From Rhizobium sp. Q54 (GTDB taxonomy: Bacteria; Pseudomonadota; Alphaproteobacteria; SHVZ01), in NCBI GenBank assembly GCA_945871425.1, contig CAMBVS010000014.1, positions 1 to 64,000 of the forward strand: DNA of 64,000 nt, read 5' to 3'. Below, one piece after another: positions 1 to 64,000 of the stretch. How positions within the stretch are numbered: position 1 is the first letter of the stretch; each line of letters begins with the position of its first letter. The notes under the pieces are model-generated. The model was not told where the DNA came from, made no database searches, and was given only the letters and a program-made list of their open reading frames with translations. The position numbers and the translations under genes are program-made.

Positions 1-1
1 C

Positions 2-295
2 GACCACATGAAGCGGATCGCCGACAAGCTGTTCGGCGAGGACTACTACTGGTCGATCCTGGCCGCCGGCCGCTTCCAGATGCCGTTCCTCACCCACGCC
101 GCGACCATGGGCGCCAATGTCCGCGTCGGCCTCGAGGACTCGCTCTGGCTCGGCCGGGGCCAGCTCGCCAAGTCGAACGCCGAACAGGTCGCCAAGATCC
201 GCCGCATCATCGAGGAGCTGTCGATGGAGATCGCGACGCCGGACGAGGCCCGCAAGATGCTGGATCTCAAGGGCGGGGACACGGTCGGATTCTGA
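2..295 (+). CDS. Beta-keto acid cleavage enzyme (BKACE, DUF849), C-terminal part
   Basis: This is the last ~98 codons of a gene that begins before the window. The run VRVGLEDSLW followed by a GRGQLAKSNAEQVAKI-type stretch is typical of the BKACE (formerly DUF849) C-terminus, where the Glu-Asp of GLED lies at the end of the TIM barrel. The family condenses a beta-keto acid with acetyl-CoA to give acetoacetate and a CoA ester; which keto acid is used cannot be told from this end. The stop codon overlaps the next start by one base (TGATG), so the downstream dehydrogenase is probably translationally coupled. Confidence 0.85.
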   Translation, partial: DHMKRIADKLFGEDYYWSILAAGRFQMPFLTHAATMGANVRVGLEDSLWLGRGQLAKSNAEQVAKIRRIIEELSMEIATPDEARKMLDLKGGDTVGF

Positions 296-1092
296 TGCCG
301 ATCTCAGGCAAGACGGCGGTCTACGGCATCATCGCCGATCCCATCGGCCATGTCCGTGGGCCGACCCTCTTCAACCCGCTGTTCGAGACGCTGGGCATGG
401 ACGCGGCGATGGTGCCGTTCCATGTCAGCGCCACCTCGCTGCAGCGTGCCGTCGCCGGATTCCGCGCGATAGAGAGCCTGAAGGGCTGGCTGGTCACCAA
501 TCCGCATAAGTTCTCGATGTTCCATCTCTGCGACCAGGTCGATGCCTCGGGCACGCGGCTGCAGGCGGTCAATGTCGTCCGCCGCGAGGCGGACGGTCGC
601 CTGATCGGCGGCAACTACGACGGCGCCGGCTTCGTCAACGGGCTCCGCCACGACGGCATCGAGCCGACGGGCATGAATGTGCTGATGCTGGGCGCCGGCG
701 GCGCCGCCCGCGCCATCGCCTTCGCGCTGGCCGAGGCCGGCGTTCGTCGCCTCGCCATCGCCAACCGCACACGCGTCAATGCCGAAAGCCTGGCCGAGAC
801 GACGCGCAAGTTCTTTCCGAACTTCGCGGTCGAGGTCGCCGCTGCCGAGGCCGGCGATCATGAGATGATCGTCAACACGACCTCGGCCGGCCTCAAGCCC
901 GACGATCCGCTGCCGCTGGAGACCGCCGGGCTCAAGAAGGCGACCACCGTCGTCGACATCATCATGAATCCGGAGATGACCCGGCTGCTGACGCTCGCCA
1001 GGGAGCGCGGCTGCCGCATCCATCTCGGCCGCCACATGCTGGATTCGCAATTCCCGCTGCTCGCCCGTCACCTGGGCGTGCCGATATCCTGA
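295..1092 (+). CDS. Shikimate dehydrogenase-like NADP oxidoreductase (AroE family, divergent)
   Basis: A 265-residue AroE-fold protein. The catalytic pair is present: Lys72 in TNPHK and Asp109 in GNYDGAGF. The Rossmann glycine motif GAGGAARA follows in the second half. The N-terminal substrate-binding motif, normally HS-x-S-P, reads HVRGP (residues 19-23), so both carboxylate-binding serines are replaced by Val20 and Gly22. This argues against shikimate as the substrate and for a catabolic paralogue acting on a different ligand. It starts inside the stop codon of the BKACE gene and is followed 13 bases later by a GST gene, suggesting one catabolic operon. The family assignment is firm; the substrate is unknown. 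Confidence 0.85.
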   Translation: MPISGKTAVYGIIADPIGHVRGPTLFNPLFETLGMDAAMVPFHVSATSLQRAVAGFRAIESLKGWLVTNPHKFSMFHLCDQVDASGTRLQAVNVVRREADGRLIGGNYDGAGFVNGLRHDGIEPTGMNVLMLGAGGAARAIAFALAEAGVRRLAIANRTRVNAESLAETTRKFFPNFAVEVAAAEAGDHEMIVNTTSAGLKPDDPLPLETAGLKKATTVVDIIMNPEMTRLLTLARERGCRIHLGRHMLDSQFPLLARHLGVPIS

Positions 1093-1105
1093 AGGAGACG
1101 ACCTC

Positions 1106-1729
1106 ATGGCCAAGCTGAAGATCTATGGCATCGCCAAGTCGCGGGCGTTCCGCACACTCTGGGTTGCCGAAGAAGCCGGCGTCGCGTTCGATCATATCCA
1201 AACCACCTTCGGCGAGGACTCGAAGCAGCCGGAGTTCCTGAAGGTCAACCCGATGGGCCAGGTCCCGGCGATCGAGGATGACGGCTTCACGCTGTCGGAG
1301 TCGATGGCGCTCAACCTCTACATCGCCAAGAAGTACGGCAAGGGGAGCCTCTACCCCTCCGACCTCCAAGGCGAGGCCAAGTGCTGGCAGTGGGCGTTCT
1401 TCGCCGCAACCTCGCTCGAGCGCTCGATGGGCCTCTTCGTCGCCAATACCTACGTGCTGCCGGCCGAGAAGCGAAACGAGTCGGTCGCCAAGGAGAATTT
1501 CGAGGCGGTGAAGCGTCCGCTCGCCGCGGTCGATGCCCAGCTCGCGAAAGGGCCGTATCTTCTCGGGCAGAATTTTACCGTCGCCGACCTCTGCGTCGCC
1601 TCGGTGCTCTACGGCGCCTGGTTCAACAAGCACGATTTCTCGGCGACGCCGAAGCTCAAGGACTGGCTCGATCGCTGCCTGACCCGCCCGGGCGCCATGG
1701 GCGCGCGAAAGCTGCGGGAGGCCGCCTAA
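1106..1729 (+). CDS. Glutathione S-transferase family protein
   Basis: A 207-residue soluble protein with the two-domain GST layout: a thioredoxin-like N-domain (about residues 1-80) containing the glutathione-binding segment NPMGQVPAIEDDGFTLSES, and an all-helical C-domain. Ser12 in the KSRAFR segment is the likely catalytic serine position. An AAGGAGACG Shine-Dalgarno sequence lies just before the ATG. It follows the BKACE and AroE-like genes on the same strand, so glutathione-dependent handling of a reactive catabolic intermediate is a reasonable guess. Its TAA shares a CTAA overlap with the stop codon of the convergent aspartate dehydrogenase gene. Confidence 0.88.
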   Translation: MAKLKIYGIAKSRAFRTLWVAEEAGVAFDHIQTTFGEDSKQPEFLKVNPMGQVPAIEDDGFTLSESMALNLYIAKKYGKGSLYPSDLQGEAKCWQWAFFAATSLERSMGLFVANTYVLPAEKRNESVAKENFEAVKRPLAAVDAQLAKGPYLLGQNFTVADLCVASVLYGAWFNKHDFSATPKLKDWLDRCLTRPGAMGARKLREAA

Positions 1730-2517
1730 AGCCCTATCACCAGCGGCGAGGACAGCTGTCGCACGGCCTTGACGATGGCCATGCCGACGATCATGCCGGT
1801 CTTGGGGTTGCTCACGGTCGGCAGGATGTCCTCGACGAAGGTGAAGCTGCCGAAGGCGCCGCAGGCCCGGACCTCGATCACATGCGTGGTGATCGTCGGA
1901 TCGGCGATGATGATCAGATGCGTCTTGTCGAGGCCGGCCCCGGCCAGCGCCACGGCAGCGGAGATGTTGACGTTCTGCGGATAGCGGCGCGCGCCGTCCC
2001 GCACCGGGCCTTCGTAGACAGTGAACGGCGCCTTCAGCGTGTTGAGATCGACCATCGTCTCGGCCTCGGTGCCGAACCAGGCCGACGGCTGCTTGCGGAC
2101 CGTCATCACCACCTCGTCGAGGCCGCCGATGGCGGCGGCGGACAGCGTGTCGAGCGCACCGATGCCGGCCGAAGGCAGGATCAGCCGGTGGCCGCTGACC
2201 TTCGCCGTCGCGATCAGCCGCTCGCGGAGCGCGTCGTCGGTGAGCGCGCCGACGGAGGTCACCAGCATGTCCGAGCGTTTCAGCGCCCGCTCGGCATGAT
2301 CGCGCACCGCCTGATGGCCGGCACCCTCGACCACGGCATCGACCTTCACCGCGAAGAACTTGTCGGCGTCGTTGGTCACCAGGAACGGCGACTTGCCGTC
2401 GCGGGACTTCCGCACCAAGGCGGCGGCGATCTCGACATCCGGCAGCACGCCGGCGGCGATGGCGGCCGAGACCTGCTCGCCGATCGCACCCAGCCCCATC
2501 AACCCGATCCTGAACAT
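1726..2517 (-). CDS. nadX: L-aspartate dehydrogenase
   Basis: A 263-residue protein opening with the Rossmann motif GLGAIG (residues 8-13) and carrying the family's middle segment LPSAGIGALDTLSAAAIGGL and the C-terminal SNPKTG segment of aspartate dehydrogenases (NadX/DUF108). The enzyme oxidises L-aspartate with NAD(P) to iminoaspartate, which can feed NAD synthesis or aspartate breakdown. The ATG at 2517 is chosen because it gives the canonical N-terminus; the open frame continues upstream only as antisense read-through. It sits two bases after the thioesterase stop codon, so the two genes form an operon. No nadA or nadC is seen nearby, which leaves the physiological role open. Confidence 0.85.
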   Translation of the reverse strand: MFRIGLMGLGAIGEQVSAAIAAGVLPDVEIAAALVRKSRDGKSPFLVTNDADKFFAVKVDAVVEGAGHQAVRDHAERALKRSDMLVTSVGALTDDALRERLIATAKVSGHRLILPSAGIGALDTLSAAAIGGLDEVVMTVRKQPSAWFGTEAETMVDLNTLKAPFTVYEGPVRDGARRYPQNVNISAAVALAGAGLDKTHLIIIADPTITTHVIEVRACGAFGSFTFVEDILPTVSNPKTGMIVGMAIVKAVRQLSSPLVIGL

Positions 2518-2519
2518 CC

Positions 2520-2981
2520 TCAGCCCCCCTTCGCCCCATGGCGGTCGCGCCAGATCCGCTTGGCCGTCTCCGGCACCGCGGCCTTCTCGCCCGTCGCGTT
2601 GATGAACATGACACAGAGCGCGGTCGCCTTGTTGACCAGGCCCTTGCCCAGAGCCCAGGCGGCGTAGTGCATGACCAGACTGCTGGTCCGGAAGCTGACG
2701 ACGCGGGCGCCGATCAGCACCTCGTCCCGGTAATGCAGCGGCTTGTGGTACTCGACCTCGATCTTGGCCAGCACCGGCCCGACGGCGTCGGGCTTGAGCA
2801 CAATGCCGACCTCGTCCAACGCCCGGATGCGGGCGTCCTCGTACCACTCGAGATAGCTGGTGTGGTTCACATGCGCATAGGCATCGACCTCGCTCCAGCG
2901 CACCTGGTGGCGGACCAGGATCGGCCAGTCGCCTTCGGCCTGGAAGTCGGCGCGGAGCCTGTCGTCGAGCACGAGGGTCAT
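2520..2981 (-). CDS. Acyl-CoA thioesterase (4-hydroxybenzoyl-CoA thioesterase type, hotdog fold)
   Basis: A 153-residue single hotdog-fold protein. The 4HBT active-site motif is clear: Asp33 followed by AHVNH (residues 36-40) and a SYLEWYEDAR helix. Such enzymes hydrolyse acyl- or aroyl-CoA thioesters in the cytosol. I chose the ATG at 2981 because GCGGAGCGTC places a GGAG ribosome-binding site five bases upstream; an ATG at 2993 is also possible. It is the first gene of a two-gene unit with aspartate dehydrogenase. The divergent proline iminopeptidase begins 80 bases away, so the promoters of both must lie in that short gap. Confidence 0.82.
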   Translation of the reverse strand: MTLVLDDRLRADFQAEGDWPILVRHQVRWSEVDAYAHVNHTSYLEWYEDARIRALDEVGIVLKPDAVGPVLAKIEVEYHKPLHYRDEVLIGARVVSFRTSSLVMHYAAWALGKGLVNKATALCVMFINATGEKAAVPETAKRIWRDRHGAKGG

Positions 2982-3025
2982 GACGCTCCGCATAGCCCGA
3001 TTGCCGCGATACCGGAAGCCTCGCC

Positions 3026-3054
3026 TTGACACCCCCGAAACGGCGCGATCCTTT
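3026..3054 (+). promoter_or_regulatory. Candidate promoter of the first proline iminopeptidase gene
   Basis: TTGACA at 3026-3031 sits 35 bases before the ATG at 3061, so transcription would start at or next to the start codon and the mRNA would be leaderless. The -10 region is weak (GATCCT at 3047-3052). The 15-base string AGCCTCGCCTTGACA also occurs upstream of the second iminopeptidase gene, so it was copied with the gene. Confidence 0.45.
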
Positions 3055-3060
3055 TGGGGC

Positions 3061-4017
3061 ATGACCGAACCAAGCCCCACGCGCGAGCTCTACCCGGCGA
3101 TCGAACCCTACGAGACCGGCATGCTGCCGGTGGGCGACGGACACACGCTCTACTACGAGCTTTCGGGCAACCAGAAGGGGAAGCCCGTTGTCTTCCTGCA
3201 TGGCGGGCCGGGCGGCGGGACGCAGCCCCTGCAACGCCGTTTCTTCGACCCTGCGCGCTACCGCATCGTGCTTTTCGACCAGCGTGGCGCCGGGCAATCG
3301 ACGCCGTCCGGCTCGCTCGAAGCCAACACCACCCGCCACCTGGTCGAGGATATCGAGACGCTCCGGCGCCACCTCGGAGTCGGCCGCTGGGTGGTGTTCG
3401 GCGGCTCCTGGGGCTCGACCCTGGCGCTGGCCTATGCCGGCGCGCATCCGGAAGCCTGTGTCGCCCTGGTGGTGCGCGGCATCTGGCTCGGGCGCAAGCG
3501 CGACATCGACTGGTGGATCTACGGCCTGAACCGCATCTACCCGGATCATTGGGAGGCGTTCGCCGGCCATCTTCCTCCGTGGGAGCGCGACGATCTCGTC
3601 GAGGGCTACGTCCGCCGCCTGGCCGACCCCGATCCGAAGATCCACATGCCGGCGGCCATCGCCTGGCGCAGATTCGACCAGAGTGCCTCCACCCTCCTGC
3701 CGCGGGAGGATGACCCGGCGCCCGCCGGTCCCCGCACGCTGGCGGTGGCTCGGATCGAGGCCCACTACGTCCGCCATCTGGCATTCCTCGAGGACGGCGA
3801 GCTGCTGCGCGGCATCGGCCGCTTCCGCCACGTTCCGGCGGCGATCGTCCATGGGCGCTACGACATGATCGCCCCGGTCGAGGGGGCATTCGCGCTCGCC
3901 CGTGCCTGGCCCGAGGCCAAATTCACCCTGGTCGAGGGCGAGAGCCACTCCATTTCCGACCCCGGCATCCGCCGGGCGCTCCTGGAGGCGACCGACCGCT
4001 TTGCCGGCCTCGACTGA
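3061..4017 (+). CDS. pip: Proline iminopeptidase (alpha/beta hydrolase, S33), copy 1
   Basis: A 318-residue cytosolic peptidase that removes N-terminal proline from short peptides. The oxyanion-hole motif HGGPG is at residues 47-51 and the nucleophile Ser116 lies in GGSWGST. The acid Asp is in GRYDMIAP and the His in GESHS near the C-terminus. The ATG at 3061 matches the N-terminus of the second copy residue for residue. It is the first of a tandem pair of equal length; in this copy the segment around the catalytic His is more divergent (GESHS against DAGHS in copy 2), which may mean a shifted substrate range. Confidence 0.92.
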   Translation: MTEPSPTRELYPAIEPYETGMLPVGDGHTLYYELSGNQKGKPVVFLHGGPGGGTQPLQRRFFDPARYRIVLFDQRGAGQSTPSGSLEANTTRHLVEDIETLRRHLGVGRWVVFGGSWGSTLALAYAGAHPEACVALVVRGIWLGRKRDIDWWIYGLNRIYPDHWEAFAGHLPPWERDDLVEGYVRRLADPDPKIHMPAAIAWRRFDQSASTLLPREDDPAPAGPRTLAVARIEAHYVRHLAFLEDGELLRGIGRFRHVPAAIVHGRYDMIAPVEGAFALARAWPEAKFTLVEGESHSISDPGIRRALLEATDRFAGLD

Positions 4018-4031
4018 GCCCCAGCCTCGCC

Positions 4032-4060
4032 TTGACAGGCTCCGACCCCGGCCCGAGACT
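4032..4060 (+). promoter_or_regulatory. Candidate promoter of the second proline iminopeptidase gene
   Basis: TTGACA at 4032-4037, a 17-base spacer and GAGACT at 4055-4060. It shares AGCCTCGCCTTGACA with the promoter of copy 1. Here the GTG start lies 57 bases after the -35 box, so the mRNA would have a leader of roughly 20 bases, unlike copy 1. Confidence 0.4.
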
Positions 4061-4088
4061 TTTCCCTTAAGAAATCCAAGGTCAGAGC

Positions 4089-5045
4089 GTGCCCGATCAA
4101 GCCCTTCCCGCCGATCTCTACCCGGCGATCGAACCCTATCAGACAGGGATGTTCCCGGCCGGCGACGGGCACCAGCTCTACTACGAGCTCTGCGGCAACC
4201 CGAAGGGGAAGCCGGTCGTCTTCCTCCATGGCGGCCCCGGCAGCGGCAGCTCACCCGACCACCGGCGGTTCTTCGATCCGAAGCGCTATCGTATCCTGGT
4301 GTTCGACCAGCGCGGCTGCGGCCGCTCGACCCCGACCGCCTCGATCGAGGCGAACACCACCCAGCACCTGATCGCCGACATCGAGGCGCTCCGGCGCCAC
4401 ATCGGGGTTAAACGCTGGGTCGTCTTCGGCGGCTCCTGGGGCTCGACCTTGGGCCTCGCCTACATCGCCGCCCATCCGGAGGCCTGCACCGCGATCGTGC
4501 TCCGCGGTATCTGGCTCTGCCGGAAGTCGGACCTGCAATGGTGGCTCTACGGCGTCCGTACCATCTTCACCGAGTTCTGGGACGACTTCGCCAACTACCT
4601 GCCGGAAGCCGAGCGCGGCGACATCCTAGAAAACTACTTCAAGCTTCTGGTTCATCCCGATCCCGCCGTGCACATGCCGGCGGCGGCCAACTGGAAGACC
4701 TACGAATCCCGCATTGCCTCCCTGATCCCGAAGCCCGGCAGCGAAAAGCCGCAAAGCCCACGCACGCTGGCGATGTCGCGGATCGAGGCCCACTACATGC
4801 GGAACAACGTGTTCCTGCCGGAAGGCGCGCTTCTGAACGCGGTACCGCGGTTCCGTCATGTCCCGGCCGCGATCATCCACGGGCGCTATGACGTGATCTG
4901 CCCGGCCGAGGGCGCCATCGCGCTCGCCCGCGCCTGGCCGGAGGCTACGTTGACCATGGTGCCCGATGCCGGCCACTCGGCGATGGAGCCCGGCATCCGG
5001 ACGGCACTGGTGGCGGCGACCGACCGCTTCTGCGATCTCGATTGA
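4089..5045 (+). CDS. pip: Proline iminopeptidase (alpha/beta hydrolase, S33), copy 2
   Basis: A 318-residue paralogue of the preceding gene, alignable without gaps over much of its length: HGGPG at residues 47-51, Ser116 in GGSWGST, Asp in GRYDVICP and His in DAGHSAME. The start codon is GTG. The two copies are separated by 71 bases that include a copied promoter, which points to tandem duplication followed by divergence. A dipeptide-type binding protein gene starts 15 bases downstream, fitting a role in using proline-containing peptides. Confidence 0.92.
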   Translation: MPDQALPADLYPAIEPYQTGMFPAGDGHQLYYELCGNPKGKPVVFLHGGPGSGSSPDHRRFFDPKRYRILVFDQRGCGRSTPTASIEANTTQHLIADIEALRRHIGVKRWVVFGGSWGSTLGLAYIAAHPEACTAIVLRGIWLCRKSDLQWWLYGVRTIFTEFWDDFANYLPEAERGDILENYFKLLVHPDPAVHMPAAANWKTYESRIASLIPKPGSEKPQSPRTLAMSRIEAHYMRNNVFLPEGALLNAVPRFRHVPAAIIHGRYDVICPAEGAIALARAWPEATLTMVPDAGHSAMEPGIRTALVAATDRFCDLD

Positions 5046-5059
5046 ACGGAGACTAGCTC

Positions 5060-6616
5060 ATGCTCAGAAACTGGCTGGCAGTCGCCGCCGTACTCATTGC
5101 CGCGCCCGCCTCGGCCCAGGAGCTGAAGATCGGGCTCGGCGCCATGGCCCGCTCGATGGACCCGCACTTCTACAATTCGGGTCCCGACGTCGCCAACATG
5201 CTGCACGTCTACGACAAGCTGGTGCTCCAGGACGAAAAGCAGGGCCTGATCCCCGGCCTCGCCACCTCGTGGAAGGCGGTCGACGCGACCACCTGGGAAG
5301 TGAAGCTGCGGGAGGGCGTCACCTTCCATGACGGCTCGCCCTTCACCGCCGAGGACGTCGTCTTCACCGTCAAGCGTGCGGTCGACGTGCCGAAGTCGGG
5401 CTCGCCCTTCTCGCTCTACGTCAACACGATCAGGGAAGTGGTCATCAAGGGACCGCACCTGGTCCACCTGAAGACCGCCGAGGCCGCGCCGCTGCTGCCC
5501 TGGGACATTTCCACCTTCGCTATCATCTCGAAGAAGCACGGCGCGACCGCGGCGACCGAGGACTACAACTCCGGCAAGGCCGCCATCGGCACCGGCCCCT
5601 ACAAGCTGGTCTCCTACTCGCCCAACGAGAAGATCGTCTTTCAGCGGAACGACGCCTATTGGGGCCCGAAAGAGCCCTGGGCCAAGGTGACCTTCTCGCT
5701 GATCGCCAACCAGGCGTCGCGGACCGCGGCGTTCCTGGCCGGCGACGTCGATGCCATCGACACGGTGGCGACCCAGGACATCGCGCGGCTGAAGACCACC
5801 GCCGGCGTCGGCCTCTGGCCGTCGCTCTCCAACCGCGTCATCTACCTGATCCTGGACAGCCACCGCGACGTCGCCGAGCATGTCCGCGACAACGACGGCA
5901 AGGCGATGACGGTCAACCCGCTGAAGGATGCGCGGGTCCGCCAGGCCCTCTCGCTCTCGATCAGCCGCGAGGCGCTGGTCGACCGGATCATGGAAGGCGA
6001 AGGGGTGCCGACGGGCCAACTCGTCCCGCCCGGCATGTTCGGCCATGATCCGTCCCTCAAGACACCGGCACAGAACCTGGATGCGGGGAAGAAACTGCTG
6101 GCCGACGCCGGCTATCCCAAGGGTTTCCAGCTGACACTGCACGGCTCCAACGGCCGCTACCTCAACGATGCCAAGATCACCCAGGCGATTGGGCAGATGT
6201 TCGTCCGCGTCGGCATCGACACCAAGGTCGAGACGCTGCCGCGCGCCGTCTTCGGCACGCGTGGCAACGAGTTCGGCTTCTCGGTCGGGCTGTTCGGCTG
6301 GGGCACCGACACCGGCGAGGCCGCCTCGCCATTGAAGGCGCTGATCCAGACCCGCGACAAGGCCACCGGTGCCGGCGCCTCGAACCGCGGGCGCTACTCC
6401 AACCCCAAGATCGACGCGGTGATCGTCGAGGCGCTCCGTACCATCGACGACAAGAAGCGCGAAGCCCTGCTACAGCAGGCGACCCGCATGGCGATGGAGG
6501 ACGGCGCGATCATTCCGCTCTATTTCCAGGCCAACGCCTGGGCGACCCGCGGCCCGATCACCTGGACGCCGCGCACCGACGAATTCACCCTTGCCATGTC
6601 TGCGAGGCCGAAATGA
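5060..6616 (+). CDS. ABC transporter substrate-binding protein, family 5 (peptide/opine type)
   Basis: A 518-residue periplasmic binding protein with a cleavable signal peptide (MLRNWLAVAAVLIAAPASA, about residues 1-19). It has the SBP_bac_5 hallmarks: LVLQDEKQGLIPGLATSWK, REGVTFHDGSPFTAEDVVFT and GTGPYKLVSYSPNEKIVFQR. The family delivers di- or oligopeptides, opines or other solutes to Dpp/Opp-type permeases. No permease or ATPase gene lies nearby, so this is an orphan binding protein that must use a transporter encoded elsewhere or act as a chemoreceptor partner. It is coupled by an ATGA overlap to the following aminotransferase gene and preceded closely by the iminopeptidase pair. Confidence 0.9.
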   Translation: MLRNWLAVAAVLIAAPASAQELKIGLGAMARSMDPHFYNSGPDVANMLHVYDKLVLQDEKQGLIPGLATSWKAVDATTWEVKLREGVTFHDGSPFTAEDVVFTVKRAVDVPKSGSPFSLYVNTIREVVIKGPHLVHLKTAEAAPLLPWDISTFAIISKKHGATAATEDYNSGKAAIGTGPYKLVSYSPNEKIVFQRNDAYWGPKEPWAKVTFSLIANQASRTAAFLAGDVDAIDTVATQDIARLKTTAGVGLWPSLSNRVIYLILDSHRDVAEHVRDNDGKAMTVNPLKDARVRQALSLSISREALVDRIMEGEGVPTGQLVPPGMFGHDPSLKTPAQNLDAGKKLLADAGYPKGFQLTLHGSNGRYLNDAKITQAIGQMFVRVGIDTKVETLPRAVFGTRGNEFGFSVGLFGWGTDTGEAASPLKALIQTRDKATGAGASNRGRYSNPKIDAVIVEALRTIDDKKREALLQQATRMAMEDGAIIPLYFQANAWATRGPITWTPRTDEFTLAMSARPK

Positions 6617-7806
6617 CCGACGACGCAGCCGCCCGCCCGTTGACGATCGCCGAGGCCCGCGCCCAGTTTCCGGGGGCGGAGCGCTGGGTTTATGCCAACG
6701 TCGCTTCCAAGGGCATCATCTCGAAGGCGAGCCGGGCCGCGATCGACGAGGTCGCCGATGCCCAGATGACGGGCGAGGAGATCAAGGAGGAGTATGCGAA
6801 TACGCTCGCGCGCGTACGCTCCGGCTTCGCCAAGCTGATCGGCGCCAGGCCGCACGAGGTCGCCGTCACCAAGAACGTGTCGGAAGGCCTGAATGCTATC
6901 GGCTCGGCGATGGACTGGAAGCCGGGCGACAACGTCGTCATCTGCACCGAGCTCGAGCACCCGAACAACGTCTATCTCTGGATGAACCTCGCCGATCGCG
7001 GCGTCGAGGTTCGGGGCGTCAAGTCCAAGGACGGCATGATCGACGCGACGACCGTCGCCGAGGCCGTGGATGCGCGCACGCGCATCGTCTCGGTCTCGAC
7101 CGTCACCTTCACGCCGGGCTACCGCACCGATGTCGCCGCCATAGCCAAGGCGACGAAGAAGGTCGGCGCGCTGATGCTGGTCGATGCCGTCCAGTCAGCC
7201 GGCGTGCTCTCGATCGACGTCGAGGCGATGGGCATCGATGCGCTCGCGACCTCGACCAGCAAGGGCCTGCTCGGCGTCATGGGCCTCGGCATGCTCTATG
7301 TCAGCGACCGCTGGGTCGAGCGCCTCAAGCCGGCCTGGGTCGCGCGCTTCAGCGTCGTCACCGGCAAGCACGAGTCCGACCTCGGCGACGGCGTGCTGCG
7401 CCTCCAGCCCGACGCGCGCCGCTTCGAGATCGGCAACTACAACTGGATCGGCATCGCCGCCCTCGACGCCTCCCTCGACCTGATCCTCGGCATCGGCCCG
7501 GAGAAGATCGAGCGCCACGCCGTCGGCCTCGCCAAGCGGCTCGCCGGCGGGCTCGAGCAGTTGGGATACCCGGTCTGCCGGCCGCCGGCGGAATGGGCCC
7601 GCAGCCACATCGTCACCATCGGCACGCTCGGCGCCGGCGACGCCTACACCTCTGACGACGCACGCCTCAACCGCTTTTCGGCGGCGCTCAAGGAGGCGAA
7701 CGTCAAGTTCACCGTCCGCCGCGGCCTCGTCCGCTTCGGCCTGCATCTCTACAACAACGAGGCCGACGTCGACAAAATCCTGGAAGTTGCCCGCGCCAGC
7801 GCGTGA
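6613..7806 (+). CDS. Aminotransferase class V (cysteine desulfurase / isopenicillin N epimerase-like)
   Basis: A 397-residue PLP enzyme of fold type I. Asp191 in MLVDAVQSAGV should bind the PLP ring nitrogen and Lys217 in TSTSKGLLG should form the Schiff base. The spacing and the ELEHPNNVYLW segment fit the class V family (isopenicillin N epimerase-like members and group II cysteine desulfurases). There is no clear desulfurase active-site Cys loop, so transamination, epimerisation or beta-elimination on an amino-acid or peptide substrate is more likely. It overlaps the binding protein gene by ATGA, which suggests the imported solute is its substrate or precursor. Confidence 0.85.
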   Translation: MTDDAAARPLTIAEARAQFPGAERWVYANVASKGIISKASRAAIDEVADAQMTGEEIKEEYANTLARVRSGFAKLIGARPHEVAVTKNVSEGLNAIGSAMDWKPGDNVVICTELEHPNNVYLWMNLADRGVEVRGVKSKDGMIDATTVAEAVDARTRIVSVSTVTFTPGYRTDVAAIAKATKKVGALMLVDAVQSAGVLSIDVEAMGIDALATSTSKGLLGVMGLGMLYVSDRWVERLKPAWVARFSVVTGKHESDLGDGVLRLQPDARRFEIGNYNWIGIAALDASLDLILGIGPEKIERHAVGLAKRLAGGLEQLGYPVCRPPAEWARSHIVTIGTLGAGDAYTSDDARLNRFSAALKEANVKFTVRRGLVRFGLHLYNNEADVDKILEVARASA

Positions 7807-7807
7807 G

Positions 7808-7904
7808 CCACCCCACCCTAACCCTCCCTATCAAGGGGGAGGGAGTAAGATCTCGTCCGCTCCTCGTGCCCCCCTCCCCCCTTCGTCGGGGAGAGGTGGG
7901 GTGG
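7808..7904. repeat. GC-rich palindromic intergenic element (REP/BIME-like)
   Basis: The gap between two same-strand genes holds an outer inverted repeat CCACCCCACC (7808-7817) / GGTGGGGTGG (7895-7904), an inner hairpin of CCCTCCC and GGGGAGGG at 7823-7843, and a second C-run/G-run hairpin at 7869-7894. Nested C-rich/G-rich palindromes of this sort are common dispersed elements in alphaproteobacterial genomes. A smaller cousin, CCTCCC/GGGAGG, lies near 13280. It may act as a terminator or mRNA stabiliser between the aminotransferase and the CoA-transferase. Confidence 0.6.
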
Positions 7905-7924
7905 GGGGCATCTTCGGAGCCTCG

Positions 7925-9043
7925 ATGAACGACCTCTCCGGCCTTCTCATCGTCACCCTCGAACAGGCGGTGGCGGCGCCCTATTGCTCGGGCCGGCTCG
8001 CCGATGCCGGCGCCCGCGTCATCAAGATCGAGCGCGCCGAGGGCGACTTCGCCCGGCGCTACGACAAGGCGGTGAAAGGCGAGTCGGCCTATTTCGTCTG
8101 GCTCAACCGGGGAAAGGAGTCGCTCACCCTCGACATCAAGGACGACGCCGACAAGGCGCTGCTCGCCCGCATCCTCGCCAAGGCCGACGTGCTGATCCAG
8201 AACTTGGCGCCGGGCGCGGCCGAGCGTGCCGGTTTCGGGTCCGAGGAATGGCGGAAGCGCAACCCGCGCCTGATCACCTGCGACATCTCCGGCTACGGCG
8301 AGGAGGGTCCCTACGCCGACATGAAGGCCTATGACCTGCTGGTCCAGGCCGAGACCGGGCTCTGCTCGATCAATGGCGGCCCCGAAGCGCCCGCCCGTGT
8401 GGGGGTGAGCGTCTGCGACATCGCCGCCGGAATGGCGGCGCATGCGGCGATCCTGCAAGCGCTCTATGCGCGGGAACGCTCGGGCGAGGGCCGCGGCATC
8501 AAGACCTCGCTCTTCGCCGGCATGGCCGACTGGATGACGGTGCCCTATCTGCACCTAGTCTATGGCGGCAAAGCGCCGGAGCGGAGCGGCCTCGACCATC
8601 CATCGATCGCCCCCTACGGCCCCTACCGCTGCGCCGACGGCGCCGTGCTGGTCTCAATCCAGAACGAGCGCGAATGGAGGAGCCTCTGCGAGGGTGTGCT
8701 GCAGGCGCCGGGCCTCGCCACCGAAGCCGCCTTCGCCGACAACCTGATCCGCGTCGCCAATCGCGACGCGCTCAAGCTTAGGATGGAAGCGATCCTGACA
8801 AGGCTGCCGCGGGTCGAGGTCGAGCGTCGGCTGAAGCAGGCCCAGGTCGCCTATGGCGGCCTCAACACCGTCGCGGACTTCGCCAGGCATCCGCAGCTCC
8901 GCACGGTTCCGGTCGAGACGCCGGCCGGTGCCATCGACCTGATCGCGCCACCGGTCGCGATCACCGGCGACACGCTCGCGCTCGGCCCGGTGCCGGCCGC
9001 CGGCCAGCACACCGATGCGATCCGGCGGGAATTCGCCGCTTGA
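7925..9043 (+). CDS. CaiB/BaiF family (class III) CoA-transferase, copy 1
   Basis: A 372-residue class III CoA-transferase. The family's catalytic aspartate is Asp137 in the YDLLVQAETGL segment, preceded by the nucleotide-binding stretch VLIQNLAPGAAERAG, the usual V-(E/Q)-N-x-x-P-G motif. These enzymes move CoA between carboxylic acids by a ping-pong mechanism with an aspartyl-CoA thioester intermediate. At 372 residues it is slightly shorter than the ~400 of copy 2 at 56977-58173. The ATG at 7925 starts the conserved domain directly. It overlaps the TTG start of the MFS gene, so uptake or efflux and CoA activation of the same acid may be linked. The substrate is unknown. Confidence 0.88.
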   Translation: MNDLSGLLIVTLEQAVAAPYCSGRLADAGARVIKIERAEGDFARRYDKAVKGESAYFVWLNRGKESLTLDIKDDADKALLARILAKADVLIQNLAPGAAERAGFGSEEWRKRNPRLITCDISGYGEEGPYADMKAYDLLVQAETGLCSINGGPEAPARVGVSVCDIAAGMAAHAAILQALYARERSGEGRGIKTSLFAGMADWMTVPYLHLVYGGKAPERSGLDHPSIAPYGPYRCADGAVLVSIQNEREWRSLCEGVLQAPGLATEAAFADNLIRVANRDALKLRMEAILTRLPRVEVERRLKQAQVAYGGLNTVADFARHPQLRTVPVETPAGAIDLIAPPVAITGDTLALGPVPAAGQHTDAIRREFAA

Positions 9044-10401
9044 GGTCACGCCGGCCGGCCAACATCGTCGTGCCGATGATCGTCGCCTGCGCCAACTTCA
9101 TGCAGAACCTGGATTCGACGGTGATCGCGACGGCGCTGCCGGCGATCGGCCAGTCGCTGGGCGAGGATCCGCTCCGCCTCAACCTCGCCATCACCTCCTA
9201 TCTGCTCAGCCTCGCCATCTTCGGCTTCATCGTCGGATCGATCGGCTGCAGCTTCGCCAACTCGCTGAGCGAGCTTGTCATCGCCCGCATCGTCCAGGGC
9301 ATGGGCGGGGCGATGATGGTGCCGGTCGGACGCCTTGTCCTGCTCCGCAGCGTGCCGAAGTCCGAGCTGGTCAGCGCCATGGCCTACCTCACCATCCCGG
9401 CGCTGATCGGCCCGGTGATCGGGCCGCCGCTGGGCGGCCTCATCGTCACCTTCTTCTCCTGGCACTGGATCTTCTTCATCAACGTGCCGATCGGGATTCT
9501 GGGCATCGTGCTGGTGACGCTCTACATCCCCGAGGTGCGGGAGCCCCATCCGGGGCGGCTCGACTTCCCCGGTTTCGTGCTGGCCGCGCTCGGCCTCGCT
9601 GGACTGGTTTTCGGCTTCGAAACGGTGGGACGGGGCGCAGTGCCGGACTGGGTCACCTTCGCCCTTCTCGCCGCCGGAACGCTGGCCGTCCTCGCATATC
9701 TGGCGCATGCGCGCCGGGTCGACTCTCCGATTGTCGATCTCGGCCTCTTCGCGCTTCCCACATACCGGGCGGCCGTGGTCGGCGGGTTCCTCTTCCGGGT
9801 CGGCATCGGCGGGCTGCCGTTCCTGCTGCCGATGCTGCTGCAGGTGGGCTTCGGGCTCTCTGCTCTCTCCTCCGGCTTGATCACCTTCGCCAGCGCCGCC
9901 GGCGCGCTTACGATGAAGTTCACCGCCGGGCCGATCATCCGGGCGCTGGGATTCCGCCGGGTGCTGCTCTGGAACGTCGGCCTTTCCAGCCTCTTCCTGT
10001 TCGCCTACGGCTTCTTCGAGCCGACGACCTCGCATCTCGTCATCTTCCTGGCCCTGCTCGCCGGCGGCTTCTTCCGCTCGCTGCAGTTCACCGCGACCGC
10101 GACCTTGACCTTCGCCGACGTGCCGCCGAAGCGGATGAGCCGCGCCACCAGCCTGTCGGCGATGATGCAGCAACTTTCGCTCAGCCTCGGCGTCGCCATC
10201 GGCGCGCTCATCCTTCACCTCTCCGTCGTCTTCCGCGACGGCGCCCAGCTCTTGGCCCAGGACTTCCTGCCGGCCTTCATCGGCGTCGGCCTGATCTCGC
10301 TGACTTCAGTCTTCCTATTCCTGCCGCTGGCGCCCGATGCCGGCGCCGAGGTCAGCGGCCATGACGGTGCCCGCAACCGGCGCACACAGACGGCGGATTA
10401 G
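9040..10401 (+). CDS. MFS transporter, DHA2 (EmrB/QacA) type drug exporter
   Basis: A 453-residue multi-pass membrane protein. The first helix carries NLDSTVIATALPAIG, the signature of the DHA2 family of 14-TM proton-coupled exporters, and the motif-C-like run IGPVIGPPLGGLI follows in helix 5. The start is a TTG whose last two bases fall in the CoA-transferase stop codon (TTGA), with no strong Shine-Dalgarno sequence; an ATG at 9076 is the alternative. Export of a toxic organic acid or drug across the inner membrane is the family role, and the coupling to the CoA-transferase is suggestive only. Confidence 0.85.
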   Translation: MRSRRPANIVVPMIVACANFMQNLDSTVIATALPAIGQSLGEDPLRLNLAITSYLLSLAIFGFIVGSIGCSFANSLSELVIARIVQGMGGAMMVPVGRLVLLRSVPKSELVSAMAYLTIPALIGPVIGPPLGGLIVTFFSWHWIFFINVPIGILGIVLVTLYIPEVREPHPGRLDFPGFVLAALGLAGLVFGFETVGRGAVPDWVTFALLAAGTLAVLAYLAHARRVDSPIVDLGLFALPTYRAAVVGGFLFRVGIGGLPFLLPMLLQVGFGLSALSSGLITFASAAGALTMKFTAGPIIRALGFRRVLLWNVGLSSLFLFAYGFFEPTTSHLVIFLALLAGGFFRSLQFTATATLTFADVPPKRMSRATSLSAMMQQLSLSLGVAIGALILHLSVVFRDGAQLLAQDFLPAFIGVGLISLTSVFLFLPLAPDAGAEVSGHDGARNRRTQTAD

Positions 10402-10488
10402 TACCGGCTGAGTCCAGATCCTATTGCCACGCGCCGGGCGTCGGCGCAGACTTTCCGATGGGAAAAGAATTAATCGGGGAGTGATCAA

Positions 10489-12072
10489 ATGTCAGGAAGA
10501 CTCGTCGCCTATCTCCTGGGCGCGGTAGCGGCGGCGGCGCTGGTCGCCCCCCCACCCGCATTGGCCCAGAAGGTACTGAAAGTCGTGCCGCAGGCGGATG
10601 TCCGCGTGCTCGACCCCTTCGTCAACAACTCGGGCATCACCACCGAGTTCGCCTACATGGTCTATGACACGCTGCTCGCCGTCGACAAGGACGAGCGCCC
10701 GCAGCCGCAGATGGCCGAGAGCTTCCAGATGTCGGCCGACGGCCTCACCTATACCTTCAAGCTCCGACCGGGGCAGAAGTTCTCGGACGGCTCGCCGGTG
10801 CGTGCCGCCGATGTCGCCGCCTCGCTCAAGCGTTGGGCGGGCCGCGACATCGCCGGCAAGCGAATGGTCGAGCTCGGCGCGACCTTCGAGGCCGCCGACG
10901 ACTCGACCATGCTCTTGAGGCTGAAGGAGCCATTCGGCCTCACGCTCGACACGCTGTCCAAGACCGTGTCGATGCCGACCTTCGTCATGCGCGAGAAAGA
11001 GGCGAATGTCGACGTCAACACCGCGGTAACCGACATCATCGGCTCGGGTCCCTACCTGTTCAAGAAGGACGAGTGGGTGCCCGGCAGCAAGGTCGTGTTC
11101 ACCAAGAGCCCGACCGCCGTGCCGCGCAGCGACGCGCCGAACTTCTACGCCGGCGCCAAGCTTGCCAAGATCGAGCGCGTCGAATGGATCATCATTCCCG
11201 ACACGGCCACCGCGAGCGCCGCGCTAACCCAGGGCGAGGTCGACTTCTGGGAATCGCCGCCGGGCGACCTGATCCCGATCCTGAAGCGCAACAAGGACAT
11301 CAACATCGCAGTCCACAATCCGTCCGGCTTCATGGCCTATCTCCGGCCGAACTTCCTGCATCCGCCCTTCGACAACCCGAAGGCGCGGCAGGCGCTGCTC
11401 TATGCGGTGAACCAGCCGGACTACATGGCGTCGGCCATCGGCGGCGATCCCACCCTCTACAAGCAGTGCAACGCCTGGCTCGTCTGCGGCACGAAATACG
11501 CGAGCGAGGCCGGCACCGAGGACTTCAGGAAGCCCAATCTCGACAAGGCCAAGGCACTGCTGAAGGAAGCCGGCTACACCAACCAGAAGGTCGTGATCCT
11601 GCAGCCGTCCGACTTCAAGGTGATCCGCGACCTGACCGAGGTCACGATCCAGCGGCTTCGTGAGATCGGCATGAACATCGAGATCGAGTCGATCGACTGG
11701 GGCCAGCTGATCCTACGCCGCGGCAAGAAGGAGCCGATCGGCCAGGGCGGCTGGAGCATGTACCACACCTACTCGACCGGCTATGAGCTCGGGCCGCCGA
11801 ACGCCAACTTCAATATCTCCGGCGCCTGCGAGCAGAAGAGCTGGTTCGGCTGGCCCTGCGATCCGGAGACCGAGCGGCTGCGCGACTCCTTCGCCAAGGA
11901 AGGCGATCTCGCCAAGCGCAAGGCGATCGCCGAGGCCCTGCAGAAGCGCGCCGTCGAGTTCGTGCACTACGTGCCACTCGGCCAGTTCTTCTCGCCGGTC
12001 GCCTACCGCACCAACCTCAAGGGCGTGATGCAGGTGCCGTGGGCGGTCTACTGGAACATCGAGAAGAACTGA
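10489..12072 (+). CDS. ABC transporter substrate-binding protein, family 5, second orphan
   Basis: A 527-residue secreted solute-binding protein with an N-terminal signal sequence that ends near PPALAQ (about residue 26). SBP_bac_5 motifs are present: LRPGQKFSDGSPVRAADVAAS and GSGPYLFKKDEWVPGSKVVF, and two Cys pairs are visible in the C-terminal half (CNAWLVCG and CEQKSWFGWPC), which may form disulfides in the periplasm. A GGGGAG ribosome-binding site precedes the ATG. It stands alone between an MFS gene and a strong terminator, again without permease or ATPase genes. Divergence from the first binding protein suggests a different ligand. Confidence 0.9.
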   Translation: MSGRLVAYLLGAVAAAALVAPPPALAQKVLKVVPQADVRVLDPFVNNSGITTEFAYMVYDTLLAVDKDERPQPQMAESFQMSADGLTYTFKLRPGQKFSDGSPVRAADVAASLKRWAGRDIAGKRMVELGATFEAADDSTMLLRLKEPFGLTLDTLSKTVSMPTFVMREKEANVDVNTAVTDIIGSGPYLFKKDEWVPGSKVVFTKSPTAVPRSDAPNFYAGAKLAKIERVEWIIIPDTATASAALTQGEVDFWESPPGDLIPILKRNKDINIAVHNPSGFMAYLRPNFLHPPFDNPKARQALLYAVNQPDYMASAIGGDPTLYKQCNAWLVCGTKYASEAGTEDFRKPNLDKAKALLKEAGYTNQKVVILQPSDFKVIRDLTEVTIQRLREIGMNIEIESIDWGQLILRRGKKEPIGQGGWSMYHTYSTGYELGPPNANFNISGACEQKSWFGWPCDPETERLRDSFAKEGDLAKRKAIAEALQKRAVEFVHYVPLGQFFSPVAYRTNLKGVMQVPWAVYWNIEKN

Positions 12073-12099
12073 GACTCAGCCTTATCGCCTAAGTCGAAG

Positions 12100-12128
12100 G
12101 ATCGAGCGGGCCAAAAGCCCGCTCGATC
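12100..12128 (+). terminator. Strong rho-independent-type terminator
   Basis: A perfect 12-base-pair stem, GATCGAGCGGGC (12100-12111) and GCCCGCTCGATC (12117-12128), closes a CAAAA loop just after the binding protein gene. The following TGCTTTGG is only moderately T-rich. Because the stem is symmetric, it may also stop transcripts of the convergent hydrolase gene, whose stop codon is 30 bases away. Confidence 0.75.
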
Positions 12129-12157
12129 TGCTTTGGCGTCTCCCGTTGACGGCGCCG

Positions 12158-13201
12158 TCATCGGACTCCCAGCGCCGTCCCGAAGAACTGGAGCGCCGCG
12201 GCCGCGATCTCGCCATGCAGGGCGCGGCGATCGACGCCGGCCTCGTCGATGCAGCCGCCGGGAAACTCGTCCTTGCCTTCCTGGTCGCATTCGTTGGTGA
12301 AGATCTCGTGACCCACCGGCCCGGGGATGACCCATAGCCTCGCGCCGGGAATGTGCTCCGCCGCGAATACGGCGTTTTCCTTGGGCGGTGTCTGCGTGTC
12401 GCCGGCGCCGACGGTCAGGAACGCCGGCACGGCGAGCTGACGCAGACCCTCGGGGCTCATGCCGAACGCCTGGACGATGCCCGGCGCCATGGCGAAAACG
12501 CCCTTCACGCGCCCGTCCCTGACCTCCAGCGCCGGCGCCGCGTCGAGCGGCAGGCCGCGACGGATGTGCTCGGGGATCCGTGGATTGTTGATGAACAGCC
12601 GCTGGAAGGCGAGGAACTTGTCGGCGTCGACGCGCGCTCCGCCGATCCACAGCGAGGTGAAGCCGCCCTGTGAATGACCGGCGACGCCGATCCGGTCGGC
12701 GTCGATATGCGCGCGCCACAGCGGATCGTCGAGCAGGAAGGTGATGGCGATCGAGAGATCGACGGGCCGCTGCCAGATCCTGTTGGCGAGATAACCGATG
12801 TCTCGGTCATAGGTGTTGGCGCGATAATGGTTCATGGCGGCGACGACATAGCCCTTGGCGGCGAGCGCCTGGGCGAACCAGGCATATTGCCAGGCATCGC
12901 TGCCGCGCCCATGCGACAGCATGATCAGCGGCCGCTTCCCGGCATCCGGCGCGACCGGCGCGGCAGGATAGACCGTGACGTTGGTCACATAGGGAAATGG
13001 AAATGTCGGCGTGCCCGCGGCGGGCGGCGCGGCCGGGTAGAACACGGCCATCCAGAGCGGCCGCTGGTCTTTCGGATCGACGAATTCAATCTGCCGCAGG
13101 CCGACGGCCCAGTCCGTCGCGCTTGCCTGCATCGGGGCGAACGCCAGGCTGAGCGACACCGCCGCAGCCGCCAGCAGAACCCGCCTTGCCATTGGGGACA
13201 T
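12158..13201 (-). CDS. Secreted alpha/beta hydrolase (dienelactone hydrolase / PAF-acetylhydrolase-like)
   Basis: A 347-residue hydrolase with a signal peptide (residues ~4-28, ending QASA). The nucleophile is Ser177 in GHSQGG and an oxyanion-type LSHGRGSDAW motif lies upstream, as in the PAF-acetylhydrolase/dienelactone hydrolase group. A Cys in FTNECDQEG and one in FPGGCIDEAG could pair in the periplasm. I chose the ATG at 13201 because GGAGGGG sits directly upstream; an ATG three codons later (13192) is nearly as good. Its substrate, an ester or lipid, cannot be told. It is a single-gene unit facing the binding protein gene. Confidence 0.8.
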   Translation of the reverse strand: MSPMARRVLLAAAAVSLSLAFAPMQASATDWAVGLRQIEFVDPKDQRPLWMAVFYPAAPPAAGTPTFPFPYVTNVTVYPAAPVAPDAGKRPLIMLSHGRGSDAWQYAWFAQALAAKGYVVAAMNHYRANTYDRDIGYLANRIWQRPVDLSIAITFLLDDPLWRAHIDADRIGVAGHSQGGFTSLWIGGARVDADKFLAFQRLFINNPRIPEHIRRGLPLDAAPALEVRDGRVKGVFAMAPGIVQAFGMSPEGLRQLAVPAFLTVGAGDTQTPPKENAVFAAEHIPGARLWVIPGPVGHEIFTNECDQEGKDEFPGGCIDEAGVDRRALHGEIAAAALQFFGTALGVR

Positions 13202-13271
13202 CTCCCCTCCGTCATCGTAGCAGCGAAACCTCGCCCATCGAACGCCGCCTGGCAACTCCCCCAATCCTTGC

Positions 13272-13289
13272 CCTCCCCGTGAAGGGAGG
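13272..13289. repeat. Small C-rich/G-rich hairpin
   Basis: CCTCCC (13272-13277) and GGGAGG (13284-13289) around a six-base loop, in the 96-base gap between the M81 gene stop and the hydrolase start. It resembles the inner part of the element at 7808-7904. It may be a remnant copy or a terminator for the M81 gene. Confidence 0.4.
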
Positions 13290-13297
13290 TTACGAAA

Positions 13298-14773
13298 TCA
13301 AGGGTACGTCACCTCCAGATCAAGCGGGTAGAAGGCGCGCTCGAGCCGCGTATAGGGCATGCGTTCGACGTTGGACGAGCAGACGCCCGGTGTGTCGACA
13401 TAGATGTGCCCCTCCGCCATCTTCCCGAAGATGCCGCTCCAGGCACTGGCGCATTTGGCCGAGACCATCTTCGCCGTCTCCGGCTCGACGCCGGGAATGC
13501 GCAGATGCAGCGTGTCGAACGGAATCGCGCGCTCGCTGGTCAGGATGACCCGAACGCCGGCGGTCGCCACCGTCGCCACCAGCCCGAGATCGGCCGGCTG
13601 CCCGGTCATCCAGGTCGAGTCCCGCCTATAGCTGACCGGTGCGGCGAAGGTCACGGTGCCGTCGATCGCGACCGGCTCGCCATGCAGCGCCAGGGTCCTG
13701 CCGCCGACCTTGCCACGGAAACGCCCGCCGACGCCGATCTCGGCTGCGGCCTTCGCGGCATCCGGATCCCACATCACCACGGCGGCCTCGCGGGCATGGC
13801 CGTCGAGGAGCGCCTTCAAGAGATGCGTGCCGTCGCCGGGCGCGCCGCCGCCGATATTGTCGGCCGGCTCGACCAGGAAGATCGGCCCGGCATTGGCGGC
13901 GACCGCGCGTCGCACCGCCTCGGCCGGCTCGACCAGGTCGGGCTTGAACTCGGCGCGGCGCGACCAGACGGCATCCGCGAGCCGGTCGGCAGCGGCCTCG
14001 GCGACACCGGCTTCGCCATAGACCAGCACGGCCATACCGAGTTGGGGCACGTCGCAATAGGCGAAGGCGCCGAGCACCGAGGCCGTGACGACCGCCGGAT
14101 CCCGCTCGACCGTGGCGAGATCGCCCATGATCTCCCGCATCGGGCTCTCATGTGTCGGCTGGCGCTGCGGCACGGTGATGATCGGCAGCTTGCGGAAGAC
14201 CTTGTGGGGCCTCGTGCCGGTGGCGATCAGCCCGGAGATGATCCGTGCCGCGTCTTCGCCCCGCGCGCCCATATCGACATGCGGCAAGGTCTTGTAGGCG
14301 ATCAGCACATCGGCCGGATCGACCAGCGCCTGCTCGACATTGGCGTGGAAATCGATGGTGCAGACCAGCGGCAGGTCGGGGCCGACGATGTCGCGGACGG
14401 CCTGTACGACGAAGGCATCGGCCTGGTCGATGCCGTCTGCGACCATCGCGCCGTGGAGCGCCAGCAGCACGCCGTCGAGCGGCCCGGCGGCCTCGATGTC
14501 GGCCTTGAGCCGACCGATCAGGAGGTCGATGACCTCGCGGCTGACCATGCCCGACGGCGCCGCGCCGATGTAGATCGAGGGGATGAGCTCGAGGCCCGCG
14601 GCCGGGGCCGCCGCGATCATGCCGCCGATCTCGGTGTTGGTGCCGCGCGAGCCGGTGATGACCGCCTCGCCTTCGAGATAGAGATAGCGGCGGAAGGCGG
14701 CGAGGTCGGTCGGGACCGGCGAGAAGCTGTTGGTCTCGTGCCAGATGCCGCCGACCAGGACGCGCTTCGCCAT
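13298..14773 (-). CDS. M81 family metallopeptidase (MlrC-like)
   Basis: A 491-residue protein with the MlrC/DUF1485 layout. The N-terminal motif GGIWHETNSFSP contains a conserved His-Glu, and DFHANV and LPHVDMGARGEDAARI provide further metal-ligand candidates. MlrC is the zinc peptidase of microcystin degradation, but most members in soil bacteria act on unknown peptides or amides. It begins four bases after the HpcH/HpaI aldolase stop, forming a two-gene unit. No microcystinase (mlrA) or mlrB is present, so a microcystin role should not be assumed. Confidence 0.88.
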   Translation of the reverse strand: MAKRVLVGGIWHETNSFSPVPTDLAAFRRYLYLEGEAVITGSRGTNTEIGGMIAAAPAAGLELIPSIYIGAAPSGMVSREVIDLLIGRLKADIEAAGPLDGVLLALHGAMVADGIDQADAFVVQAVRDIVGPDLPLVCTIDFHANVEQALVDPADVLIAYKTLPHVDMGARGEDAARIISGLIATGTRPHKVFRKLPIITVPQRQPTHESPMREIMGDLATVERDPAVVTASVLGAFAYCDVPQLGMAVLVYGEAGVAEAAADRLADAVWSRRAEFKPDLVEPAEAVRRAVAANAGPIFLVEPADNIGGGAPGDGTHLLKALLDGHAREAAVVMWDPDAAKAAAEIGVGGRFRGKVGGRTLALHGEPVAIDGTVTFAAPVSYRRDSTWMTGQPADLGLVATVATAGVRVILTSERAIPFDTLHLRIPGVEPETAKMVSAKCASAWSGIFGKMAEGHIYVDTPGVCSSNVERMPYTRLERAFYPLDLEVTYP

Positions 14774-14777
14774 CGGC

Positions 14778-15554
14778 CTATTTCCCCTTGCCCTTGATCG
14801 CGTCCAGGCCGGCCTTATAGGCGGATGCGATCAGCATGGTGTCGGTCGAGTAAATGACCATGCGGAAGCCCTTCTTCATCCACGCCTTGGCCGCCTCGGG
14901 CGAGGCCACCAGGCAGACGCCCGGCTTCTTGTGGCGCTTGCAGGCGGCGATCACCTTGTCGACCGCGGCGGAGAACCTCGGATGCGTGTAGTTGCCGGGC
15001 ACGCCGAGCGAGACCGAGAGGTCCATATGGCCGACGAAGGCGGCGTCGATGCCCGGCACCGAGATGATCTCCTCGATGTTCTCGACACCCTTCGCCGTCT
15101 CGATCTTCGGAATGATCATGTTGCGCTTGTCGGCGGCCTTGATCTGCTTGTCGAGTCCGCCCAGCGAGTAGTCGTCCTGGGCGATGCCGAAGGCGACGCC
15201 GCGCTTGCCCTTCGGCGGATAGTGCGTGACCGCCGCGATCCTCTCCGCCTGCTCGCGGGTCTCGACCACCGGGATCATCAGCCCCATGGCGCCGCAGTCG
15301 AGCGGCAGCTGGATCATCACCGGGTCCTGCGAGGCGACGTTGACCATCGGCACGATCCTGAGGCCGCGGCACATCGCCATCTGGTCCTTGATCTTGCCGA
15401 TGTCGAAGCAGGCCGCCTCCATGTCGTACATGATGAAGTCGGCGCCTGCGTTCTCGAAGATCTTGGCGAGGCCCGGCCCCGCCAGATCGAGGATCATCGT
15501 GCCGAAGGCGGCCTCGCCGCGCGCCAGCTTCGCCTTCACCGGATTGGGCCGCAT
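14778..15554 (-). CDS. HpcH/HpaI family aldolase (class II, metal-dependent)
   Basis: A 258-residue TIM-barrel protein of the HpcH/HpaI/citrate lyase-beta family, with KIETAKGVENIEEIISVPGI (metal-binding Glu in IE), FVGHMDLS (metal-binding Asp) and GADFIMYDMEAA. Such enzymes cleave or form C-C bonds in 4-hydroxy-2-oxo acids, releasing pyruvate. The ATG at 15554 is preceded by GAGGAAAC, a good ribosome-binding site, and gives the usual N-terminus. It is the first gene of a pair with the M81 peptidase and is divergent from an SDR gene 89 bases away. Confidence 0.85.
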   Translation of the reverse strand: MRPNPVKAKLARGEAAFGTMILDLAGPGLAKIFENAGADFIMYDMEAACFDIGKIKDQMAMCRGLRIVPMVNVASQDPVMIQLPLDCGAMGLMIPVVETREQAERIAAVTHYPPKGKRGVAFGIAQDDYSLGGLDKQIKAADKRNMIIPKIETAKGVENIEEIISVPGIDAAFVGHMDLSVSLGVPGNYTHPRFSAAVDKVIAACKRHKKPGVCLVASPEAAKAWMKKGFRMVIYSTDTMLIASAYKAGLDAIKGKGK

Positions 15555-15643
15555 GTTTCCTCGCAGAAATTGTAAGCGGCGCATCCTAGGCTCGGATGAA
15601 CCGAGGCGCTAGACTGCGTTCACGATCGGAAATCGGAGGAACG

Positions 15644-16411
15644 ATGCTCGAGCAGTTCTCGCTCAAGGGGAAGGTCGCGCTGGTCACCGGCTCGTCCAGG
15701 GGCCTGGGATGGGCGATCGCCGACGCTCTCGGCGGCGCCGGCGCGCATGTCGTGCTGAACGGCCGCGACTCTGGCCGTCTCGCGCCCCGGCTGGAAGAAG
15801 CGAAGAAGCGTAGCTGGGGCGGCGTCTCCTCCACGATCTTCGACGTCACCGACGGGCCGGCGGTCGCTGCCGGCGTCGCCAGGATCGAGGCGGACCAGGG
15901 CCATCTCGACATCCTGGTCAACAACGCCGGCATCGTCATCCGGAAGCCGACGCTGGAGACCACCGACGCCGACTGGCAGACGGTGATCGATTCCGACCTC
16001 ACCGCCTGTTTCCGCCTGTCGCGCGAGGCCGCCCGCGGCATGACCAGGCGCAAATGGGGGCGGATCATCATGATCTCCTCGGTGATGGGCACCATCGCCA
16101 GGCCCACCATCGCCTCCTATGTCGCCTCCAAGGCCGGCCTCCATGGCCTGACGCGCGCGCTCGGCGTCGAGCTCGGCCCGATGGGGGTCAACGTCAACTG
16201 CATCGGGCCCGGCTTCTATCCGACCGAGGCCAACGACGTCGTCCGCAACAACAAGCAGTTCTACGACTGGGTCAGCGGCCGCTCTCCGCTCGGCCGCTGG
16301 GGCGATCCCAAGGAGCTCGGCGGCGCTGCGATCTACTTCGCCTCGGAGGCGTCGTCCTTCTGCAACGGCCAGGTCCTGACCATCGACGGCGGCATGATCG
16401 CGGCACTCTGA
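15644..16411 (+). CDS. SDR family oxidoreductase (gluconate 5-dehydrogenase-like)
   Basis: A 255-residue short-chain dehydrogenase. Cofactor motif TGSSRGLGWA near residue 15, NNAG, and the catalytic Tyr159-x-x-x-Lys163 in SYVASKAG, with Ser in ISSVMG. The segment GPGFYPTEAND is the usual substrate loop. NAD(P)-linked oxidation of a polyol or sugar acid is the family role. The ATG at 15644 follows a GGAGGA ribosome-binding site by three bases. Divergent neighbours are the HpcH/HpaI aldolase and M81 genes, which could mean a shared sugar-acid pathway. Confidence 0.88.
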   Translation: MLEQFSLKGKVALVTGSSRGLGWAIADALGGAGAHVVLNGRDSGRLAPRLEEAKKRSWGGVSSTIFDVTDGPAVAAGVARIEADQGHLDILVNNAGIVIRKPTLETTDADWQTVIDSDLTACFRLSREAARGMTRRKWGRIIMISSVMGTIARPTIASYVASKAGLHGLTRALGVELGPMGVNVNCIGPGFYPTEANDVVRNNKQFYDWVSGRSPLGRWGDPKELGGAAIYFASEASSFCNGQVLTIDGGMIAAL

Positions 16412-16479
16412 CGCCGGGTCGGCGGACAAAGGGCCCCTCGCCTGCGCTATTCTGCGGTCATGTCGCCTTCGATCCGCCG

Positions 16480-17541
16480 ATGACGAACCGCCAGCAACGG
16501 CGTGCCGCCGCCAAGAAGAGCGGCCGCTCCGCTGTCGACGAGTTCAACGCAGGTGCCGCGGCGATGGCGGAGGGACGGCTTGATCTGGCCGAGGCGCATC
16601 TGCGCCGCTCGCTGCTCCTCAAGCAGACGCGCCAGGCTCATCACAACCTCGGAAGCGTGCTGACCGACCGCGGCGCGGCGGCGGAGGCGGTCGGGCATTT
16701 CCGCCAGGCGCTCCGTCACAGCCCCGCCGATTCCCGGCATCACAACTCCCTGGTCAAGCCGCTCCACCTTCTCGGCCGCCAGACCGAGGCCATTGCCAGC
16801 GGGTCACGGACGCTGATCCTCAAGGATGCCGAGGCTCTCGGTTCCTGGAGCGGGTCGGCGGCCCCGTCCCCCGACCTGCCTGCCGGGTCGGATCGCCACC
16901 GCGACGTGGTCGCGTTCAGCCTGTGGGGCGATGTCCCGCTCTACACGCGCGGCGCCATCGAGAACGCCGCCGCGATCCCGAGCCTGCTGCCGGGCTGGAC
17001 CTGTCGCGTCTATCACGACGACTCAGTGCCGAAGGGAATTCTCGGCGAACTCGCCGCCAGAGGCGCGGAGCTGGTGGCCATGCCCCCCCATCGCGAAACC
17101 GGCCTCGGCCTCTTCTGGCGCTTCGGCGTTGCCGTCGATCCGTCGGTCCGCCGGTTCCTGTGCCGGGACGCCGATTCGCGCCCCTCGCCGCGCGAGGCGG
17201 CGGCCGTCGAGGCCTGGGTCGCTTCCGGCCGCGACTTCCACATCATCCGGGATGAAGTCCTGCATTGCGAGGTGATGCTTGCCGGTCTCTGGGGCGGCAA
17301 AGCAGGGCTCCTCCCCGATCTGCCGGAGCGGGCGGCGCGCTGGCAGGCGGCGAACCCGCACCGAATGAACGCCCGCGTCGAGGACCAGCGCTTCCTCCGC
17401 TTCGAGGTGTGGCCGCTGGCGCGCGGCCGCGCGCTGATCCACGACTCGGTCTATCGGGTTCTGGGCAGTGTCGACTTCCCGGCCGGCGCGCCACGCCCGG
17501 CGGGCGAGCATGTCGGCATGCGCCGTCAACCGGCCGGCTGA
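16480..17541 (+). CDS. TPR protein fused to a putative glycosyltransferase domain
   Basis: A 353-residue protein. It opens with MTNRQQRRAAAKK, a basic start often seen in alphaproteobacterial TPR proteins, followed by two or three degenerate TPR helices (about residues 20-110). The C-terminal ~220 residues contain CRDADSR with Asp230-Ala-Asp232, a DxD-like motif, then RDFHIIRDEVLHCEVMLAGL and WGGKAGLLPDL, a pattern I know from uncharacterised glycosyltransferase-like proteins. I infer a sugar transferase with a protein-interaction domain. Its 3' end overlaps the convergent plsC gene by 16 bases. Function is not certain. Confidence 0.7.
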   Translation: MTNRQQRRAAAKKSGRSAVDEFNAGAAAMAEGRLDLAEAHLRRSLLLKQTRQAHHNLGSVLTDRGAAAEAVGHFRQALRHSPADSRHHNSLVKPLHLLGRQTEAIASGSRTLILKDAEALGSWSGSAAPSPDLPAGSDRHRDVVAFSLWGDVPLYTRGAIENAAAIPSLLPGWTCRVYHDDSVPKGILGELAARGAELVAMPPHRETGLGLFWRFGVAVDPSVRRFLCRDADSRPSPREAAAVEAWVASGRDFHIIRDEVLHCEVMLAGLWGGKAGLLPDLPERAARWQAANPHRMNARVEDQRFLRFEVWPLARGRALIHDSVYRVLGSVDFPAGAPRPAGEHVGMRRQPAG

Positions 17542-18251
17542 TCTGCCTCTGCCAGCAACCGATCGGACGCCGCCTCGACCCGCTCCTCGATCATGCGCGC
17601 GACCTTGGCCCGAGGCAGGCCGGGCGGAATCGGGTCGAGGAACTCGAGCGTGATCGTCCCCGGATGCTTGAGGAAGCTTCGCCTCGGCCAGAAGCGGCCC
17701 GAATTGAGGGCGGCCGGGACGACCGACGTGGCGAGGTGGGTGTAGAGTCCGACCGCGCCCGGCTGATAGGGCGCCTTGACGCCGGGCGCCACCCGCGTCC
17801 CCTGCGGGAAGATGACGATCTTGCGGCCGAGCGCGAGCGACGCCGTCGCGTGCGTGATCACCTTCCGCATGGCGACCGCCCCGCCCTTGCGGTCGATCGG
17901 GATCATGCCCGACTTGATCAGGCACCAGCCGAAGAAAGGCACCATCAGAAGCTCTCGCTTCAGGATATAGACGGGTGCGTCGAAGACGGCGAAGTAGACG
18001 ATGGTCTCCCAAGTGGACTGGTGCTTGCAGGCGACGATGGCGCCACCCTCCGGAACCTTCTCTCGGCCGATGACGCGATAGCGGAGGCCGCAGATCACCC
18101 TCAGCATGAACAGCAGGCTCCAGGACCAGCCGCGCGCATAGGCAATCATGACGCGCTCGGGCAGCGCCAGCAGCGGCACTGCGACGAGAACGACGACGCC
18201 GGTCCAGGCGAAGAACAGGACATTGAAGACGGCCGACCTGATCCAGATCAC
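17526..18251 (-). CDS. plsC: 1-acyl-sn-glycerol-3-phosphate acyltransferase
   Basis: A 241-residue membrane-associated acyltransferase with an N-terminal membrane segment. The catalytic His77 is in KHQSTWE; the usual NHx4D motif here has Glu82 in place of Asp, which is common in alphaproteobacterial PlsC. The phosphate-binding block IFPQGTRVAPG follows. It adds the second acyl chain to lysophosphatidic acid at the inner membrane. The GTG start overlaps the YdcF stop (GTGA). It is the last gene of the ftsE-ftsX-ydcF-plsC unit. Confidence 0.9.
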   Translation of the reverse strand: MIWIRSAVFNVLFFAWTGVVVLVAVPLLALPERVMIAYARGWSWSLLFMLRVICGLRYRVIGREKVPEGGAIVACKHQSTWETIVYFAVFDAPVYILKRELLMVPFFGWCLIKSGMIPIDRKGGAVAMRKVITHATASLALGRKIVIFPQGTRVAPGVKAPYQPGAVGLYTHLATSVVPAALNSGRFWPRRSFLKHPGTITLEFLDPIPPGLPRAKVARMIEERVEAASDRLLAEADQPAG

Positions 18252-18895
18252 GAGGGAGACTCCGGTTGAGGTCGCACGCCCAGGATGTCGGCGAGGCCGA
18301 TGCGAAGCTGAGCCAGCACGTATTTATGATACTCGATGATCACCAACGCGGCCGACCCCGGCCATTGCCACCAGCCGTCCCGCTTGAAGGTTTCCGGGAA
18401 GACCGGAAAAGGCACGATGCGCGCACCTGGAAGCGCGCGGTGGAATTCCGTGAGGCTTCGCGGCATATGATACGTCGCCGTCACCAGCGTCAGCGAGGTG
18501 AATCTCTCGCGACGCATCCAGCCGGCAGTTTCGACGGCGTTGCCGACCGTGTCCGTCGCCTCGTAGCCGAGCGAGACGCAACACTCGGCGAGCGCCCGCA
18601 GCCGCGGGTCGCCGCCGGCGATCTCGGCCTTGACCACGTCGGGATGCACGCCCGAGACCAGCAGCTTCCTGACCTCGCCGCGGGCCAGCAGATCGAGGCC
18701 GGTCGAGAGGCGGCGGCTGCCGCCGGTCAGCACCACCACCGCATCGGTCGGCGGGACGTCCGCCGGCGGCACCGTCGGCATCTCGCCTGCGAACCAGGCG
18801 AGGCCCATCGTCCAGGCACCGAACGCGACGCCGAACAGCGCAAGCTGCAACCAGCGTCGCTGCCCGTTCCGGCGCTGTCGGAAGCTCAGCCTCAC
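18248..18895 (-). CDS. YdcF/ElyC/SanA family protein (DUF218)
   Basis: A 215-residue protein with one N-terminal membrane helix (about residues 16-36) and a periplasmic or cytosolic DUF218 domain beginning at DAVVVLTGGSRRLSTGLDLL, with the family signatures LLVSGVH and TATYHMPRS. DUF218 proteins are linked to envelope and peptidoglycan homeostasis (ElyC, SanA) without a settled reaction. It has a GTG start overlapping the ftsX stop and its own stop overlaps the plsC start, so translation is coupled through the operon with cell-division and phospholipid genes. Confidence 0.87.
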   Translation of the reverse strand: MRLSFRQRRNGQRRWLQLALFGVAFGAWTMGLAWFAGEMPTVPPADVPPTDAVVVLTGGSRRLSTGLDLLARGEVRKLLVSGVHPDVVKAEIAGGDPRLRALAECCVSLGYEATDTVGNAVETAGWMRRERFTSLTLVTATYHMPRSLTEFHRALPGARIVPFPVFPETFKRDGWWQWPGSAALVIIEYHKYVLAQLRIGLADILGVRPQPESPS

Positions 18896-19770
18896 GGCAT
18901 CCGCTTCAGCTGGCGGTGGACCGTGGCGAGCGCTGCCAGCAGCGCGACCACCGCTGCGGCGAGGGGCAGCGAGGCGATCACCGCCCAGGCAAGCGCCGAC
19001 AGCTTCACCTCCGGCAACGGCAGCGGGCCGAAGGCACCCCGGCCCTCGGCCAGGACCGCGACCAGGGAGACGGCGGCGGCCAGGCCGATCAACCCGCCCT
19101 TCAGCGTCGCCCTAAACGCATGCCGGGCGAACTGGCGCGCGATATAGCCGTCGCGCGCACCGATCAGGTGCAGGACCTCGACGACATCGCCGTGGATGGC
19201 GAGGCCGGTGCGGACGGCAAATCCGACCGCGGCGACGGAAAGCACGCCGATCAGCCCGACCACTGCGAGCGCGACCGCCTCGACCGCCCTGACCACCGCG
19301 CCGACGCCGGCGAGCCAGAGCGCGTGATCGTCGAGCTTCGCTCCCGGAACCTCCTCCGCCAGCCGCTCGGCCAGCTCGCCCAGGTCCAGCCGCGCATCGT
19401 CGGCGAGTCGGACCTCGATCAGCGCCGGCAGGGGCAGTTCGGCCAGGTGGGCGCCGACGCCGAGCCAGGGCTCGACCAGGCGCTCGAGACGTTCCCTCGG
19501 CACCATGCTCGCCTCGGCGACGCCCACCGTCGCCTTAAGGAGAGCAAGGGCCGATTCCTCGCGCGACGTGCCGGGGGCGTCCGCCCGCGTCGGCACCTCG
19601 ACCGTCAGCGTGCCCGCCAGGTCGTGCTGCCAGCGGGCCGCCACGGTCTGCGCCAGCATGGCGCCGGCGAGGGCCAGCGCCGCGAGAAACACCATGGCGC
19701 CGGCAACCCAGGGCAGGAACCGGGCCGAGGCATCGCCTGCAAGCGGCAGGTCGCGGCCCGAGCTACTCAC
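18892..19770 (-). CDS. ftsX: Cell-division protein FtsX
   Basis: A 292-residue integral membrane protein with a first TM helix near residues 20-45, an extracytoplasmic domain rich in charged residues (about 45-165), and three further TM helices (about 175-285), the FtsX topology. With FtsE it forms an ABC-like complex that controls septal peptidoglycan hydrolases. I choose a GTG at 19770 that overlaps the ftsE stop by eight bases; the frame stays open upstream but only as read-through of ftsE. The GAPGTSREE insertion in the extracytoplasmic loop is family-typical in its variability. Confidence 0.88.
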
Positions 19771-20458
19771 CGGCCCGCACCCTCTTCGCACGCGGCCGCC
19801 CGGGGATGGGATAGAGCCGCCCGTCCTCCAGGTGAAGCTGCGGATGGGGGAACCGGGCGACCAGCGCATCGTTATGGGTGGCTATCACCACCGTGGTCCC
19901 CACCTTGTTGAGCTCCTCGAACAGGTACATGAGCCGGAGCGCGATGCGGTCGTCGACATTGCCGGTGGGCTCGTCGGCGAGCAGCAGGCTCGGCCGCCCG
20001 ATAACGGCGCGGGCGATGGCGATCCGCTGCTGCTGGCCGCCGGAGAGGGTCGGCGGCAGGTCTTCGAGGTGGTCGGCAAGCCCGACCCAGCTGAGCAGTT
20101 CGGCCACATGGTCATGGACCTGGGCCTCCCGGGCGCCCGCGACTCGAAGCGGCAGCGCCACATTGTCGAGGGCCGAGAGATGACCGATCAGGCGAAAGTC
20201 CTGGAAGACGACGCCGATCCGCCGGCGGATCGACGGCAGCTCGCTCCGCGTGATCCTGGCGACGTCGCGGTCGAAGAGATGGATCGTGCCGCCGACCGGC
20301 TTCAGCGCCAGGTAGAGCAGCCGCAACAAGGTGGACTTGCCGGCACCCGACGGTCCGGTGAGGAAATGGAACGAGCCCGGCGCAAGCTCGAAGCTGAGGC
20401 CGGTGAGCACATCGGGCCCCTGGCCGTACCGCGCCGCCACGTCCTCGAAGCGTACCAA
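19763..20458 (-). CDS. ftsE: Cell-division ATP-binding protein FtsE
   Basis: A 231-residue ABC ATPase: Walker [10 protein letters not shown] (residues 35-43), Q-loop VVFQDFRLI, signature [14 protein letters not shown], Walker [13 protein letters not shown] and switch His in IATHND. It powers or gates FtsX during division. The TTG at 20458 gives the canonical start ([11 protein letters not shown]) with a GGAAAGGG stretch ten bases upstream; an ATG at 20527 would add 23 residues but lacks a ribosome-binding site. It is first in the ftsE-ftsX-ydcF-plsC unit and divergent from the zinc-ribbon gene. Confidence 0.9.
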
Positions 20459-20587
20459 CCGCGCCTGACCCTTTCCGATCGCGATCTTGCCCGCCCGACT
20501 TGGTCGAGAGCGGGGCGGCCGCACCATGACACGGGCGGCAAAGCCCCGTAAAGCTGCCCCTATCAGCCCGCAACCATCTGCCACGCC

Positions 20588-20617
20588 TTGCAAAATGGCG
20601 GCGGCGCACCCTATAGA
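20588..20617 (+). promoter_or_regulatory. Candidate promoter of the zinc-ribbon gene
   Basis: TTGCAA at 20588-20593, an 18-base spacer and TATAGA at 20612-20617. It would start transcription near 20624, leaving about 40 bases of leader that includes a GGGGAG ribosome-binding site before the TTG at 20663. The 204-base gap between the divergent ftsE and zinc-ribbon genes otherwise shows nothing recognisable. Confidence 0.45.
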
Positions 20618-20662
20618 TGAAGGGCGCCCGGCGCCATCCGCCAACGGGGAGCCCGACCCGGC

Positions 20663-21340
20663 TTGATTCTCATCTGTCCCGCCTGCGGCAAACGCTATCT
20701 GGTGCCTTCGAGCGCGCTCGGGTCTCCCGGCCGTCGGGTCCGGTGCGCAGCATGCGGAGAAACCTGGTTCCAGGAGCCCCCGGCGCAGGACGCCGACACC
20801 GCGGTGGCCTTCGAGGAGCCGGTGATCGATCCGCCGCCCGAGGACATCGAGCCGCCGCCTCTCCGCGCCGGGTCGAACCTCCCGGCGCTTCGCCGGCGGC
20901 CGGAAAAGAAGCGGCTGCCGGTCGGCTGGATCCTGCTCGGGCTTTTCATCGTCGCCGTGGTCGCGGGCGGCGTCTTCGGCCGTGGCATCATCGTCAGCGC
21001 CTGGCCGCCGTCGGCACGGCTCTACGAATTGGTGGGTCTACCGGTCCCGGTGCCCGGCGCCGGCCTCGTGCTCCATGACGTCGCGACGGAGCGGATGAGC
21101 CAGGGGGGCGTGCCCGTCCTGGTCGTCACCGGCACCATCGCCAATCCGACCCAGGAAGTTAAGAACGTGCCGAAGCTGCGGGTCAGCCTCCGCGACGGGC
21201 GGCGGCGAGAGGTCCAGAGCTGGGTATTCGCAGCCGACACCGCCAAGCTCGTTCCGGGCGAGTTCGTGAAGTTCGGAAGCGAGTTCGCCAATCCCTCGAC
21301 CGAAGCGGTCGACCTCACGCTGACCTTCACTCACGAGTGA
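20663..21340 (+). CDS. MJ0042-type zinc-ribbon membrane protein with DUF3426-like C-terminus
   Basis: A 225-residue protein with an N-terminal zinc ribbon: Cys5-x2-Cys8 in CPACGK and Cys28-x2-Cys31 in CAACGE. An acidic Pro-rich linker (residues ~40-80) is followed by one membrane helix near residues 93-115 and a ~105-residue C-terminal domain (GLVLHDVATERMSQGG onward) that matches the DUF3426 beta-sandwich. The start is TTG. This gene often lies next to ftsE in alphaproteobacteria, as here, which suggests an envelope or division role, but none is proven. Confidence 0.85.
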   Translation: MILICPACGKRYLVPSSALGSPGRRVRCAACGETWFQEPPAQDADTAVAFEEPVIDPPPEDIEPPPLRAGSNLPALRRRPEKKRLPVGWILLGLFIVAVVAGGVFGRGIIVSAWPPSARLYELVGLPVPVPGAGLVLHDVATERMSQGGVPVLVVTGTIANPTQEVKNVPKLRVSLRDGRRREVQSWVFAADTAKLVPGEFVKFGSEFANPSTEAVDLTLTFTHE

Positions 21341-21355
21341 GCCGGCAGGCGGGCC

Positions 21356-22513
21356 TCACGCCCCGCCGACGAGGCGCTGCGCCAGGAGCCGGGTGCCGTT
21401 GTTCCGCCGATAGGCGCCGGCCGCGTCCTCTGCGTCGCGAATGAAGGCGGAATGGCCCTCCAGCATCGTCTCGAGCGCCAAGACCAGTGCGGCCGGGTCG
21501 GGGCTGGTGGCCAGCCCGATGCGAGCATCGGCCATGATCTCCGCCGCCATCGAGGTTTCGTTGGCGGCGATGACGGGGCGTCCGAACCAGCGGGCCTCGG
21601 CGAAGACCGCGGAGGTTCCGATCCGGTAGGCAGGCCCGAGATAGGGAAGCAGCAGCACGTCCGCCGATCGGATGAGCGCGTGATAGGACGGGCGGTCGAG
21701 GTAGCCCTCGATGACGGTCGCTCCGCTCGCCGCGATCTCCGCAGCCGACACGTCCTCCGTCGGGCAGTACTGCACCACGAACTCGACATCGGTTCGACGC
21801 GCGAGGACGCGCCGGATCACGTCCGGCAGGAGCGCGAAGCCCTTCGAATTGCGGCTGCTGCCACAGGTGAGCACGCGCCGGCGGCCGGATGAGCCGACGC
21901 CGGCCTCGGGCGAGGCGGGCGCGTCTGCGAGCTCGCCGACGGGATAGGGGGCCCGCTCGACCGTCCGGCCGGCGATGGTCGAGAACTCGCGCGCCTGCCG
22001 ATCCGAGAGGGTGAGGAAGGTGACGCGGTCGCCGGGGAACTGCGAGAATCCGTAGCGATAGAACAGCTGGTCCAGCGTCCCGGCGCCGCCTTCGATCGCG
22101 AACTCGAAGTGGCCGGGCAGCATCACGAACAGATGGCGCGGCGGCAGAGTCCATTCGCGGGCCCAGCGGCCGAGGCCGGCGAGCGAGTTGTGGCTCGCGG
22201 TCGCATACAGGAGGGTGGACACTTCCATATCCAGCACGTCGGACAGCCGGTTGAGATCCCGGTAGAGGCGCTCGTTCTGCAGCTGGAACCGGTCGAGGTC
22301 GACCAGCATCGGATCCTCGGTCGTCGTCTGCCCGAGGACATCGAAGAAGGGCGTTATCTCCTGGTGGTCGTTGAGGTGCGGATTGTTGGTGCGGTGACAG
22401 AAGATATGGCCGGGGACGCCGAGGCCGGCCGCGGCGGCGAGCAGCGCCGTATCCAGCTCGAAGTGGTGCCCCGCGATCATGTGCAGACCTGGGTCGATGA
22501 TCACGAGGGCCAT
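21356..22513 (-). CDS. Glycosyltransferase, family 4-like
   Basis: A 385-residue protein with two Rossmann-like halves. The C-terminal half has VIEGYLDRPSYHALIRSADV, LLPYLGPAYRIGTSAVFAEA and FGRPVIAANETSMAAEI, the donor-binding layout of GT4 retaining glycosyltransferases. The N-terminal half carries ATASHNSLAGLGRW and DPGLHMIAGHHFE. It stands between the zinc-ribbon gene and the TIGR02302 gene, transcribed in the TIGR02302 direction, with 83 bases between them. Acceptor and donor sugars are unknown. Confidence 0.8.
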   Translation of the reverse strand: MALVIIDPGLHMIAGHHFELDTALLAAAAGLGVPGHIFCHRTNNPHLNDHQEITPFFDVLGQTTTEDPMLVDLDRFQLQNERLYRDLNRLSDVLDMEVSTLLYATASHNSLAGLGRWAREWTLPPRHLFVMLPGHFEFAIEGGAGTLDQLFYRYGFSQFPGDRVTFLTLSDRQAREFSTIAGRTVERAPYPVGELADAPASPEAGVGSSGRRRVLTCGSSRNSKGFALLPDVIRRVLARRTDVEFVVQYCPTEDVSAAEIAASGATVIEGYLDRPSYHALIRSADVLLLPYLGPAYRIGTSAVFAEARWFGRPVIAANETSMAAEIMADARIGLATSPDPAALVLALETMLEGHSAFIRDAEDAAGAYRRNNGTRLLAQRLVGGA

Positions 22514-22596
22514 GCGAGGGCGCGCCTCTATCGTCCAGGCGTCGGTGCGGCGATGCCGGCCGGAATACCCCGAATCGGCGAGGTCGCCAAGGCCCG

Positions 22597-25272
22597 CTAG
22601 AAGCGCCTGAGCAGGCGATCGATGTAGTCGCGCTCGATCTGCGGCCGGGTCGGCTCCGCGGCACGGCGGCGCAGCTCGTCGAAGATCTCGCGCGAACGCT
22701 GGATATCGGCCTCCTCCGGGATCCCGACGTGTCCGCGGTTCATGCCGCCCGAATTCCGGGTCGGCCGCCCCAGAGGATCGCGTCCCTGGCGGTCGGCCTG
22801 CGGCCGCGGCTGTCCGGGTGCCGGATCGCCCATGCCGTCGCCCTCGCCCGGGTCCTGGCCTTCCATCCGCCGGGCCATCTCCTCGGCCATCTGCTGGGCC
22901 CCCTGCTGGAGCTGCTCCAGCGCATCGGACTGCGGATCGACCGCGTCACCCCAACCCTGGCGGCGGAGCGCATCGGTCGCTTGGCGCATCGACCGCTCGG
23001 CCCGGCCGAAGGCGTCCGGGATGTCGCCGCCCTCGCCCATCTGGCGCATCAGGTCGCCCAGCATGCGACGGAGCGCGTCCTGGGTGTCGGCGGCGCCGGA
23101 TGCTGCCTGCTCGTCGCCCTCGCCCGGTTGGCCTTGCTGGCCCTGGCCGCGCTGGCCGCGTTGTCCCTGCCCGCGCTGGCCCTGCTGGCCCTGGCCCGGC
23201 TGCTGGCCTCGCTGGCCCTGCTGGGCTCGTTGACCCTGCTGGCCCTGCTGGCCCTGCTGACCGCGCTGCCCCTGTTGGCCTTGCTGACCCTGCTGGCCCT
23301 GCTGGCCCTCCTGACCGTCCTGCCCCTGCTGACGCTGATGGCTCTGATCCAGCAACTGGCGCTGGCGCTTGGCGAGGTCCTGCAGGTTCTGCAGCATCTT
23401 CATCTGCTGCTGCATCTGCTCATTGGGGCGGCCGAGCTGGGCGCCCCGCAGGTTCTCCAGCATCTCCTTGAGCTGGGACAGCATCTGTTTGGCGGCGTCG
23501 CGATTGCCGGAGCGGGCGAGCTCGCGGGCCCGATCGAGCATCCGCTGCAAGTCCTCGCGCTGCACCATCTGGGCGCCCGGCGGAAGCTGCTGCATCTCCT
23601 GCTGCTCGCCGTTGCGCTGCGCCTCCATCATCTGCCTGGCCATCGCCTCGAGATAGCGGTCGATGGCCCGTTGCAGCTCGTCCATCAGCCGCTGCAGCTC
23701 CTGGTCCTCGACATTGCGGGCGAGCGCATCCTCGAGCGCCTGCTGCGCCTGGCGAAGCTCGCGCATGGCGATGGAGACGTCGCCGTCCTCGACCCGGAGC
23801 GCGGTATCCCAGAGCAGCTGAAGCGTCGACTGCAGGCCTTCCTTCGAGTCGTCGTGGCGCAACCGGCCCATGGACGACTTGAGCGCCATGAAGACGACGA
23901 TGTCGTCGCCATAGGCGCCCGGACGCGAGGCGATCTCCGCAAGGCTCCGAATGACCGCCTGACGGTTGGCGACCGGCGCCTGCACCAGCTTCTTCCGCTC
24001 CTCGATGATGGCGCGGGCGACCGGATGGCGGAACTTGCGCTCGGGCAGGACCAGGCGCTGCGGCTCGCTCTCGCCCGTCTGCCCGATCGCGTCGGTCGCA
24101 ACCAGCGTCGCCAGAACCGTAAGCCCGGCCCAGGGATGGGCCGTCAGGTCGTGGTAGCTGGCATTGGCGGCCTCCTTCAGCCCCAGGCCCGGCAGCGCCA
24201 TGGCGAGTTCGATCACCTCCTCGGCGTCGAGCTCGGAGATCCCTTCCTCGGCCCGCTTGACCCGGGCCACGACCGATTCGACGCCGTAGTCGTCGGCCGC
24301 CGCGTAGTCCAGGCGAAGCGCGCCGCGATCGCTCTGGGTCGGCGGCTGGCGGAAAGCGACCGTCGGCGGCTGGTCGGGGATCACCTGGATCCGCCAGGCG
24401 CCCAGCTCTTTCTGCCCGGACGCCACGGCGATCCGGGCACCATCTACGAGGGTGGTGCTGGCACGATGGCTGGTCGGCCCCAGGCTCTCGAACGCGGTCG
24501 CCTGATCATCGATCATCAGGCTCGGCGAGGTCTTGAGCCCGTTCACCTGCGCCAGCACGACCGATCGCAACGGAATCTCGATCGGCCCTTCGGCCTGTTG
24601 CAGGCGCGAATCGAGCAGGATCGGCGCCTTGCCGGTGTAGGCCGGCGGATTGACCCAGAGATCCAGCGTGACGCCCGGCCCGGGAGCCGTCGCGGTGACG
24701 TCGGGAGCGAGGGCGCGGGCGACCCGGTCGAAGCCCTCCCCCCAGGAAGCGGCAACACCGATGACCAGCAGGAGGCCGATGGCGGCGCGGATGCCGCGCG
24801 GGTCGGCACGGCCCCAGCCGGCGGCGGGCCAGCCGACGCGAAGGCGCGCGAGCCGGGCGGCGAGTCGCCGGCGATGCGCCTCCCACAGCGCCCGGCTGAC
24901 CGGGTCGGCGGCACCGAGCGCCAGGTGGTCGTCGAGGCCGGAGAGCGGCCGGTGGGAAAGTTCGCTCGCGACCTCGAGCCGGCGTCGTCCGGCGGCCTCG
25001 CCCGGCAGGGCGAGCGACGCCAAGGCCCGCCAGACGGCGACCGCGAGGGCGACCGCGAAAACGGCGAGGACGGCCGCATGAGCCCAGGGCGGAAGCTGGG
25101 GGAGGACGTCGAGGAGCGAAAGCGCGAGGAAACCGCCGAACACCGCCGCCGGAAGCCAGAGCGCCGGCCACAGCCGTTCCCAGAACAGGGCGGCGCGCGC
25201 CATCGCCACCTGGCGAGCCACCCGCTGCTGGGTTCCCGGATCGAGAAGGCTGGACTGGGTGCGCTCTTCCAT
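22597..25272 (-). CDS. TIGR02302 family (DUF4175) large membrane protein
   Basis: An 891-residue protein found only in alphaproteobacteria as far as I know. Two TM helices lie near residues 35-95 and a third near 180-200; the rest is predicted periplasmic. A middle region has beta-rich content (DLWVNPPAYTGKAPILLDSR), then a long helical stretch full of Gln, Glu and Arg, and a low-complexity Gly-Gln run at about residues 643-720. The ATG at 25272 was chosen at MEERTQ because the frame upstream is not conserved-looking. It lies 53 bases downstream of lysA on the same strand, the family's usual place. Function unknown. Confidence 0.85.
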   Translation of the reverse strand: MEERTQSSLLDPGTQQRVARQVAMARAALFWERLWPALWLPAAVFGGFLALSLLDVLPQLPPWAHAAVLAVFAVALAVAVWRALASLALPGEAAGRRRLEVASELSHRPLSGLDDHLALGAADPVSRALWEAHRRRLAARLARLRVGWPAAGWGRADPRGIRAAIGLLLVIGVAASWGEGFDRVARALAPDVTATAPGPGVTLDLWVNPPAYTGKAPILLDSRLQQAEGPIEIPLRSVVLAQVNGLKTSPSLMIDDQATAFESLGPTSHRASTTLVDGARIAVASGQKELGAWRIQVIPDQPPTVAFRQPPTQSDRGALRLDYAAADDYGVESVVARVKRAEEGISELDAEEVIELAMALPGLGLKEAANASYHDLTAHPWAGLTVLATLVATDAIGQTGESEPQRLVLPERKFRHPVARAIIEERKKLVQAPVANRQAVIRSLAEIASRPGAYGDDIVVFMALKSSMGRLRHDDSKEGLQSTLQLLWDTALRVEDGDVSIAMRELRQAQQALEDALARNVEDQELQRLMDELQRAIDRYLEAMARQMMEAQRNGEQQEMQQLPPGAQMVQREDLQRMLDRARELARSGNRDAAKQMLSQLKEMLENLRGAQLGRPNEQMQQQMKMLQNLQDLAKRQRQLLDQSHQRQQGQDGQEGQQGQQGQQGQQGQRGQQGQQGQQGQRAQQGQRGQQPGQGQQGQRGQGQRGQRGQGQQGQPGEGDEQAASGAADTQDALRRMLGDLMRQMGEGGDIPDAFGRAERSMRQATDALRRQGWGDAVDPQSDALEQLQQGAQQMAEEMARRMEGQDPGEGDGMGDPAPGQPRPQADRQGRDPLGRPTRNSGGMNRGHVGIPEEADIQRSREIFDELRRRAAEPTRPQIERDYIDRLLRRF
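23113..23345 (-). repeat. In-frame Gly-Gln-Gln low-complexity tract
   Basis: Within the TIGR02302 gene, a short-period repeat encodes GQQGQQGQRGQ-type sequence over roughly 75 residues. The underlying DNA alternates CAGGGCCAGCAGG-like units, with a period of 9 bases in places. It is a typical slippage-prone tract, so length should vary between strains. Charged insertions (QDGQEG, GQPGEGDE) frame both ends. Confidence 0.85.
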
Positions 25273-25325
25273 CGGGCTCCTTAACCGCCGTCGGGTCGGC
25301 CGGCTCGCGAGCCCTTGCGGGAGCC

Positions 25326-26585
25326 CTAGAGCCAATCGGGAACGCGGTCGCGGCCGATCAGATCCTCGTAACTCGGACGCGGCCGCACCACCGCGAATTG
25401 CTGATCCCGGACAAGCACCTCCGGAACCAGTCGCCGCGCATTGTAGCTTGACGACATCACCGCGCCATAGGCTCCCGCATACGTGATCGCCAGAATGTCA
25501 CCGGCGGAAACCGGCGGCAGAGCCCGCTCCTTGGCGAAGAAATCGCTGGATTCGCAGATCGGGCCGACCACGTCGACCGGGCGGCTGGCGGCGCCCGCCT
25601 TGGGCTCGGTCACCGGCAGGATCGGGTGGTAGGCGTCGTAGAGGGTCGGCCGGATCAGGTCGTTCATCGCCGCATCGACGATGACGAAGGTCTTGCTCGA
25701 CCCTTCCTTGACATAGAGGACGCGGGTGAGCAGCGCGCCCGCCTCGGCGACCAGCCGGCGTCCGGGCTCCAGCACCAGCCGGCAGCCGGCCTCGATCGCA
25801 GCGGCGCGCGCGATCTCGGTGTACTCGGCGACCGAGGGCGGCGCCTCGCCGGTGTAGCCGACGCCGAGGCCGCCGCCGACGTCCAGCACGCTGATCGGGA
25901 TGCCCTCGGACCGGAGCTGCTTGACCAGCTCGACCATGCGCGCGAACGCCTGCCGGTAGGGATCCAGCGAGGTCAGCTGCGAGCCGATATGGCTCGCCAC
26001 CCCGACCGGCTCCAGCGAGGCGTGCGCCGCCGCCCGCTTGAAGACCGCGGGCGCCTGGTCGATGTCGATCCCGAACTTGTTGCCCTTCTTTCCGGTGGTG
26101 ATCTTGGCGTGGGTCTTGGCGTCGACGTCGGGGTTGACGCGGACGGCGATCTTGGCGCGCTTGCCCATCTGGCGGGCGACGTCGGCCAGCAGGTCCACCT
26201 CGGGTTCGGATTCGACGTTGAACTCGCCGATGCCGGCCGAGAGCGCGAAGCTCATCTCCTCGGCCGACTTGCCGATCCCGGAGAAGACGATCTTCTCAGG
26301 ATCGAAGCCGGCCGCCAGCGCGCGGCGAACCTCGCCTTCGGAGACCGTGTCGACGCCGGCGCCGAGCTTGGACAGCAACCTCAGGATCGCCTGGTTGTCG
26401 TTGGCCTTCATCGCATAGCAGACGGTCGCGTCGACGCCCTTCACGCCATCGGCGTATTCGCGGTAGCGCCGCTCGATGCCATGGCTGGCATAGACGTAGA
26501 CGGGGGTGCCGACGGACTCGGCGATGCGGGCGAGGTCGACGCCCTCGGCATGGAGCCGGCCGTTCTTGTAGGCGAAGTCGCTCAT
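25326..26585 (-). CDS. lysA: Diaminopimelate decarboxylase
   Basis: A 419-residue fold-type III PLP enzyme that makes L-lysine from meso-diaminopimelate, the last step of the pathway. Lys60 in YAMKAND binds PLP; HIGSQ, the Gly-rich GGGLGVGY phosphate loop, CESSDFF (catalytic Cys) and GAYGAVMSSSYN complete the motif set. The ATG at 26585 overlaps the stop of the small lipoprotein gene (ATGA). It is third in the argH-lipoprotein-lysA unit that is conserved across alphaproteobacteria. Confidence 0.95.
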   Translation of the reverse strand: MSDFAYKNGRLHAEGVDLARIAESVGTPVYVYASHGIERRYREYADGVKGVDATVCYAMKANDNQAILRLLSKLGAGVDTVSEGEVRRALAAGFDPEKIVFSGIGKSAEEMSFALSAGIGEFNVESEPEVDLLADVARQMGKRAKIAVRVNPDVDAKTHAKITTGKKGNKFGIDIDQAPAVFKRAAAHASLEPVGVASHIGSQLTSLDPYRQAFARMVELVKQLRSEGIPISVLDVGGGLGVGYTGEAPPSVAEYTEIARAAAIEAGCRLVLEPGRRLVAEAGALLTRVLYVKEGSSKTFVIVDAAMNDLIRPTLYDAYHPILPVTEPKAGAASRPVDVVGPICESSDFFAKERALPPVSAGDILAITYAGAYGAVMSSSYNARRLVPEVLVRDQQFAVVRPRPSYEDLIGRDRVPDWL

Positions 26586-26710
26586 TTTGTGGGGTAGGTC
26601 CGGGGAAAGGTTACGGTCTTGTCGGCTTCGTCGGGTCGGAGCGTCCCCGGCTTCTTGCCGCAGGCGGCCAGCGGCACCGACAGCATCACCAGGATCAGCA
26701 GCGCTCTCAC
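26582..26710 (-). CDS. Small lipoprotein (LptM-like)
   Basis: A 42-residue protein starting at a GTG that overlaps the argH stop (GTGA) and ending in an overlap with the lysA start (ATGA). It has a lipobox LAAC at residues ~15-18: a short hydrophobic signal ([12 protein letters not shown]), then the Cys to be lipidated, then [11 protein letters not shown]. Such tiny lipoproteins between argH and lysA are related to LptM/YifL, which helps the LPS-translocon LptD mature in E. coli. The identification rests on the lipobox, size and gene order. Confidence 0.8.
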
Positions 26711-28149
26711 AGCCAGGCCTTCCTCGCGGCCCTGGCCTGACGGCGGACATTCGCCGGCGCCGTACCGCCGTAGCTGGTGCGGCTCGCCGCCGACCGCTCG
26801 ACCGTCAGCACCTTGAAGACGTCGCGGGTGATGCGGGGCTCGACGCCCCTCAGATCGGCCAGCGACAGCTCGCCCAGGTCCACGCCCCTCGACTCGGCAA
26901 GCCTGACCGCGCGGCCGGCGATGTGATGCGCCTCGCGGAAGGGGATGCCGAGCCTCTGCACGCACCAGTCGGCGAGGTCGGTTGCCGTCGCATAGCCCTG
27001 GGCCGCTGCGGCGCGCAGCACCGGCGCGTTCGGCTCCATGTCGCGGACCATGCCGGCCATCGCGGCGACGGCCAGCGCGAAGGCGTCGGCGGCGTCGAAG
27101 GTCGGCTCCTTGTCCTCCTGCATATCCTTGCCGTAGGTCATCGGCAGGCCCTTCATGACGATGAGGAGGGCGTTCAGCGCCCCAACGATGCGCCCGACCT
27201 TGGCGCGGACCAGCTCGGCGGCATCGGGGTTGCGCTTCTGCGGCATGATCGAGCTGCCGGTGGTAAAGGCGTCAGACAGCTTGACGAAGCGAAACTGCGC
27301 CGAGCACCAGATGACGATCTCCTCGGCGAAGCGCGAGAGATGCATCGCCGAGATCGAGGCGGCCGCCAGGTACTCGATGACGAAGTCGCGGGCGGAGACC
27401 GAGTCCAGTGAGTTCGCCGTCGGCCGGTCGAAGCCCAGCGCCTTCGCCGTCCGATGCCGGTCGATCGGAAACGAGGTGCCGGCCAGCGCCGCGGCGCCGA
27501 GGGGACATTCGTTGAGCCTCTTGCGCGCGTCGCGGAAGCGGCCGCGGTCGCGCCCGAACATCTCGACATAGGCCATCAGGTGGTGGCCGAAGGTGGTCGG
27601 CTGCGCCGACTGCAGATGGGTGAAGCCCGGCATGATCGTACCGGCATGGGCCTCGGCCTTGTCGATCAGGGCCGCCTGCAGGTCGCCGAGAGCGACATCG
27701 GCCTCGTCGATGGCGCGGCGGACCCAGAGCCGGACGTCGAGGGCGACCTGGTCGTTGCGGGAGCGCGCGGTGTGCAGCCGCCCGGCAGGCCGGCCGATGA
27801 TCTCCGAGAGCCGCGCCTCCACGTTCATGTGGATGTCTTCGAGCGCGCGCGAGAACTTGAAGGTGCCGGCCTCGATCTCGCCCCGGACCTGCCTCAGGCC
27901 CTTGACGATCGCCTTCGCATCGGGTTTCGAGATAATGTCCTGGGCGGCCAGCATCTCGGCGTGCGCGATCGAGCCCTGGATGTCCTCGGCGTAGAGCCGG
28001 CGGTCGAAATCGATCGAGGCGTTGATCTGCTCCATGATGGCGGCCATGCCGCCGGAGAAGCGTCCGCCCCACAGCGCATTGGCGGAGGACGCCTTGGTGG
28101 AGCGGCCCTTGGATGAGCGGGGAGCGGTCTTGGAGGTCTTGCGGGCCAT
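26707..28149 (-). CDS. argH: Argininosuccinate lyase
   Basis: A 480-residue enzyme of the fumarase/aspartase superfamily that splits argininosuccinate into arginine and fumarate. The family signature [12 protein letters not shown] holds the catalytic Ser loop, and [16 protein letters not shown] and [12 protein letters not shown] are present. About 28 basic residues precede the core ([19 protein letters not shown]), longer than in E. coli. The ATG at 28149 shares the tetranucleotide CATG with a possible ATG of the divergent tlpA gene. It heads the argH-lipoprotein-lysA operon. Confidence 0.95.
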
Positions 28150-28174
28150 GAATCCTGGGAATGATCGCTTCGGG

Positions 28175-28750
28175 ATGACGCGGCGGGCCTTGCTGGCGGG
28201 AGGCTTCGCGCTCGTGGCCGCCGGCACCGCACGCGCGGACGGGCGGCCGCCGCTCGCGGGCCAGATGAAGAAGTTTACCTTGCATCCGAGCCCGCGGCCA
28301 GCGCCGGAGGCGCCGTTCAAGACCAGGGACGGCGCGGCGACAACCCTCGCCGACTTCCGCGGCCGGGTGCTGCTGGTCAACTACTGGGCGACCTGGTGCA
28401 GCCCCTGCGTCGCCGAGATGCCGTCGCTGGACCGGCTGGAGGCGGCGCTCGGTGGAACGGACTTCGCCGTCCTGCCGATCGCCTCCGACCGCGCCGGCCT
28501 CCGGGTGGTCGAGCCGTTCTACGCCAAGGCCGCGCTGAAGCGCCTGCCGATCTATCTCGACCAGGACATGAAGTTCACCCGCGGCTCCGGCGTGCGCGGG
28601 CTGCCGACCACGCTCATCGTCGACCGCGCCGGCCGCGAGGTGGGCCGCATGGAAGGCGATGCCGCCTGGGACTCAGCCGACGCCCAGGCACTGATTCGCC
28701 ACTACATGGCGGAGAAGGCCGACCCGCTGGTGGTCAAGACCGGCGGCTAG
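28175..28750 (+). CDS. tlpA: TlpA family thiol-disulfide oxidoreductase
   Basis: A 191-residue thioredoxin-fold protein with a Tat-like signal ([21 protein letters not shown]). The redox motif is WCSPC with Cys75 and Cys78, and the cis-Pro loop is GLPTTLIVD. It probably reduces or isomerises disulfides in periplasmic proteins, for example in cytochrome c maturation. The ATG at 28175 puts the twin arginines near the start; an ATG at 28148 would add nine residues and overlap the argH start. TlpA next to argH is a frequent alphaproteobacterial arrangement. Confidence 0.88.
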
Positions 28751-28757
28751 CTGAAGC

Positions 28758-29630
28758 CTAGCGTGTCGGGACGGGCTTCTCGCCGGAGTAGTCGTAGAAG
28801 CCGCGCTTGGTCTTGCGGCCGAGCCACCCGGCCTCGACGTATTTCACCAGCAGCGGACAGGGCCGGTACTTCGAGTCCGACAGGCCCTCGTGCAGCACCT
28901 GCATGACCGCAAGACAGGTATCGAGGCCGATGAAATCGGCGAGCTCGAGCGGCCCCATCGGGTGGTTGGCGCCGAGACGCATGGCGACGTCGATCGCCTC
29001 GACCGAGCCGACGCCCTCGTAGAGCGTGTAGACCGCCTCGTTGATCATCGGCAGCAGGATGCGGTTGACGATGAAGGCGGGGAAGTCCTCGGCGGTCGCC
29101 GGCGTCTTGCCGAGCTTGATCGCCAGGTCCTTGACCGACTTGAAGGTCTCCTCGTCGGTGGCGATGCCGCGGATCAGCTCGACCAGCGCCATCACCGGCA
29201 CCGGGTTCATGAAGTGCATGCCGATGAACCTGGCCGGCCGGTCGGTCGAGGCGGCAAGGCGCGTGATCGAGATCGAGGAGGTGTTGGTGGCGATAATGGT
29301 CTCTGGCCCCAGCTCCGGCACCAGCTTCTTGAAGATGCCGCGCTTGACGTCCTCGTTCTCGGTCGCTGCCTCGACGACGATGTCGCATCCTCGGAGCCCG
29401 GCGAGATCGACGACGGTGACGATGCGGGACATCGCCGCATCCCTGTCGGCCTGCGTCGCCTTGCCCTTGCCGACCTGTCGATCGATGTTCTTGCCGATGT
29501 TGGCGACGGCGCGCTTCAGCGCGTCCTCGCTGATGTCGGAGAGGCGCACGTCATAGCCGGCGAGCGCGGCGACATGGGCGATGCCGCTGCCCATCTGGCC
29601 GGCGCCGATGACGCCGATGGTCTTGATCAT
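28758..29630 (-). CDS. 3-hydroxybutyryl-CoA dehydrogenase
   Basis: A 290-residue cytosolic NAD(P) enzyme. The Rossmann motif [15 protein letters not shown] opens it, [11 protein letters not shown] holds the catalytic His region, and the C-terminal helical domain includes [16 protein letters not shown]. It oxidises (S)-3-hydroxybutyryl-CoA to acetoacetyl-CoA in butyrate or fatty acid metabolism. It lies 34 bases downstream of etfA, so the three genes etfB-etfA-hbd likely form an operon linking CoA-ester oxidation with electron transfer. Confidence 0.92.
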
Positions 29631-29664
29631 GAAAGTCCGTCCTTCAGCCGTTCGACGAGCGGGA

Positions 29665-30606
29665 TCAGCGTCCCTTGGCCAGTTCGGCGTCCAGCTCCGG
29701 CACCGCCTTGAACAGGTCGGCGACGAGGCCGTAATCCGCGACCTGGAAGATCGGCGCTTCCTCGTCCTTGTTGATGGCGACGATGACTTTCGAGTCCTTC
29801 ATCCCGGCGAGATGCTGGATCGCGCCCGAGATGCCGACCGCGAGGTAGAGGTCGGGCGCCACGATCTTGCCGGTCTGTCCGACCTGGTAGTCGTTGGGGA
29901 CGAATCCCGCATCGACCGCGGCCCGGCTGGCGCCGACGGCGGCGCCGAGCTTGTCGGCGACGGACTCGAGCAGCTTGAAATTGTCGCCGGACTGCATGCC
30001 GCGGCCGCCGGAGATGACGATCCGGGCCGAGGTCAGCTCCGGGCGCTCGGACTTCGACAGCTCCTGTCCCTTGAACTGCGAGAGGCCGGCATCGCCTTTG
30101 GCTGCGACCGCCTCGATCGCCGCCGAGCCGCCGGTCGCCGGCACCGGATCGAAGCCGGTGGCGCGGACGGTGATGACCTTGATCGCGTCCTTCGACTGCA
30201 CGGTCGCCAGCGCGTTGCCGGCATAGATCGGGCGGATGAAGGTATCGGCCGACACCACCTCGACGATCTCGGAGACCTGCGCAACGTCGAGCAGGGCCGC
30301 GACGCGCGGCATGACGTTTTTGCCGGTGCTGGTAGCGGCCGCCATCACATGGGTTCGCGACCTGGCGAGCTCCACCAGGAGCAACGCCAGGTTCTCCGGC
30401 AGGCCGTGGGCGTACTCGGCGGCATCGGCGACCAGCACCTTGGCGACGCCGGAGATCTTGGAGGCGGCCTCGGCGGCAGCGGCGCAGCCCTGGCCCGCAA
30501 CCAGCACCTCGACCGGCCCGCCGACCTTGCTCGCGGCGGCGACGGCATTGAGGGTGGCCGGCTTGATCGACGCGTTGTCGTGCTCGGCTAGGACGAGGAC
30601 GCTCAT
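29665..30606 (-). CDS. etfA: Electron transfer flavoprotein alpha subunit
   Basis: A 313-residue FAD-binding subunit. The C-terminal FAD domain has [62 protein letters not shown] and ATGxN-like segments of the FixB/EtfA family. It accepts electrons from acyl-CoA dehydrogenases and passes them to ETF-quinone oxidoreductase. Its ATG overlaps the etfB stop (ATGA), ensuring equal translation of the two subunits. Confidence 0.95.
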
Positions 30607-31355
30607 GGGATCACCTTGGCTTCGGTGCGCAGCTTCTCGATCAGCTCGGCGACCGAGCCGACCTTGACGCCGGACTTGCGCTTGGGCGGCTCGTCGACCT
30701 TGACCGTGACCAGCCGCGGGCTGGCATCGACGCCGAGCGCATCAGGCGTCAGCTGGTCGATCGGCTTCTTCTTCGCCTTCATGATGTTGGGGAGCGAGGC
30801 GTAGCGCGGCTCGTTCAGGCGGAGATCGGTGGTGACGATCGCCGGCAGCTTGAGCACCACCGTCTCGAGGCCGCCGTCGACCTCGCGGGTCACGGTGAGG
30901 TTGTCGCCGTCCGGCACGATCTTCGAGGCGAAGGTGCCTTGCGACCAGCCCAGCAGCGCCGCCAGCATCTGGCCGGTCTGGTTGCAGTCGTCGTCGATCG
31001 CCTGCTTGCCGAGGATGACCAGCTTCGGCTGCTCCTTCTCGACCACGGCCTTCAGCAGCTTGGCGACCGCCAGAGGCTGCAGCTCGACATCGGTCAGGAC
31101 ATGGATGCCGCGGTCGGCGCCCATGGCGAGCGCGGTCCGGATCGTCTCCTGGGTCTGGGCGACGCCGAGCGAGACCGCGACCACCTCGGTCGCCTTGCCG
31201 GCTTCCTTGAGCCGGATCGCTTCCTCGACGCCGATTTCGTCGAACGGGTTCATGGACATCTTGACGTTCGCCGTCTCGACACCCGTCTTGTCGGCCTTGA
31301 CGCGGACCTTGACGTTGTAGTCGACGACCCGCTTGACCGCGACCAGCACTTTCAT
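30603..31355 (-). CDS. etfB: Electron transfer flavoprotein beta subunit
   Basis: A 250-residue subunit that binds AMP and part of the flavin. The start [20 protein letters not shown] and signatures [36 protein letters not shown] and [20 protein letters not shown] are diagnostic. The ATG at 31355 gives the canonical N-terminus. It is first in an operon with etfA and the 3-hydroxyacyl-CoA dehydrogenase, driven by the promoter at 31392-31420. Confidence 0.95.
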
Positions 31356-31391
31356 CTGGTGCCCATGGACTGTTTTAAGGGAGGGGAGGTT

Positions 31392-31420
31392 GGTGTAGAC
31401 GCCATGCTGCACCGCGTCAA
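31392..31420 (-). promoter_or_regulatory. Candidate promoter of the etfB-etfA operon
   Basis: Read on the minus strand, TTGACG (31420-31415), a 17-base spacer and TACACC (31397-31392) sit upstream of etfB. Transcription would begin near 31385 and give a leader of about 30 bases containing a C-rich CCTCCCCTCCC stretch. Confidence 0.5.
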
Positions 31421-31463
31421 GCGAGGTGCGCCAGCCCTTTTAGTTAACGATTAGGCCCGGAAG

Positions 31464-32012
31464 TTACCGGTTCTGGCCGGGAACCCAGAGCACGTCCTTG
31501 GCGCCCCCGTCGTTCTCGGCGCGGGCCAGGACGAAGAGGTGGTCGGAGAGTCGGTTGACGTAGCGGATGGCGGCGGCGGAGACCTCCTCCTTCTCGGCGA
31601 GGCGCGTCATCGCGCGTTCCGCCCGGCGCACGATGGTGCGCGCGAGATGCAGATAGGCCGCCGCCGGTGTGCCGCCGGGAAGCACGAAAGAGTCGAGCGG
31701 CTTCAACTTCGCGTTCATGCCGTCGATCTCGCGCTCCAGCCGCTCGACCTGGGCGTCGGCGACCCGGAGCCCGTCGGTCCCCGGCCGGCAGAGATCGGCG
31801 CCGAGGTCGAAGAGGTCGTTCTGGATAAGGACGAGCATGGCATCCGCCGCCCCCGACGCATGCAGCCGGGCGATGCCGATCGCCGCGTTCGCCTCGTCGA
31901 CGGTGCCGTAGGCTTCGACCCGGAGCGCGTGCTTGGGCACGCGCTTGCCGCCGCCGAGCGAGGTCCGGCCCTTGTCGCCGCCCTTGGTGTAGATCCGGGT
32001 AAGCCGGACCAT
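31464..32012 (-). CDS. Cob(I)alamin adenosyltransferase, PduO type
   Basis: A 182-residue enzyme that moves the 5'-deoxyadenosyl group of ATP to cob(I)alamin to make adenosylcobalamin. The ATP-binding N-terminal motif TRIYTKGGDKGRTSLGGGKR and the later RRAERAMTRL and YVNRLSDHLFVLAR blocks are the PduO signature. It is directly adjacent (no gap) to the HIG1-type gene upstream. A B12-dependent enzyme such as methylmalonyl-CoA mutase is expected elsewhere; its location beside ETF genes is common in alphaproteobacteria. Confidence 0.93.
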   Translation of the reverse strand: MVRLTRIYTKGGDKGRTSLGGGKRVPKHALRVEAYGTVDEANAAIGIARLHASGAADAMLVLIQNDLFDLGADLCRPGTDGLRVADAQVERLEREIDGMNAKLKPLDSFVLPGGTPAAAYLHLARTIVRRAERAMTRLAEKEEVSAAAIRYVNRLSDHLFVLARAENDGGAKDVLWVPGQNR

Positions 32013-32207
32013 CTATCTGGTCAGCAGCATCAGGAGAGCGAAGAGGCCGATCGCGACGGCCTGCAGGATCACCCGGTAGCGCATGAACTTGTTCGATCGC
32101 TGGGCCGAGCCCGGGCCGCCCCGGGCCATGGTGACGAGGCCGAAGAGCAGCACGCCGAGCGTTGCGAACATGGCGATGCCGATGAGGACGACGAAGAACG
32201 TATTCAT
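32013..32207 (-). CDS. Twin-transmembrane small protein (HIG1 domain)
   Basis: A 64-residue protein with two hydrophobic helices (about residues 4-27 and 43-62) separated by a basic turn that contains QRSNKFMRYRV, the pattern of the HIG_1_N domain. In mitochondria HIG1 proteins assist respiratory complexes, and the alphaproteobacterial ones are proposed relatives. It abuts the adenosyltransferase gene and lies nine bases after the barstar gene stop, so all three could be one transcript. Confidence 0.85.
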   Translation of the reverse strand: MNTFFVVLIGIAMFATLGVLLFGLVTMARGGPGSAQRSNKFMRYRVILQAVAIGLFALLMLLTR

Positions 32208-32216
32208 GGTGCGAAT

Positions 32217-32498
32217 CTAGTCACTAAGGCCGCCGATCACCACCGCGACATCCCGCCGCTCCGCCGCGGCCTCTTCCAGCGTCGCCCGGATGCCATCGGC
32301 GTCGGGGCCTAGTGTCCGGCGAGCAGCGGGGAAATCCGGCCAGACGATCTCGACCGGACCGGGAACGTCGCGGGTAAGCGCGTCCCAGAGCGCGTCCAGA
32401 TTGGCGCCGAAGTGACCGGGGAGACCGAGCTGACGGGCAAGATCGACATAGACCGCCTCAGTGCTGGCGTAGGGCCCGGCGAGGGTGCAGCGGGTCAT
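32217..32498 (-). CDS. Barstar family ribonuclease inhibitor
   Basis: A 93-residue cytosolic protein. The barnase-binding helix is intact: FGANLDALWDALT corresponds to barstar's Asn33, Asp35, Trp38 and Asp39, with Asp39 being the main blocker of the RNase active site. The ATG at 32498 overlaps the RNase stop codon (ATGA), the arrangement expected for a toxin and its immunity protein. It would protect the producer before the RNase is exported. Confidence 0.88.
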   Translation of the reverse strand: MTRCTLAGPYASTEAVYVDLARQLGLPGHFGANLDALWDALTRDVPGPVEIVWPDFPAARRTLGPDADGIRATLEEAAAERRDVAVVIGGLSD

Positions 32499-32950
32499 TT
32501 CGGCACCTCGCGGAAGCTCCGGTAGTGGTCGAGCGTCACCCATCTGAGGCCGTCGGAGCTCCACACCAGCCGGCGGGCGCCGCGGCTCCCGCCGGCATAG
32601 TCGAGATCGGCCTCGAAGAAGCGGCGCCCCGCCGCGCTCGGAAGCAGGCGTTCGCGGTTGCCGAATCGGTCGCCGCCGATGCTCTTGCCCGGTGCCACCT
32701 TCCAGAGATCGCTCCCCGGGCGCCAGCCCAGGCTCTCGGCCGCGTCCTTGGTGAGGAACCGTTCCGGCAGGCGACGGTCGCGGTCGAGCGAGCCGACGGC
32801 TTCGACGAAGCCCCGGACGTCGCGAAGCCCGACCGCGCGCGCGAACGCCTCCAGGCTCTCGGCCCGCGCCGGCGCAGCCGCGAGGCAGAAGAAGGCCAGC
32901 GCCGCCAGGTTGATGGCGAGGCGGCGCACCAGTAGCTTCGTCCGATCCAT
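32495..32950 (-). CDS. Secreted barnase-type guanyl-preferring ribonuclease
   Basis: A 151-residue protein with a signal peptide ending PARA (about residue 30). Alignment with barnase by eye places every catalytic residue: Glu113 in FFEADLDY (barnase Glu73), Arg123 and Arg127 in GSRGARR (Arg83, Arg87) and His142 in TLDHYRSF (His102). The substrate loop VAPGKSIGGD and NRERLLP are also conserved. It should cleave RNA outside the cytoplasm, for nutrition or competition. It is directly coupled to a barstar gene. Its ATG shares CATG with the start of the divergent J-domain gene. Confidence 0.9.
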   Translation of the reverse strand: MDRTKLLVRRLAINLAALAFFCLAAAPARAESLEAFARAVGLRDVRGFVEAVGSLDRDRRLPERFLTKDAAESLGWRPGSDLWKVAPGKSIGGDRFGNRERLLPSAAGRRFFEADLDYAGGSRGARRLVWSSDGLRWVTLDHYRSFREVPK

Positions 32951-33572
32951 GGCTCTCGGCCGATCCTACACCATCCCCTGCCCCACGGCGTTCCGCGACC
33001 GCGTGACGGCGCTCGCACGTCGCCAGGGCGTGAGCGTCGCCGACCTCGTCCGCGCGGTGCAGCTGCTGGTGCCGGCCGACCTCCTGGCAAAAGTGGTCGA
33101 TCCCGGCGAGCCGGCGGATTCCGACCGCGAAGACGTCCGGCTCAAGACCGGTCCGTCGAAGGACCGCCGCATGCGGCGGAAGCCACGGCTGCAGGTGCGG
33201 CTGACCGGGGAGCATGCGGTCGCCGACCTTCGCCGCGCCCTCAGGCTCGCCCTCGACCTGGCCGAAGGCGGCACCGCGCTCCGCCTGGAAGCGGCCGGTT
33301 CCGTCGATACCGCCGCCCTTCATCAGGAAGAAGTCGAGCGCCTCAAGGTCTCGGTGCAGGCGCTGGCCTTCGAGCCCCTGGCGGAGGACATCCGCTCGCG
33401 CTCGGAGGCGCTCTATGTCCTTGGCTATCCGCCCTGGGCGACCCCGGATCAGCGTGCGCTGCGCAGCCGCTTCCGCGCGCTCGCCACCGTCTATCACCCG
33501 GACAACCCGACCGGCGACACCGTCCGCATGGCCCAGCTCAATGCCGCCATCGCCTTCCTGACCCGGGCGTAA
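32949..33572 (+). CDS. J-domain protein (DnaJ-like co-chaperone)
   Basis: A 207-residue protein with a C-terminal J domain (about residues 150-205), whose His183-Pro184-Asp185 lies in VYHPDNPTGD; the HPD tripeptide is essential for stimulating DnaK ATPase. The N-terminal ~130 residues are specific (YTIPCPTAFRDRVTALARRQG and RRKPRLQVRL) and may bind the client. The ATG at 32949 is in the CATG shared with the divergent RNase gene, and no Shine-Dalgarno sequence precedes it, so leaderless translation is possible. Gene order places it 17 bases before ubiH. Confidence 0.83.
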   Translation: MALGRSYTIPCPTAFRDRVTALARRQGVSVADLVRAVQLLVPADLLAKVVDPGEPADSDREDVRLKTGPSKDRRMRRKPRLQVRLTGEHAVADLRRALRLALDLAEGGTALRLEAAGSVDTAALHQEEVERLKVSVQALAFEPLAEDIRSRSEALYVLGYPPWATPDQRALRSRFRALATVYHPDNPTGDTVRMAQLNAAIAFLTRA

Positions 33573-33589
33573 GGCGATAGGCTGCACCG

Positions 33590-34807
33590 ATGACGGATAA
33601 GCTTCGGGCGGATGTGGTGGTGGTCGGCGGCGGGCTGGTCGGGCTCTCGCTCGGCCATGCGCTCGCCACCGCCGGCATCGAGGTCGCCGTGGTCGACCGC
33701 GAGACGCCGGCGGTCGCCGCCAACGATGCCTATGACGGCCGCGCCTTCGCCATCTCCTACGGCTCGCGCCGCATCCTCGAGGGCCTCGATCTCTGGCAGG
33801 AGATGGGGCCGCATGCCGCGCCGATCCTCGACATCCGCGTCACCGACGGGCCGTCGACCCTGTTCCTGCACTACGACCATCGCGAGGTCGGCGAGGAGCC
33901 GCTAGGCCACATCGTCGAATCCCGCTTCGTCAGGCGGGCCTTGCTCGGCCGCCTCGGCGACCAGCCTCGTCTCAGGTTGATTGCACCTGAGGCCGTCACC
34001 CGGCTGGATCGGCACCAGACCGGCGTCTTGGCACATCTCGGCGACGGGCGTCGCATCGAGGCCGGCCTGGCGGTCGCCGCCGACGGCCGCGCCTCCCCGA
34101 TCCGTCGGGCGGCGGGGATCGGCGTCCTCGAATGGGACTATGCGCAGACCGCGATCGTCTGCACGGTCGCGCTCGCCCGGCCCCACGACGGCATCGCCCA
34201 CGAGCGTTTCCTTCCCGCCGGCCCCTTCGCGCTTCTGCCCTTGCCCGGCGACTTCTCCTCGGTGGTCTGGACCGAACGCAAGGAGGTGGCGCCGGCGATG
34301 ATGGCGCTCGACGACGATGCCTTCTCCCAGGCGATGACGCGGCGCTTCGGCGATGCGCTCGGGCCGCTTCGCGTCGTCGGCCGGCGCTGGTCCTATCCCC
34401 TCGGCCTCCTCATCGCCGAGCGCCTGACCGCCTCGCGCCTGGCCCTGGTCGGCGACGCCGCTCATGCCATCCATCCGCTCGCCGGCCAGGGCCTCAACCT
34501 CGCAATCCGCGACGTGGCGGCGCTGGCCGAGGTCGTGGTCGATGCGCATCGCTTAGGGTTGGATATCGGCGTCGCCGACGTGCTCGACCGCTACGCCTCC
34601 TGGCGGCGTCTCGACACGCTGGCGCTGCTGGCGGTGACCGACGGGCTCAACCGCCTGTTCTCCAATGACATCGGCCCGCTCCGGCTCGTCCGCGACCTCG
34701 GGCTCGCCGCCATCGACCGACTGCCGGCGGTAAAGCGCCTGTTCATGCAGCACGCCATGGGCACGGTCGGCGACCTGCCCAGACTCGCCCGCGGCGAGGC
34801 GCTCTAG
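33590..34807 (+). CDS. UbiH/UbiF/Coq6 family FAD-dependent hydroxylase
   Basis: A 405-residue FAD monooxygenase that adds a hydroxyl group to the benzoquinone ring in ubiquinone synthesis. FAD-binding motif [15 protein letters not shown] at the N-terminus, the DG-like segment [12 protein letters not shown], and the second FAD motif [21 protein letters not shown]. Alphaproteobacteria often have a single enzyme (UbiL/UbiM/UbiH-like) covering more than one position, so I do not choose a letter. Coq7 at 41865-42404 acts in the same pathway. Its TAG forms a CTAG overlap with the macro-domain gene. Confidence 0.9.
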
Positions 34808-35322
34808 GAGAGCGCTGCCAGGACCCGACGATAAGTCGCCGTCGTCTCGGCGCCGAAGCAGCAGAAGATGACGCGCGTGCAGCCCGGGCTGTCGGGCAGC
34901 GCCGCAGTCACCGTGTCGATCGCGATGCGTGTCGCCGGCTCCAGCGGATAGCCGTAGACCCCGGTCGAGATCGCCGGGAAGGCAATCGAAGCCAACCCAG
35001 CCTCCTTCGCGAGCCCCACCGCGGTGCGATAGCAGCTCGCCAACAACGCGGGCTCGCCGGAACGGCCGCCGCGCCAGACCGGACCGACGGTGTGGATGAC
35101 GTAGCGGGCCTTCAGCCGATAGCCGCGGGTGATCCTCGCCTCTCCGGTCGGGCAGCCGCCGAGCATGCGGCATTCGGCCAGCAGCTCAGGCCCGGCGGCG
35201 CGGTGGATGGCGCCGTCGACCCCGCCGCCGCCGAGCAGGGATTCGTTGGCGGCATTGACGATCGCGTCGACGTCGAGCCGAGTGATGTCGCCTTCAGCGA
35301 TCTCGATCCGATCCAGAAGCAT
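34804..35322 (-). CDS. Macro-domain protein (O-acetyl-ADP-ribose deacetylase)
   Basis: A 172-residue macro domain of the YmdB type. The catalytic/ligand motifs are [19 protein letters not shown] (Asn and Asp contact ADP-ribose), CPTGEA, and [12 protein letters not shown]. It removes acetyl or ADP-ribosyl groups from O-acetyl-ADP-ribose or modified proteins. The ATG at 35322 overlaps the stop of the upstream TauE/SafE gene by one base (TGATG), so the two are co-translated. No DNA ADP-ribosylation toxin is visible nearby. Confidence 0.92.
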
Positions 35323-36050
35323 CAGAACGATCCCGCGGCGAGGATGACGAGGCGGATCGCCAGGGCGCTGACGATGAGGCGGATGCCGAGGCTGACCAGA
35401 CGCGTCGGCAGCCGGAGCCCGAGCCGCTCGCCGAGGACGGTGCCGAGCAGGCCCGCCGCGATCATCGCCGCCAGCAGTGGCACGAGGGGCACATAGGCAA
35501 CGCCGACGAGGACGAAGGCGACGACCTTGAGCCCATGCTGGACGGCGGTCGCCGCGGTGACGCTCGCGGGGACCTGCGCCGGATCGACCGGCTCGTCGGC
35601 GATGAACGGCCGGATCAGCGGGCCGGTCTCGCCGACGAACACCGAGCACACGCCGGTAAGGCCGCCCATCAGCGGCAGCCGGTAGGGAAAGCGTTGCCCC
35701 GGATCCGGCGCCGGCCACCAGCAGGCCCAGACGAGGTAGGCGCCGATGAGGACCGCGTGGGCGTGATCGGGCAGGACACGCACGAAGGATGCGGCGAGGC
35801 CGATGCCGAGGAAGGCGCCGGCGCCGGCGGCGACGACGATCTGCGTGCTGACCCGGCGGCGAAGCCGTGCCCAGCCGAAGCCGGTGCGCGCGCCTTCGAC
35901 GACGGCGTGGACGGGAACGACGAGCGGCGGCGGCAGGACAGTCGCCAGGATCGCCAGCAGGAGGCCGCCGGTCGATCCCAGCGTCGCCGTGCCGACCGCG
36001 ACCAGGAAGACGGCACCGACCAGCAATCCTTCGGTGACGCCGACCTCCAT
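35322..36050 (-). CDS. TauE/SafE family permease
   Basis: A 242-residue, strongly hydrophobic protein with seven or eight predicted TM helices; the tandem half-repeats are visible as [16 protein letters not shown] in the first half and [18 protein letters not shown] in the second, the pattern of TauE/SafE sulfite or organosulfonate exporters. The ion carried is unknown. It shares an operon with the macro-domain gene and starts 17 bases downstream of the DapA-like gene's stop. Confidence 0.85.
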
Positions 36051-36066
36051 CAGCCGCTAGCGACCC

Positions 36067-36975
36067 TCAGGCGGCCTTGGCCAGGTTGGGGCGGCTGGCC
36101 AGAGCCTTCCGCATGGCGTCCTCGACCTGACGCCGGTCGGCGCCTTCGAGCGCGAGACGCGGCGGACGGGTGCGCTCTGAGCCGCGGCCGGCCATCGCCT
36201 CGCAGAGCTTGATGCACTGCACGAGGTCGGCGCGCGCATCCAGGTGGAGCAGCGGCATGAACCAGCGATAGATCGCCATCGCCTCGTCGAAGCGCCCGGC
36301 GCGGGCGAGCGCGAAGAGCTCGTTCGATTCCTTCGGGAAGACGTTGGAGAGGCCGGAGACCCAACCGACGGCGCCGAGCATGATCGCCTCGAGCACGACG
36401 TCGTCGAGGCCGCAGAACAGCGTGAAGCGGTCGCCGGTCAGGTTGACGAGGTCGACGAAGCGCCGCGTGTCGCCCGAGGATTCCTTGATCGCGACGATGG
36501 TCTTCACGTCGGAGAGCCTGGCGACGATTTCCGGGACCAGGTCGTTCCCGTAGGCCGGCGGGTTGTTGTAGAGCATGATCGGAAGGTCGCTGGCCGCGCC
36601 CACGGCGCTGAAATGCGCCACGATCTCGTTCGGCTTCGCCGAATAGACCATCGCCGGCATCGCCATCAGCCCGTCGATGCCGATCTTCTGAGCGTCGCGA
36701 GCATATTCGCAGGCGAGCTCGGTCGTGTACTCGGCGACGCCGGAGACCACCGGCACGCGGCCGCGGGACACATCTTTGGCGAGCTTCAGCATCTCGCGCT
36801 TCTCTTCGGCGCGAAGCGCCGTGTTCTCGCCGACCGAGCCGCAGACGATCAGCCCGTTGACGCCGTCGTCGATCAGCGCCGACATCACCTTGCGGGTGGC
36901 GTCGTAGTCGATCTTGAAATTGCGGTCGAACTGGGTGGTCGCCGCCGGGAAGACGCCGGTCCAGGAAATGCCCAT
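36067..36975 (-). CDS. Dihydrodipicolinate synthase/N-acetylneuraminate lyase family protein
   Basis: A 302-residue class I aldolase-fold enzyme. Schiff-base Lys164 in VAIKESSG and Tyr136 in MLYNNPPAYGND are present, with the carboxylate-binding GSVGENTAL motif near residue 50. The real dapA is usually elsewhere and lysine genes are separate here, so this is more likely a catabolic pyruvate-dependent aldolase or dehydratase such as a 2-keto-3-deoxy-sugar-acid enzyme. A direct repeat at 37006-37024 lies just upstream of the ATG and may be its operator. Confidence 0.85.
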   Translation of the reverse strand: MGISWTGVFPAATTQFDRNFKIDYDATRKVMSALIDDGVNGLIVCGSVGENTALRAEEKREMLKLAKDVSRGRVPVVSGVAEYTTELACEYARDAQKIGIDGLMAMPAMVYSAKPNEIVAHFSAVGAASDLPIMLYNNPPAYGNDLVPEIVARLSDVKTIVAIKESSGDTRRFVDLVNLTGDRFTLFCGLDDVVLEAIMLGAVGWVSGLSNVFPKESNELFALARAGRFDEAMAIYRWFMPLLHLDARADLVQCIKLCEAMAGRGSERTRPPRLALEGADRRQVEDAMRKALASRPNLAKAA

Positions 36976-37005
36976 GGGTTCCCTCCTTCAGATTTCCCAA
37001 CTGAT

Positions 37006-37024
37006 ATACGAGTGACATACGAGT
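37006..37024. promoter_or_regulatory. Direct-repeat candidate operator
   Basis: ATACGAGT occurs twice, at 37006-37013 and 37017-37024, exactly 11 bases apart (one helical turn), in the 86-base gap between the divergent DapA-like and heptosyltransferase genes. This stretch is notably AT-rich compared with its surroundings. Two repeats on the same DNA face are typical of cooperative regulator binding. Confidence 0.45.
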
Positions 37025-37061
37025 TGCCAGCCCTCGGGCCGACGTCTAGAGAGGCCGCAGC

Positions 37062-38033
37062 ATGAGCGACCAGCCGGGCAGCATTCTCGTCTATGTCGGC
37101 CTCGACCGCTTCGGTGACGGGCTGATGAAGCTGCCCTTCGCCCGCGCGGCTCGCAGCACCTGGCCGGAGGCACGCATCACCTGGCTCGCCGGCAAGGGCG
37201 AGACGGTCTATGCGGGGCGGCTCCGCGATCTGGTCGCGGGTCTGATCGACGAAGTGATCGAGAAGGCCGGCATCGGGCTTGCCGCGACCGAGCTGCTGCA
37301 TCGGCCGCTGCCGGATCGGAGCTTCGACCTCATCCTCGACACCCAGCGCCGCGCGATGACCTCGCTGGTGCTGAAGCGCATCCGCCATCGCCGCTTCGTC
37401 TCCGGCACCGCCGGCTGGCTTCTCTCCGACGCCCGCCCGCCACGGCGGGAAAAGCCGCCGGCGATGATCCGCCAGATGCTCGACCTGATCGAGGCGGCGA
37501 GCGGCCACCCGGTCGAGCCGAGACGCGCCCGGGTCGAGCTGCCGGACGCGATCGAACGACAGGCGGCGGCCCTGCTGCCCGGCGGACCTCGCTACGTCGC
37601 GATCGTGCCCGGCGCCGGCGACAGGCGGAAATGCTGGCCGCTGGAGCGCTTCACCGCCCTCGGCGGCCGCCTGGAATCCCCGGTGGTCCTCCTCGGCCCC
37701 GACGAGACCGAGTGGCACGCCGGGCTCGCCGGCGCCTTGCCGCAGGCGCTGTTTCCGTTCCAGGCGACGGCGCTCGGCGCCGATCCCGCGCTCTCGCTGG
37801 CGGTGGCCCGGCGTCTGAAGGCGGCGGTCGCCAACGACGCCGGCATGGGCCACCTGCTGGCCGCCGGCGACTGCCCGCTGGTCTCGCTGTTCGGCCCGAC
37901 GCCGGCCGCGAAATTCGCCCCCTTCGCCGAGCGGCTGACGGTGATCGAGGCGCAATCCTTCGGCGGTGACGAGATGGCGGCGATCCCGGTCGACGCCGTC
38001 GCCGAGGCGGTCGACCGCCATCTCCGCGGTTGA
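37062..38033 (+). CDS. Glycosyltransferase family 9 (ADP-heptose:LPS heptosyltransferase type)
   Basis: A 323-residue GT-B fold protein. The acceptor-side start GSILVYVGLDRFGDGLMKLP and donor-side motifs PGAGDRRKCWPLERF and NDAGMGHLLAAGDCPLVSLFG match heptosyltransferases (WaaC/F). It would add heptose or a related sugar to lipid A core at the cytoplasmic face of the inner membrane. It is monocistronic or co-transcribed with the ACT gene; a promoter for the next unit overlaps its stop codon. Confidence 0.87.
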   Translation: MSDQPGSILVYVGLDRFGDGLMKLPFARAARSTWPEARITWLAGKGETVYAGRLRDLVAGLIDEVIEKAGIGLAATELLHRPLPDRSFDLILDTQRRAMTSLVLKRIRHRRFVSGTAGWLLSDARPPRREKPPAMIRQMLDLIEAASGHPVEPRRARVELPDAIERQAAALLPGGPRYVAIVPGAGDRRKCWPLERFTALGGRLESPVVLLGPDETEWHAGLAGALPQALFPFQATALGADPALSLAVARRLKAAVANDAGMGHLLAAGDCPLVSLFGPTPAAKFAPFAERLTVIEAQSFGGDEMAAIPVDAVAEAVDRHLRG

Positions 38034-38059
38034 CGGCCCGCCGTCCCGGCCGCTACCTT
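38030..38059 (+). promoter_or_regulatory. Candidate promoter of the ACT-domain gene leader
   Basis: TTGACG (38030-38035) includes the stop codon of the heptosyltransferase gene; after an 18-base spacer comes TACCTT (38054-38059). Transcription would start at about 38066, which is the GTG of the small leader open frame. Confidence 0.4.
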
Positions 38060-38065
38060 CGCCCC

Positions 38066-38116
38066 GTGGCAAACGGCCTGCGGAAGACCCTGCGAATTAC
38101 GACCCCGATCCTCTGA
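38066..38116 (+). CDS. Candidate 16-codon leader peptide rich in Leu, Ile and Thr
   Basis: GTG at 38066 opens a frame encoding (V/M)ANGLRKTLRITTPIL and then TGA. Eight of 16 codons are Leu, Ile or Thr. It has no Shine-Dalgarno sequence, but the predicted promoter would start transcription at the GTG itself, like the leaderless trpL leader known in Sinorhizobium. Its last codons and stop lie inside a strong hairpin, so ribosome position would change the RNA fold. Too short to judge by coding bias; the case rests on position, composition and structure. Confidence 0.4.
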   Translation: MANGLRKTLRITTPIL

Positions 38117-38165
38117 GGATCGGGTTGTCGTCGTTCGTCCGTGGTCTTCCGTCTTCAGGAGCCGT
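38073..38165 (+). promoter_or_regulatory. Structured leader (attenuator candidate) of the ACT-domain gene
   Basis: Three nested helices: ACGGC (38073-38077)/GCCGT (38161-38165); CGGAAGACC (38081-38089)/GGTCTTCCG (38143-38151); and an inner hairpin CCCGATCCTC (38104-38113)/GAGGATCGGG (38115-38124), extended by ACGAC (38099-38103)/GTCGT (38127-38131). The inner stem is followed by a T-richer stretch (TTGTCGTCGTT). The outer helix would bury part of the AGGAG ribosome-binding site at 38157-38161. This fits transcriptional or translational attenuation by the leader peptide. Confidence 0.55.
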
Positions 38166-38168
38166 GCC

Positions 38169-38471
38169 GTGTCCATATCCGTCGCCTATGACCGTCTTCC
38201 CGCCTCCTCCGAGGCGCTTCCCCACTGCTATTCGGTCCTCGCCCGCGCCGAGGTGTCGGTGATGCCGCGCGTGCTGGAGCTGTTCGTGAAGCGGGGCATC
38301 CTTCCCCGCCGCTGCCACGGCGTCGTCTCCGGCGCCGGGCATGACGAGCTTGAGATCGACCTCCAGGTCGACGGGCTCGACCTCGAGACCGCCGAGCACA
38401 TCCAGCGCTGCCTGGCCCAGCTGGTCCATGTCGAGCGCGTGCTGATGTCGCGGGCGCATCGCTGCGCCTGA
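38169..38471 (+). CDS. Orphan ACT-domain protein (IlvM/acetolactate synthase small-subunit-like)
   Basis: A 100-residue protein. After a ~18-residue N-terminal part comes a beta-alpha-beta-beta-alpha-beta pattern (YSVLARAEVSVMPRVLELFV, then CHGVVSG, LEIDLQV, then HIQRCLAQLVHVERVLM) that matches the single ACT domain of small acetolactate synthase subunits such as IlvM. No large subunit (ilvB/ilvG) lies next to it. It starts at a GTG behind AGGAG and overlaps the Nudix start by one base. I infer an amino-acid-sensing regulatory subunit, with modest certainty. Confidence 0.65.
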   Translation: MSISVAYDRLPASSEALPHCYSVLARAEVSVMPRVLELFVKRGILPRRCHGVVSGAGHDELEIDLQVDGLDLETAEHIQRCLAQLVHVERVLMSRAHRCA

Positions 38472-39319
38472 TGGCCTTCGTCGACCACATCCGGCGCTGC
38501 AACGCCTATGCGCCGGAGGACTTCGTTCCGTGGTCGATCTCGGGCGAGACCGCCGGGTATGTGCGCCGGACGCTGCGGCCGGTGCTGGCCGGATATGCCG
38601 GGCTGTTCGTCGACGACGGCGGGCTCGCCCTCGATCCGCGCCACGCCGATGCCGCCGCGCGCACGGCGGCGCTGGCGGAGACGGTCGACCGGCTCCACCG
38701 GGCCGGCCTCGTCCGGCACGTCACCGGCGAAACCGCGCCCGTCACCATCAAGGGCCGGCGAATTGCCGCGATCGAGCGAGGCGCGCTCGACGTCTTCGGC
38801 ATCGAGAGTGCAGGCTGCCATGTGAACGGCGTGGTCCGCCGGCCCGACGGTCTCCATCTCTGGATCACCCGACGCTCGCCGACCAAGCGCACTTTCCCGA
38901 ACCTGCTCGACAACTTCGTCGCCGGCGGCCAGCCCGACGGTCTCACCGTCATCGAGAATCTGGTCAAGGAATGCGGAGAGGAGGCGGGCGTGCCGCCGGA
39001 GCTCGCCCGTCGGGCCGTGCCCGTCGGCATCATCAGCTACGTGATGGCGAACGAGCCCGACATCGGCAATGGCCTCAGCCGTCACGTCCTTCACTGTTTC
39101 GACCTGGAGTTGCCGGGTGATTTCCGGCCGACGGCGGTCGACGGCGAGATCGCCGAGTTCCGGCTGCTGCCGGCGGCGGAGGTCGGCGCCATCATCGAGG
39201 GCGGCTGGAGCTTCAAGTTCAACTGCGCATTGGTGGCCATCGACTTCATGATCAGACATGGCCTGATCGATCCGGATCACCCTGACTATCTGGAAATCTG
39301 CCGGGGCCTCCGGCGGTGA
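38471..39319 (+). CDS. Nudix hydrolase with DUF4743 N-terminal domain
   Basis: A 282-residue protein. The N-terminal ~110 residues match DUF4743, and the Nudix box follows near residue 150: GGQPDG, then KECGEEAGV, with Lys in place of the usual Arg and the three key Glu kept. The segment DNFVAGGQP before the box is typical of this family, which includes the Nudix partner of eukaryotic thiamine pyrophosphokinases. It would hydrolyse a nucleoside- or thiamine-diphosphate-type compound. It is coupled to the ACT gene by a TGATG overlap. Confidence 0.85.
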   Translation: MAFVDHIRRCNAYAPEDFVPWSISGETAGYVRRTLRPVLAGYAGLFVDDGGLALDPRHADAAARTAALAETVDRLHRAGLVRHVTGETAPVTIKGRRIAAIERGALDVFGIESAGCHVNGVVRRPDGLHLWITRRSPTKRTFPNLLDNFVAGGQPDGLTVIENLVKECGEEAGVPPELARRAVPVGIISYVMANEPDIGNGLSRHVLHCFDLELPGDFRPTAVDGEIAEFRLLPAAEVGAIIEGGWSFKFNCALVAIDFMIRHGLIDPDHPDYLEICRGLRR

Positions 39320-39408
39320 AGTACACAAATCAATAGAAATTGATGTCGCTTTGAAGAACCAGGCCTTGCTGATGATAACAGGCCAGCGTGGTTCGATGAG
39401 CCGACGCT

Positions 39409-39615
39409 GTGATCGGCCAGCTCACCGGCAGCATCGCCCATGACTTCAGCGATCTCCTGAGCATCATCATCGGCAATCTCGACGTCCTGCAGGACGACTC
39501 GACGGTCGTGAAGGACCCGGCGATGACGGCGACGCTGGTCGACGAAGCCCTGCAGAAGCCGTTCCGGCGCGCCGAGCTGCTCGCCATCGTCGACGGCCCG
39601 ATCGGCAAGACCTAG
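39409..39615 (+). pseudogene. Remnant of a hybrid sensor histidine kinase (internal deletion)
   Basis: A 68-codon frame (GTG start). Residues 1-29 (LTGSIAHDFSDLLSIIIGNL and neighbours) match the phospho-acceptor H-box of hybrid kinases, with the usual HDFNN changed to HDFSD. Residues ~44-60 (LQKPFRRAELLAIV) match the end of a receiver domain. The ATPase domain and most of the receiver are missing, so an in-frame deletion of several hundred codons has joined the two ends. An AT-rich stretch with an ATCAAT/ATTGAT hairpin lies just upstream (39329-39344). The stop forms CTAG with the gluQRS stop. Confidence 0.65.
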
Positions 39616-40451
39616 CCTGGAAATCCCGCCATCGTCCGGACCTCCGCCGGGCTCCGCCCCTGGTCGCGCAATGCCGCCAGGGTCGGCGCGCCGTCGCGCT
39701 TGGCAAGCCGCCTGCCCGCCGCATCGAGGATCAGCGGGTGGTGCTCGTAGTCGGGCGTCGGCAAGCCGAGCAGCGCCTGAAGCAGCCGGTGGACGTCGGT
39801 GGATGCCAAGAGATCCTCGCCGCGGGTGACCAGGGTCACGCCTTGAAGGGCGTCGTCGAGGGTGACGGCGAGGTGGTAGCTCGCCGGCGTCTCCTTCCGT
39901 CCGAGGACCACGTCGCCGAAGCGCTCCGGCTCGGCCCTTTGCTCGCCGCGCCGGCGATCGTGCCAGGTGAGCGGGCCGGCACCGGCACGAGCCTTCGCCA
40001 TGTCGAGCCTGAGCGCATAGGGACGGCCCGCCTCGATCCGGCTCATCCGCTCCTCCTCACCGAGGGCACGGCAGGTGCCGGGATAGAGCGGGCCGTCCGG
40101 ACCGTGCGGCGCAGCGCCCGACCGCTCGATCTCGGCCTTGATCTCGGCCCGCGTGCAGAAGCACGGATAGAGCAGGCCCGCCGCCCGAAGGCGGTCGAGC
40201 CCGCCCAGGTAGTCGGCCATGTGCCTCGACTGGCGCCGGATCTCGCCGTCCCAGTCGAGGCCGAGCCAGGCGAGATCCTCGCCGATGGCATCGACGAACT
40301 CCGGCCGGCAGCGCGTGCTGTCGATGTCCTCGATGCGCAGGAGAAAGCGTCCGCCGGCCTCCCGCGCCCGGCGATGGCCGAGGAGGGCCGAATGGGCATG
40401 TCCGAGATGAAGGCGCCCGGTCGGGCTCGGCGCGAAGCGAGTGACGATCAT
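39612..40451 (-). CDS. gluQ: Glutamyl-queuosine tRNA(Asp) synthetase
   Basis: A 279-residue GluRS paralogue lacking the anticodon-binding domain. HIGH-type motif PSPTGRLHLGHAHSA at residues ~9-23, a KLSK-type loop in AGRRLAKRDGA, and zinc ligands in YPCFCTRAE and YPGTCRA. It attaches glutamate to queuosine at position 34 of tRNA-Asp. The length and absence of the C-terminal domain distinguish it from GltX. It is convergent with the kinase remnant and divergent from an esterase gene 54 bases away. Confidence 0.93.
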   Translation of the reverse strand: MIVTRFAPSPTGRLHLGHAHSALLGHRRAREAGGRFLLRIEDIDSTRCRPEFVDAIGEDLAWLGLDWDGEIRRQSRHMADYLGGLDRLRAAGLLYPCFCTRAEIKAEIERSGAAPHGPDGPLYPGTCRALGEEERMSRIEAGRPYALRLDMAKARAGAGPLTWHDRRRGEQRAEPERFGDVVLGRKETPASYHLAVTLDDALQGVTLVTRGEDLLASTDVHRLLQALLGLPTPDYEHHPLILDAAGRRLAKRDGAPTLAALRDQGRSPAEVRTMAGFPG

Positions 40452-40505
40452 GGGTCTGCGGTTCAGGTTGCCGGTGGACGCGGCGGCCGTCTACAACTCT
40501 GCGCC

Positions 40506-41189
40506 ATGCAAGATCCCTTCGCCCTCGACGGCCCGCGCCTGCCGGCACGAAGCGGCAAGGCCAGGAGCCTCGTCATCCTGCTCCACGGCCTCGGCTCCGA
40601 CGGCAACGACCTGATCGGCCTTGCGCCCTATTGGGCGCCGGGGCTGCCCGACACCGCCTTCGTCTCCCCCAACGCCCCCTTCCCCTGCGACATGGCGCCC
40701 TACGGCTACCAGTGGTTCAGCCTGCAGGATCGCTCGCCGAACCGCATCCTCGCGGGCGTCCAGGCGGCGGCGCCGATCCTGGACGCCTTCATCACCCAGG
40801 AGCTCGAGCGCCACGGCCTGGATGAATCCCGCCTCGCGCTCGCCGGCTTCTCCCAGGGCTGCATGATGTCGCTGTTCGTCGCCCCCCGCCGCGAGAAGCC
40901 GGTCGCCCAGGTGCTGGGCTATTCCGGCCGGCTGATCGGGGCCGACCTGCTGAAAGCCGAGGCGCGCTCGAAGCCGCCGGTCCTCTTGGTCCACGGCACC
41001 GCCGACGAGATGGTCCCCTTCGATTCGCTGGCAGCCTCGGAGGCCGGCCTCAAGGCGGCCGGCATCCCGGTCGAGACCCTGGCCCGGCCGGGGCTCGCCC
41101 ACTCGATCGACGAGCGCGGGCTGCAGGAGGGCGGCAAGCGTCTCGCCCGGGTCTTCGGTCACGATTCTCTAAACGAGATCAAGCCATAA
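40506..41189 (+). CDS. Carboxylesterase/phospholipase family alpha/beta hydrolase
   Basis: A 227-residue soluble esterase of the abhydrolase_2 family. LHGLGSDGNDL forms the oxyanion loop, Ser116 in GFSQGCM is the nucleophile, with Asp in HGTADEMVPF and His in GLAHSID. The family hydrolyses short acyl esters or lysophospholipids and acyl-protein thioesters. The ATG at 40506 gives the standard N-terminus. It is a single-gene unit followed by a hairpin. Confidence 0.88.
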   Translation: MQDPFALDGPRLPARSGKARSLVILLHGLGSDGNDLIGLAPYWAPGLPDTAFVSPNAPFPCDMAPYGYQWFSLQDRSPNRILAGVQAAAPILDAFITQELERHGLDESRLALAGFSQGCMMSLFVAPRREKPVAQVLGYSGRLIGADLLKAEARSKPPVLLVHGTADEMVPFDSLAASEAGLKAAGIPVETLARPGLAHSIDERGLQEGGKRLARVFGHDSLNEIKP

Positions 41190-41195
41190 GGAGAT

Positions 41196-41226
41196 CCGGG
41201 CGGCCTCAAGATGTTGTGCCGCCCGG
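41196..41226 (+). terminator. Hairpin after the esterase gene
   Basis: CCGGGCGGC (41196-41204) and GCCGCCCGG (41218-41226) form a 9-base-pair stem with a 13-base loop, seven bases after the esterase stop. No clear T-run follows, so it is a weak intrinsic terminator or part of the leader of the HNH gene. The remaining 75 bases to that gene show only its GGAGG ribosome-binding site. Confidence 0.45.
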
Positions 41227-41301
41227 GCAGTTACGGTATGTAGATCGTAGGCGTCCCGCAGGGGATCGTCCCCGCCGGGATCGTCCGTCAGGAGGATCGG
41301 C

Positions 41302-41868
41302 GTGGGGCATTTGTCGCCCGAAAGCTGTCCCGCTCTGGTGCTGAACGCCGACTTCCGGCCGCTCAGCTATTTCCCGCTGTCCTTGTGGTCGTGGCAGGAC
41401 ACGGTCAAGGCCGTGTTCATGGGCCGGGTCAACATCATCCACGAATACGACCGCACCGTCCGCTCGCCCAATTTCGAGATGAAGCTGCCCTCGGTCATCT
41501 CGCTCAAGGACTACATCGCTTCCGCCCGCCGGCCGGCCTTCACCCGGTTCAACGTGTTCCTGCGCGACCGTTTCGGATGCCAGTATTGCGGCCACGGCTT
41601 CCCGACCCAGGACCTGACCTTCGACCACGTGACGCCCCGCTCCAAGGGCGGGCGGACGACCTGGACCAACGTCGTCACCGCCTGCTCGGACTGCAACCTG
41701 ATGAAGGGCAACCGGCTGCCGCGCGAGTCCGGCATGCATCCGCGCACCAAGCCCTTCCAGCCGACGGTCTACCAGCTGCAGGAGAACGGCCGGGCCTTCC
41801 CGCCCAATTTCCTGCACGAGAGCTGGCGCGACTTCCTCTACTGGGATTCGGAGCTGGAATCGGCTTAG
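41302..41868 (+). CDS. HNH endonuclease family protein
   Basis: A 188-residue protein with an HNH fold: CQYCG and CSDCN supply the zinc Cys pairs, and His109 in LTFDHVTPRSKGG with Asn in WTNVV forms the nuclease core. This small chromosomal HNH family, which starts with LVLNADFRPLSYFPLS, is conserved in alphaproteobacteria outside mobile elements and is probably involved in DNA repair or maintenance; its job is not established. GTG start after AGGAGG at 41290-41295. The TTAG stop overlap joins it to coq7. Confidence 0.85.
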   Translation: MGHLSPESCPALVLNADFRPLSYFPLSLWSWQDTVKAVFMGRVNIIHEYDRTVRSPNFEMKLPSVISLKDYIASARRPAFTRFNVFLRDRFGCQYCGHGFPTQDLTFDHVTPRSKGGRTTWTNVVTACSDCNLMKGNRLPRESGMHPRTKPFQPTVYQLQENGRAFPPNFLHESWRDFLYWDSELESA

Positions 41869-42404
41869 AGCCGTTCCGACAGCCAGATCGCGACCCGCGA
41901 AGCGCCTTTGATCGCCTGCGAGAGCACCGCGTAGCCCGGCGCTTCCTCGGCTCCGGCAGCGAGTGCGGTATCGCGATGCGCCACCTCGTCCTGGCGGAAG
42001 CTTTCCAGTGTCTCACCCAAAGCCGCCTCACCGCCCTCGAGCGAGGCGATCTGGCCGCGATAGTGCTCGTCGATCACCTCCTCGACCGCGACCGTGCAGG
42101 CCATCGCCGCGCGCTCGCCGAGCAGGGCGGTCGCCGCGCCGAGGGCGAAGCCAGCCAGGTGCCAGACCGGCAGGAGCGCTGTCGGCCGGGCCCGGCGCTC
42201 GACCATCAGCGTCTCGAAAGCCTTGAGGTGCTGGCCCTCCTGCTCGGCCATGTGGCGAAGCGCCGGCGCGCTCGGCGACTTGCCGAGCACCGCGAGCTGG
42301 CCCTCGTAGATGCGGCGGGCGCCGTACTCGCCGGCATGGTCAACGCGGAGGATGCGCTCGACCAGCTCCGCGCCCGTAAGATCCCCGGGGAGGCGCCTCT
42401 TCAT
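41865..42404 (-). CDS. coq7: Demethoxyubiquinone hydroxylase, Coq7 family
   Basis: A 179-residue di-iron protein that hydroxylates demethoxyubiquinone in ubiquinone synthesis. The iron-ligand motifs are visible in two ferritin-like repeats: RVDHAGEYGA with AEQEGQH, and EEVIDEHY with RQDEVAHRD. The ATG at 42404 overlaps the dsbB stop (ATGA). It complements the UbiH-type enzyme at 33590-34807. It acts at the inner face of the cytoplasmic membrane. Confidence 0.92.
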   Translation of the reverse strand: MKRRLPGDLTGAELVERILRVDHAGEYGARRIYEGQLAVLGKSPSAPALRHMAEQEGQHLKAFETLMVERRARPTALLPVWHLAGFALGAATALLGERAAMACTVAVEEVIDEHYRGQIASLEGGEAALGETLESFRQDEVAHRDTALAAGAEEAPGYAVLSQAIKGASRVAIWLSERL

Positions 42405-42895
42405 CGGATCAGCTCCGCGCCGCCCCTGAGCCCGACCAGCGCCAGCGCGCCGGAGACCAGGAAGTTCCAGCCTGCCATCGAGATGCCGATGAGAGACCAA
42501 GCGATCTCGTCGCAACGAACGACGGGTGCGGCCAGCAGCCGGTCGCGAAGGGCCGCGGCGCTGGTCCCGGTCGGACCTGTCGCCCCGCAGGACGCCGTTC
42601 CCTCCCACCAGTGCAGCTCGACGCCGGCGTGATAGGCACCGATGCCCGCGGTGACGGCGAGTGCCAGGGCTGCCGCCAGGGCCGCCCAGCCGGCCGGCGC
42701 CCGCCGCCCCTGGCGGATCAGGAACATGCCGACCAAGCCGGCGGCGATGGCGACGACGTGCGGCCAGCGCTGCCAGAGGCAGAGCACGCAAGGCTGCAGC
42801 CCGCCCCAGTGCTGGAAGGCGAGCGCGCCCAGAAGCAGGGCCGCCGATCCATGGGCGAGGAGGGCCGGGGCGACGCGAGGCGAGAGGAGTTTCAT
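42401..42895 (-). CDS. dsbB: Disulfide bond formation protein DsbB
   Basis: A 164-residue inner-membrane protein with four TM helices that reoxidises DsbA with quinone. Periplasmic Cys36 and Cys39 in PCVLCLWQRW form the first redox pair and the Cys residues in TASCGATG and VVRCDEI the second. The ATG at 42895 lies two bases from the YqaA gene. It shares a YqaA-dsbB-coq7 operon, linking disulfide formation with ubiquinone supply. Confidence 0.9.
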   Translation of the reverse strand: MKLLSPRVAPALLAHGSAALLLGALAFQHWGGLQPCVLCLWQRWPHVVAIAAGLVGMFLIRQGRRAPAGWAALAAALALAVTAGIGAYHAGVELHWWEGTASCGATGPTGTSAAALRDRLLAAPVVRCDEIAWSLIGISMAGWNFLVSGALALVGLRGGAELIR

Positions 42896-42897
42896 GG

Positions 42898-43479
42898 CTA
42901 AAAAGTATAGCGCACGACGACGAAGCCGCCGACCAGTACGATCGTGCCGACCAGGACCACGATGCCGAGGCGCTCCTCGACGAAGCGGCGGACCGGCGGG
43001 CCGAACCACCAGAGCAGCAGCGCCACCGCATAGAAGCGGATGCCGCGCGACAGGATCGAGGCGGTGAAGAATTCCAGGAGATCGAAGGAGGCGGCGCCGG
43101 AGGCGATGGTGACGAGCTTGTAGGGGATGGGTGTCGCGCCCTTCAGCACGATGATCCACCAGCCGTATTCGGCGAAGGCCTGCTCGAACTGCCTGATGGC
43201 ATCGCCATAGCCGTAGATGGTGAGGACCGGCCGGCCGATCGCCTCGAAGCCCCAGTGGCCGATGGCGTATCCCAGCAGCCCGCCCAGCACCGAGGCGACC
43301 AGGCAGACGGTCGCATAGAAGAAGGCACGGTCGCGCCTGGCAAGGATCATCGGGATCAGCAGGACGTCCGGCGGGATCGGAAAGACCGAACTCTCGACGA
43401 AGGAGACGACGGCGAGCCACGGCAGCGCCCGCGGATCGGCGGCCATGCGCAGCAGCCAGTCATACATTCGGCGAAGCAT
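42898..43479 (-). CDS. YqaA family (DedA-like) membrane protein
   Basis: A 193-residue protein with several TM helices, including PWLAVVSFVESSVFPIPPDV, in which the FP-x-P-P-(D/E) motif marks the YqaA/DedA superfamily, and GATPIPYKLVTIASG. Such proteins support envelope lipid and proton-motive-force homeostasis. I use the ATG at 43479 in preference to a TTG six bases upstream. It is first in the operon with dsbB and coq7. Confidence 0.87.
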   Translation of the reverse strand: MLRRMYDWLLRMAADPRALPWLAVVSFVESSVFPIPPDVLLIPMILARRDRAFFYATVCLVASVLGGLLGYAIGHWGFEAIGRPVLTIYGYGDAIRQFEQAFAEYGWWIIVLKGATPIPYKLVTIASGAASFDLLEFFTASILSRGIRFYAVALLLWWFGPPVRRFVEERLGIVVLVGTIVLVGGFVVVRYTF

Positions 43480-43600
43480 CGGCAATCCAGTCAGGCAGGA
43501 TCGGAGTCGAGGTCATAGACGCGGGCTCTGCGTACCGCAATCGTCTTCCGACCCGCCTGCGGCACCGTCGCCGTTGGCAAGCCCGGCCCTGGCGGTAAGC

Positions 43601-44959
43601 ATGGGTTCGCCCGCGGTAGAGCCGGCAAGAGCAGCACGGGGGGTGACGGATGAGTCGACTCGGCCGCAGCGCGGAATGGCTGCCCTGCTCGGCCCTCTCG
43701 CGGCCGTCCTTCATGTGGTCCTGCGCTATGGCGTGAATTTCCCCTTCGCCGATCAGTGGGACTTCATCGCCTTCTTCGCCGCGCAGGAGGCCGGCGAGCT
43801 TCGATGGCGCGACGTCTGGGCGCTCCACAACGAGCACCGGATGGTTGCGCCCAAGCTGGCGATGCTGGGGCTCGCCTCGTTGACACGCTGGAACATCGTC
43901 GCGGAGATGCTGGCGAGCGTCGTGCTGGCGCTCGCCAGCTTGCTGATCTTGCTGCAGCTGGCGCAGCCGGTCCTCCGGGGAAGCGGGCAGGTGGGACGGC
44001 TGTGGACGATGCTCACCCTCTCACTCTACGTCTTCTCGCTCGCCCAGGGAACGAACCGGCTCTGGGGCTGGCAGATCCAATGGTTCCTCAGCCTCTTCGC
44101 AGCGGTCCTCACCGTCGCCCTGGCGACGTGGAGCCTCGGAAGCGTGCGCCCGTGGGCCTACGTCGCCGGCGCGGCCCTCGCCGCCCTGGTCTGCCAGTTC
44201 AGCATCGCCAGCGGCGTGGTCGCCTGGGGCGCCGGCGCAATGGTCCTCGCCGTCCATCCGCTTCGCCGCCGCGTTCTCGCGCCCTGGCTGGCGGCGGCCG
44301 CCGTCGCCACCGCCGCCTTCTTCGTCGGCAACGAGCGCCATAACGGGCTGCCGTCCCTGCTGATCGCGCGCGACCATCCTCTGCTGCTCCTCGAATATGT
44401 CGGCAACTACCTCTCGGGGCCGCTCGGTCGGCATGCCGCCATCGGTCTTGTCGTCGGCCTCGCCTTCGTCGGCCTCGTTCCGATCGCAGCGAGCCGCCAT
44501 CGCGAGCGGCCGGACCTGTTCATGCCGTGGATCGCCCTCGGCCTCTTCGCCGGCGCCAACGCGGTGCTGACCGCCATCGGCCGCGTCGGCATGGGCGCCG
44601 AGCAGGGGCTGGTGGCCCGCTACGCGACCATCGCGCCGCTGATGACGGTTTCGGTCGTGCTGCTGGGGATCCTGGCGTTCCGCGCCTGGCCGTCGGGGCG
44701 CCTGACGGCGCTCACGCCGGTCGGGGCCGTCGCCGGCGGCGCCCTGCTGGCCTTGCCGGCGATCGTGGCCGATGTCCGCGGCATGGCCGACCTCAAGGAG
44801 GTCAATCGGCGGATCGTCGCCGGCCGGACCTGCGTGCTGGCGATCGACACGGCGCCCGACCCATGCCTCGTCCGCCTTCGCCCCGATCCGGCGGTGGTCC
44901 GTCTCCGCGCCCCGCAGCTAAAGGCTCTCGGCCTGAGCGGCTTCGCTTCGAAACGCTAG
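43601..44959 (+). CDS. Multi-pass membrane protein, GT-C glycosyltransferase-like
   Basis: About 452 residues with ten or more hydrophobic helices. After the first helix there is FPFADQWDFIAFFA and then WALHNEHRMVAPKLAML: an acidic residue in the first loop and an NEHR motif, a layout like GT-C polyprenyl-phosphate-dependent sugar transferases, whose catalytic Asp sits in the first periplasmic loop. The C-terminal ~60 residues are soluble. The ATG at 43601 is uncertain; a GTG at 43643 is an alternative. It faces the DprE1/DprE2/UbiA genes 10 bases away. I infer transfer of a lipid-linked sugar. Confidence 0.6.
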   Translation: MGSPAVEPARAARGVTDESTRPQRGMAALLGPLAAVLHVVLRYGVNFPFADQWDFIAFFAAQEAGELRWRDVWALHNEHRMVAPKLAMLGLASLTRWNIVAEMLASVVLALASLLILLQLAQPVLRGSGQVGRLWTMLTLSLYVFSLAQGTNRLWGWQIQWFLSLFAAVLTVALATWSLGSVRPWAYVAGAALAALVCQFSIASGVVAWGAGAMVLAVHPLRRRVLAPWLAAAAVATAAFFVGNERHNGLPSLLIARDHPLLLLEYVGNYLSGPLGRHAAIGLVVGLAFVGLVPIAASRHRERPDLFMPWIALGLFAGANAVLTAIGRVGMGAEQGLVARYATIAPLMTVSVVLLGILAFRAWPSGRLTALTPVGAVAGGALLALPAIVADVRGMADLKEVNRRIVAGRTCVLAIDTAPDPCLVRLRPDPAVVRLRAPQLKALGLSGFASKR

Positions 44960-44969
44960 CGGCGGCCGT

Positions 44970-45710
44970 CTACAGGCTCAGCTGCTTGAACACGCGCTCG
45001 GGGATCAGCCGGATGATCAGCATGATCGGCCGCCAGAACCAGGGCAGATAGACGACGTCACGGCCCTTCTCGATCGCGGCCAGGATCCCGGCGGCGATGG
45101 CTTCAGGCTTCGCCCAGAGCGGGCCGCCCTTGGCGATGCCGGCCGTCATCGGCGTATCGACGAAGCCGGGCTTGATCGTGAGCACCTGCACGCCCGCGCC
45201 GGCGAGCCGGTTGCGCAGACCCTGCAGGAACAGGCTGACCATGCCCTTGGCGGCGCCGTAGACGTAGTTGCTCTTGCGGCCGCGATCGCCGGCGACCGAG
45301 GAGATGACGGCGATGACCCCGGCCCGCCCCGCCTCGAAGCGGTTGGCGACCAGGGTCAGGAGCGCGATGACGCCGAGCGCGTTGGTCTCGATGTCGGCAA
45401 GCGTGCGATCGACCGACGCCTCGCAGGCCTTCTGGTCGGGAAGCACGCCATGGGCGACCAGCACGATGTCGAGGCCGCCCATCGCCTGCTCGGCTGCCGC
45501 CAGCAAGGCCGCGTGACGGCTCCGGTCATTGGCGTCGAGCGCCATCACCTCGACGGAGCCGGCGCCGCGGGCGGCCAGGTCCTGCCGGACCATCTCCAGC
45601 CGGCTGAGATTGCGCGCGGCCAGAAAAAGCCGGTCGCCGCGCGCGGCCAGCAACCGTGCCGTCGCCTGGGCGATGGCCGAGGTAGCGCCGACGATCAGCA
45701 CCTTGCGCAT
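44970..45710 (-). CDS. SDR oxidoreductase, DprE2-like (decaprenylphosphoryl-2-keto-ribose reductase)
   Basis: A 246-residue short-chain dehydrogenase whose start MRKVLIVGATSAIAQATARL, with ATSAIA in place of the common TGxxxGIG, is typical of the DprE2 family. The catalytic Tyr-x-x-x-Lys is in NYVYGAAKGMVS. DprE2 reduces the 2-keto intermediate made by DprE1, giving decaprenylphospho-arabinose. The C-terminal hydrophobic tail (LPWFWRPIMLIIRLIP) may bring it to the membrane. It lies 13 bases downstream of the DprE1-like gene. Confidence 0.83.
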   Translation of the reverse strand: MRKVLIVGATSAIAQATARLLAARGDRLFLAARNLSRLEMVRQDLAARGAGSVEVMALDANDRSRHAALLAAAEQAMGGLDIVLVAHGVLPDQKACEASVDRTLADIETNALGVIALLTLVANRFEAGRAGVIAVISSVAGDRGRKSNYVYGAAKGMVSLFLQGLRNRLAGAGVQVLTIKPGFVDTPMTAGIAKGGPLWAKPEAIAAGILAAIEKGRDVVYLPWFWRPIMLIIRLIPERVFKQLSL

Positions 45711-45723
45711 GGGACGTCTCCGA

Positions 45724-47031
45724 TCATCTGCGAGCATCGAGGGTGACCCGGCGCCAGAACGCCGACATCACCTTAGGATCGCGCATGGACTCGAGCTTTT
45801 CCCAATCAGGGAAGGTCCGGCCGAAGACCTCGCCCGACATGCGGGCGTCCTTCGCCGGATAGACACCGCCGCCGGCATCCATAACGACACGGTCGAGGCG
45901 GTCCAGCAGACCCAGGGTCGGCTCCCCGCGGAACGGGAAGTCGAGGGCGAGCGTGGCACCGGGGCGCGGGAACGAGAGCAGGCCGCACCCCGGCATCGTC
46001 CCGAACAGCTTCAGCACCGAAAGGAAGGACCCCTGGCCATCGGCGGCGATGAGATCGAGGATCCGGCGAAGCGCCGCGGGCGCCGAACCAGGCGGCACCA
46101 CGCATTGGTACTGCACGAAGCCGCGCTGCCCGTAGAGCCGGTTCCAGTCGAGGATGGAATCGAGCGGATAGAAATAGGTCAGGTAGTGCTGGATCGAATG
46201 CCGGGACCGTGGGAAGCGGTAGTAGAGCTCGTTGAAGGCGCGGAGCGTCAGCCGGTTCACTGGCGAGACCGGCGGCGTGAACGGGACCCGGCGGGCGCCC
46301 CGCGGCGCCTCGTGCTTGCCGCTCGGCGTCGGCGCGTGGTTCGCACGCATGAAGAGGCCGCGGCCGAGATCCTGGCCACGGGCAAGGCAGTCGATCCAGG
46401 CGACGGTGTAGTCGTGGCTCCGGTCGGACTCGGCCGCGAGGGCGAAGAAGGCGTCGAGATCGGGGAAGCGGAGGGTCTCGACGTCGAGCCAGGGTCCCTC
46501 GACGCGGATGAGCTGAAGCTCCGCCCAGGTGACGAGACCGGTCAGGCCGAGCCCGCCAACCGTTGAGCAGAACCAGTCAGGTTCCAGGTCGGGTCCGCAG
46601 AGGATGCGTCGCCCGTCGGAGCGCAGCAGCTCGAACCGGAGCACATGGTTGCCGAAACTGCCGCGCCGATGGTGGTTCTTGCCGTGAACGTCGTTGGCGA
46701 TAGCGCCGCCGACGGTGACCAGCCGGGTCCCGGGCGTGACCGCCAGGAACCAGCCCTTGGGCACGGTCAGCTCCAGGATGTCGCCGAGGAGCACGCCGGC
46801 CTCGCAGGCGAGCCGTCCGGTCGACGGATCGAAGGCGATGAAGCGGTCGAGCCCGCGCACATCGAGGAGCGTCCCGCCATCGGCGAGACAGCTGTCGCCG
46901 TAGCTGCGGCCGTTGCCGCGCGGCAGAACCTCTCCTGCGATCGCCGGCCATCCCTGGTCGCGCCAGGAGAGCGCAACCGCCCGCTGGGGCAGCTTCGGAT
47001 AGTGTCCCCAGCTCGCGTAAGCGTCGGTCAT
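45724..47031 (-). CDS. FAD-dependent oxidase, DprE1-like (decaprenylphosphoryl-ribose 2'-oxidase)
   Basis: A 435-residue VAO-type flavoenzyme. FAD-binding motifs GNGRSYGDS (residues 39-47) and DVHGKNHH (114-121) match mycobacterial DprE1 almost letter for letter, and the C-terminal block LSVLKLFG...LSFPRPG...LDFPF aligns with its substrate domain. At the position of DprE1 Cys387, the target of benzothiazinones, this protein has Ala362. It should oxidise the 2'-hydroxyl of a polyprenylphospho-ribose. It sits between the DprE2-like and the HAD-UbiA genes, all on one strand. Confidence 0.85.
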   Translation of the reverse strand: MTDAYASWGHYPKLPQRAVALSWRDQGWPAIAGEVLPRGNGRSYGDSCLADGGTLLDVRGLDRFIAFDPSTGRLACEAGVLLGDILELTVPKGWFLAVTPGTRLVTVGGAIANDVHGKNHHRRGSFGNHVLRFELLRSDGRRILCGPDLEPDWFCSTVGGLGLTGLVTWAELQLIRVEGPWLDVETLRFPDLDAFFALAAESDRSHDYTVAWIDCLARGQDLGRGLFMRANHAPTPSGKHEAPRGARRVPFTPPVSPVNRLTLRAFNELYYRFPRSRHSIQHYLTYFYPLDSILDWNRLYGQRGFVQYQCVVPPGSAPAALRRILDLIAADGQGSFLSVLKLFGTMPGCGLLSFPRPGATLALDFPFRGEPTLGLLDRLDRVVMDAGGGVYPAKDARMSGEVFGRTFPDWEKLESMRDPKVMSAFWRRVTLDARR

Positions 47032-47034
47032 GCG

Positions 47035-48486
47035 TCAGAAGGCGAGAAGGATGACGACCGCCATTGCGAGCGCGACGGCGCGGCTGACCCGATCCTTCAC
47101 CGCGAAGACGATCGGATCGTCGTGCATGTTGCCGCGATGGGCGACCAGCCAGGCCCGGCTGACCCAATAGAGCAGCAGCGGGCACAGCAGCCAGAGCGCA
47201 TCCGGCCGGCTGTAAAGCGGCAGGACCGCCGGGCTGTTGACGTAGAGCGCCAGGACCAGGACCGAGAGATAGCCGGCACCGCCGCCGAGCGCCGAGAGCA
47301 GCTCGAGGTCGCCCGTCCGGTAGCCACGGCCCGGAGCGGTGGCCTCTCCCGCCTCGCGCACGCCGAGAAGCTCGGTATAGCGCTTCAGAAGGGCGAGGCT
47401 GAGGAAGATGAACATGGAAAATGCGAGCAGCCAGAACGACGGCCAGAGCCCAAGCGCCGCCGAGCCGCCGATCAGCCGCAAGGTGTAGAGGCCGGCCAGG
47501 ATGAAGACGTCCACCAGGACGAGGCGTTTGACGCCGAATGAATAGGCGGTGGTGACCACGACATAGACGGCGAGCACGCCGACGAAGGCGGGCGAAACCG
47601 CGAACGCAACCGCCAGGGCGGCCCCCAACAGAAGCGGCGCCAAGACGATGCCGTTCAGCGCCGGCACGTTGCCGGCCGCGAACACCCGCATGCGTTTGCG
47701 CGGATGGCGCCGGTCGTCGGCGAGATCGAGCAGGTCGTTCACCACGTAGATCGCCGAAGCGCAGAGCCCGAAGGCAATGAAGGCAAGCGCCGCCAACAGG
47801 ATCTGCCCGGGCTCGAGCACGGCATGCGCGGTCACGAGGGGAACGAATACCAGCAGGTTCTTCAGCCATTGCTGCGGCCGAAGAGCCTGCAGATGGCTTT
47901 GGATCGCAGCGGGGCGGTCGTCGAAGCTGGCGGCGACGTCGGTGATCGCCTCGACCTTGCCGGCGATGCCGGGTCCGGGATTGACGATCACGGCCGAGCG
48001 CGCGGACGGCCAGACCGAGAGGTCGGCCTGGTCGTTGCCGGCGTAGTCGAAGCCCTTCTCGCCGAAGCGCTCGACCAGTCGCGCGCGTTTGGCGTCGGCC
48101 TTGAGATTGGTCGAGCCGTCGCTCGCCAGGACCTCGTCGAACAGGCCGAGGTGACCGGCGATCGGCGTCGCCGCGCCATGGTCGGAGGCGGTGGCCAGAA
48201 CCAGAGGCTGGCCTGCGGCCCTCCGCTCCTTGAGGAACGCGATGAAGGCTTCGTTGTAGGGAAGCGTCGTCGGATCGATCGACGCCCGGCGGGCGACCTC
48301 GGCCTTGAGCCGCGCCTTCCCGCCCCCGGCGAGCCAGGACAGCATGTCGAAGGCGGCGAGCGGACGCTGGCGAAGCAGGACGAGTGCGCCCTCGACCAGG
48401 AGGTCGGTCTTGATCAGGGTGCCGTCCAGATCGACGACCAGCGGAGGCTGCGATGAAGCCGCGCCTTTCTGTCCCGGAGCCGACAT
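47035..48486 (-). CDS. HAD phosphatase-UbiA prenyltransferase fusion (decaprenyl-phosphate phosphoribosyltransferase-like)
   Basis: A 483-residue two-domain protein. Residues ~15-195 form a HAD phosphatase: VVDLDGTLIKTDLL (nucleophile Asp19), TASDHG and DYAGNDQADLSVW. Residues ~200-483 form a UbiA-type prenyltransferase with about nine TM helices and the Asp-rich motif VVNDLLDLADDRRHPRKR. The UbiA part resembles the enzyme that places 5-phosphoribosyl on decaprenyl phosphate; the HAD part would remove the 5-phosphate. In mycobacteria these are separate proteins (Rv3806c, Rv3807c). Adjacent DprE1/DprE2 genes complete the route. Confidence 0.85.
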   Translation of the reverse strand: MSAPGQKGAASSQPPLVVDLDGTLIKTDLLVEGALVLLRQRPLAAFDMLSWLAGGGKARLKAEVARRASIDPTTLPYNEAFIAFLKERRAAGQPLVLATASDHGAATPIAGHLGLFDEVLASDGSTNLKADAKRARLVERFGEKGFDYAGNDQADLSVWPSARSAVIVNPGPGIAGKVEAITDVAASFDDRPAAIQSHLQALRPQQWLKNLLVFVPLVTAHAVLEPGQILLAALAFIAFGLCASAIYVVNDLLDLADDRRHPRKRMRVFAAGNVPALNGIVLAPLLLGAALAVAFAVSPAFVGVLAVYVVVTTAYSFGVKRLVLVDVFILAGLYTLRLIGGSAALGLWPSFWLLAFSMFIFLSLALLKRYTELLGVREAGEATAPGRGYRTGDLELLSALGGGAGYLSVLVLALYVNSPAVLPLYSRPDALWLLCPLLLYWVSRAWLVAHRGNMHDDPIVFAVKDRVSRAVALAMAVVILLAF

Positions 48487-48490
48487 GTCC

Positions 48491-48910
48491 TCAGCGTCGA
48501 TAATTGCGAAAGGTCCAGTACTTGTGGCCGACGAAGCTGGTGAAGACCGGCACGATCACGCCCACCACATGGGCCAGCGTCTCGGCATGCTCGACCACCC
48601 CGACCGCGGGCAGGGCATAGTAGGCGAGAGCCAGGCTGATGACGAGGGTCTGGGCCACGGCGAGCAGGTTGACGAGAGCGAAGGCCAGCATCTCGCCAGG
48701 GACGCCGCGGTCGCCAGGCCCGAAGACCAGGAGGCGGTTCAAGACATAGGCCGTCGCCATGCCGGTGAGATAGGCCGCCACCACGGCGACGGTGTAGGTG
48801 ACGGCCTGGCTGTAGAGGAGCCGCGACAGGACGTTGACCAGGGCTGCGACGCCGCCGGCGAGGAGGAAGCGCAGCAGGCCCGAAGTGACGAAGGCGTCCT
48901 TGAGCCTCAT
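48491..48910 (-). CDS. GtrA family membrane protein
   Basis: A 139-residue protein with four TM helices. The start RFLLAGGVAALVNVLSRLLY and the last helix's KYWTFRNY are the GtrA signature. GtrA proteins flip or help flip polyprenyl-phospho-sugars, such as bactoprenol-glucose, across the inner membrane; in mycobacteria Rv3789 is a GtrA linked to the arabinan pathway. Its ATG overlaps the FAD-oxidoreductase stop (ATGA). It lies four bases upstream of the HAD-UbiA gene. Confidence 0.88.
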   Translation of the reverse strand: MRLKDAFVTSGLLRFLLAGGVAALVNVLSRLLYSQAVTYTVAVVAAYLTGMATAYVLNRLLVFGPGDRGVPGEMLAFALVNLLAVAQTLVISLALAYYALPAVGVVEHAETLAHVVGVIVPVFTSFVGHKYWTFRNYRR

Positions 48911-50202
48911 CGACCGGCGACGACCTCCGCCAGGCGCCGGCCGACGGCGACGCTTTCGGAGATCGAGCGGTCCTCCGGGTAGTAGTAGGAGGTATCCGCC
49001 ATGTAGAAGCCAGGAAGCCGGCTCTCCATCGGCGGCAGCTTGTCGTAGAAGCCGGGCGTGCAGACGGTCTGGGCGAACTCGTAGCGCGACACCTTGGCAG
49101 CGATCACCTGGTCGTCCTCGAACGCCGGGTTGATGCGCTTGAGACAAGCCTTCACCTCGGCGATCAGCTCGGCGTCCGGCCGCTTCCAGTTCGGATGGGC
49201 CTTCGGCATGTAGTAGGGCGCATAGAGGATATGCGCCTCGCCCGGATGCAGGTTCGAGTACTCGATGACGCCGGGGATCGGGATCTCCGGGTCGGTGATG
49301 TTCATCCAGAAATAGGGCGTCACCGGGCGCGTCATCTTCAGGATCACGCAGGCGACCGCGATGTTGTCGATCTCGGCGATGCGGCGGCGCTCGTCCTCCG
49401 GCAGCGCCGGCACCAGCCGCGTCACATAGGGCAGCGGCACCGTGGAGACCACCTGGTCGTGCCGCTCGACGCCGCCTTCCAGGCGGACACCGACCGCACG
49501 CCCGTCCTCGGCCACGACCTCGCGCACCGTGCTCTTGAGACGGATGGCGCCGCCGGCGGCGAGTATCCGCGCCTCCATCGCCGAAAGCAGCGTGTCAGAG
49601 CCACCGTCGAGCGTGCCTAGGCGCTCCTGGAACAGGCTCTTCCTCGACTTGGCGACGCGCTTGATACGGGTGCCGATCCAGGCCGCGGAGAGACGGTGCG
49701 CGTGCTCGAAGAACTTGAGCTCGAACAGGTTGCGCCAGAGGACCTCGTAGGCTTCGGCGCCGACCCAGCGGCGGAGCCAGTCGGTCGCCTCGACCTTGTC
49801 CAGCGGCCGCCAGTCCTTGATCCCCTTGGTATAGAGGACGTGCAGCGCGTAGCGGATCTTGGCGACCAGGCCGAGATGGGGGAACAGCAGCAGCCGGTCG
49901 GGCCGGCCCCACTCGTAGAGCGTGCCCCGGTAGAAGAAGCCCATCCGGGTGTCGACCCAGCGGAGCGTGCCCGAGAGGCCGAGCTCGTCCAGAAGCGCGA
50001 ACAGCGCGTGGTCGGTGGCGCAGATGAAATGGTAGTAGCGCTCGATCTTCAGGCCGTCGAAGTCGAAGGAGGCGGACATGCCGCCGATGCGGTCGTCGGC
50101 CTCGTAGATCGTCACCTTGTGGCCGCGCTTCAGCAGCTCATGCGCGCAGGCGAGGCCCATGGGACCCGCGCCGAGCACGGCGACGCTGCGGGCCTCAGAC
50201 AT
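48907..50202 (-). CDS. NAD(P)/FAD-dependent amino-oxidase-type oxidoreductase
   Basis: A 431-residue flavoprotein. The dinucleotide motif VLGAGPMGLACAHELLKRGH at the N-terminus continues to YEADDRIGGMS, the amine oxidase/protoporphyrinogen oxidase-type FAD fold, and C-terminal GFYMADTSYYYPEDRSISES closes the FAD site. The reaction is unknown: members near glycan genes may act on nucleotide sugars (UDP-galactopyranose mutase is a distant relative). Its start overlaps the epimerase stop by eight bases. Confidence 0.78.
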   Translation of the reverse strand: MSEARSVAVLGAGPMGLACAHELLKRGHKVTIYEADDRIGGMSASFDFDGLKIERYYHFICATDHALFALLDELGLSGTLRWVDTRMGFFYRGTLYEWGRPDRLLLFPHLGLVAKIRYALHVLYTKGIKDWRPLDKVEATDWLRRWVGAEAYEVLWRNLFELKFFEHAHRLSAAWIGTRIKRVAKSRKSLFQERLGTLDGGSDTLLSAMEARILAAGGAIRLKSTVREVVAEDGRAVGVRLEGGVERHDQVVSTVPLPYVTRLVPALPEDERRRIAEIDNIAVACVILKMTRPVTPYFWMNITDPEIPIPGVIEYSNLHPGEAHILYAPYYMPKAHPNWKRPDAELIAEVKACLKRINPAFEDDQVIAAKVSRYEFAQTVCTPGFYDKLPPMESRLPGFYMADTSYYYPEDRSISESVAVGRRLAEVVAGR

Positions 50203-51142
50203 AGGGCTTCACCTGGACCTTGCTGTAGACGGGATCGCAGAAGGTCTCGCGGATCGCGTCCACGAAGGGCGTCGGGCGGACGCCGAAGGTCGCCTCGATG
50301 TCGACGCCGGTGAACTCGTCGCCGGCGGTCAGCGCCTTCAGCTGGTCGGCGGTGAAGGGCGGGTTGGCGCTGAACAGCGCATAGACCCGGAGCAGGAAGG
50401 CGAACAGGCCGACCGGGATGTGCACGATCGGCGTCTTCAGGCCCTTGGCGTCGCGGATGGCCCGGATGATGTCGACATAGTCGACCCGCTCGGCGCCGGC
50501 GAGATCGTAGACCGTCCCCTGCGGGCGGCGTTCCAGGCAGACGGCGATCACGCGGCAGAAGTCGCGGTTGTAGAGGGGCTGGCGCATGTAGCGGCCATGG
50601 CCGGGGATGGGGAACACCGGCACGCGCTCGAGGAAGCGGGCGAGCCAGCCCAGGTGCTTCGGGTCGAACCAGCCGAACATCAGGGTCGGGCGCAGCACGC
50701 AATGGGGAAGCCCGGACGCCCGGACCAGCTCCTCCTGCGCCCGCTTGGTGCGGGTGTAGTCGTCGTCGGCGACCGAGTTCAGCACCGAGGAGCTGACATG
50801 GACGATGTAGGGGACGGCCGAGCGCCGGCACTCGTCCAGCACCAGCCGGGTCGCCTCGATGTTGTTGCGGACGAAAGGCCCCTCGCCCTTGCCGGTGATC
50901 TGGGCATGGAGCTGGACGAGCGCGTCGGCGCCGGCGAAATGGCCCTGCCAGGCGCCGGGTTCGGCCAGATCGGCCTCGACCGCGGTGACCTTCGGATGGA
51001 GCCGGGCCAGAACGCCGAGATTATGGGCGTGCTTGTCGATGGCGACCAGGTCGAGGTCGGGCCGCTCGGCCAGCAGGGTCACGAGATTCTGCCCGACCAG
51101 CCCGGCGGCGCCGGTGATGACGATCTTCTTCCGTTGTGGCAA
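50195..51142 (-). CDS. NAD-dependent epimerase/dehydratase family protein
   Basis: A 315-residue extended SDR. ITGAAGLVGQNL is the cofactor motif; HVSSSVLN supplies the Ser and the Tyr-x-x-x-Lys is YTRTKRAQEE. The C-terminal domain is of the sugar-nucleotide epimerase or polyprenol-linked type. I take the TTG at 51142, behind GAGAGGG, as the start because it begins the conserved domain; the frame upstream continues into the tRNA region without coding character. It is the first gene of the arabinose-type cassette. Substrate unknown. Confidence 0.82.
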   Translation of the reverse strand: MPQRKKIVITGAAGLVGQNLVTLLAERPDLDLVAIDKHAHNLGVLARLHPKVTAVEADLAEPGAWQGHFAGADALVQLHAQITGKGEGPFVRNNIEATRLVLDECRRSAVPYIVHVSSSVLNSVADDDYTRTKRAQEELVRASGLPHCVLRPTLMFGWFDPKHLGWLARFLERVPVFPIPGHGRYMRQPLYNRDFCRVIAVCLERRPQGTVYDLAGAERVDYVDIIRAIRDAKGLKTPIVHIPVGLFAFLLRVYALFSANPPFTADQLKALTAGDEFTGVDIEATFGVRPTPFVDAIRETFCDPVYSKVQVKPYV

Positions 51143-51265
51143 CGAAACAGCCCTCTCGGCCGTGGGTCGGGCGTGATGCCGGCTTAAGGGGGCGACCGGC
51201 CGTCGCTCGGGCGAGCCAATCGCACAGGCGGGGACGGCTGTCAAAGACCCGGGCTCCGGGCTCCC

Positions 51266-51293
51266 TTGTCGCCCCGCCCCCTCGGCTTTATGG
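51266..51293 (+). promoter_or_regulatory. Candidate promoter of tRNA-Leu
   Basis: TTGTCG at 51266-51271 and TTATGG at 51288-51293 with a 16-base spacer, 14 bases before the mature tRNA. The match to consensus is partial. The rest of the 164-base gap from the epimerase start shows a short GC-rich inverted repeat (CCCGG/CCGGG near 51249-51260) and nothing else. Confidence 0.35.
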
Positions 51294-51306
51294 TCCGCGC
51301 CTGAGT

Positions 51307-51392
51307 GCCCCAGTGGCGAAACGGTAGACGCGGCAGACTCAAAATCTGTTGCCGGCAACGGCGTGCTGGTTCAAGTCCGGCCTGGGGCACCA
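51307..51392 (+). tRNA. tRNA-Leu (anticodon CAA)
   Basis: Acceptor stem GCCCCAG (51307-51313) pairs with CTGGGGC (51382-51388), followed by discriminator A and an encoded CCA (51390-51392). The anticodon stem is CAGA/TCTG with loop CTCAAAA, giving anticodon CAA, which reads UUG. There is a long variable arm (TTGCCGGCAACGGCGT region), as expected of class II leucine tRNA, and the T-loop is TTCAAGT. Confidence 0.95.
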
Positions 51393-51420
51393 ACCCGACT
51401 CGATCGCGGCGAATCCGGTC

Positions 51421-52200
51421 CTAGAACGTCCCCGGGTACTGGCCGCCGTCGATCAGCAGGTTCTGGCCGGTGATGTAGCCGGCATGGGCCGAGCAGAGGA
51501 AGGCGCAGTAGGCGGCGAACTCCCTCACGTCGCCGTAGCGCCCGGCCGGGTTCAGCGCCTTCCGCTCCTCCCAGATGGTCTCGAACGGCTTGCCGGTGAT
51601 CTTGACCAGGCCCTGGACGTGGCGGCGCTGGGCGTCGCTGTCGAAGACGCCCGGCAGCAGCGTGTTGATCGTCACATTGTGGCGAACCGTGGTGCGCGCG
51701 AGGCCGGCGACGAATCCCACGAGTCCCGACCTGGCGCCATTCGATAGTCCCAGGTCCAGCTGGGCGATCTTCACGCTGCGGGACGAGATGCTGACGATGC
51801 GGCCGAACTTCCGCGCCATCATCCCGTCGACCGTCGCCTTGATCAGCTCGATCGGGGTCAGCATCAGGGCGTCGATCGCGGCGATCCAGTCGTCGCGGGT
51901 CCAGTCGCGGAAGTCGCCGGGATGCGGCCCGTCGGCATTGGTGATCAGGATGTCCGGCTCCGGGCACGCCGCCAGCGCCTTCGCCCGGCCGTCGGGCGTG
52001 GTGATGTCGACGGCGACCGTGCCGACCTCGACCCCGGTCTCGGTCCGGATCGACGCCGCCGCCGCCTCGAGGCGCTCGGGATTGCGCGCGATCATCACCA
52101 GGTTCACACCCTCGCGGGCGAGCAGCTGGGCGGTCGCATGCGCCATGCCGCGGCTGGCACCGGAGATCAGCGCCGTCCGGCCCTTGATGCCGAGATCCAT
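51421..52200 (-). CDS. SDR family oxidoreductase
   Basis: A 259-residue short-chain dehydrogenase with SGASRGMAHATAQLLA at the N-terminus and a central ITNADG motif (NNAG variant). The segment ISSRSVKIAQLDLGLSNGAR replaces the catalytic Tyr-x-x-x-Lys region; Tyr of YxxxK is not obvious (the position reads LSNGARSGL), so the active site is unusual. The C-terminal GGQYPGTF is family-like. This lineage is known for Tyr-less SDRs related to 3-oxoacyl-ACP reductases. It ends 29 bases past the tRNA. Confidence 0.8.
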   Translation of the reverse strand: MDLGIKGRTALISGASRGMAHATAQLLAREGVNLVMIARNPERLEAAAASIRTETGVEVGTVAVDITTPDGRAKALAACPEPDILITNADGPHPGDFRDWTRDDWIAAIDALMLTPIELIKATVDGMMARKFGRIVSISSRSVKIAQLDLGLSNGARSGLVGFVAGLARTTVRHNVTINTLLPGVFDSDAQRRHVQGLVKITGKPFETIWEERKALNPAGRYGDVREFAAYCAFLCSAHAGYITGQNLLIDGGQYPGTF

Positions 52201-52222
52201 CAGCCGGCTCCCGTCGCCGAGA

Positions 52223-52687
52223 TCATCCGTTCGGGCCTGAGAACTTGCCGAAGGAACGGCTGGGGGTGCCGCGGAACAGCGACATATGCGTGTGGACGGC
52301 GACCCAGTCTTCGCCGACGGCCTTGCGGGCGAAGGCGACCGTCGCCCGGCCCGGCCGGTCGAAGCGGCTGCCGTCCTGGTTGAATCCGTCGGAATCGAAG
52401 ATCGCCATGCCGACCGCGCTCAACCGGTCGGGCGAGACGATGGCCTCGACGCCCTCCAGCCGCCAGCGGAAGTTGCGGATGGTCGGCCAGACGTTGCTCC
52501 ATTGCTCCTTGACCACGGCCGGGCGCTCGGAGACGAAGTCGCTGAAGGTGCCGAAGGCGATCAGGTCCTCGGCAAACAGCGGATAGGCGGCCTCGAAATC
52601 GACCGCCTGCACGCAGTCCGACAGCCGCTTGAACCAGCGGCGGATGCCGTCGACATCCTTCGCATCCGGGGTCGTCCGCAGGCGCAT
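52223..52687 (-). CDS. NTF2-like (SnoaL/DUF4440) family protein
   Basis: A 154-residue protein of the nuclear-transport-factor-2 cone fold: DVDGIRRWFKRLSDCVQAVD, FAEDLIAFGTFSDFV and VAVHTHMSLFRGTP are typical. Such proteins are isomerases, cyclases or small-ligand binders, often paired with SDR enzymes. It lies 22 bases upstream of the SDR gene on the same strand. No specific role can be assigned. Confidence 0.83.
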   Translation of the reverse strand: MRLRTTPDAKDVDGIRRWFKRLSDCVQAVDFEAAYPLFAEDLIAFGTFSDFVSERPAVVKEQWSNVWPTIRNFRWRLEGVEAIVSPDRLSAVGMAIFDSDGFNQDGSRFDRPGRATVAFARKAVGEDWVAVHTHMSLFRGTPSRSFGKFSGPNG

Positions 52688-52701
52688 CGGTCTCTTCCGT
52701 G

Positions 52702-53028
52702 TCAGTGTTTCAGGATTGCGGGCGGCACGATGGTGCCGCCCGCCGGCGCCTCGCCGGCGAAGCGTTCGATCTCGACCAGCGTGGTCGGGGCGGCATAGCC
52801 CTGCCCCAGCCGCGAGGTGCCGCGGTCATAGGTCAGCACGTTCGGATTGCCGCGATTGTCGGTGCCGCCGCCGAGCGGATCGAACCAGGCGCCGGCCGCG
52901 AGCGGCACCACGCCGGGACGCACGCCGTCGGCGACGGTGGCGCCGGCAAGGCAGGCGCCGCGGCCGTCCTCGACGACCGCCTTGAAGGCGCCCCAGTGCG
53001 AGCTGGAATGGACCGTCCGGCGGCTCAT
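52702..53028 (-). pseudogene. Deletion remnant of a BisC/TorZ-type molybdopterin oxidoreductase
   Basis: A 108-codon frame that joins the two ends of a ~770-residue enzyme. Residues ~8-24 (SSSHWGAFKAVVEDGR) match the N-terminus of biotin sulfoxide reductase-type molybdoenzymes, and residues ~25-108 (ACLAGATVADGVRPGVV, GAWFDPL, GNPNVLTYDRGTSRLGQG, LVEIERF) match their C-terminal molybdopterin-dinucleotide domain. The active-site Ser region and the core are gone. The junction falls at DGRG, a likely short homology. The frame remains open, with an ATG start, so it may still be translated. Confidence 0.7.
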
Positions 53029-53113
53029 GCGATCATCTTTTCATTGATCGTCCGCGGCGTCACCCAGCTTCAGAGCGGCGCGGCGCCAACCCGATGCACC
53101 GCGCCGGCACGCC

Positions 53114-54199
53114 CTAACCTAAGGAGATCACCTGCTTCTCCTCGAAGCTGCGATAGGCCGCCGTCAGCACCTCGAGCGCCGCCAGACCCGCTTCGCCCGG
53201 CACCTCGACCGGCGCGCCGTCGAGAATGCTGCGGGCGCAGGATTCCATTTGCGCGGCGAAGTGGCCGGGCGCAGAACTCCCCTCCAGCTCGATCTGGCGG
53301 GTGCCGTTGCGATCGGTGAGGAACAGCGCGTGGGCGTAGTGGTGGATGCGGAGCGCGCCCTTGGTGCCATGGACATGGATGGTCCCCGGCGCCGACTGCC
53401 AGCGCCCGGGTGGAACATAGCCGTCGAGGCTCCACGCCGATCCCCAGCTGAAAATTCCTTCCCCTGGCAGGCTGGTCGGAAACGTCGAGTCTTCGTACAG
53501 CAGATGGCCGAGGCTGCCGTTCCGGAAGTTCATCAGAAGGTACTCAGTCGACGGCGCGGCGCCGGAGATGTTGCCGCGCCCGAACACCGAGGCGACGGGG
53601 CTGCCGGTCATCCAGCCGAAGGCGTCGATCAGGTGGATGCCGTGATCGACCAGCCCGAGGCCGGAGCCTCCCGGCCCGCCGGGAGGATAGTGCGCGAAGC
53701 CCATGATCTGGCGACCATCGGGCCCGGTGCCGCCGATCTCCTGCTCACGCATCAGCAGGACCTCGCCGATGGCGCCGCTTCCGATGAGATCGCGTGCCTT
53801 CCGCAGCGCCGGCAGGAAGCGATAGGAGGCGCCGTAGAACAGCTTCACCCCGGCGGCGGCGCAGGCGGCGATCATGCGCCGTGCGGAGGCGACCTCCACC
53901 GCCAGCGGCTTCTCGCAGAGCACGTGCTTGCCCGCCTCGGCGCAGGCGATCGCCACGGCCTCGTGCGTGACGACCGGCGTCGCCACGCAGACGAGGTCCA
54001 GCGTCTCCTCGCGCAGCATCCGCGTGAAGTCGGCATAGGGGCGGAACCCGTAGCGGGCCTGGAGGCTCGTCCGCTTCGCGTCGTCGATCTCGGCCGCCGC
54101 GACCAGCTCGATCGCCGAGCTGTCGCGGTAGGCTTCGAGATGGATGGAACCGACGCCACCGAGCCCGACGAGGCCGACACGCAGCTTCCGCTTCGTCAT
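53114..54199 (-). CDS. Gfo/Idh/MocA family oxidoreductase
   Basis: A 361-residue NAD(P)-dependent enzyme. N-terminal Rossmann motif VGLVGLGGVGSIHLEAY and the conserved CEKPLAVEVASARRMI (Glu-Lys-Pro) are the family hallmarks; GLVDHGIHLIDAFGWMTG holds the catalytic His region. These enzymes oxidise or reduce sugars, inositols and sugar-like compounds. It lies 16 bases downstream of an unknown 200-residue protein on the same strand, and upstream of the molybdoenzyme remnant. Confidence 0.88.
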   Translation of the reverse strand: MTKRKLRVGLVGLGGVGSIHLEAYRDSSAIELVAAAEIDDAKRTSLQARYGFRPYADFTRMLREETLDLVCVATPVVTHEAVAIACAEAGKHVLCEKPLAVEVASARRMIAACAAAGVKLFYGASYRFLPALRKARDLIGSGAIGEVLLMREQEIGGTGPDGRQIMGFAHYPPGGPGGSGLGLVDHGIHLIDAFGWMTGSPVASVFGRGNISGAAPSTEYLLMNFRNGSLGHLLYEDSTFPTSLPGEGIFSWGSAWSLDGYVPPGRWQSAPGTIHVHGTKGALRIHHYAHALFLTDRNGTRQIELEGSSAPGHFAAQMESCARSILDGAPVEVPGEAGLAALEVLTAAYRSFEEKQVISLG

Positions 54200-54215
54200 T
54201 CCCGGCTCCGCCGTC

Positions 54216-54818
54216 CTAGCCTCGGATCCAGGTCTCCGAGAAGGCGAGCATCGCAGTCGAGATCGAATGGCCGGCGATCTCTCGCGGCACCGGCTTGCCC
54301 GGCAGCTTCTTGCCGTTGATCGTCACCGAGGCATCGGCACAGCCGACGAAGAGGCTCGGCATGTAGTGCTTGCCGGTCGCCGACTTGTCCGGCGGCAGGG
54401 CAAAGCAGAAGGGCTTGCCCAGCCCGGTCCATTTGAGCTCGATGGTCTCGCCGCCGGCCTTCACGATCTCGCTGTAGGTGCTGCCCGGATCGCCCGCGGT
54501 GGCAACCGAGTCGATCTTCCTGTAGGTCAGTCCCTTCAGGCCCGGCAGCCCCTTGTAGGCGCCGAAATTGGCGACGAAGTCGCTGACCAGGTAGCGCGCC
54601 AGCTTCTCGTTGTCGTAATAGCAGACATTGCCTGCGGACGAGCCGTCCTGCGGCGCCTGCAGCAGCACCAGCGCGTGGCCGCGACCATGCGGCGACAGCA
54701 CGACGCGGAAGAAGCTGGCGAGCGTGACGAACGGTCCGTCCGGCGTCTCCTTCAGCGAGACGCCGGGATTCTCGCCCGACCATTCGACGGTGCCCGGAAA
54801 TTTGATGGGATCGGCCAT
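54216..54818 (-). CDS. Conserved-looking protein of unknown function
   Basis: A 200-residue protein I cannot place in a family. It lacks a signal peptide and TM helices. Features: a beta-rich pattern, KFPGTVEWSGENPGVSLKET at the start, two Cys (VCYYDNEK and FVGCADASV), and a C-terminal STAMLAFSETWIRG. The ATG at 54818 has a GGAGG ribosome-binding site five bases upstream, and codon use is like the neighbours, so it looks real. It is first in a unit with the Gfo/Idh gene. It may be a small-molecule binding or lyase protein. Confidence 0.7.
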   Translation of the reverse strand: MADPIKFPGTVEWSGENPGVSLKETPDGPFVTLASFFRVVLSPHGRGHALVLLQAPQDGSSAGNVCYYDNEKLARYLVSDFVANFGAYKGLPGLKGLTYRKIDSVATAGDPGSTYSEIVKAGGETIELKWTGLGKPFCFALPPDKSATGKHYMPSLFVGCADASVTINGKKLPGKPVPREIAGHSISTAMLAFSETWIRG

Positions 54819-54848
54819 GGGGTCCTCCATTTCAGTCGGGGGATTATG

Positions 54849-54866
54849 CACGACTCGGACGTCGTG
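54849..54866. promoter_or_regulatory. Inverted repeat in a divergent promoter region
   Basis: CACGAC (54849-54854), TCGGAC spacer and GTCGTG (54861-54866) form a perfect 6-6-6 inverted repeat in the 140-base gap between the unknown protein and the MFS gene. It could be an operator for one or both genes. No other sites were recognised in the gap. Confidence 0.3.
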
Positions 54867-54958
54867 TGATGCTCATTCCGCCGCCGGTCCCGATCGGTGG
54901 CGCCCGCGGTCGCGATCTGTCACCGTCCACACGTCCCCACCGAAATCACAGAGCCTTG

Positions 54959-56170
54959 ATGGCGCTTCCTCCCTGGCTTCCGCCGCTGGCGGCGGTCCTC
55001 CTCATGCAGATCGTCGCGGCCTTCCAGTCCCAGTCGATCTGGGTCCTGGCGCCGATCCTGACCCAGGCCGCCGGCGTGACGCCGGAGCGCGTCGGCGAGC
55101 TGGCCGGCCTGGTGTCGCTGGGCTCCGCCTGGTTCTTCCTCAGCGGCCATCCGATCCTGCAACGGCTCGGATCGCTGAGGGCGCTGCAGCTGGGCGCGTT
55201 GATGGCGTCCGCCAGTCTGTTGATCTTCTTCGCGCCCTGGTGGCCGGCGATGATGCTGGCGGCCCTCCTGGTCGGCATCGGCTACGGCCCGACGACGCCG
55301 GCCGGCAGCGACGTGCTCGCCCGCTACACTCCGCCCCGGCACAAGAGCGCGATGTTCTCGATCAAGCAGGCGGGTGCACCGCTGGGCGGCGCCATCGCCG
55401 GCTTGAGCCTGCCGACCCTCGCCGTCTTCATCGGCTGGCAGTTCGCGCTCGTCGCGACGGCGCTGCTCGGGCTCGCCGCCATCCTCGTGGTCCAGCGGGT
55501 CCGGTGCGAGCTCGATGCCGACCGCGACGACAGCGTGCCGCTTTCGGCGCGGATGCTGGTGTCGCCGGCCAATCTTCGCCAGCCGGTCGAGGCGCTGGCA
55601 CTCTCGCCCGGCCTGCCGCTCTTGACCGTGGCCTCGTTCTGCCTCGCCGCCATCCAGGGCAATCTCTTCTCTTTCGGCGTGACCTACCTCACCGACGAGA
55701 TCGGGCTGACGCTGGTTCAGGCCGGCGCCGCCTCCTCGGCCATGCTGTTCACCGGCATGTTCGGGCGCGTGCTGATGGGGTGGATCGCCGATCGTACAGG
55801 TTCGGCGATCGACGTCCTGAAGACGCTCGCCGTCACCGCGACGCTCTCGACCCTGGCGCTGTCGACGATCCGGCCGGACTGGTCCTACGGCGCGATCGTT
55901 GCTGTGTTCGCAATGACCGGCATCGCCGCCACCACCTGGAACGGCGTGTTCCTGGCCGAGGTCGCCCGCGTCGCGCCCAAGGGCAAGGTCGGGATGGCGA
56001 CGGCCGGCTCCGCCTTCTTCACCTTCCTCGCCTACACCAGCGGGCCTTTCGTCTTCGCCAAGGCGGTCTCGCTGGTCGGCGCCTACGGGCCGGTCTTCAC
56101 AGGGGTCGCGGGCCTCGGCGTGCTCGCCGGCATCGCCCTGATCCTGGCCGGGCGACGAGGCGCCGCCTAG
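54959..56170 (+). CDS. MFS transporter
   Basis: A 403-residue transporter with about 12 TM helices. The cytoplasmic loop 2-3 motif of MFS proteins is weak; GYGPTTPAGSDVLAR in helix 4-5 and MFTGMFGRVLMGWIADRTGS between helices 7 and 8 show the two-fold repeat. The ATG at 54959 starts the first helix directly; a TTG lies one codon upstream. It probably moves an organic anion, in keeping with the adjacent acid-handling genes. Its TAG forms a CTAG overlap with the enoyl-CoA hydratase stop. Confidence 0.83.
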   Translation: MALPPWLPPLAAVLLMQIVAAFQSQSIWVLAPILTQAAGVTPERVGELAGLVSLGSAWFFLSGHPILQRLGSLRALQLGALMASASLLIFFAPWWPAMMLAALLVGIGYGPTTPAGSDVLARYTPPRHKSAMFSIKQAGAPLGGAIAGLSLPTLAVFIGWQFALVATALLGLAAILVVQRVRCELDADRDDSVPLSARMLVSPANLRQPVEALALSPGLPLLTVASFCLAAIQGNLFSFGVTYLTDEIGLTLVQAGAASSAMLFTGMFGRVLMGWIADRTGSAIDVLKTLAVTATLSTLALSTIRPDWSYGAIVAVFAMTGIAATTWNGVFLAEVARVAPKGKVGMATAGSAFFTFLAYTSGPFVFAKAVSLVGAYGPVFTGVAGLGVLAGIALILAGRRGAA

Positions 56171-56955
56171 CGTCCGACGAAGGCGGGCTTCCGCTTCTCC
56201 ATGAAGGCGCGCCGCCCTTCGACGTAGTCCTGGCTCGCGAAGCATTCGCGTACGACGCGGTCGCACATCTCGAGGTCGCGATCCTCGGGATCCTTCATCG
56301 CCTCGCCGACCAGGCGCTTGATCGAGGCGACGGTCAGCGGCGCGTTGCCGGCAATGGTGGCGGCATACTCGTTCACCTTGTCCTCGAGCTCGGCTGACGG
56401 CACCACCCGGTTGACCAGCCCCATCGACGACGCCTCGGCGGCGTCGAACTGGCGCGCGGTGAAGAAGATCTCCTTGGTGAAGGACGGCCCCACCAGATCG
56501 ATCAGCCGCTGCACGCCGGGAAGCCGGTAGCCGAGGCCGAGCTTGGCGGCCGGGATGGCGAAGCGCGATCCCTCCTCGCAGAAGCGAAGGTCGCAGCTCA
56601 CCGCCAGCGCCACGCCGCCGCCGATGCAATATCCCCGGATCATCGCGATGGTTGGCTTTCCGAGGTTGCCGAGTCGCTGATACAGGCGGTCGGTGGTGGC
56701 GTTGTATTCCTCGACCGCCTTCTCCGAGGCGCGCTCGCTCTCGAACTTCGAGATGTCGGCCCCCGAGACGAAGGCCTTGCCGCCGGCGCCGGTCAGCACG
56801 ATCACGCGGATCGCGGGATCTCGCTCGAAGTCGTCGAGGATGGTATCGGCCGCCTGCCACATCTCCAGCGACACGGCATTGTGGCGCTCGGGGTTGTTGA
56901 AGATCATCCAGCCGGTGTTGCCGTCCTTGCGGGCGATCATTTTGTCCGTGGACAT
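56167..56955 (-). CDS. Enoyl-CoA hydratase/isomerase family protein
   Basis: A 262-residue crotonase-fold enzyme. The oxyanion-hole segments are GGKAFVSGADIS (about residues 56-67) and YCIGGGVALAVSCDLRFC, which is the signature. A Glu in GLGYRLPG and the VGPSFTKEIFFTARQ block fit the hydratase/isomerase group. It is in an operon-like pair with the CoA-transferase, 21 bases apart on the same strand, so it probably acts on the CoA ester made there. Confidence 0.9.
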   Translation of the reverse strand: MSTDKMIARKDGNTGWMIFNNPERHNAVSLEMWQAADTILDDFERDPAIRVIVLTGAGGKAFVSGADISKFESERASEKAVEEYNATTDRLYQRLGNLGKPTIAMIRGYCIGGGVALAVSCDLRFCEEGSRFAIPAAKLGLGYRLPGVQRLIDLVGPSFTKEIFFTARQFDAAEASSMGLVNRVVPSAELEDKVNEYAATIAGNAPLTVASIKRLVGEAMKDPEDRDLEMCDRVVRECFASQDYVEGRRAFMEKRKPAFVGR

Positions 56956-56976
56956 GCCTTTTCTCCTTCTGCTGGT

Positions 56977-58173
56977 TCAGATCACGCCGCGCGACCGCAG
57001 GCCGGCAATCGCGGCCTCGTCGTAGCCGAATTCGCGCAAGACCTCCTCGGTGTGCTGGCCGATCTCGGGCGAGGGCAGCTGGCTCTTGCTCGGCGTCCGC
57101 GACAGCCGCACCGGCTGGGCCAGGTATTTGGCCTTCGGTCCCTTCACCGGCGAGTCGACCTCGTCATAGGGCTGGAGGTGCCGCACCTGCGGATCGGCGA
57201 AGACCTCGTCCATCTTGTTGATGCGCCCGCAGGGCACGCCGGCGGCATTCAGCCGGTCGATCCAGGTGGCGCCGTCCTCGCCCTGGAGTCGCCGCTCGAT
57301 CTCGGCGTTCAGCGCGTCCCGGTTCTTCGAACGGTCGGCGGCGGTCGAGTAGTCCTTGCGCGCCACCAGGTCGTCGGCTGCGATCGCCTTGCAGAAGCGC
57401 TCCCAGATCTTGCGGCCGGTGACGGCGATATTGATGTGGCCGTCCTTGGTCTTGAACACGCCCGTCGGGATGCTGGTCGGGTGGTTGTTGCCGGCCTGCT
57501 TCGGCACCTCGCCGTCCATCAGCCAGCGCGCAGCCTGGAAGTCGAGCATGAACATCTGGGCCTGCAGCAGCGAGGTCTGCACCCATTGGCCCTCGCCCGA
57601 CACCTCGCGCTCGAGCAGCGCCACGACGATGCCGTAGGCGCAGAAGATGCCGGCGGTCAGGTCGGCGATGGGAATGCCGACGCGCACCGGCCCCTGGCCG
57701 GGAAGCCCGGTGATCGACATCAGGCCGCCCATGCCTTGCGCGATCTGGTCGAAGCCCGGCCATTCGCGGTAGGGCCCGTCCTGGCCGAAGCCGGAGATGC
57801 TGGCGTAGACCAGCCTGGGATTGACCGCCTTCATCGCCTCGTAGTCGATGCCGAGGCGGGTCTTCACGTCGGGGCGGAAATTCTCGACCACGACGTCGGC
57901 GCATTCGGCCATGCGCTTCAGGACGGCGACGCCTTCGGGCGACTTCAGATTCAGGGTCATGCCGCGCTTGTTGCGCTGCAGGTTCTGGAAGTCGGAGCCG
58001 TGGCGCGGCCCGCCCGGCGCATCGCCCGGCTCCATGCCTTCGGGCATCTCGATCTTGACCACGTTGGCGCCCCAGTCGGCGAGCTGGCGGACCGCGGTCG
58101 GGCCCGAGCGCACACGCGTGAGATCGAGGACGGTGAAGCGCTGAAGGGCCGCAGAGGTTGGTCGAAAGGGCAT
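56977..58173 (-). CDS. CaiB/BaiF family (class III) CoA-transferase, copy 2
   Basis: A 398-residue class III CoA-transferase. The catalytic Asp lies in WPGFDQIAQGMGGLMS and the V-E-N-x-x-P motif is VVVENFRPDVKTRLG. LTRVRSGPTAVRQLADWGANV at the N-terminus is typical. It is divergent from the GntR gene across a 113-base gap containing that regulator's likely operator, so the CoA-transferase and hydratase genes should be under its control together with the transporter genes. Confidence 0.92.
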   Translation of the reverse strand: MPFRPTSAALQRFTVLDLTRVRSGPTAVRQLADWGANVVKIEMPEGMEPGDAPGGPRHGSDFQNLQRNKRGMTLNLKSPEGVAVLKRMAECADVVVENFRPDVKTRLGIDYEAMKAVNPRLVYASISGFGQDGPYREWPGFDQIAQGMGGLMSITGLPGQGPVRVGIPIADLTAGIFCAYGIVVALLEREVSGEGQWVQTSLLQAQMFMLDFQAARWLMDGEVPKQAGNNHPTSIPTGVFKTKDGHINIAVTGRKIWERFCKAIAADDLVARKDYSTAADRSKNRDALNAEIERRLQGEDGATWIDRLNAAGVPCGRINKMDEVFADPQVRHLQPYDEVDSPVKGPKAKYLAQPVRLSRTPSKSQLPSPEIGQHTEEVLREFGYDEAAIAGLRSRGVI

Positions 58174-58244
58174 CGGTCTTTCCCACTCGAGGCGGCCGCT
58201 TGCCGCCGCAGGTCTTTATTCGGTATCACTATTCTTAGGACCTG

Positions 58245-58262
58245 AAAACTGTTGACAGTTTT
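58245..58262. promoter_or_regulatory. Perfect palindromic operator overlapping the -35 box of gntR
   Basis: AAAACTGT (58245-58252), a TG spacer and ACAGTTTT (58255-58262) form a perfect 8-2-8 inverted repeat in the gap between the divergent CoA-transferase and gntR genes. TTGACA (58252-58257) is inside it, so a bound regulator would block the gntR promoter. The surroundings are AT-rich (GGTATCACTATTCTTAGG). Confidence 0.65.
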
Positions 58263-58286
58263 TGCGCCCAGCCGCCCAATGCCGCT

Positions 58287-59045
58287 ATGAACGAGGTCTA
58301 CGGCAACACCGCCCTCGAGATGGTGACCGCATTGCGGATCCGGCGGACGGAGACCCTGGCCTCGCTGGTGCGCAAGGAACTGGAGCGCATGATCGTCTCG
58401 GGCGAGCTCAGGGCCGGCGACCGGCTGAACGAGAGCGCGCTCGCCGACCGCTTAGGCGTGAGCCGGGGGCCGATCAGGGAGGCCTGCCGCGGTCTCGAGC
58501 AGAGCCGCCTGGTCGAGGTCGTGGTCAACCGCGGAACCTTCGTCCGCCAGATCTCGCTCCAGGACGCGCTCGACATCTACGACGTGCGCTCGGCCCTGTT
58601 CGGCGTCGCCGGCGAGACGCTGGCCGCGCGCATCACTCCGCCCCAGCTCGCGACTCTCTCCGGCCTGGTCGAGGCGATGGCGCGGGCGGCCGACGACATC
58701 GATGCCTACTACCCGCTCAACGTCGACTACCACGCCAAGCTGGTCGAGTTCTCCGGCAACGCCCGGCTGGTCACCACATATCGCAGCCTCGCCCAGGAGC
58801 TGCACCTGTTCCGCCGGCAGGGCCTGGTCAGCGAAGGCTCGATGGCAGTTTCCAACCGCGAGCACCGTGCCATCCTGGAGGCGCTGGCCCAGCGCGATGC
58901 CGCGCGGGCGAGTACACTCATGCGCGAGCACATCCTCGCCGGCAAGAAGCGGTTGCTGAAGCTGACCGAAAGCGAACGAGCCGGGGCCGCGTCGCCGGCG
59001 CCGGACTCTCAGCGACGACGAAAACGACTTGTTGCAGGAACCTGA
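58287..59045 (+). CDS. GntR family transcriptional regulator (FadR/FCD type)
   Basis: A 252-residue regulator. The N-terminal winged helix is LASLVRKELERMIVSGELR, then LNESALADRLGVSRGPIREA. The C-terminal FCD domain keeps the metal ligands: Asp of DVRSAL/DYHAKL and His in DYHAKLVEF, NREHRAIL and MREHIL. It ends with an extra basic tail (SQRRRKR). It very likely binds the palindrome at 58245-58262, repressing itself and the divergent CoA-transferase/hydratase genes and probably the Bug-TctBA genes downstream, relieved by an acid or its CoA ester. Confidence 0.9.
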   Translation: MNEVYGNTALEMVTALRIRRTETLASLVRKELERMIVSGELRAGDRLNESALADRLGVSRGPIREACRGLEQSRLVEVVVNRGTFVRQISLQDALDIYDVRSALFGVAGETLAARITPPQLATLSGLVEAMARAADDIDAYYPLNVDYHAKLVEFSGNARLVTTYRSLAQELHLFRRQGLVSEGSMAVSNREHRAILEALAQRDAARASTLMREHILAGKKRLLKLTESERAGAASPAPDSQRRRKRLVAGT

Positions 59046-59085
59046 ACACAGGCCGGCGACCAACAAGACCTATGGGAGGAAGACC

Positions 59086-60075
59086 ATGCCGACGAAGACA
59101 CCGACACACATCCGCCTGACCCGCCGCGCCTTCGCCGCCGGCAGCGCCGCCGCCGCAGGCCTCGCCTGGTCGCCGCTCGGCGCCCAGGAGAAGTTCCCGT
59201 CGAAGACGATCGAGGTGGTGACCCATGCCGGCGTCGGCGGCGGCACCGACATCACCGGCCGCATGATGATGGTGCATGCACCGGAAGCGTTCGGCACCGA
59301 GTTCGCCATCGTCAACAAGGTCGGCGGCAGCGGCGCCGCGGCGTTGGCCTACGCCGCCTCCAGGCCGCGCGACGGCCACACCATCCTGCTGATCACCCAG
59401 ACGCATCTCCTGACCGTCATGCAGGGCAAGGCGCCGGTGAAGTACGACGAGATCGTCGGTCTCGCGCGTGCCACCGACGATCCCCAGTTCCTGATGGTGG
59501 GCAAGTCGAGCCCGCTCAAGACCGCCCAGGAGATGATCGCCGCCGGCAAGACCAAAGCGCTCAAGTTCGGCGTCACCCAGCTCGGCGGCGTCGACCACCT
59601 TGCCGTCCTCGGCTTCGCCAAGAAGGCGGGGATGCAGGCCCCGACCATCGTGCCGTTCCGAGGCGGCGGCGACATCGTGATCAACACGGTCAGCGCCAAT
59701 GTCGACGTCGGCATCCTCAACTACGCCGAGGCGGAGTCGCAGCTGAAGGCCGGCGACGTCAGGGCGCTGGTGACGTTGACGCCGAAGCGCCTCGCCCCGC
59801 TGCCGGACGTGCCGTCGGCGAAGGATATCGGCCTCGATATCAACTACTCGACCGTCCGCGGATTCGTCACGCTGAAGGGCGTGGCGGACGACCGGCTGAA
59901 GGCGCTCGAGGATGGCCTGCTGAAGGCGATGAAGGGGCAGATGTACGCGACATACATCGAGAGGTCGGGGCAATCCGCGGACAGCGTTGTCGGCCGTGGC
60001 CCCTGGCAGGCTCAGCTCGACGGCTTCTACAACGAGGGCCAGGCGGCGCTGAAGGAAATTGGCCTGCTGAAATAG
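59086..60075 (+). CDS. Tripartite tricarboxylate transporter substrate-binding protein (Bug/TctC)
   Basis: A 329-residue periplasmic binding protein with a Tat-like signal (TRRAFAAGSAAAAGLAWSP). The Bug-family pattern GVGGGTDITGRMM near residue 50, KVGGSGAAALAYAASR, and FRGGGDIVINTVSANVDVG in the middle bind carboxylates. A GGGAGGA ribosome-binding site precedes the ATG. It captures a di- or tricarboxylate for the TctAB permease encoded next. Confidence 0.93.
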   Translation: MPTKTPTHIRLTRRAFAAGSAAAAGLAWSPLGAQEKFPSKTIEVVTHAGVGGGTDITGRMMMVHAPEAFGTEFAIVNKVGGSGAAALAYAASRPRDGHTILLITQTHLLTVMQGKAPVKYDEIVGLARATDDPQFLMVGKSSPLKTAQEMIAAGKTKALKFGVTQLGGVDHLAVLGFAKKAGMQAPTIVPFRGGGDIVINTVSANVDVGILNYAEAESQLKAGDVRALVTLTPKRLAPLPDVPSAKDIGLDINYSTVRGFVTLKGVADDRLKALEDGLLKAMKGQMYATYIERSGQSADSVVGRGPWQAQLDGFYNEGQAALKEIGLLK

Positions 60076-60085
60076 CGAGCCCGGC

Positions 60086-60559
60086 ATGACCGTTCCGGGC
60101 TGGCGGAGCCGCACCGATCTCCTCGTTGCGGCGGTCATCCTCGCCTTCTGTGCGATCGTCTACGGGCTCACCTACCGCTTCGACGCCGTGCCCGTCGCGT
60201 TGATGGACGGGCTCGGCGCCGAGCTGTTTCCACGCCTGGTTCTCGGCGTGGTGGCGCTGATGGCGGTCCTGATCGCGCTCGGCATCGGCATCACGCCCAT
60301 GGCCGCGCCGCCGCCGGTGCACCCGATGGTATGGATGACCGGCGGCGCCATGCTGGCGTTCATGGTCGCGGTCGAGGTGATCGGGCTATGGCCGACCGCC
60401 TTCCTTTTCGTCGTCGGCCTCGGCTGGCTCTGGGGAGAGCGCAGCCTGCTCAGGCTCGCGCTTAGCGCCGCCGGGTTGTGCGCCGTGCTTTACCTTCTGT
60501 TCGTACGGCTGCTCGGCGGAACCTTCCCCAAGGGCCTGCTCACCTCCCTCTGGTCGTAG
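60086..60559 (+). CDS. Tripartite tricarboxylate transporter small membrane subunit (TctB)
   Basis: A 157-residue protein with four TM helices and the Pro-rich cytoplasmic loop MAAPPPVHP between helices 2 and 3, as in TctB. It lies 10 bases after the Bug gene and 13 before tctA. It stabilises or couples the large permease subunit. Sequence conservation in TctB is low, so the call leans on size, topology and position. Confidence 0.88.
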   Translation: MTVPGWRSRTDLLVAAVILAFCAIVYGLTYRFDAVPVALMDGLGAELFPRLVLGVVALMAVLIALGIGITPMAAPPPVHPMVWMTGGAMLAFMVAVEVIGLWPTAFLFVVGLGWLWGERSLLRLALSAAGLCAVLYLLFVRLLGGTFPKGLLTSLWS

Positions 60560-60572
60560 GGATCGTACCCGG

Positions 60573-62060
60573 ATGGACGCCTTTTTCGCCGGCATGGGGG
60601 TTCTGCTCGATCCCTACATGCTGTTCCTGGTCTTTGCCGGCACCGTCCTCGGCATCGTCGTCGGCGCGCTGCCGGGGATCAGCGGCAGCACGACGACGGC
60701 GCTCCTGCTGCCGCTGACGATCGCGATGACGCCGGCCGCGGCGATCGCCTTCCTCGGCTCTCTCTACTGCGCCGCCAATTTCGGCGGCTCGATCACGGCG
60801 ATCCTGATCAACACGCCGGGCGACCCCTCGGCCTCGGCCACCGCCTTCGACGGCTATCCCATGGCGGCCCGCGGCGAGGCGGGAAAGGCTCTCGGCATCT
60901 CGGCGGTGGCGAGCGCCATCGGCGGCATCTTCAGCGTCTTCGTCCTGATCGTCGCCGCCCCGCTGCTCGCACGCATGGCCTACCAGTTCGGCCCCCCGGA
61001 ATACTTCGCACTCGCCGTCTTCGGCCTCTCGATGGTGGCTGCGATCGGCGGCGACTCGCCGGTGAAGAACCTGCTCGCCGCGGCCCTCGGCGTGCTGCTG
61101 GCCACGGTCGGGCTCGACCTCACCACCGGCGTCGAGCGCTTCACCTTTGGCGCCTACGCGCTCTCCGACGGCATCGAGTTCATTCCCGTTCTCGTCGGCC
61201 TGTTCGCGATCTCAGAGCTCCTGGAGCAGGCAGCCCAGCACGGCGCCGTTCAGAGCTACATCAAGCTGAAGAAGGTCGAGCTTCCGACTCTGGCCGACTT
61301 CCGCAAATGCGCCAAGGCGATCTCGCTCTCCAGCGTGATCGGCACTTTCATCGGCGTGCTGCCGGCGCTCGGTGCCACGACGGCGGCGCTGATCTGCTAC
61401 AATGAGACCCGCCGCTGGTCGAAGCACAAGGAGGAGTTCGGCCGAGGCGCCATCGAGGGCGTCGCCGGGCCCGAGGCCGCCAACAACGCCGCGGTCGGCG
61501 GCGCCATGGTGCCGACGCTGGCCCTCGGCATCCCCGGCAGCACCACCTCGGCGATCATCCTTGCGGGCCTGATCATCCAGGGCATCCGGCCGGGACCGCA
61601 CCTGTTCACCGAGCAGCCGACGCTGCTCTACGTCGTCTTCGGCTCGATGTTCGCGGCCAACCTGCTCTACCTGGTGATGGGCCTCGGCATGGCCAAGCTG
61701 TTCGCCCGCATCGCGCTGATTCCCGCCACATATCTCTGGCCGGCCGTTTTCGTGCTCTCGGTGGTCGGATCCTACGCACCGAACCAGTCGATGTTCGATG
61801 TCTGGGTCATGCTAGCCGCCGGCGTCGTCGGATTCCTCTTCCGGCGCTACGGCTTCTCCCCGGCACCGCTGATCATGGGCCTGGTGCTGGGCAAGCTGGT
61901 CGAGGAGACGCTGAAGCAGTCGCTGCTGATCTTCGACCGGAACTGGCTGATGTTCCTGACCCGCCCGGTGGTGGTTGTGCTGTTCGCGATCACCGCGGCA
62001 GGGCTCGCCGCGCCGGCGCTCCTGCGGCTGTGGAGATTCTGGCGGGCTAGCGCAGCATGA
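60573..62060 (+). CDS. Tripartite tricarboxylate transporter large permease subunit (TctA)
   Basis: A 495-residue permease with 11-12 TM helices. The two repeated gate motifs are GALPGISGSTTTALLLPLT near the N-terminus and GVLPALGATTAALICYNE in the middle; AIEGVAGPEAANNAAVGGAM and LGIPGSTTSAIILAG are diagnostic of TctA. It imports carboxylates driven by an ion gradient. Its 3' end overlaps the convergent M55 peptidase gene by 14 bases. Confidence 0.95.
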   Translation: MDAFFAGMGVLLDPYMLFLVFAGTVLGIVVGALPGISGSTTTALLLPLTIAMTPAAAIAFLGSLYCAANFGGSITAILINTPGDPSASATAFDGYPMAARGEAGKALGISAVASAIGGIFSVFVLIVAAPLLARMAYQFGPPEYFALAVFGLSMVAAIGGDSPVKNLLAAALGVLLATVGLDLTTGVERFTFGAYALSDGIEFIPVLVGLFAISELLEQAAQHGAVQSYIKLKKVELPTLADFRKCAKAISLSSVIGTFIGVLPALGATTAALICYNETRRWSKHKEEFGRGAIEGVAGPEAANNAAVGGAMVPTLALGIPGSTTSAIILAGLIIQGIRPGPHLFTEQPTLLYVVFGSMFAANLLYLVMGLGMAKLFARIALIPATYLWPAVFVLSVVGSYAPNQSMFDVWVMLAAGVVGFLFRRYGFSPAPLIMGLVLGKLVEETLKQSLLIFDRNWLMFLTRPVVVVLFAITAAGLAAPALLRLWRFWRASAA

Positions 62061-62865
62061 ACGACATCGCCGAGAAGCAATTGAGCGTGCGGATCACCGA
62101 CTTCATCGAGCCCGCGGTGTAGGACACCACCTCCGGCGCCGGCCGCTCGGTGCCCGGCAGCAGCGACATCAGGTCGGCCAGCGCCACATTGTTCAACTCG
62201 ACGCGCACGTTCATCGGCGGCGCGATGCGGAACGGGCTGATCTCCTTCGCCCGCCCGACCGCCCGGGTCGCAGCGGCGCGGATCAGCTCATGCGCCTTCC
62301 TGGGCGCGATCGAGTCCGCCGCCGAGTTCATGATCGCGCGCTTGACCTCGACGATCTCGGCGCCTTCGAACAGCGGCGCCGTCTCCGCCTTCAGGCAGTC
62401 GTCGCCGGAGAGCAGGATCACCGGCACGCCGACCTCGCCGGCATAGGCGCCGTAGAGCCCCGACTCACCGAGCTCGCGGCCGTTCACCGTGATCCGGCCG
62501 AAGGCGAAGCCGTTGATGGTGTGGGCGAGGATGCCGTGCGAACGCGCACGGGCGTGGTAGCCGAGAGCGAAGACGCCGGCATAGTCGGCAGTCAGGCCCT
62601 CCATCATCGAGACCGGCTTCGGCTTGCCCGAGATCAGGCGGGCGCGCACGTCCAGATCCTCGATCAGGAGATTGCGCATCGACCCATGAGAGTCGTTGAC
62701 CAGGATCTCGGTGGCGCCGCCCTCGAAGGCGCTGGCGATGGCGGCGTTCACCTCCGCGGTCATCAGCCGGCGGGCGCGCTCGTATTCGGGATTGCCCGGC
62801 TGCCCCTGCTGGCCGTGCACGACGCCGGCGACTCCCTCGATGTCCGACGAGACGTAGATCCGCAT
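62047..62865 (-). CDS. M55 family D-aminopeptidase (DppA-like)
   Basis: A 272-residue zinc peptidase. The metal ligands and the catalytic residues match B. subtilis DppA: Asp8 and Glu10 in SSDIEG, His60 in NDSHGS, His104 in GYHARA, His115, and Glu134 in RELGESG. The family frees D-amino acids or acts on D-peptides. The ATG at 62865 has a GGAGGGG ribosome-binding site. It is convergent with tctA, so co-regulation with the transporter is not assumed. Confidence 0.92.
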   Translation of the reverse strand: MRIYVSSDIEGVAGVVHGQQGQPGNPEYERARRLMTAEVNAAIASAFEGGATEILVNDSHGSMRNLLIEDLDVRARLISGKPKPVSMMEGLTADYAGVFALGYHARARSHGILAHTINGFAFGRITVNGRELGESGLYGAYAGEVGVPVILLSGDDCLKAETAPLFEGAEIVEVKRAIMNSAADSIAPRKAHELIRAAATRAVGRAKEISPFRIAPPMNVRVELNNVALADLMSLLPGTERPAPEVVSYTAGSMKSVIRTLNCFSAMSFMLR

Positions 62866-62953
62866 TTTAATCCCCTCCGATGGCGGGCGGCACGGTAAGC
62901 CGAAACCAGGCAGGGCGACAATCATCCAGGGGATCGGTAGTGTCTGCCATCCC

Positions 62954-63544
62954 ATGACCGACCGCGCCCTCATCGAAACCTTCACGCGTGCCGTCCTCGC
63001 CGATGAGCCATCGGCGCTGATCCCGCATTTCTTCGCCCACGACATTGCGCCGCCGATCTTTCGTTGGAATCCCCAGATCGGATCCCTGGTCGAGGCGCCG
63101 CTCAAGGTGCTGTTCCGGTGGTGGCGGGAGCAGCGGGTTGCCGGCGGCATCCCGTCGGTCGACGCGGTCGACCCGCTGGCGCTCAAGGAAGCGCTGGGCT
63201 ACCTGATGATCCTCGACGTGCTCGAGGACGGCTGGGACTTCCGCTACCGCCTCTACGGCAGCGAGATCGCCCAGCACGCCAAACGCGACTACACCGGGCA
63301 GCGCACCTCCGAGCTCAAGGTCGTCTCGCTGATCCCCACATTCTACATCGCCTGCTATCGGGCCGTGCTCGTGCGCCCGGAGCCGCTGATGACCCGGAAC
63401 GAGCCCCCGACCGACGTCGCCACCACCACCTGGACCCGCCTGGTCCTGCCGCTCGCGGACGGCAGCGGCAGAATCGTGCGTTTCCTCGTCGGCAACGTTC
63501 CCGGCACCTGGCGGCAGCCCACGAAAGGTGAATCCAGGAGCTGA
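62954..63544 (+). CDS. PAS domain-containing protein (PAS_5)
   Basis: A 196-residue protein whose middle part (about residues 60-175: LKVLFRWWREQR, YLMILDVLEDGWDFRYRLYG, then WTRLVLPLADGSGRIVRFLVG) fits the PAS_5 family common in Rhodospirillales and Hyphomicrobiales. There is no output domain, so it is a stand-alone sensor or ligand binder. It starts 88 bases from the divergent M55 gene. The ligand is unknown. Confidence 0.82.
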   Translation: MTDRALIETFTRAVLADEPSALIPHFFAHDIAPPIFRWNPQIGSLVEAPLKVLFRWWREQRVAGGIPSVDAVDPLALKEALGYLMILDVLEDGWDFRYRLYGSEIAQHAKRDYTGQRTSELKVVSLIPTFYIACYRAVLVRPEPLMTRNEPPTDVATTTWTRLVLPLADGSGRIVRFLVGNVPGTWRQPTKGESRS

Positions 63545-63618
63545 GCGCAAGGATGGCAGGCGGCAGCACTCCACGGCATGATGCCCGCCGAGGCGCCTCT
63601 TCCTCCCGGAGTTTCCCG

Positions 63619-64000
63619 ATGCCCGATACGATCCTGCCCACCGCCGCCTGGCTGACGGCACCGGCCGACAGCCGGTGGAACCCGGAGATCCTGGCCGAAG
63701 CCTGGGCCTACGCCGCCAGCATCGACAGTTCGGCGGTCATGGTGGTGGAGGGCGGACGCGTGGTGGCCAGCTGGGGCGACGTCGAGCGTCGCTACATGTA
63801 CCACTCCATGCGGAAGAGCTTCCTCTCGGCGCTCTACGGCATCCACATCGCGGAAGGCCGCATCAGCCGCGGCACGACGCTGGCCGAACTCGGGATCGAG
63901 GACAAGGAGGGGCTTTCCGGCCGCGAGAAGGCCGCGACCATCCTCGACCTGCTCTCGGCACGCTCCGGCATCTACCACCCGACCGTCTACGAGAGCCAGT
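63619..64000 (+). CDS. Serine hydrolase of the beta-lactamase family, N-terminal part
   Basis: The first 127 codons of a gene that runs past the window. The Ser-x-x-Lys active-site motif is Ser63-Met-Arg-Lys66 in YHSMRKSFLSALYG, and DKEGLSGREKAATILDLLSA plus the RSGIYHP stretch follow as in class C-like esterases and penicillin-binding-protein-like hydrolases. No signal peptide is present, so it appears cytosolic. Translation starts with an ATG at 63619; a GGAG ribosome-binding site is at 63608-63611. Confidence 0.85.
   Translation, partial: MPDTILPTAAWLTAPADSRWNPEILAEAWAYAASIDSSAVMVVEGGRVVASWGDVERRYMYHSMRKSFLSALYGIHIAEGRISRGTTLAELGIEDKEGLSGREKAATILDLLSARSGIYHPTVYESQ

Follow-up and report, generated by a model that had tools for sequence, protein, structure and literature searches.

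One locus in the window, the whole 64,000-nucleotide stretch of Rhizobium sp. Q54 DNA analysed here, raises the question of what controls an orphan ACT-domain gene, and by which signal. An initial annotation had proposed that an amino-acid-responsive leader, comparable to those of ilv and thr operons, lies ahead of this gene. The reading that we favour, at a probability of roughly 0.7, is an isoleucine-sensing leader-peptide control element that acts on translation and is one member of a modular family, with an isoleucine sensor ahead of ileS and most ACT genes and a leucine sensor ahead of leuA. The features of the locus are collected in Table 1.

Table 1. Predicted leader features and the genes that follow them, in window coordinates.
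Feature	Position	Strand	Basis
-35 element TTGACG	38030-38035	+	Includes the stop codon that ends the upstream glycosyltransferase ORF; kept in 6/6 genus genomes
-10-like element TACCTT	38054-38059	+	Sequence; 6 nt 5' of the leader start codon; predicted leaderless transcript
Leader ORF GTG...TGA, 16 codons, VANGLRKTLRITTPIL	38066-38116	+	Frame, length and stop kept in 5 relatives; family pattern R-X-x-x-P
CGA-ATT, conserved Arg codon and single sensor codon (Ile)	38093-38098	+	CGA-ATT/CGA-CTT pattern of the family
P3 hairpin CCCGATCCT-CTG-AGGATCGGG, carrying the last leader codons and the stop	38104-38124	+	Covariation of the homologous helix, 90 sequences
P2 helix, GCGAATTACGAC with GTCGTCGTTCGTC, sensor codons buried	38092-38139	+	MFE fold; C-G to U-A double change in L020
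P1, leader codons 1-8 (38066-38089) with 38143-38172 (Shine-Dalgarno and ACT start codon)	38066-38172	+	MFE fold; matched-versus-swapped test, 26 families
Shine-Dalgarno AGGAG of the ACT gene	38157-38161	+	Sequence; 7 nt 5' of GTG
Orphan ACT-domain gene, 100 aa, IlvN-like	38169-38471	+	AlphaFold2 model, Foldseek, weak AHAS small-subunit profile match
DUF4743-NUDIX gene, its start sharing one base with the ACT stop	38471-39319	+	Pfam PF15916 and PF00293

The elements described in the initial annotation are all present at the positions given there. These comprise a promoter-like TTGACG/TACCTT pair whose -35 box lies over the upstream stop codon, a GTG frame in which 8 of 16 codons specify Leu, Ile or Thr, a strong hairpin holding the end of that frame (arms 38104-38113/38115-38124, effectively 9 bp with a 3-nt loop), a second helix enclosing it (arms 38081-38089/38143-38151) and an outer helix that reaches the ribosome-binding site and was found to cover the start codon of the gene too. 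The region 38030-38180 folds at -71.8 kcal/mol, compared with -51.2 ± 3.5 kcal/mol for its dinucleotide shuffles (z = -5.84; 0 of 200 shuffles equally stable). No Rfam covariance model matched the window region at E ≤ 1, and the leader regions of 13 loci were likewise without an Rfam match, one unrelated weak match falling elsewhere in L008.

Pfam returned no match for the ORF that this leader precedes. Its AlphaFold2 model (mean pLDDT 85) has a beta-alpha-beta-beta-alpha-beta order, and the best Foldseek match was E. coli IlvN bound to valine (5ypp; TM 0.70–0.78). Profile matches to acetolactate synthase small subunits were weak, with the window protein scoring 13.6 bits against the AHAS small-subunit profile PRK11895, under the curated cut-off of 119. 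As modelled, the fold is of the ACT type and nearest to IlvN. The ACT and DUF4743-NUDIX genes probably belong to the same operon, and since NUDIX proteins of a similar kind recur 3' of ACT homologues at several loci far from the genus (L062, L067, L069, L075), the pair may be a functional unit. Elsewhere the gene next to the orphan ACT gene on its 3' side is ilvA, encoding threonine deaminase (L009/L051, in G046), or ileS (L066, in G127). The genes regulated by the family (ileS, leuA and the IlvN-like ACT gene) are all related to branched-chain amino acids.

Within the genus, the -35 box and the leader frame, with its length and stop codon, are kept in five other genomes, in which the leader starts with ATG and not with the GTG of the window, and the leader peptides follow the pattern MA-x-G-[LV]-R-x-T-x-R-I-x-T-P-[IV]-[LH]. 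Promoter, frame and hairpins were retained in 6/6 genus genomes examined, and 95.5% of the base pairs of the whole-leader structure were kept; the two double changes seen do not suffice to establish covariation within the genus. The initial annotation would have been abandoned had frame and helices been lost in relatives; both are conserved, which supports a predicted leaderless ORF with conserved helices ahead of the orphan ACT gene. The Leu/Ile/Thr-rich composition, taken at first as the signal, did not hold up: codons 8 and 9 vary within the genus (K/T/I and L/Q/T), so richness in Leu and Thr is not the conserved trait, and it was rejected as the signal. What is conserved is a single ATT after CGA. 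An amino-acid-responsive role remains the best reading of the leader, with this one codon as its likely sensor in place of the Leu and Thr codons.

We then looked beyond the genus. ACT homologues found by protein search in seven more distant genomes (eight genes) all carried the same element just upstream, with the consensus CGA-[A/C/G]TT-NNN-NNC-CCGG and an ORF whose end, R-[I/L/V]-x-x-P-x-[L/S], falls within a GC-rich hairpin or runs past it. The sensor codon (X) lies directly 3' of CGA and 8 nt before the hairpin; in L013 the CGA stands one codon earlier than in the other distant loci. A pattern search located the element ahead of ileS and also, in the window's own genome, ahead of leuA, with CTT replacing ATT. 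The element is not specific to the orphan ACT gene. The second member in the window genome, ahead of leuA (L042; G000 contig C2:46281-46301, minus strand) reads MSTNRQVLELRLTNPAL with CGA-CTT, and near-identical matches to its pattern occur in three other genus genomes. Further ileS, ACT and leuA leaders came from a covariance model in which X was masked, and fifty leaders were tabulated.

To avoid selecting on the motif, ACT genes were gathered by protein profile; of the 318 genomes covered, 82 gave a match. A strict motif was present within 300 nt upstream in 49/64 of the ACT loci and 32/34 families, versus 23/320 shuffled controls, in a test that misses some true cases, including the window, because its hairpin is shorter than the minimum required. 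By this sequence measure, about three quarters or more of the orphan ACT genes of Alphaproteobacteria carry the element. Among leuA genes collected likewise (n = 30), CGA-CTT with a hairpin was found in at least 14. In ileS loci taken without selection the motif was present in 3/30, all ATT, so the ileS leader is confined to part of the class; the window's own genome has no motif upstream of its ileS, and both findings count against the reading that we favour. Several variants of the arrangement were seen. Tandem copies stand ahead of one ACT gene in L010/L046 (G039), L015 (G035) and L074 (G152); the order-level search around G039 covered three genomes only. In L155 and L164 (family f98), CGACTTA seems to lie within the hairpin instead of before it, and in L108/L110 (G039 contig C9:51162; G209 contig C1:241234) a CGAATT hairpin precedes an ORF resembling a divergent IleS-like protein.

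The identity of X agrees with the gene that follows. With X unrestricted (CGANNN), the codon was CTT in 13/15 leuA, ATT in 37/40 ACT and ATT in 2/2 ileS leaders, and the fifty tabulated leaders gave ATT for ileS (16/16) and CTT for leuA (4/4). A class-wide scan with X free listed ~120 matches, with ATT in 39, CTT in 6 and GTT in 2; no other codon was enriched among the matches listed, in a search whose pattern presumes this hairpin and would overlook sensors of other amino acids built on another hairpin. For leaders with this hairpin, sensors of amino acids other than Ile, Leu and, in a few cases, Val were set aside. Newly read matches comprised four ATT leaders before ileS, two CTT leaders before leuA and one ATT leader before a kinase-like gene. 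The last of these (L270; G251 contig C5, near 5979-6012) is a good CGA-ATT leader with a hairpin, and its ORF (GKSTL) has no obvious amino-acid link; it may be a chance match or a new target. Two ACT genes occur in one taxon; an Ile sensor precedes one of them and tandem Leu and Val sensors precede the other (L014, L015, L074), and the sensor codons of the tandem copies in G035 and G152 are CTT (Leu) and GTT (Val).

The codons themselves stand out. In genes close to the leader, 4.5% of Ile codons are ATT and 7% of Arg codons are CGA, so the choice made in the leader is itself unusual. Many leaders hold one relevant codon only (for example L048, MLAPARHERIPGPALA), some leuA and ileS leaders hold more, and the consecutive run of regulatory codons typical of trpL and ilvL is not seen; the leader codons do match the regulated amino acid, Ile for ileS and ACT and Leu for leuA. 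Part of the conservation of CGAATTA may be due to RNA pairing and not to coding. The identity of the sensor is well supported: isoleucine for ileS and almost every ACT gene, leucine for leuA.

An exact TTGAC lies 35–41 nt before the leader ATG in 27/50 leaders (27 of the 31 TTGAC found within 80 nt) and is usually followed by a TANNNT-like box some 6–9 nt before that ATG, a spacing that predicts transcripts whose first bases are the start codon. Caulobacter has many leaderless mRNAs (375; PMC4117421). The leader frame is open from its start to X in 50/50 leaders; upstream of R-X it spans 8–28 codons of freely variable residues, with a modal start-to-CGA distance of 9–10 codons.

At the RNA level, covariation supports the P3 helix, with pairing kept in 98.8% of cells, double changes in 116 cells versus 22 in shuffles and a score of 0.398 versus 0.181, for an alignment of 90 sequences fitted to the model that includes some reverse-strand palindromic matches. 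CGANTTA and CCCGG are the conserved nucleotides at P3. ACT leaders fold into a single long hairpin that joins leader codons 1–9 to the Shine-Dalgarno (SD) sequence and start codon of the gene, through P1 helices such as AUGACGG/CCGUCAU in L068 and AUGGCA/UGCCAU in L008. When leader halves were swapped between 26 families (17 in an earlier version of the test), P1 pairing was 0.634 for true partners versus 0.395 ± 0.038 for swapped ones and ensemble energy was -58.0 versus -49.9 ± 0.7 kcal/mol, with 0/20,000 permutations as good. The comparison shows co-evolution of the leader ORF with the region that it would mask, and SD and start codon are predicted to be sequestered by leader pairing in ACT leaders and more weakly in ileS leaders, for which the P1 signal is weak (p = 0.009). 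The ACT gene starts +70 to +93 nt from CGA in nearly all ACT leaders, and several ileS and leuA leaders lie 100–260 nt from their gene; given this distance and the weak ileS signal, the later steps of the mechanism may not be the same for ileS and leuA. Leader stops measured in ACT leaders are bimodal, falling inside P3 or 11–41 nt past the gene start and never between. In many ACT leaders (L008, L014, L065, L068, L069, L077, L079, L088 and several of L141–L182) the ORF continues across the hairpin and terminates 11–41 nt beyond the gene start in another frame.

These structures bear on whether control is exerted on transcription, as in the ilv and thr operons that the initial annotation invoked. 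In classical attenuation of the trpL/ilvL type, a stalled ribosome would block an intrinsic terminator between leader and gene, yet a terminator-like hairpin with a U-run was found in 0/28 ACT and 1/16 ileS leaders, no more than in shuffles. Helix 2 continues into the SD without a consistent U-tract, and P1 has co-evolved with the SD/start region; control looks translational. Leader codons matching the amino acid would suit transcription attenuation equally, as would U3–U5 after helix 2 in the window's relatives and the room that some ileS and leuA leaders have for a separate terminator, and it is the mechanism used by Caulobacter ilvBN (PMC4117421). On this evidence we consider it unlikely. 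A non-coding structured element, such as an RNA-stability or protein-binding hairpin with the ORF present by chance, would explain a strong hairpin with conserved nucleotides; the switching of X between Ile and Leu in step with the gene, the start codon at promoter distance and the invariably open frame from start to X leave it hardly credible.

The direction of the response is a further point on which readings diverge. Translation of the leader might instead open the helix and couple to the gene, so that sufficient isoleucine would mean ON. A locked SD requires an opener, and the many ACT ORFs that pass through the hairpin have a layout compatible with coupling, so this polarity is possible above all for leaders of the overlapping type. 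It is harder to reconcile with the remaining ACT leaders, in which a ribosome terminating in P3 lets P1 close, and ileS and leuA would be expected to rise, not fall, under shortage of their amino acid; overall it seems quite unlikely. Still less probable is action in trans by the short peptide or the released leader RNA, like peTrpL and rnTrpL of Sinorhizobium (a precedent cited in PMC10117765). A short leaderless ORF before an amino-acid gene in an alphaproteobacterium recalls that system, but the residues 5' of R-X are free in sequence and length and the element stays in cis with matched genes.

The translational, isoleucine-sensing reading that we prefer would operate as follows. The transcript would begin at or beside the leader start codon, and a ribosome would read about 9–10 codons and arrive at CGA-X. 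Once CGA occupies the P site and X the A site, the base of the GC-rich P3 hairpin would sit ~+12 from the first P-site base. This position is close to where the ribosome unwinds mRNA, and CGA is decoded by inosine-adenine wobble. On this geometry, decoding of X would be slowed and would respond to the level of charged tRNA-Ile or tRNA-Leu. Were X read fast, the ribosome would finish, P3, P2 and P1 would close, and the leader ORF would lock the SD and start codon (OFF). Were X read slowly, the stalled ribosome and a second one at the leaderless start would hold the 5' arm and leave the gene start open (ON), with the 9–10 codons from start to CGA approximating the spacing of two stacked ribosomes. 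The gene would most likely be expressed, then, when the matched amino acid is short. In silico folding of ACT leaders speaks in part against this scheme: one ribosome at X barely opened the SD/start region (mean unpaired value 0.36 either way), and a second, queued ribosome was needed for a partial opening (0.48), although with ribosome(s) placed the stability of the locked form fell from ~-60 to ~-17 kcal/mol. We also lean slightly towards a broader proposal, in which this would be a class-wide modular regulator: one codon after a rare CGA, 8 nt before a ribosome-braking hairpin, would report the charging of one tRNA, a codon change alone would re-address it (Ile to Leu, possibly Val), and the ORF would double as the start-locking strand.

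By its sensor the family would resemble amino-acid attenuation and by its output erm-type translational attenuation, and the terminator expected of the former was not found. Vitreschak is said to have described leader attenuators of alphaproteobacterial ilvIH in 2004. Like the ilvL, ilvBN and ilvIH attenuators, the new family has a leader ORF in cis whose codons fit the amino acid of the regulated genes. The ilvL and ilvBN attenuators differ in using a run of codons in place of one sensor codon after CGA at a fixed distance from a hairpin; the new family further departs from them in that no terminator was found, the SD and start codon appear to be occluded by the ORF itself, and other genes are targeted. 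A Caulobacter ilvBN leader attenuator is attributed to Tarleton 1994, as cited in PMC4117421. In erm-type attenuation, as proposed here, a stalled leader ribosome frees a sequestered SD, but the signal there is an antibiotic, whereas the new family would respond to charged tRNA supply from a predicted leaderless start, with the ORF as the anti-SD strand. Leader coding sequences (CDSs) before ileS (CCNA_03934) and trpS were reported in Caulobacter (PMC4117421, 2014). CCNA_03934 resembles the new family in being a translated short CDS before ileS in an alphaproteobacterium; it is presented only as a new CDS (negative control), and the motif, sensor codon and mechanism are absent from the text of PMC4117421. 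The trpL leader of Sinorhizobium meliloti, from which peTrpL and rnTrpL act in trans (PMC10117765), is likewise a leaderless ORF controlling an amino-acid gene, and unlike the new family it is a trp transcription attenuator with trans-acting products. Lopatovskaya 2010, as represented in PMC4833913, is a comparative survey of attenuation of amino-acid and aminoacyl-tRNA operons that includes mechanisms overlapping the ribosome-binding site, and part of the ileS or leuA leaders described here may already figure in it. Our search of open papers found no description of this leader family.

Together, since the same device, with an Ile-to-Leu codon swap, stands before matching genes across many Alphaproteobacteria, it looks like a simple, reusable amino-acid sensor. 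The leader ORF of the family is a tiny, previously uncatalogued reading frame, which a covariance model built from these data would let annotators detect together with the rest of the element. The Ile-to-Leu codon swap is a ready-made test of the sensor, and a compact reporter for amino acids could be made from the element. If true, this reading would explain the control of ileS, leuA and an unstudied IlvN-like gene in many Alphaproteobacteria, and the orphan ACT gene gains a likely physiological context in the supply of branched-chain amino acids.
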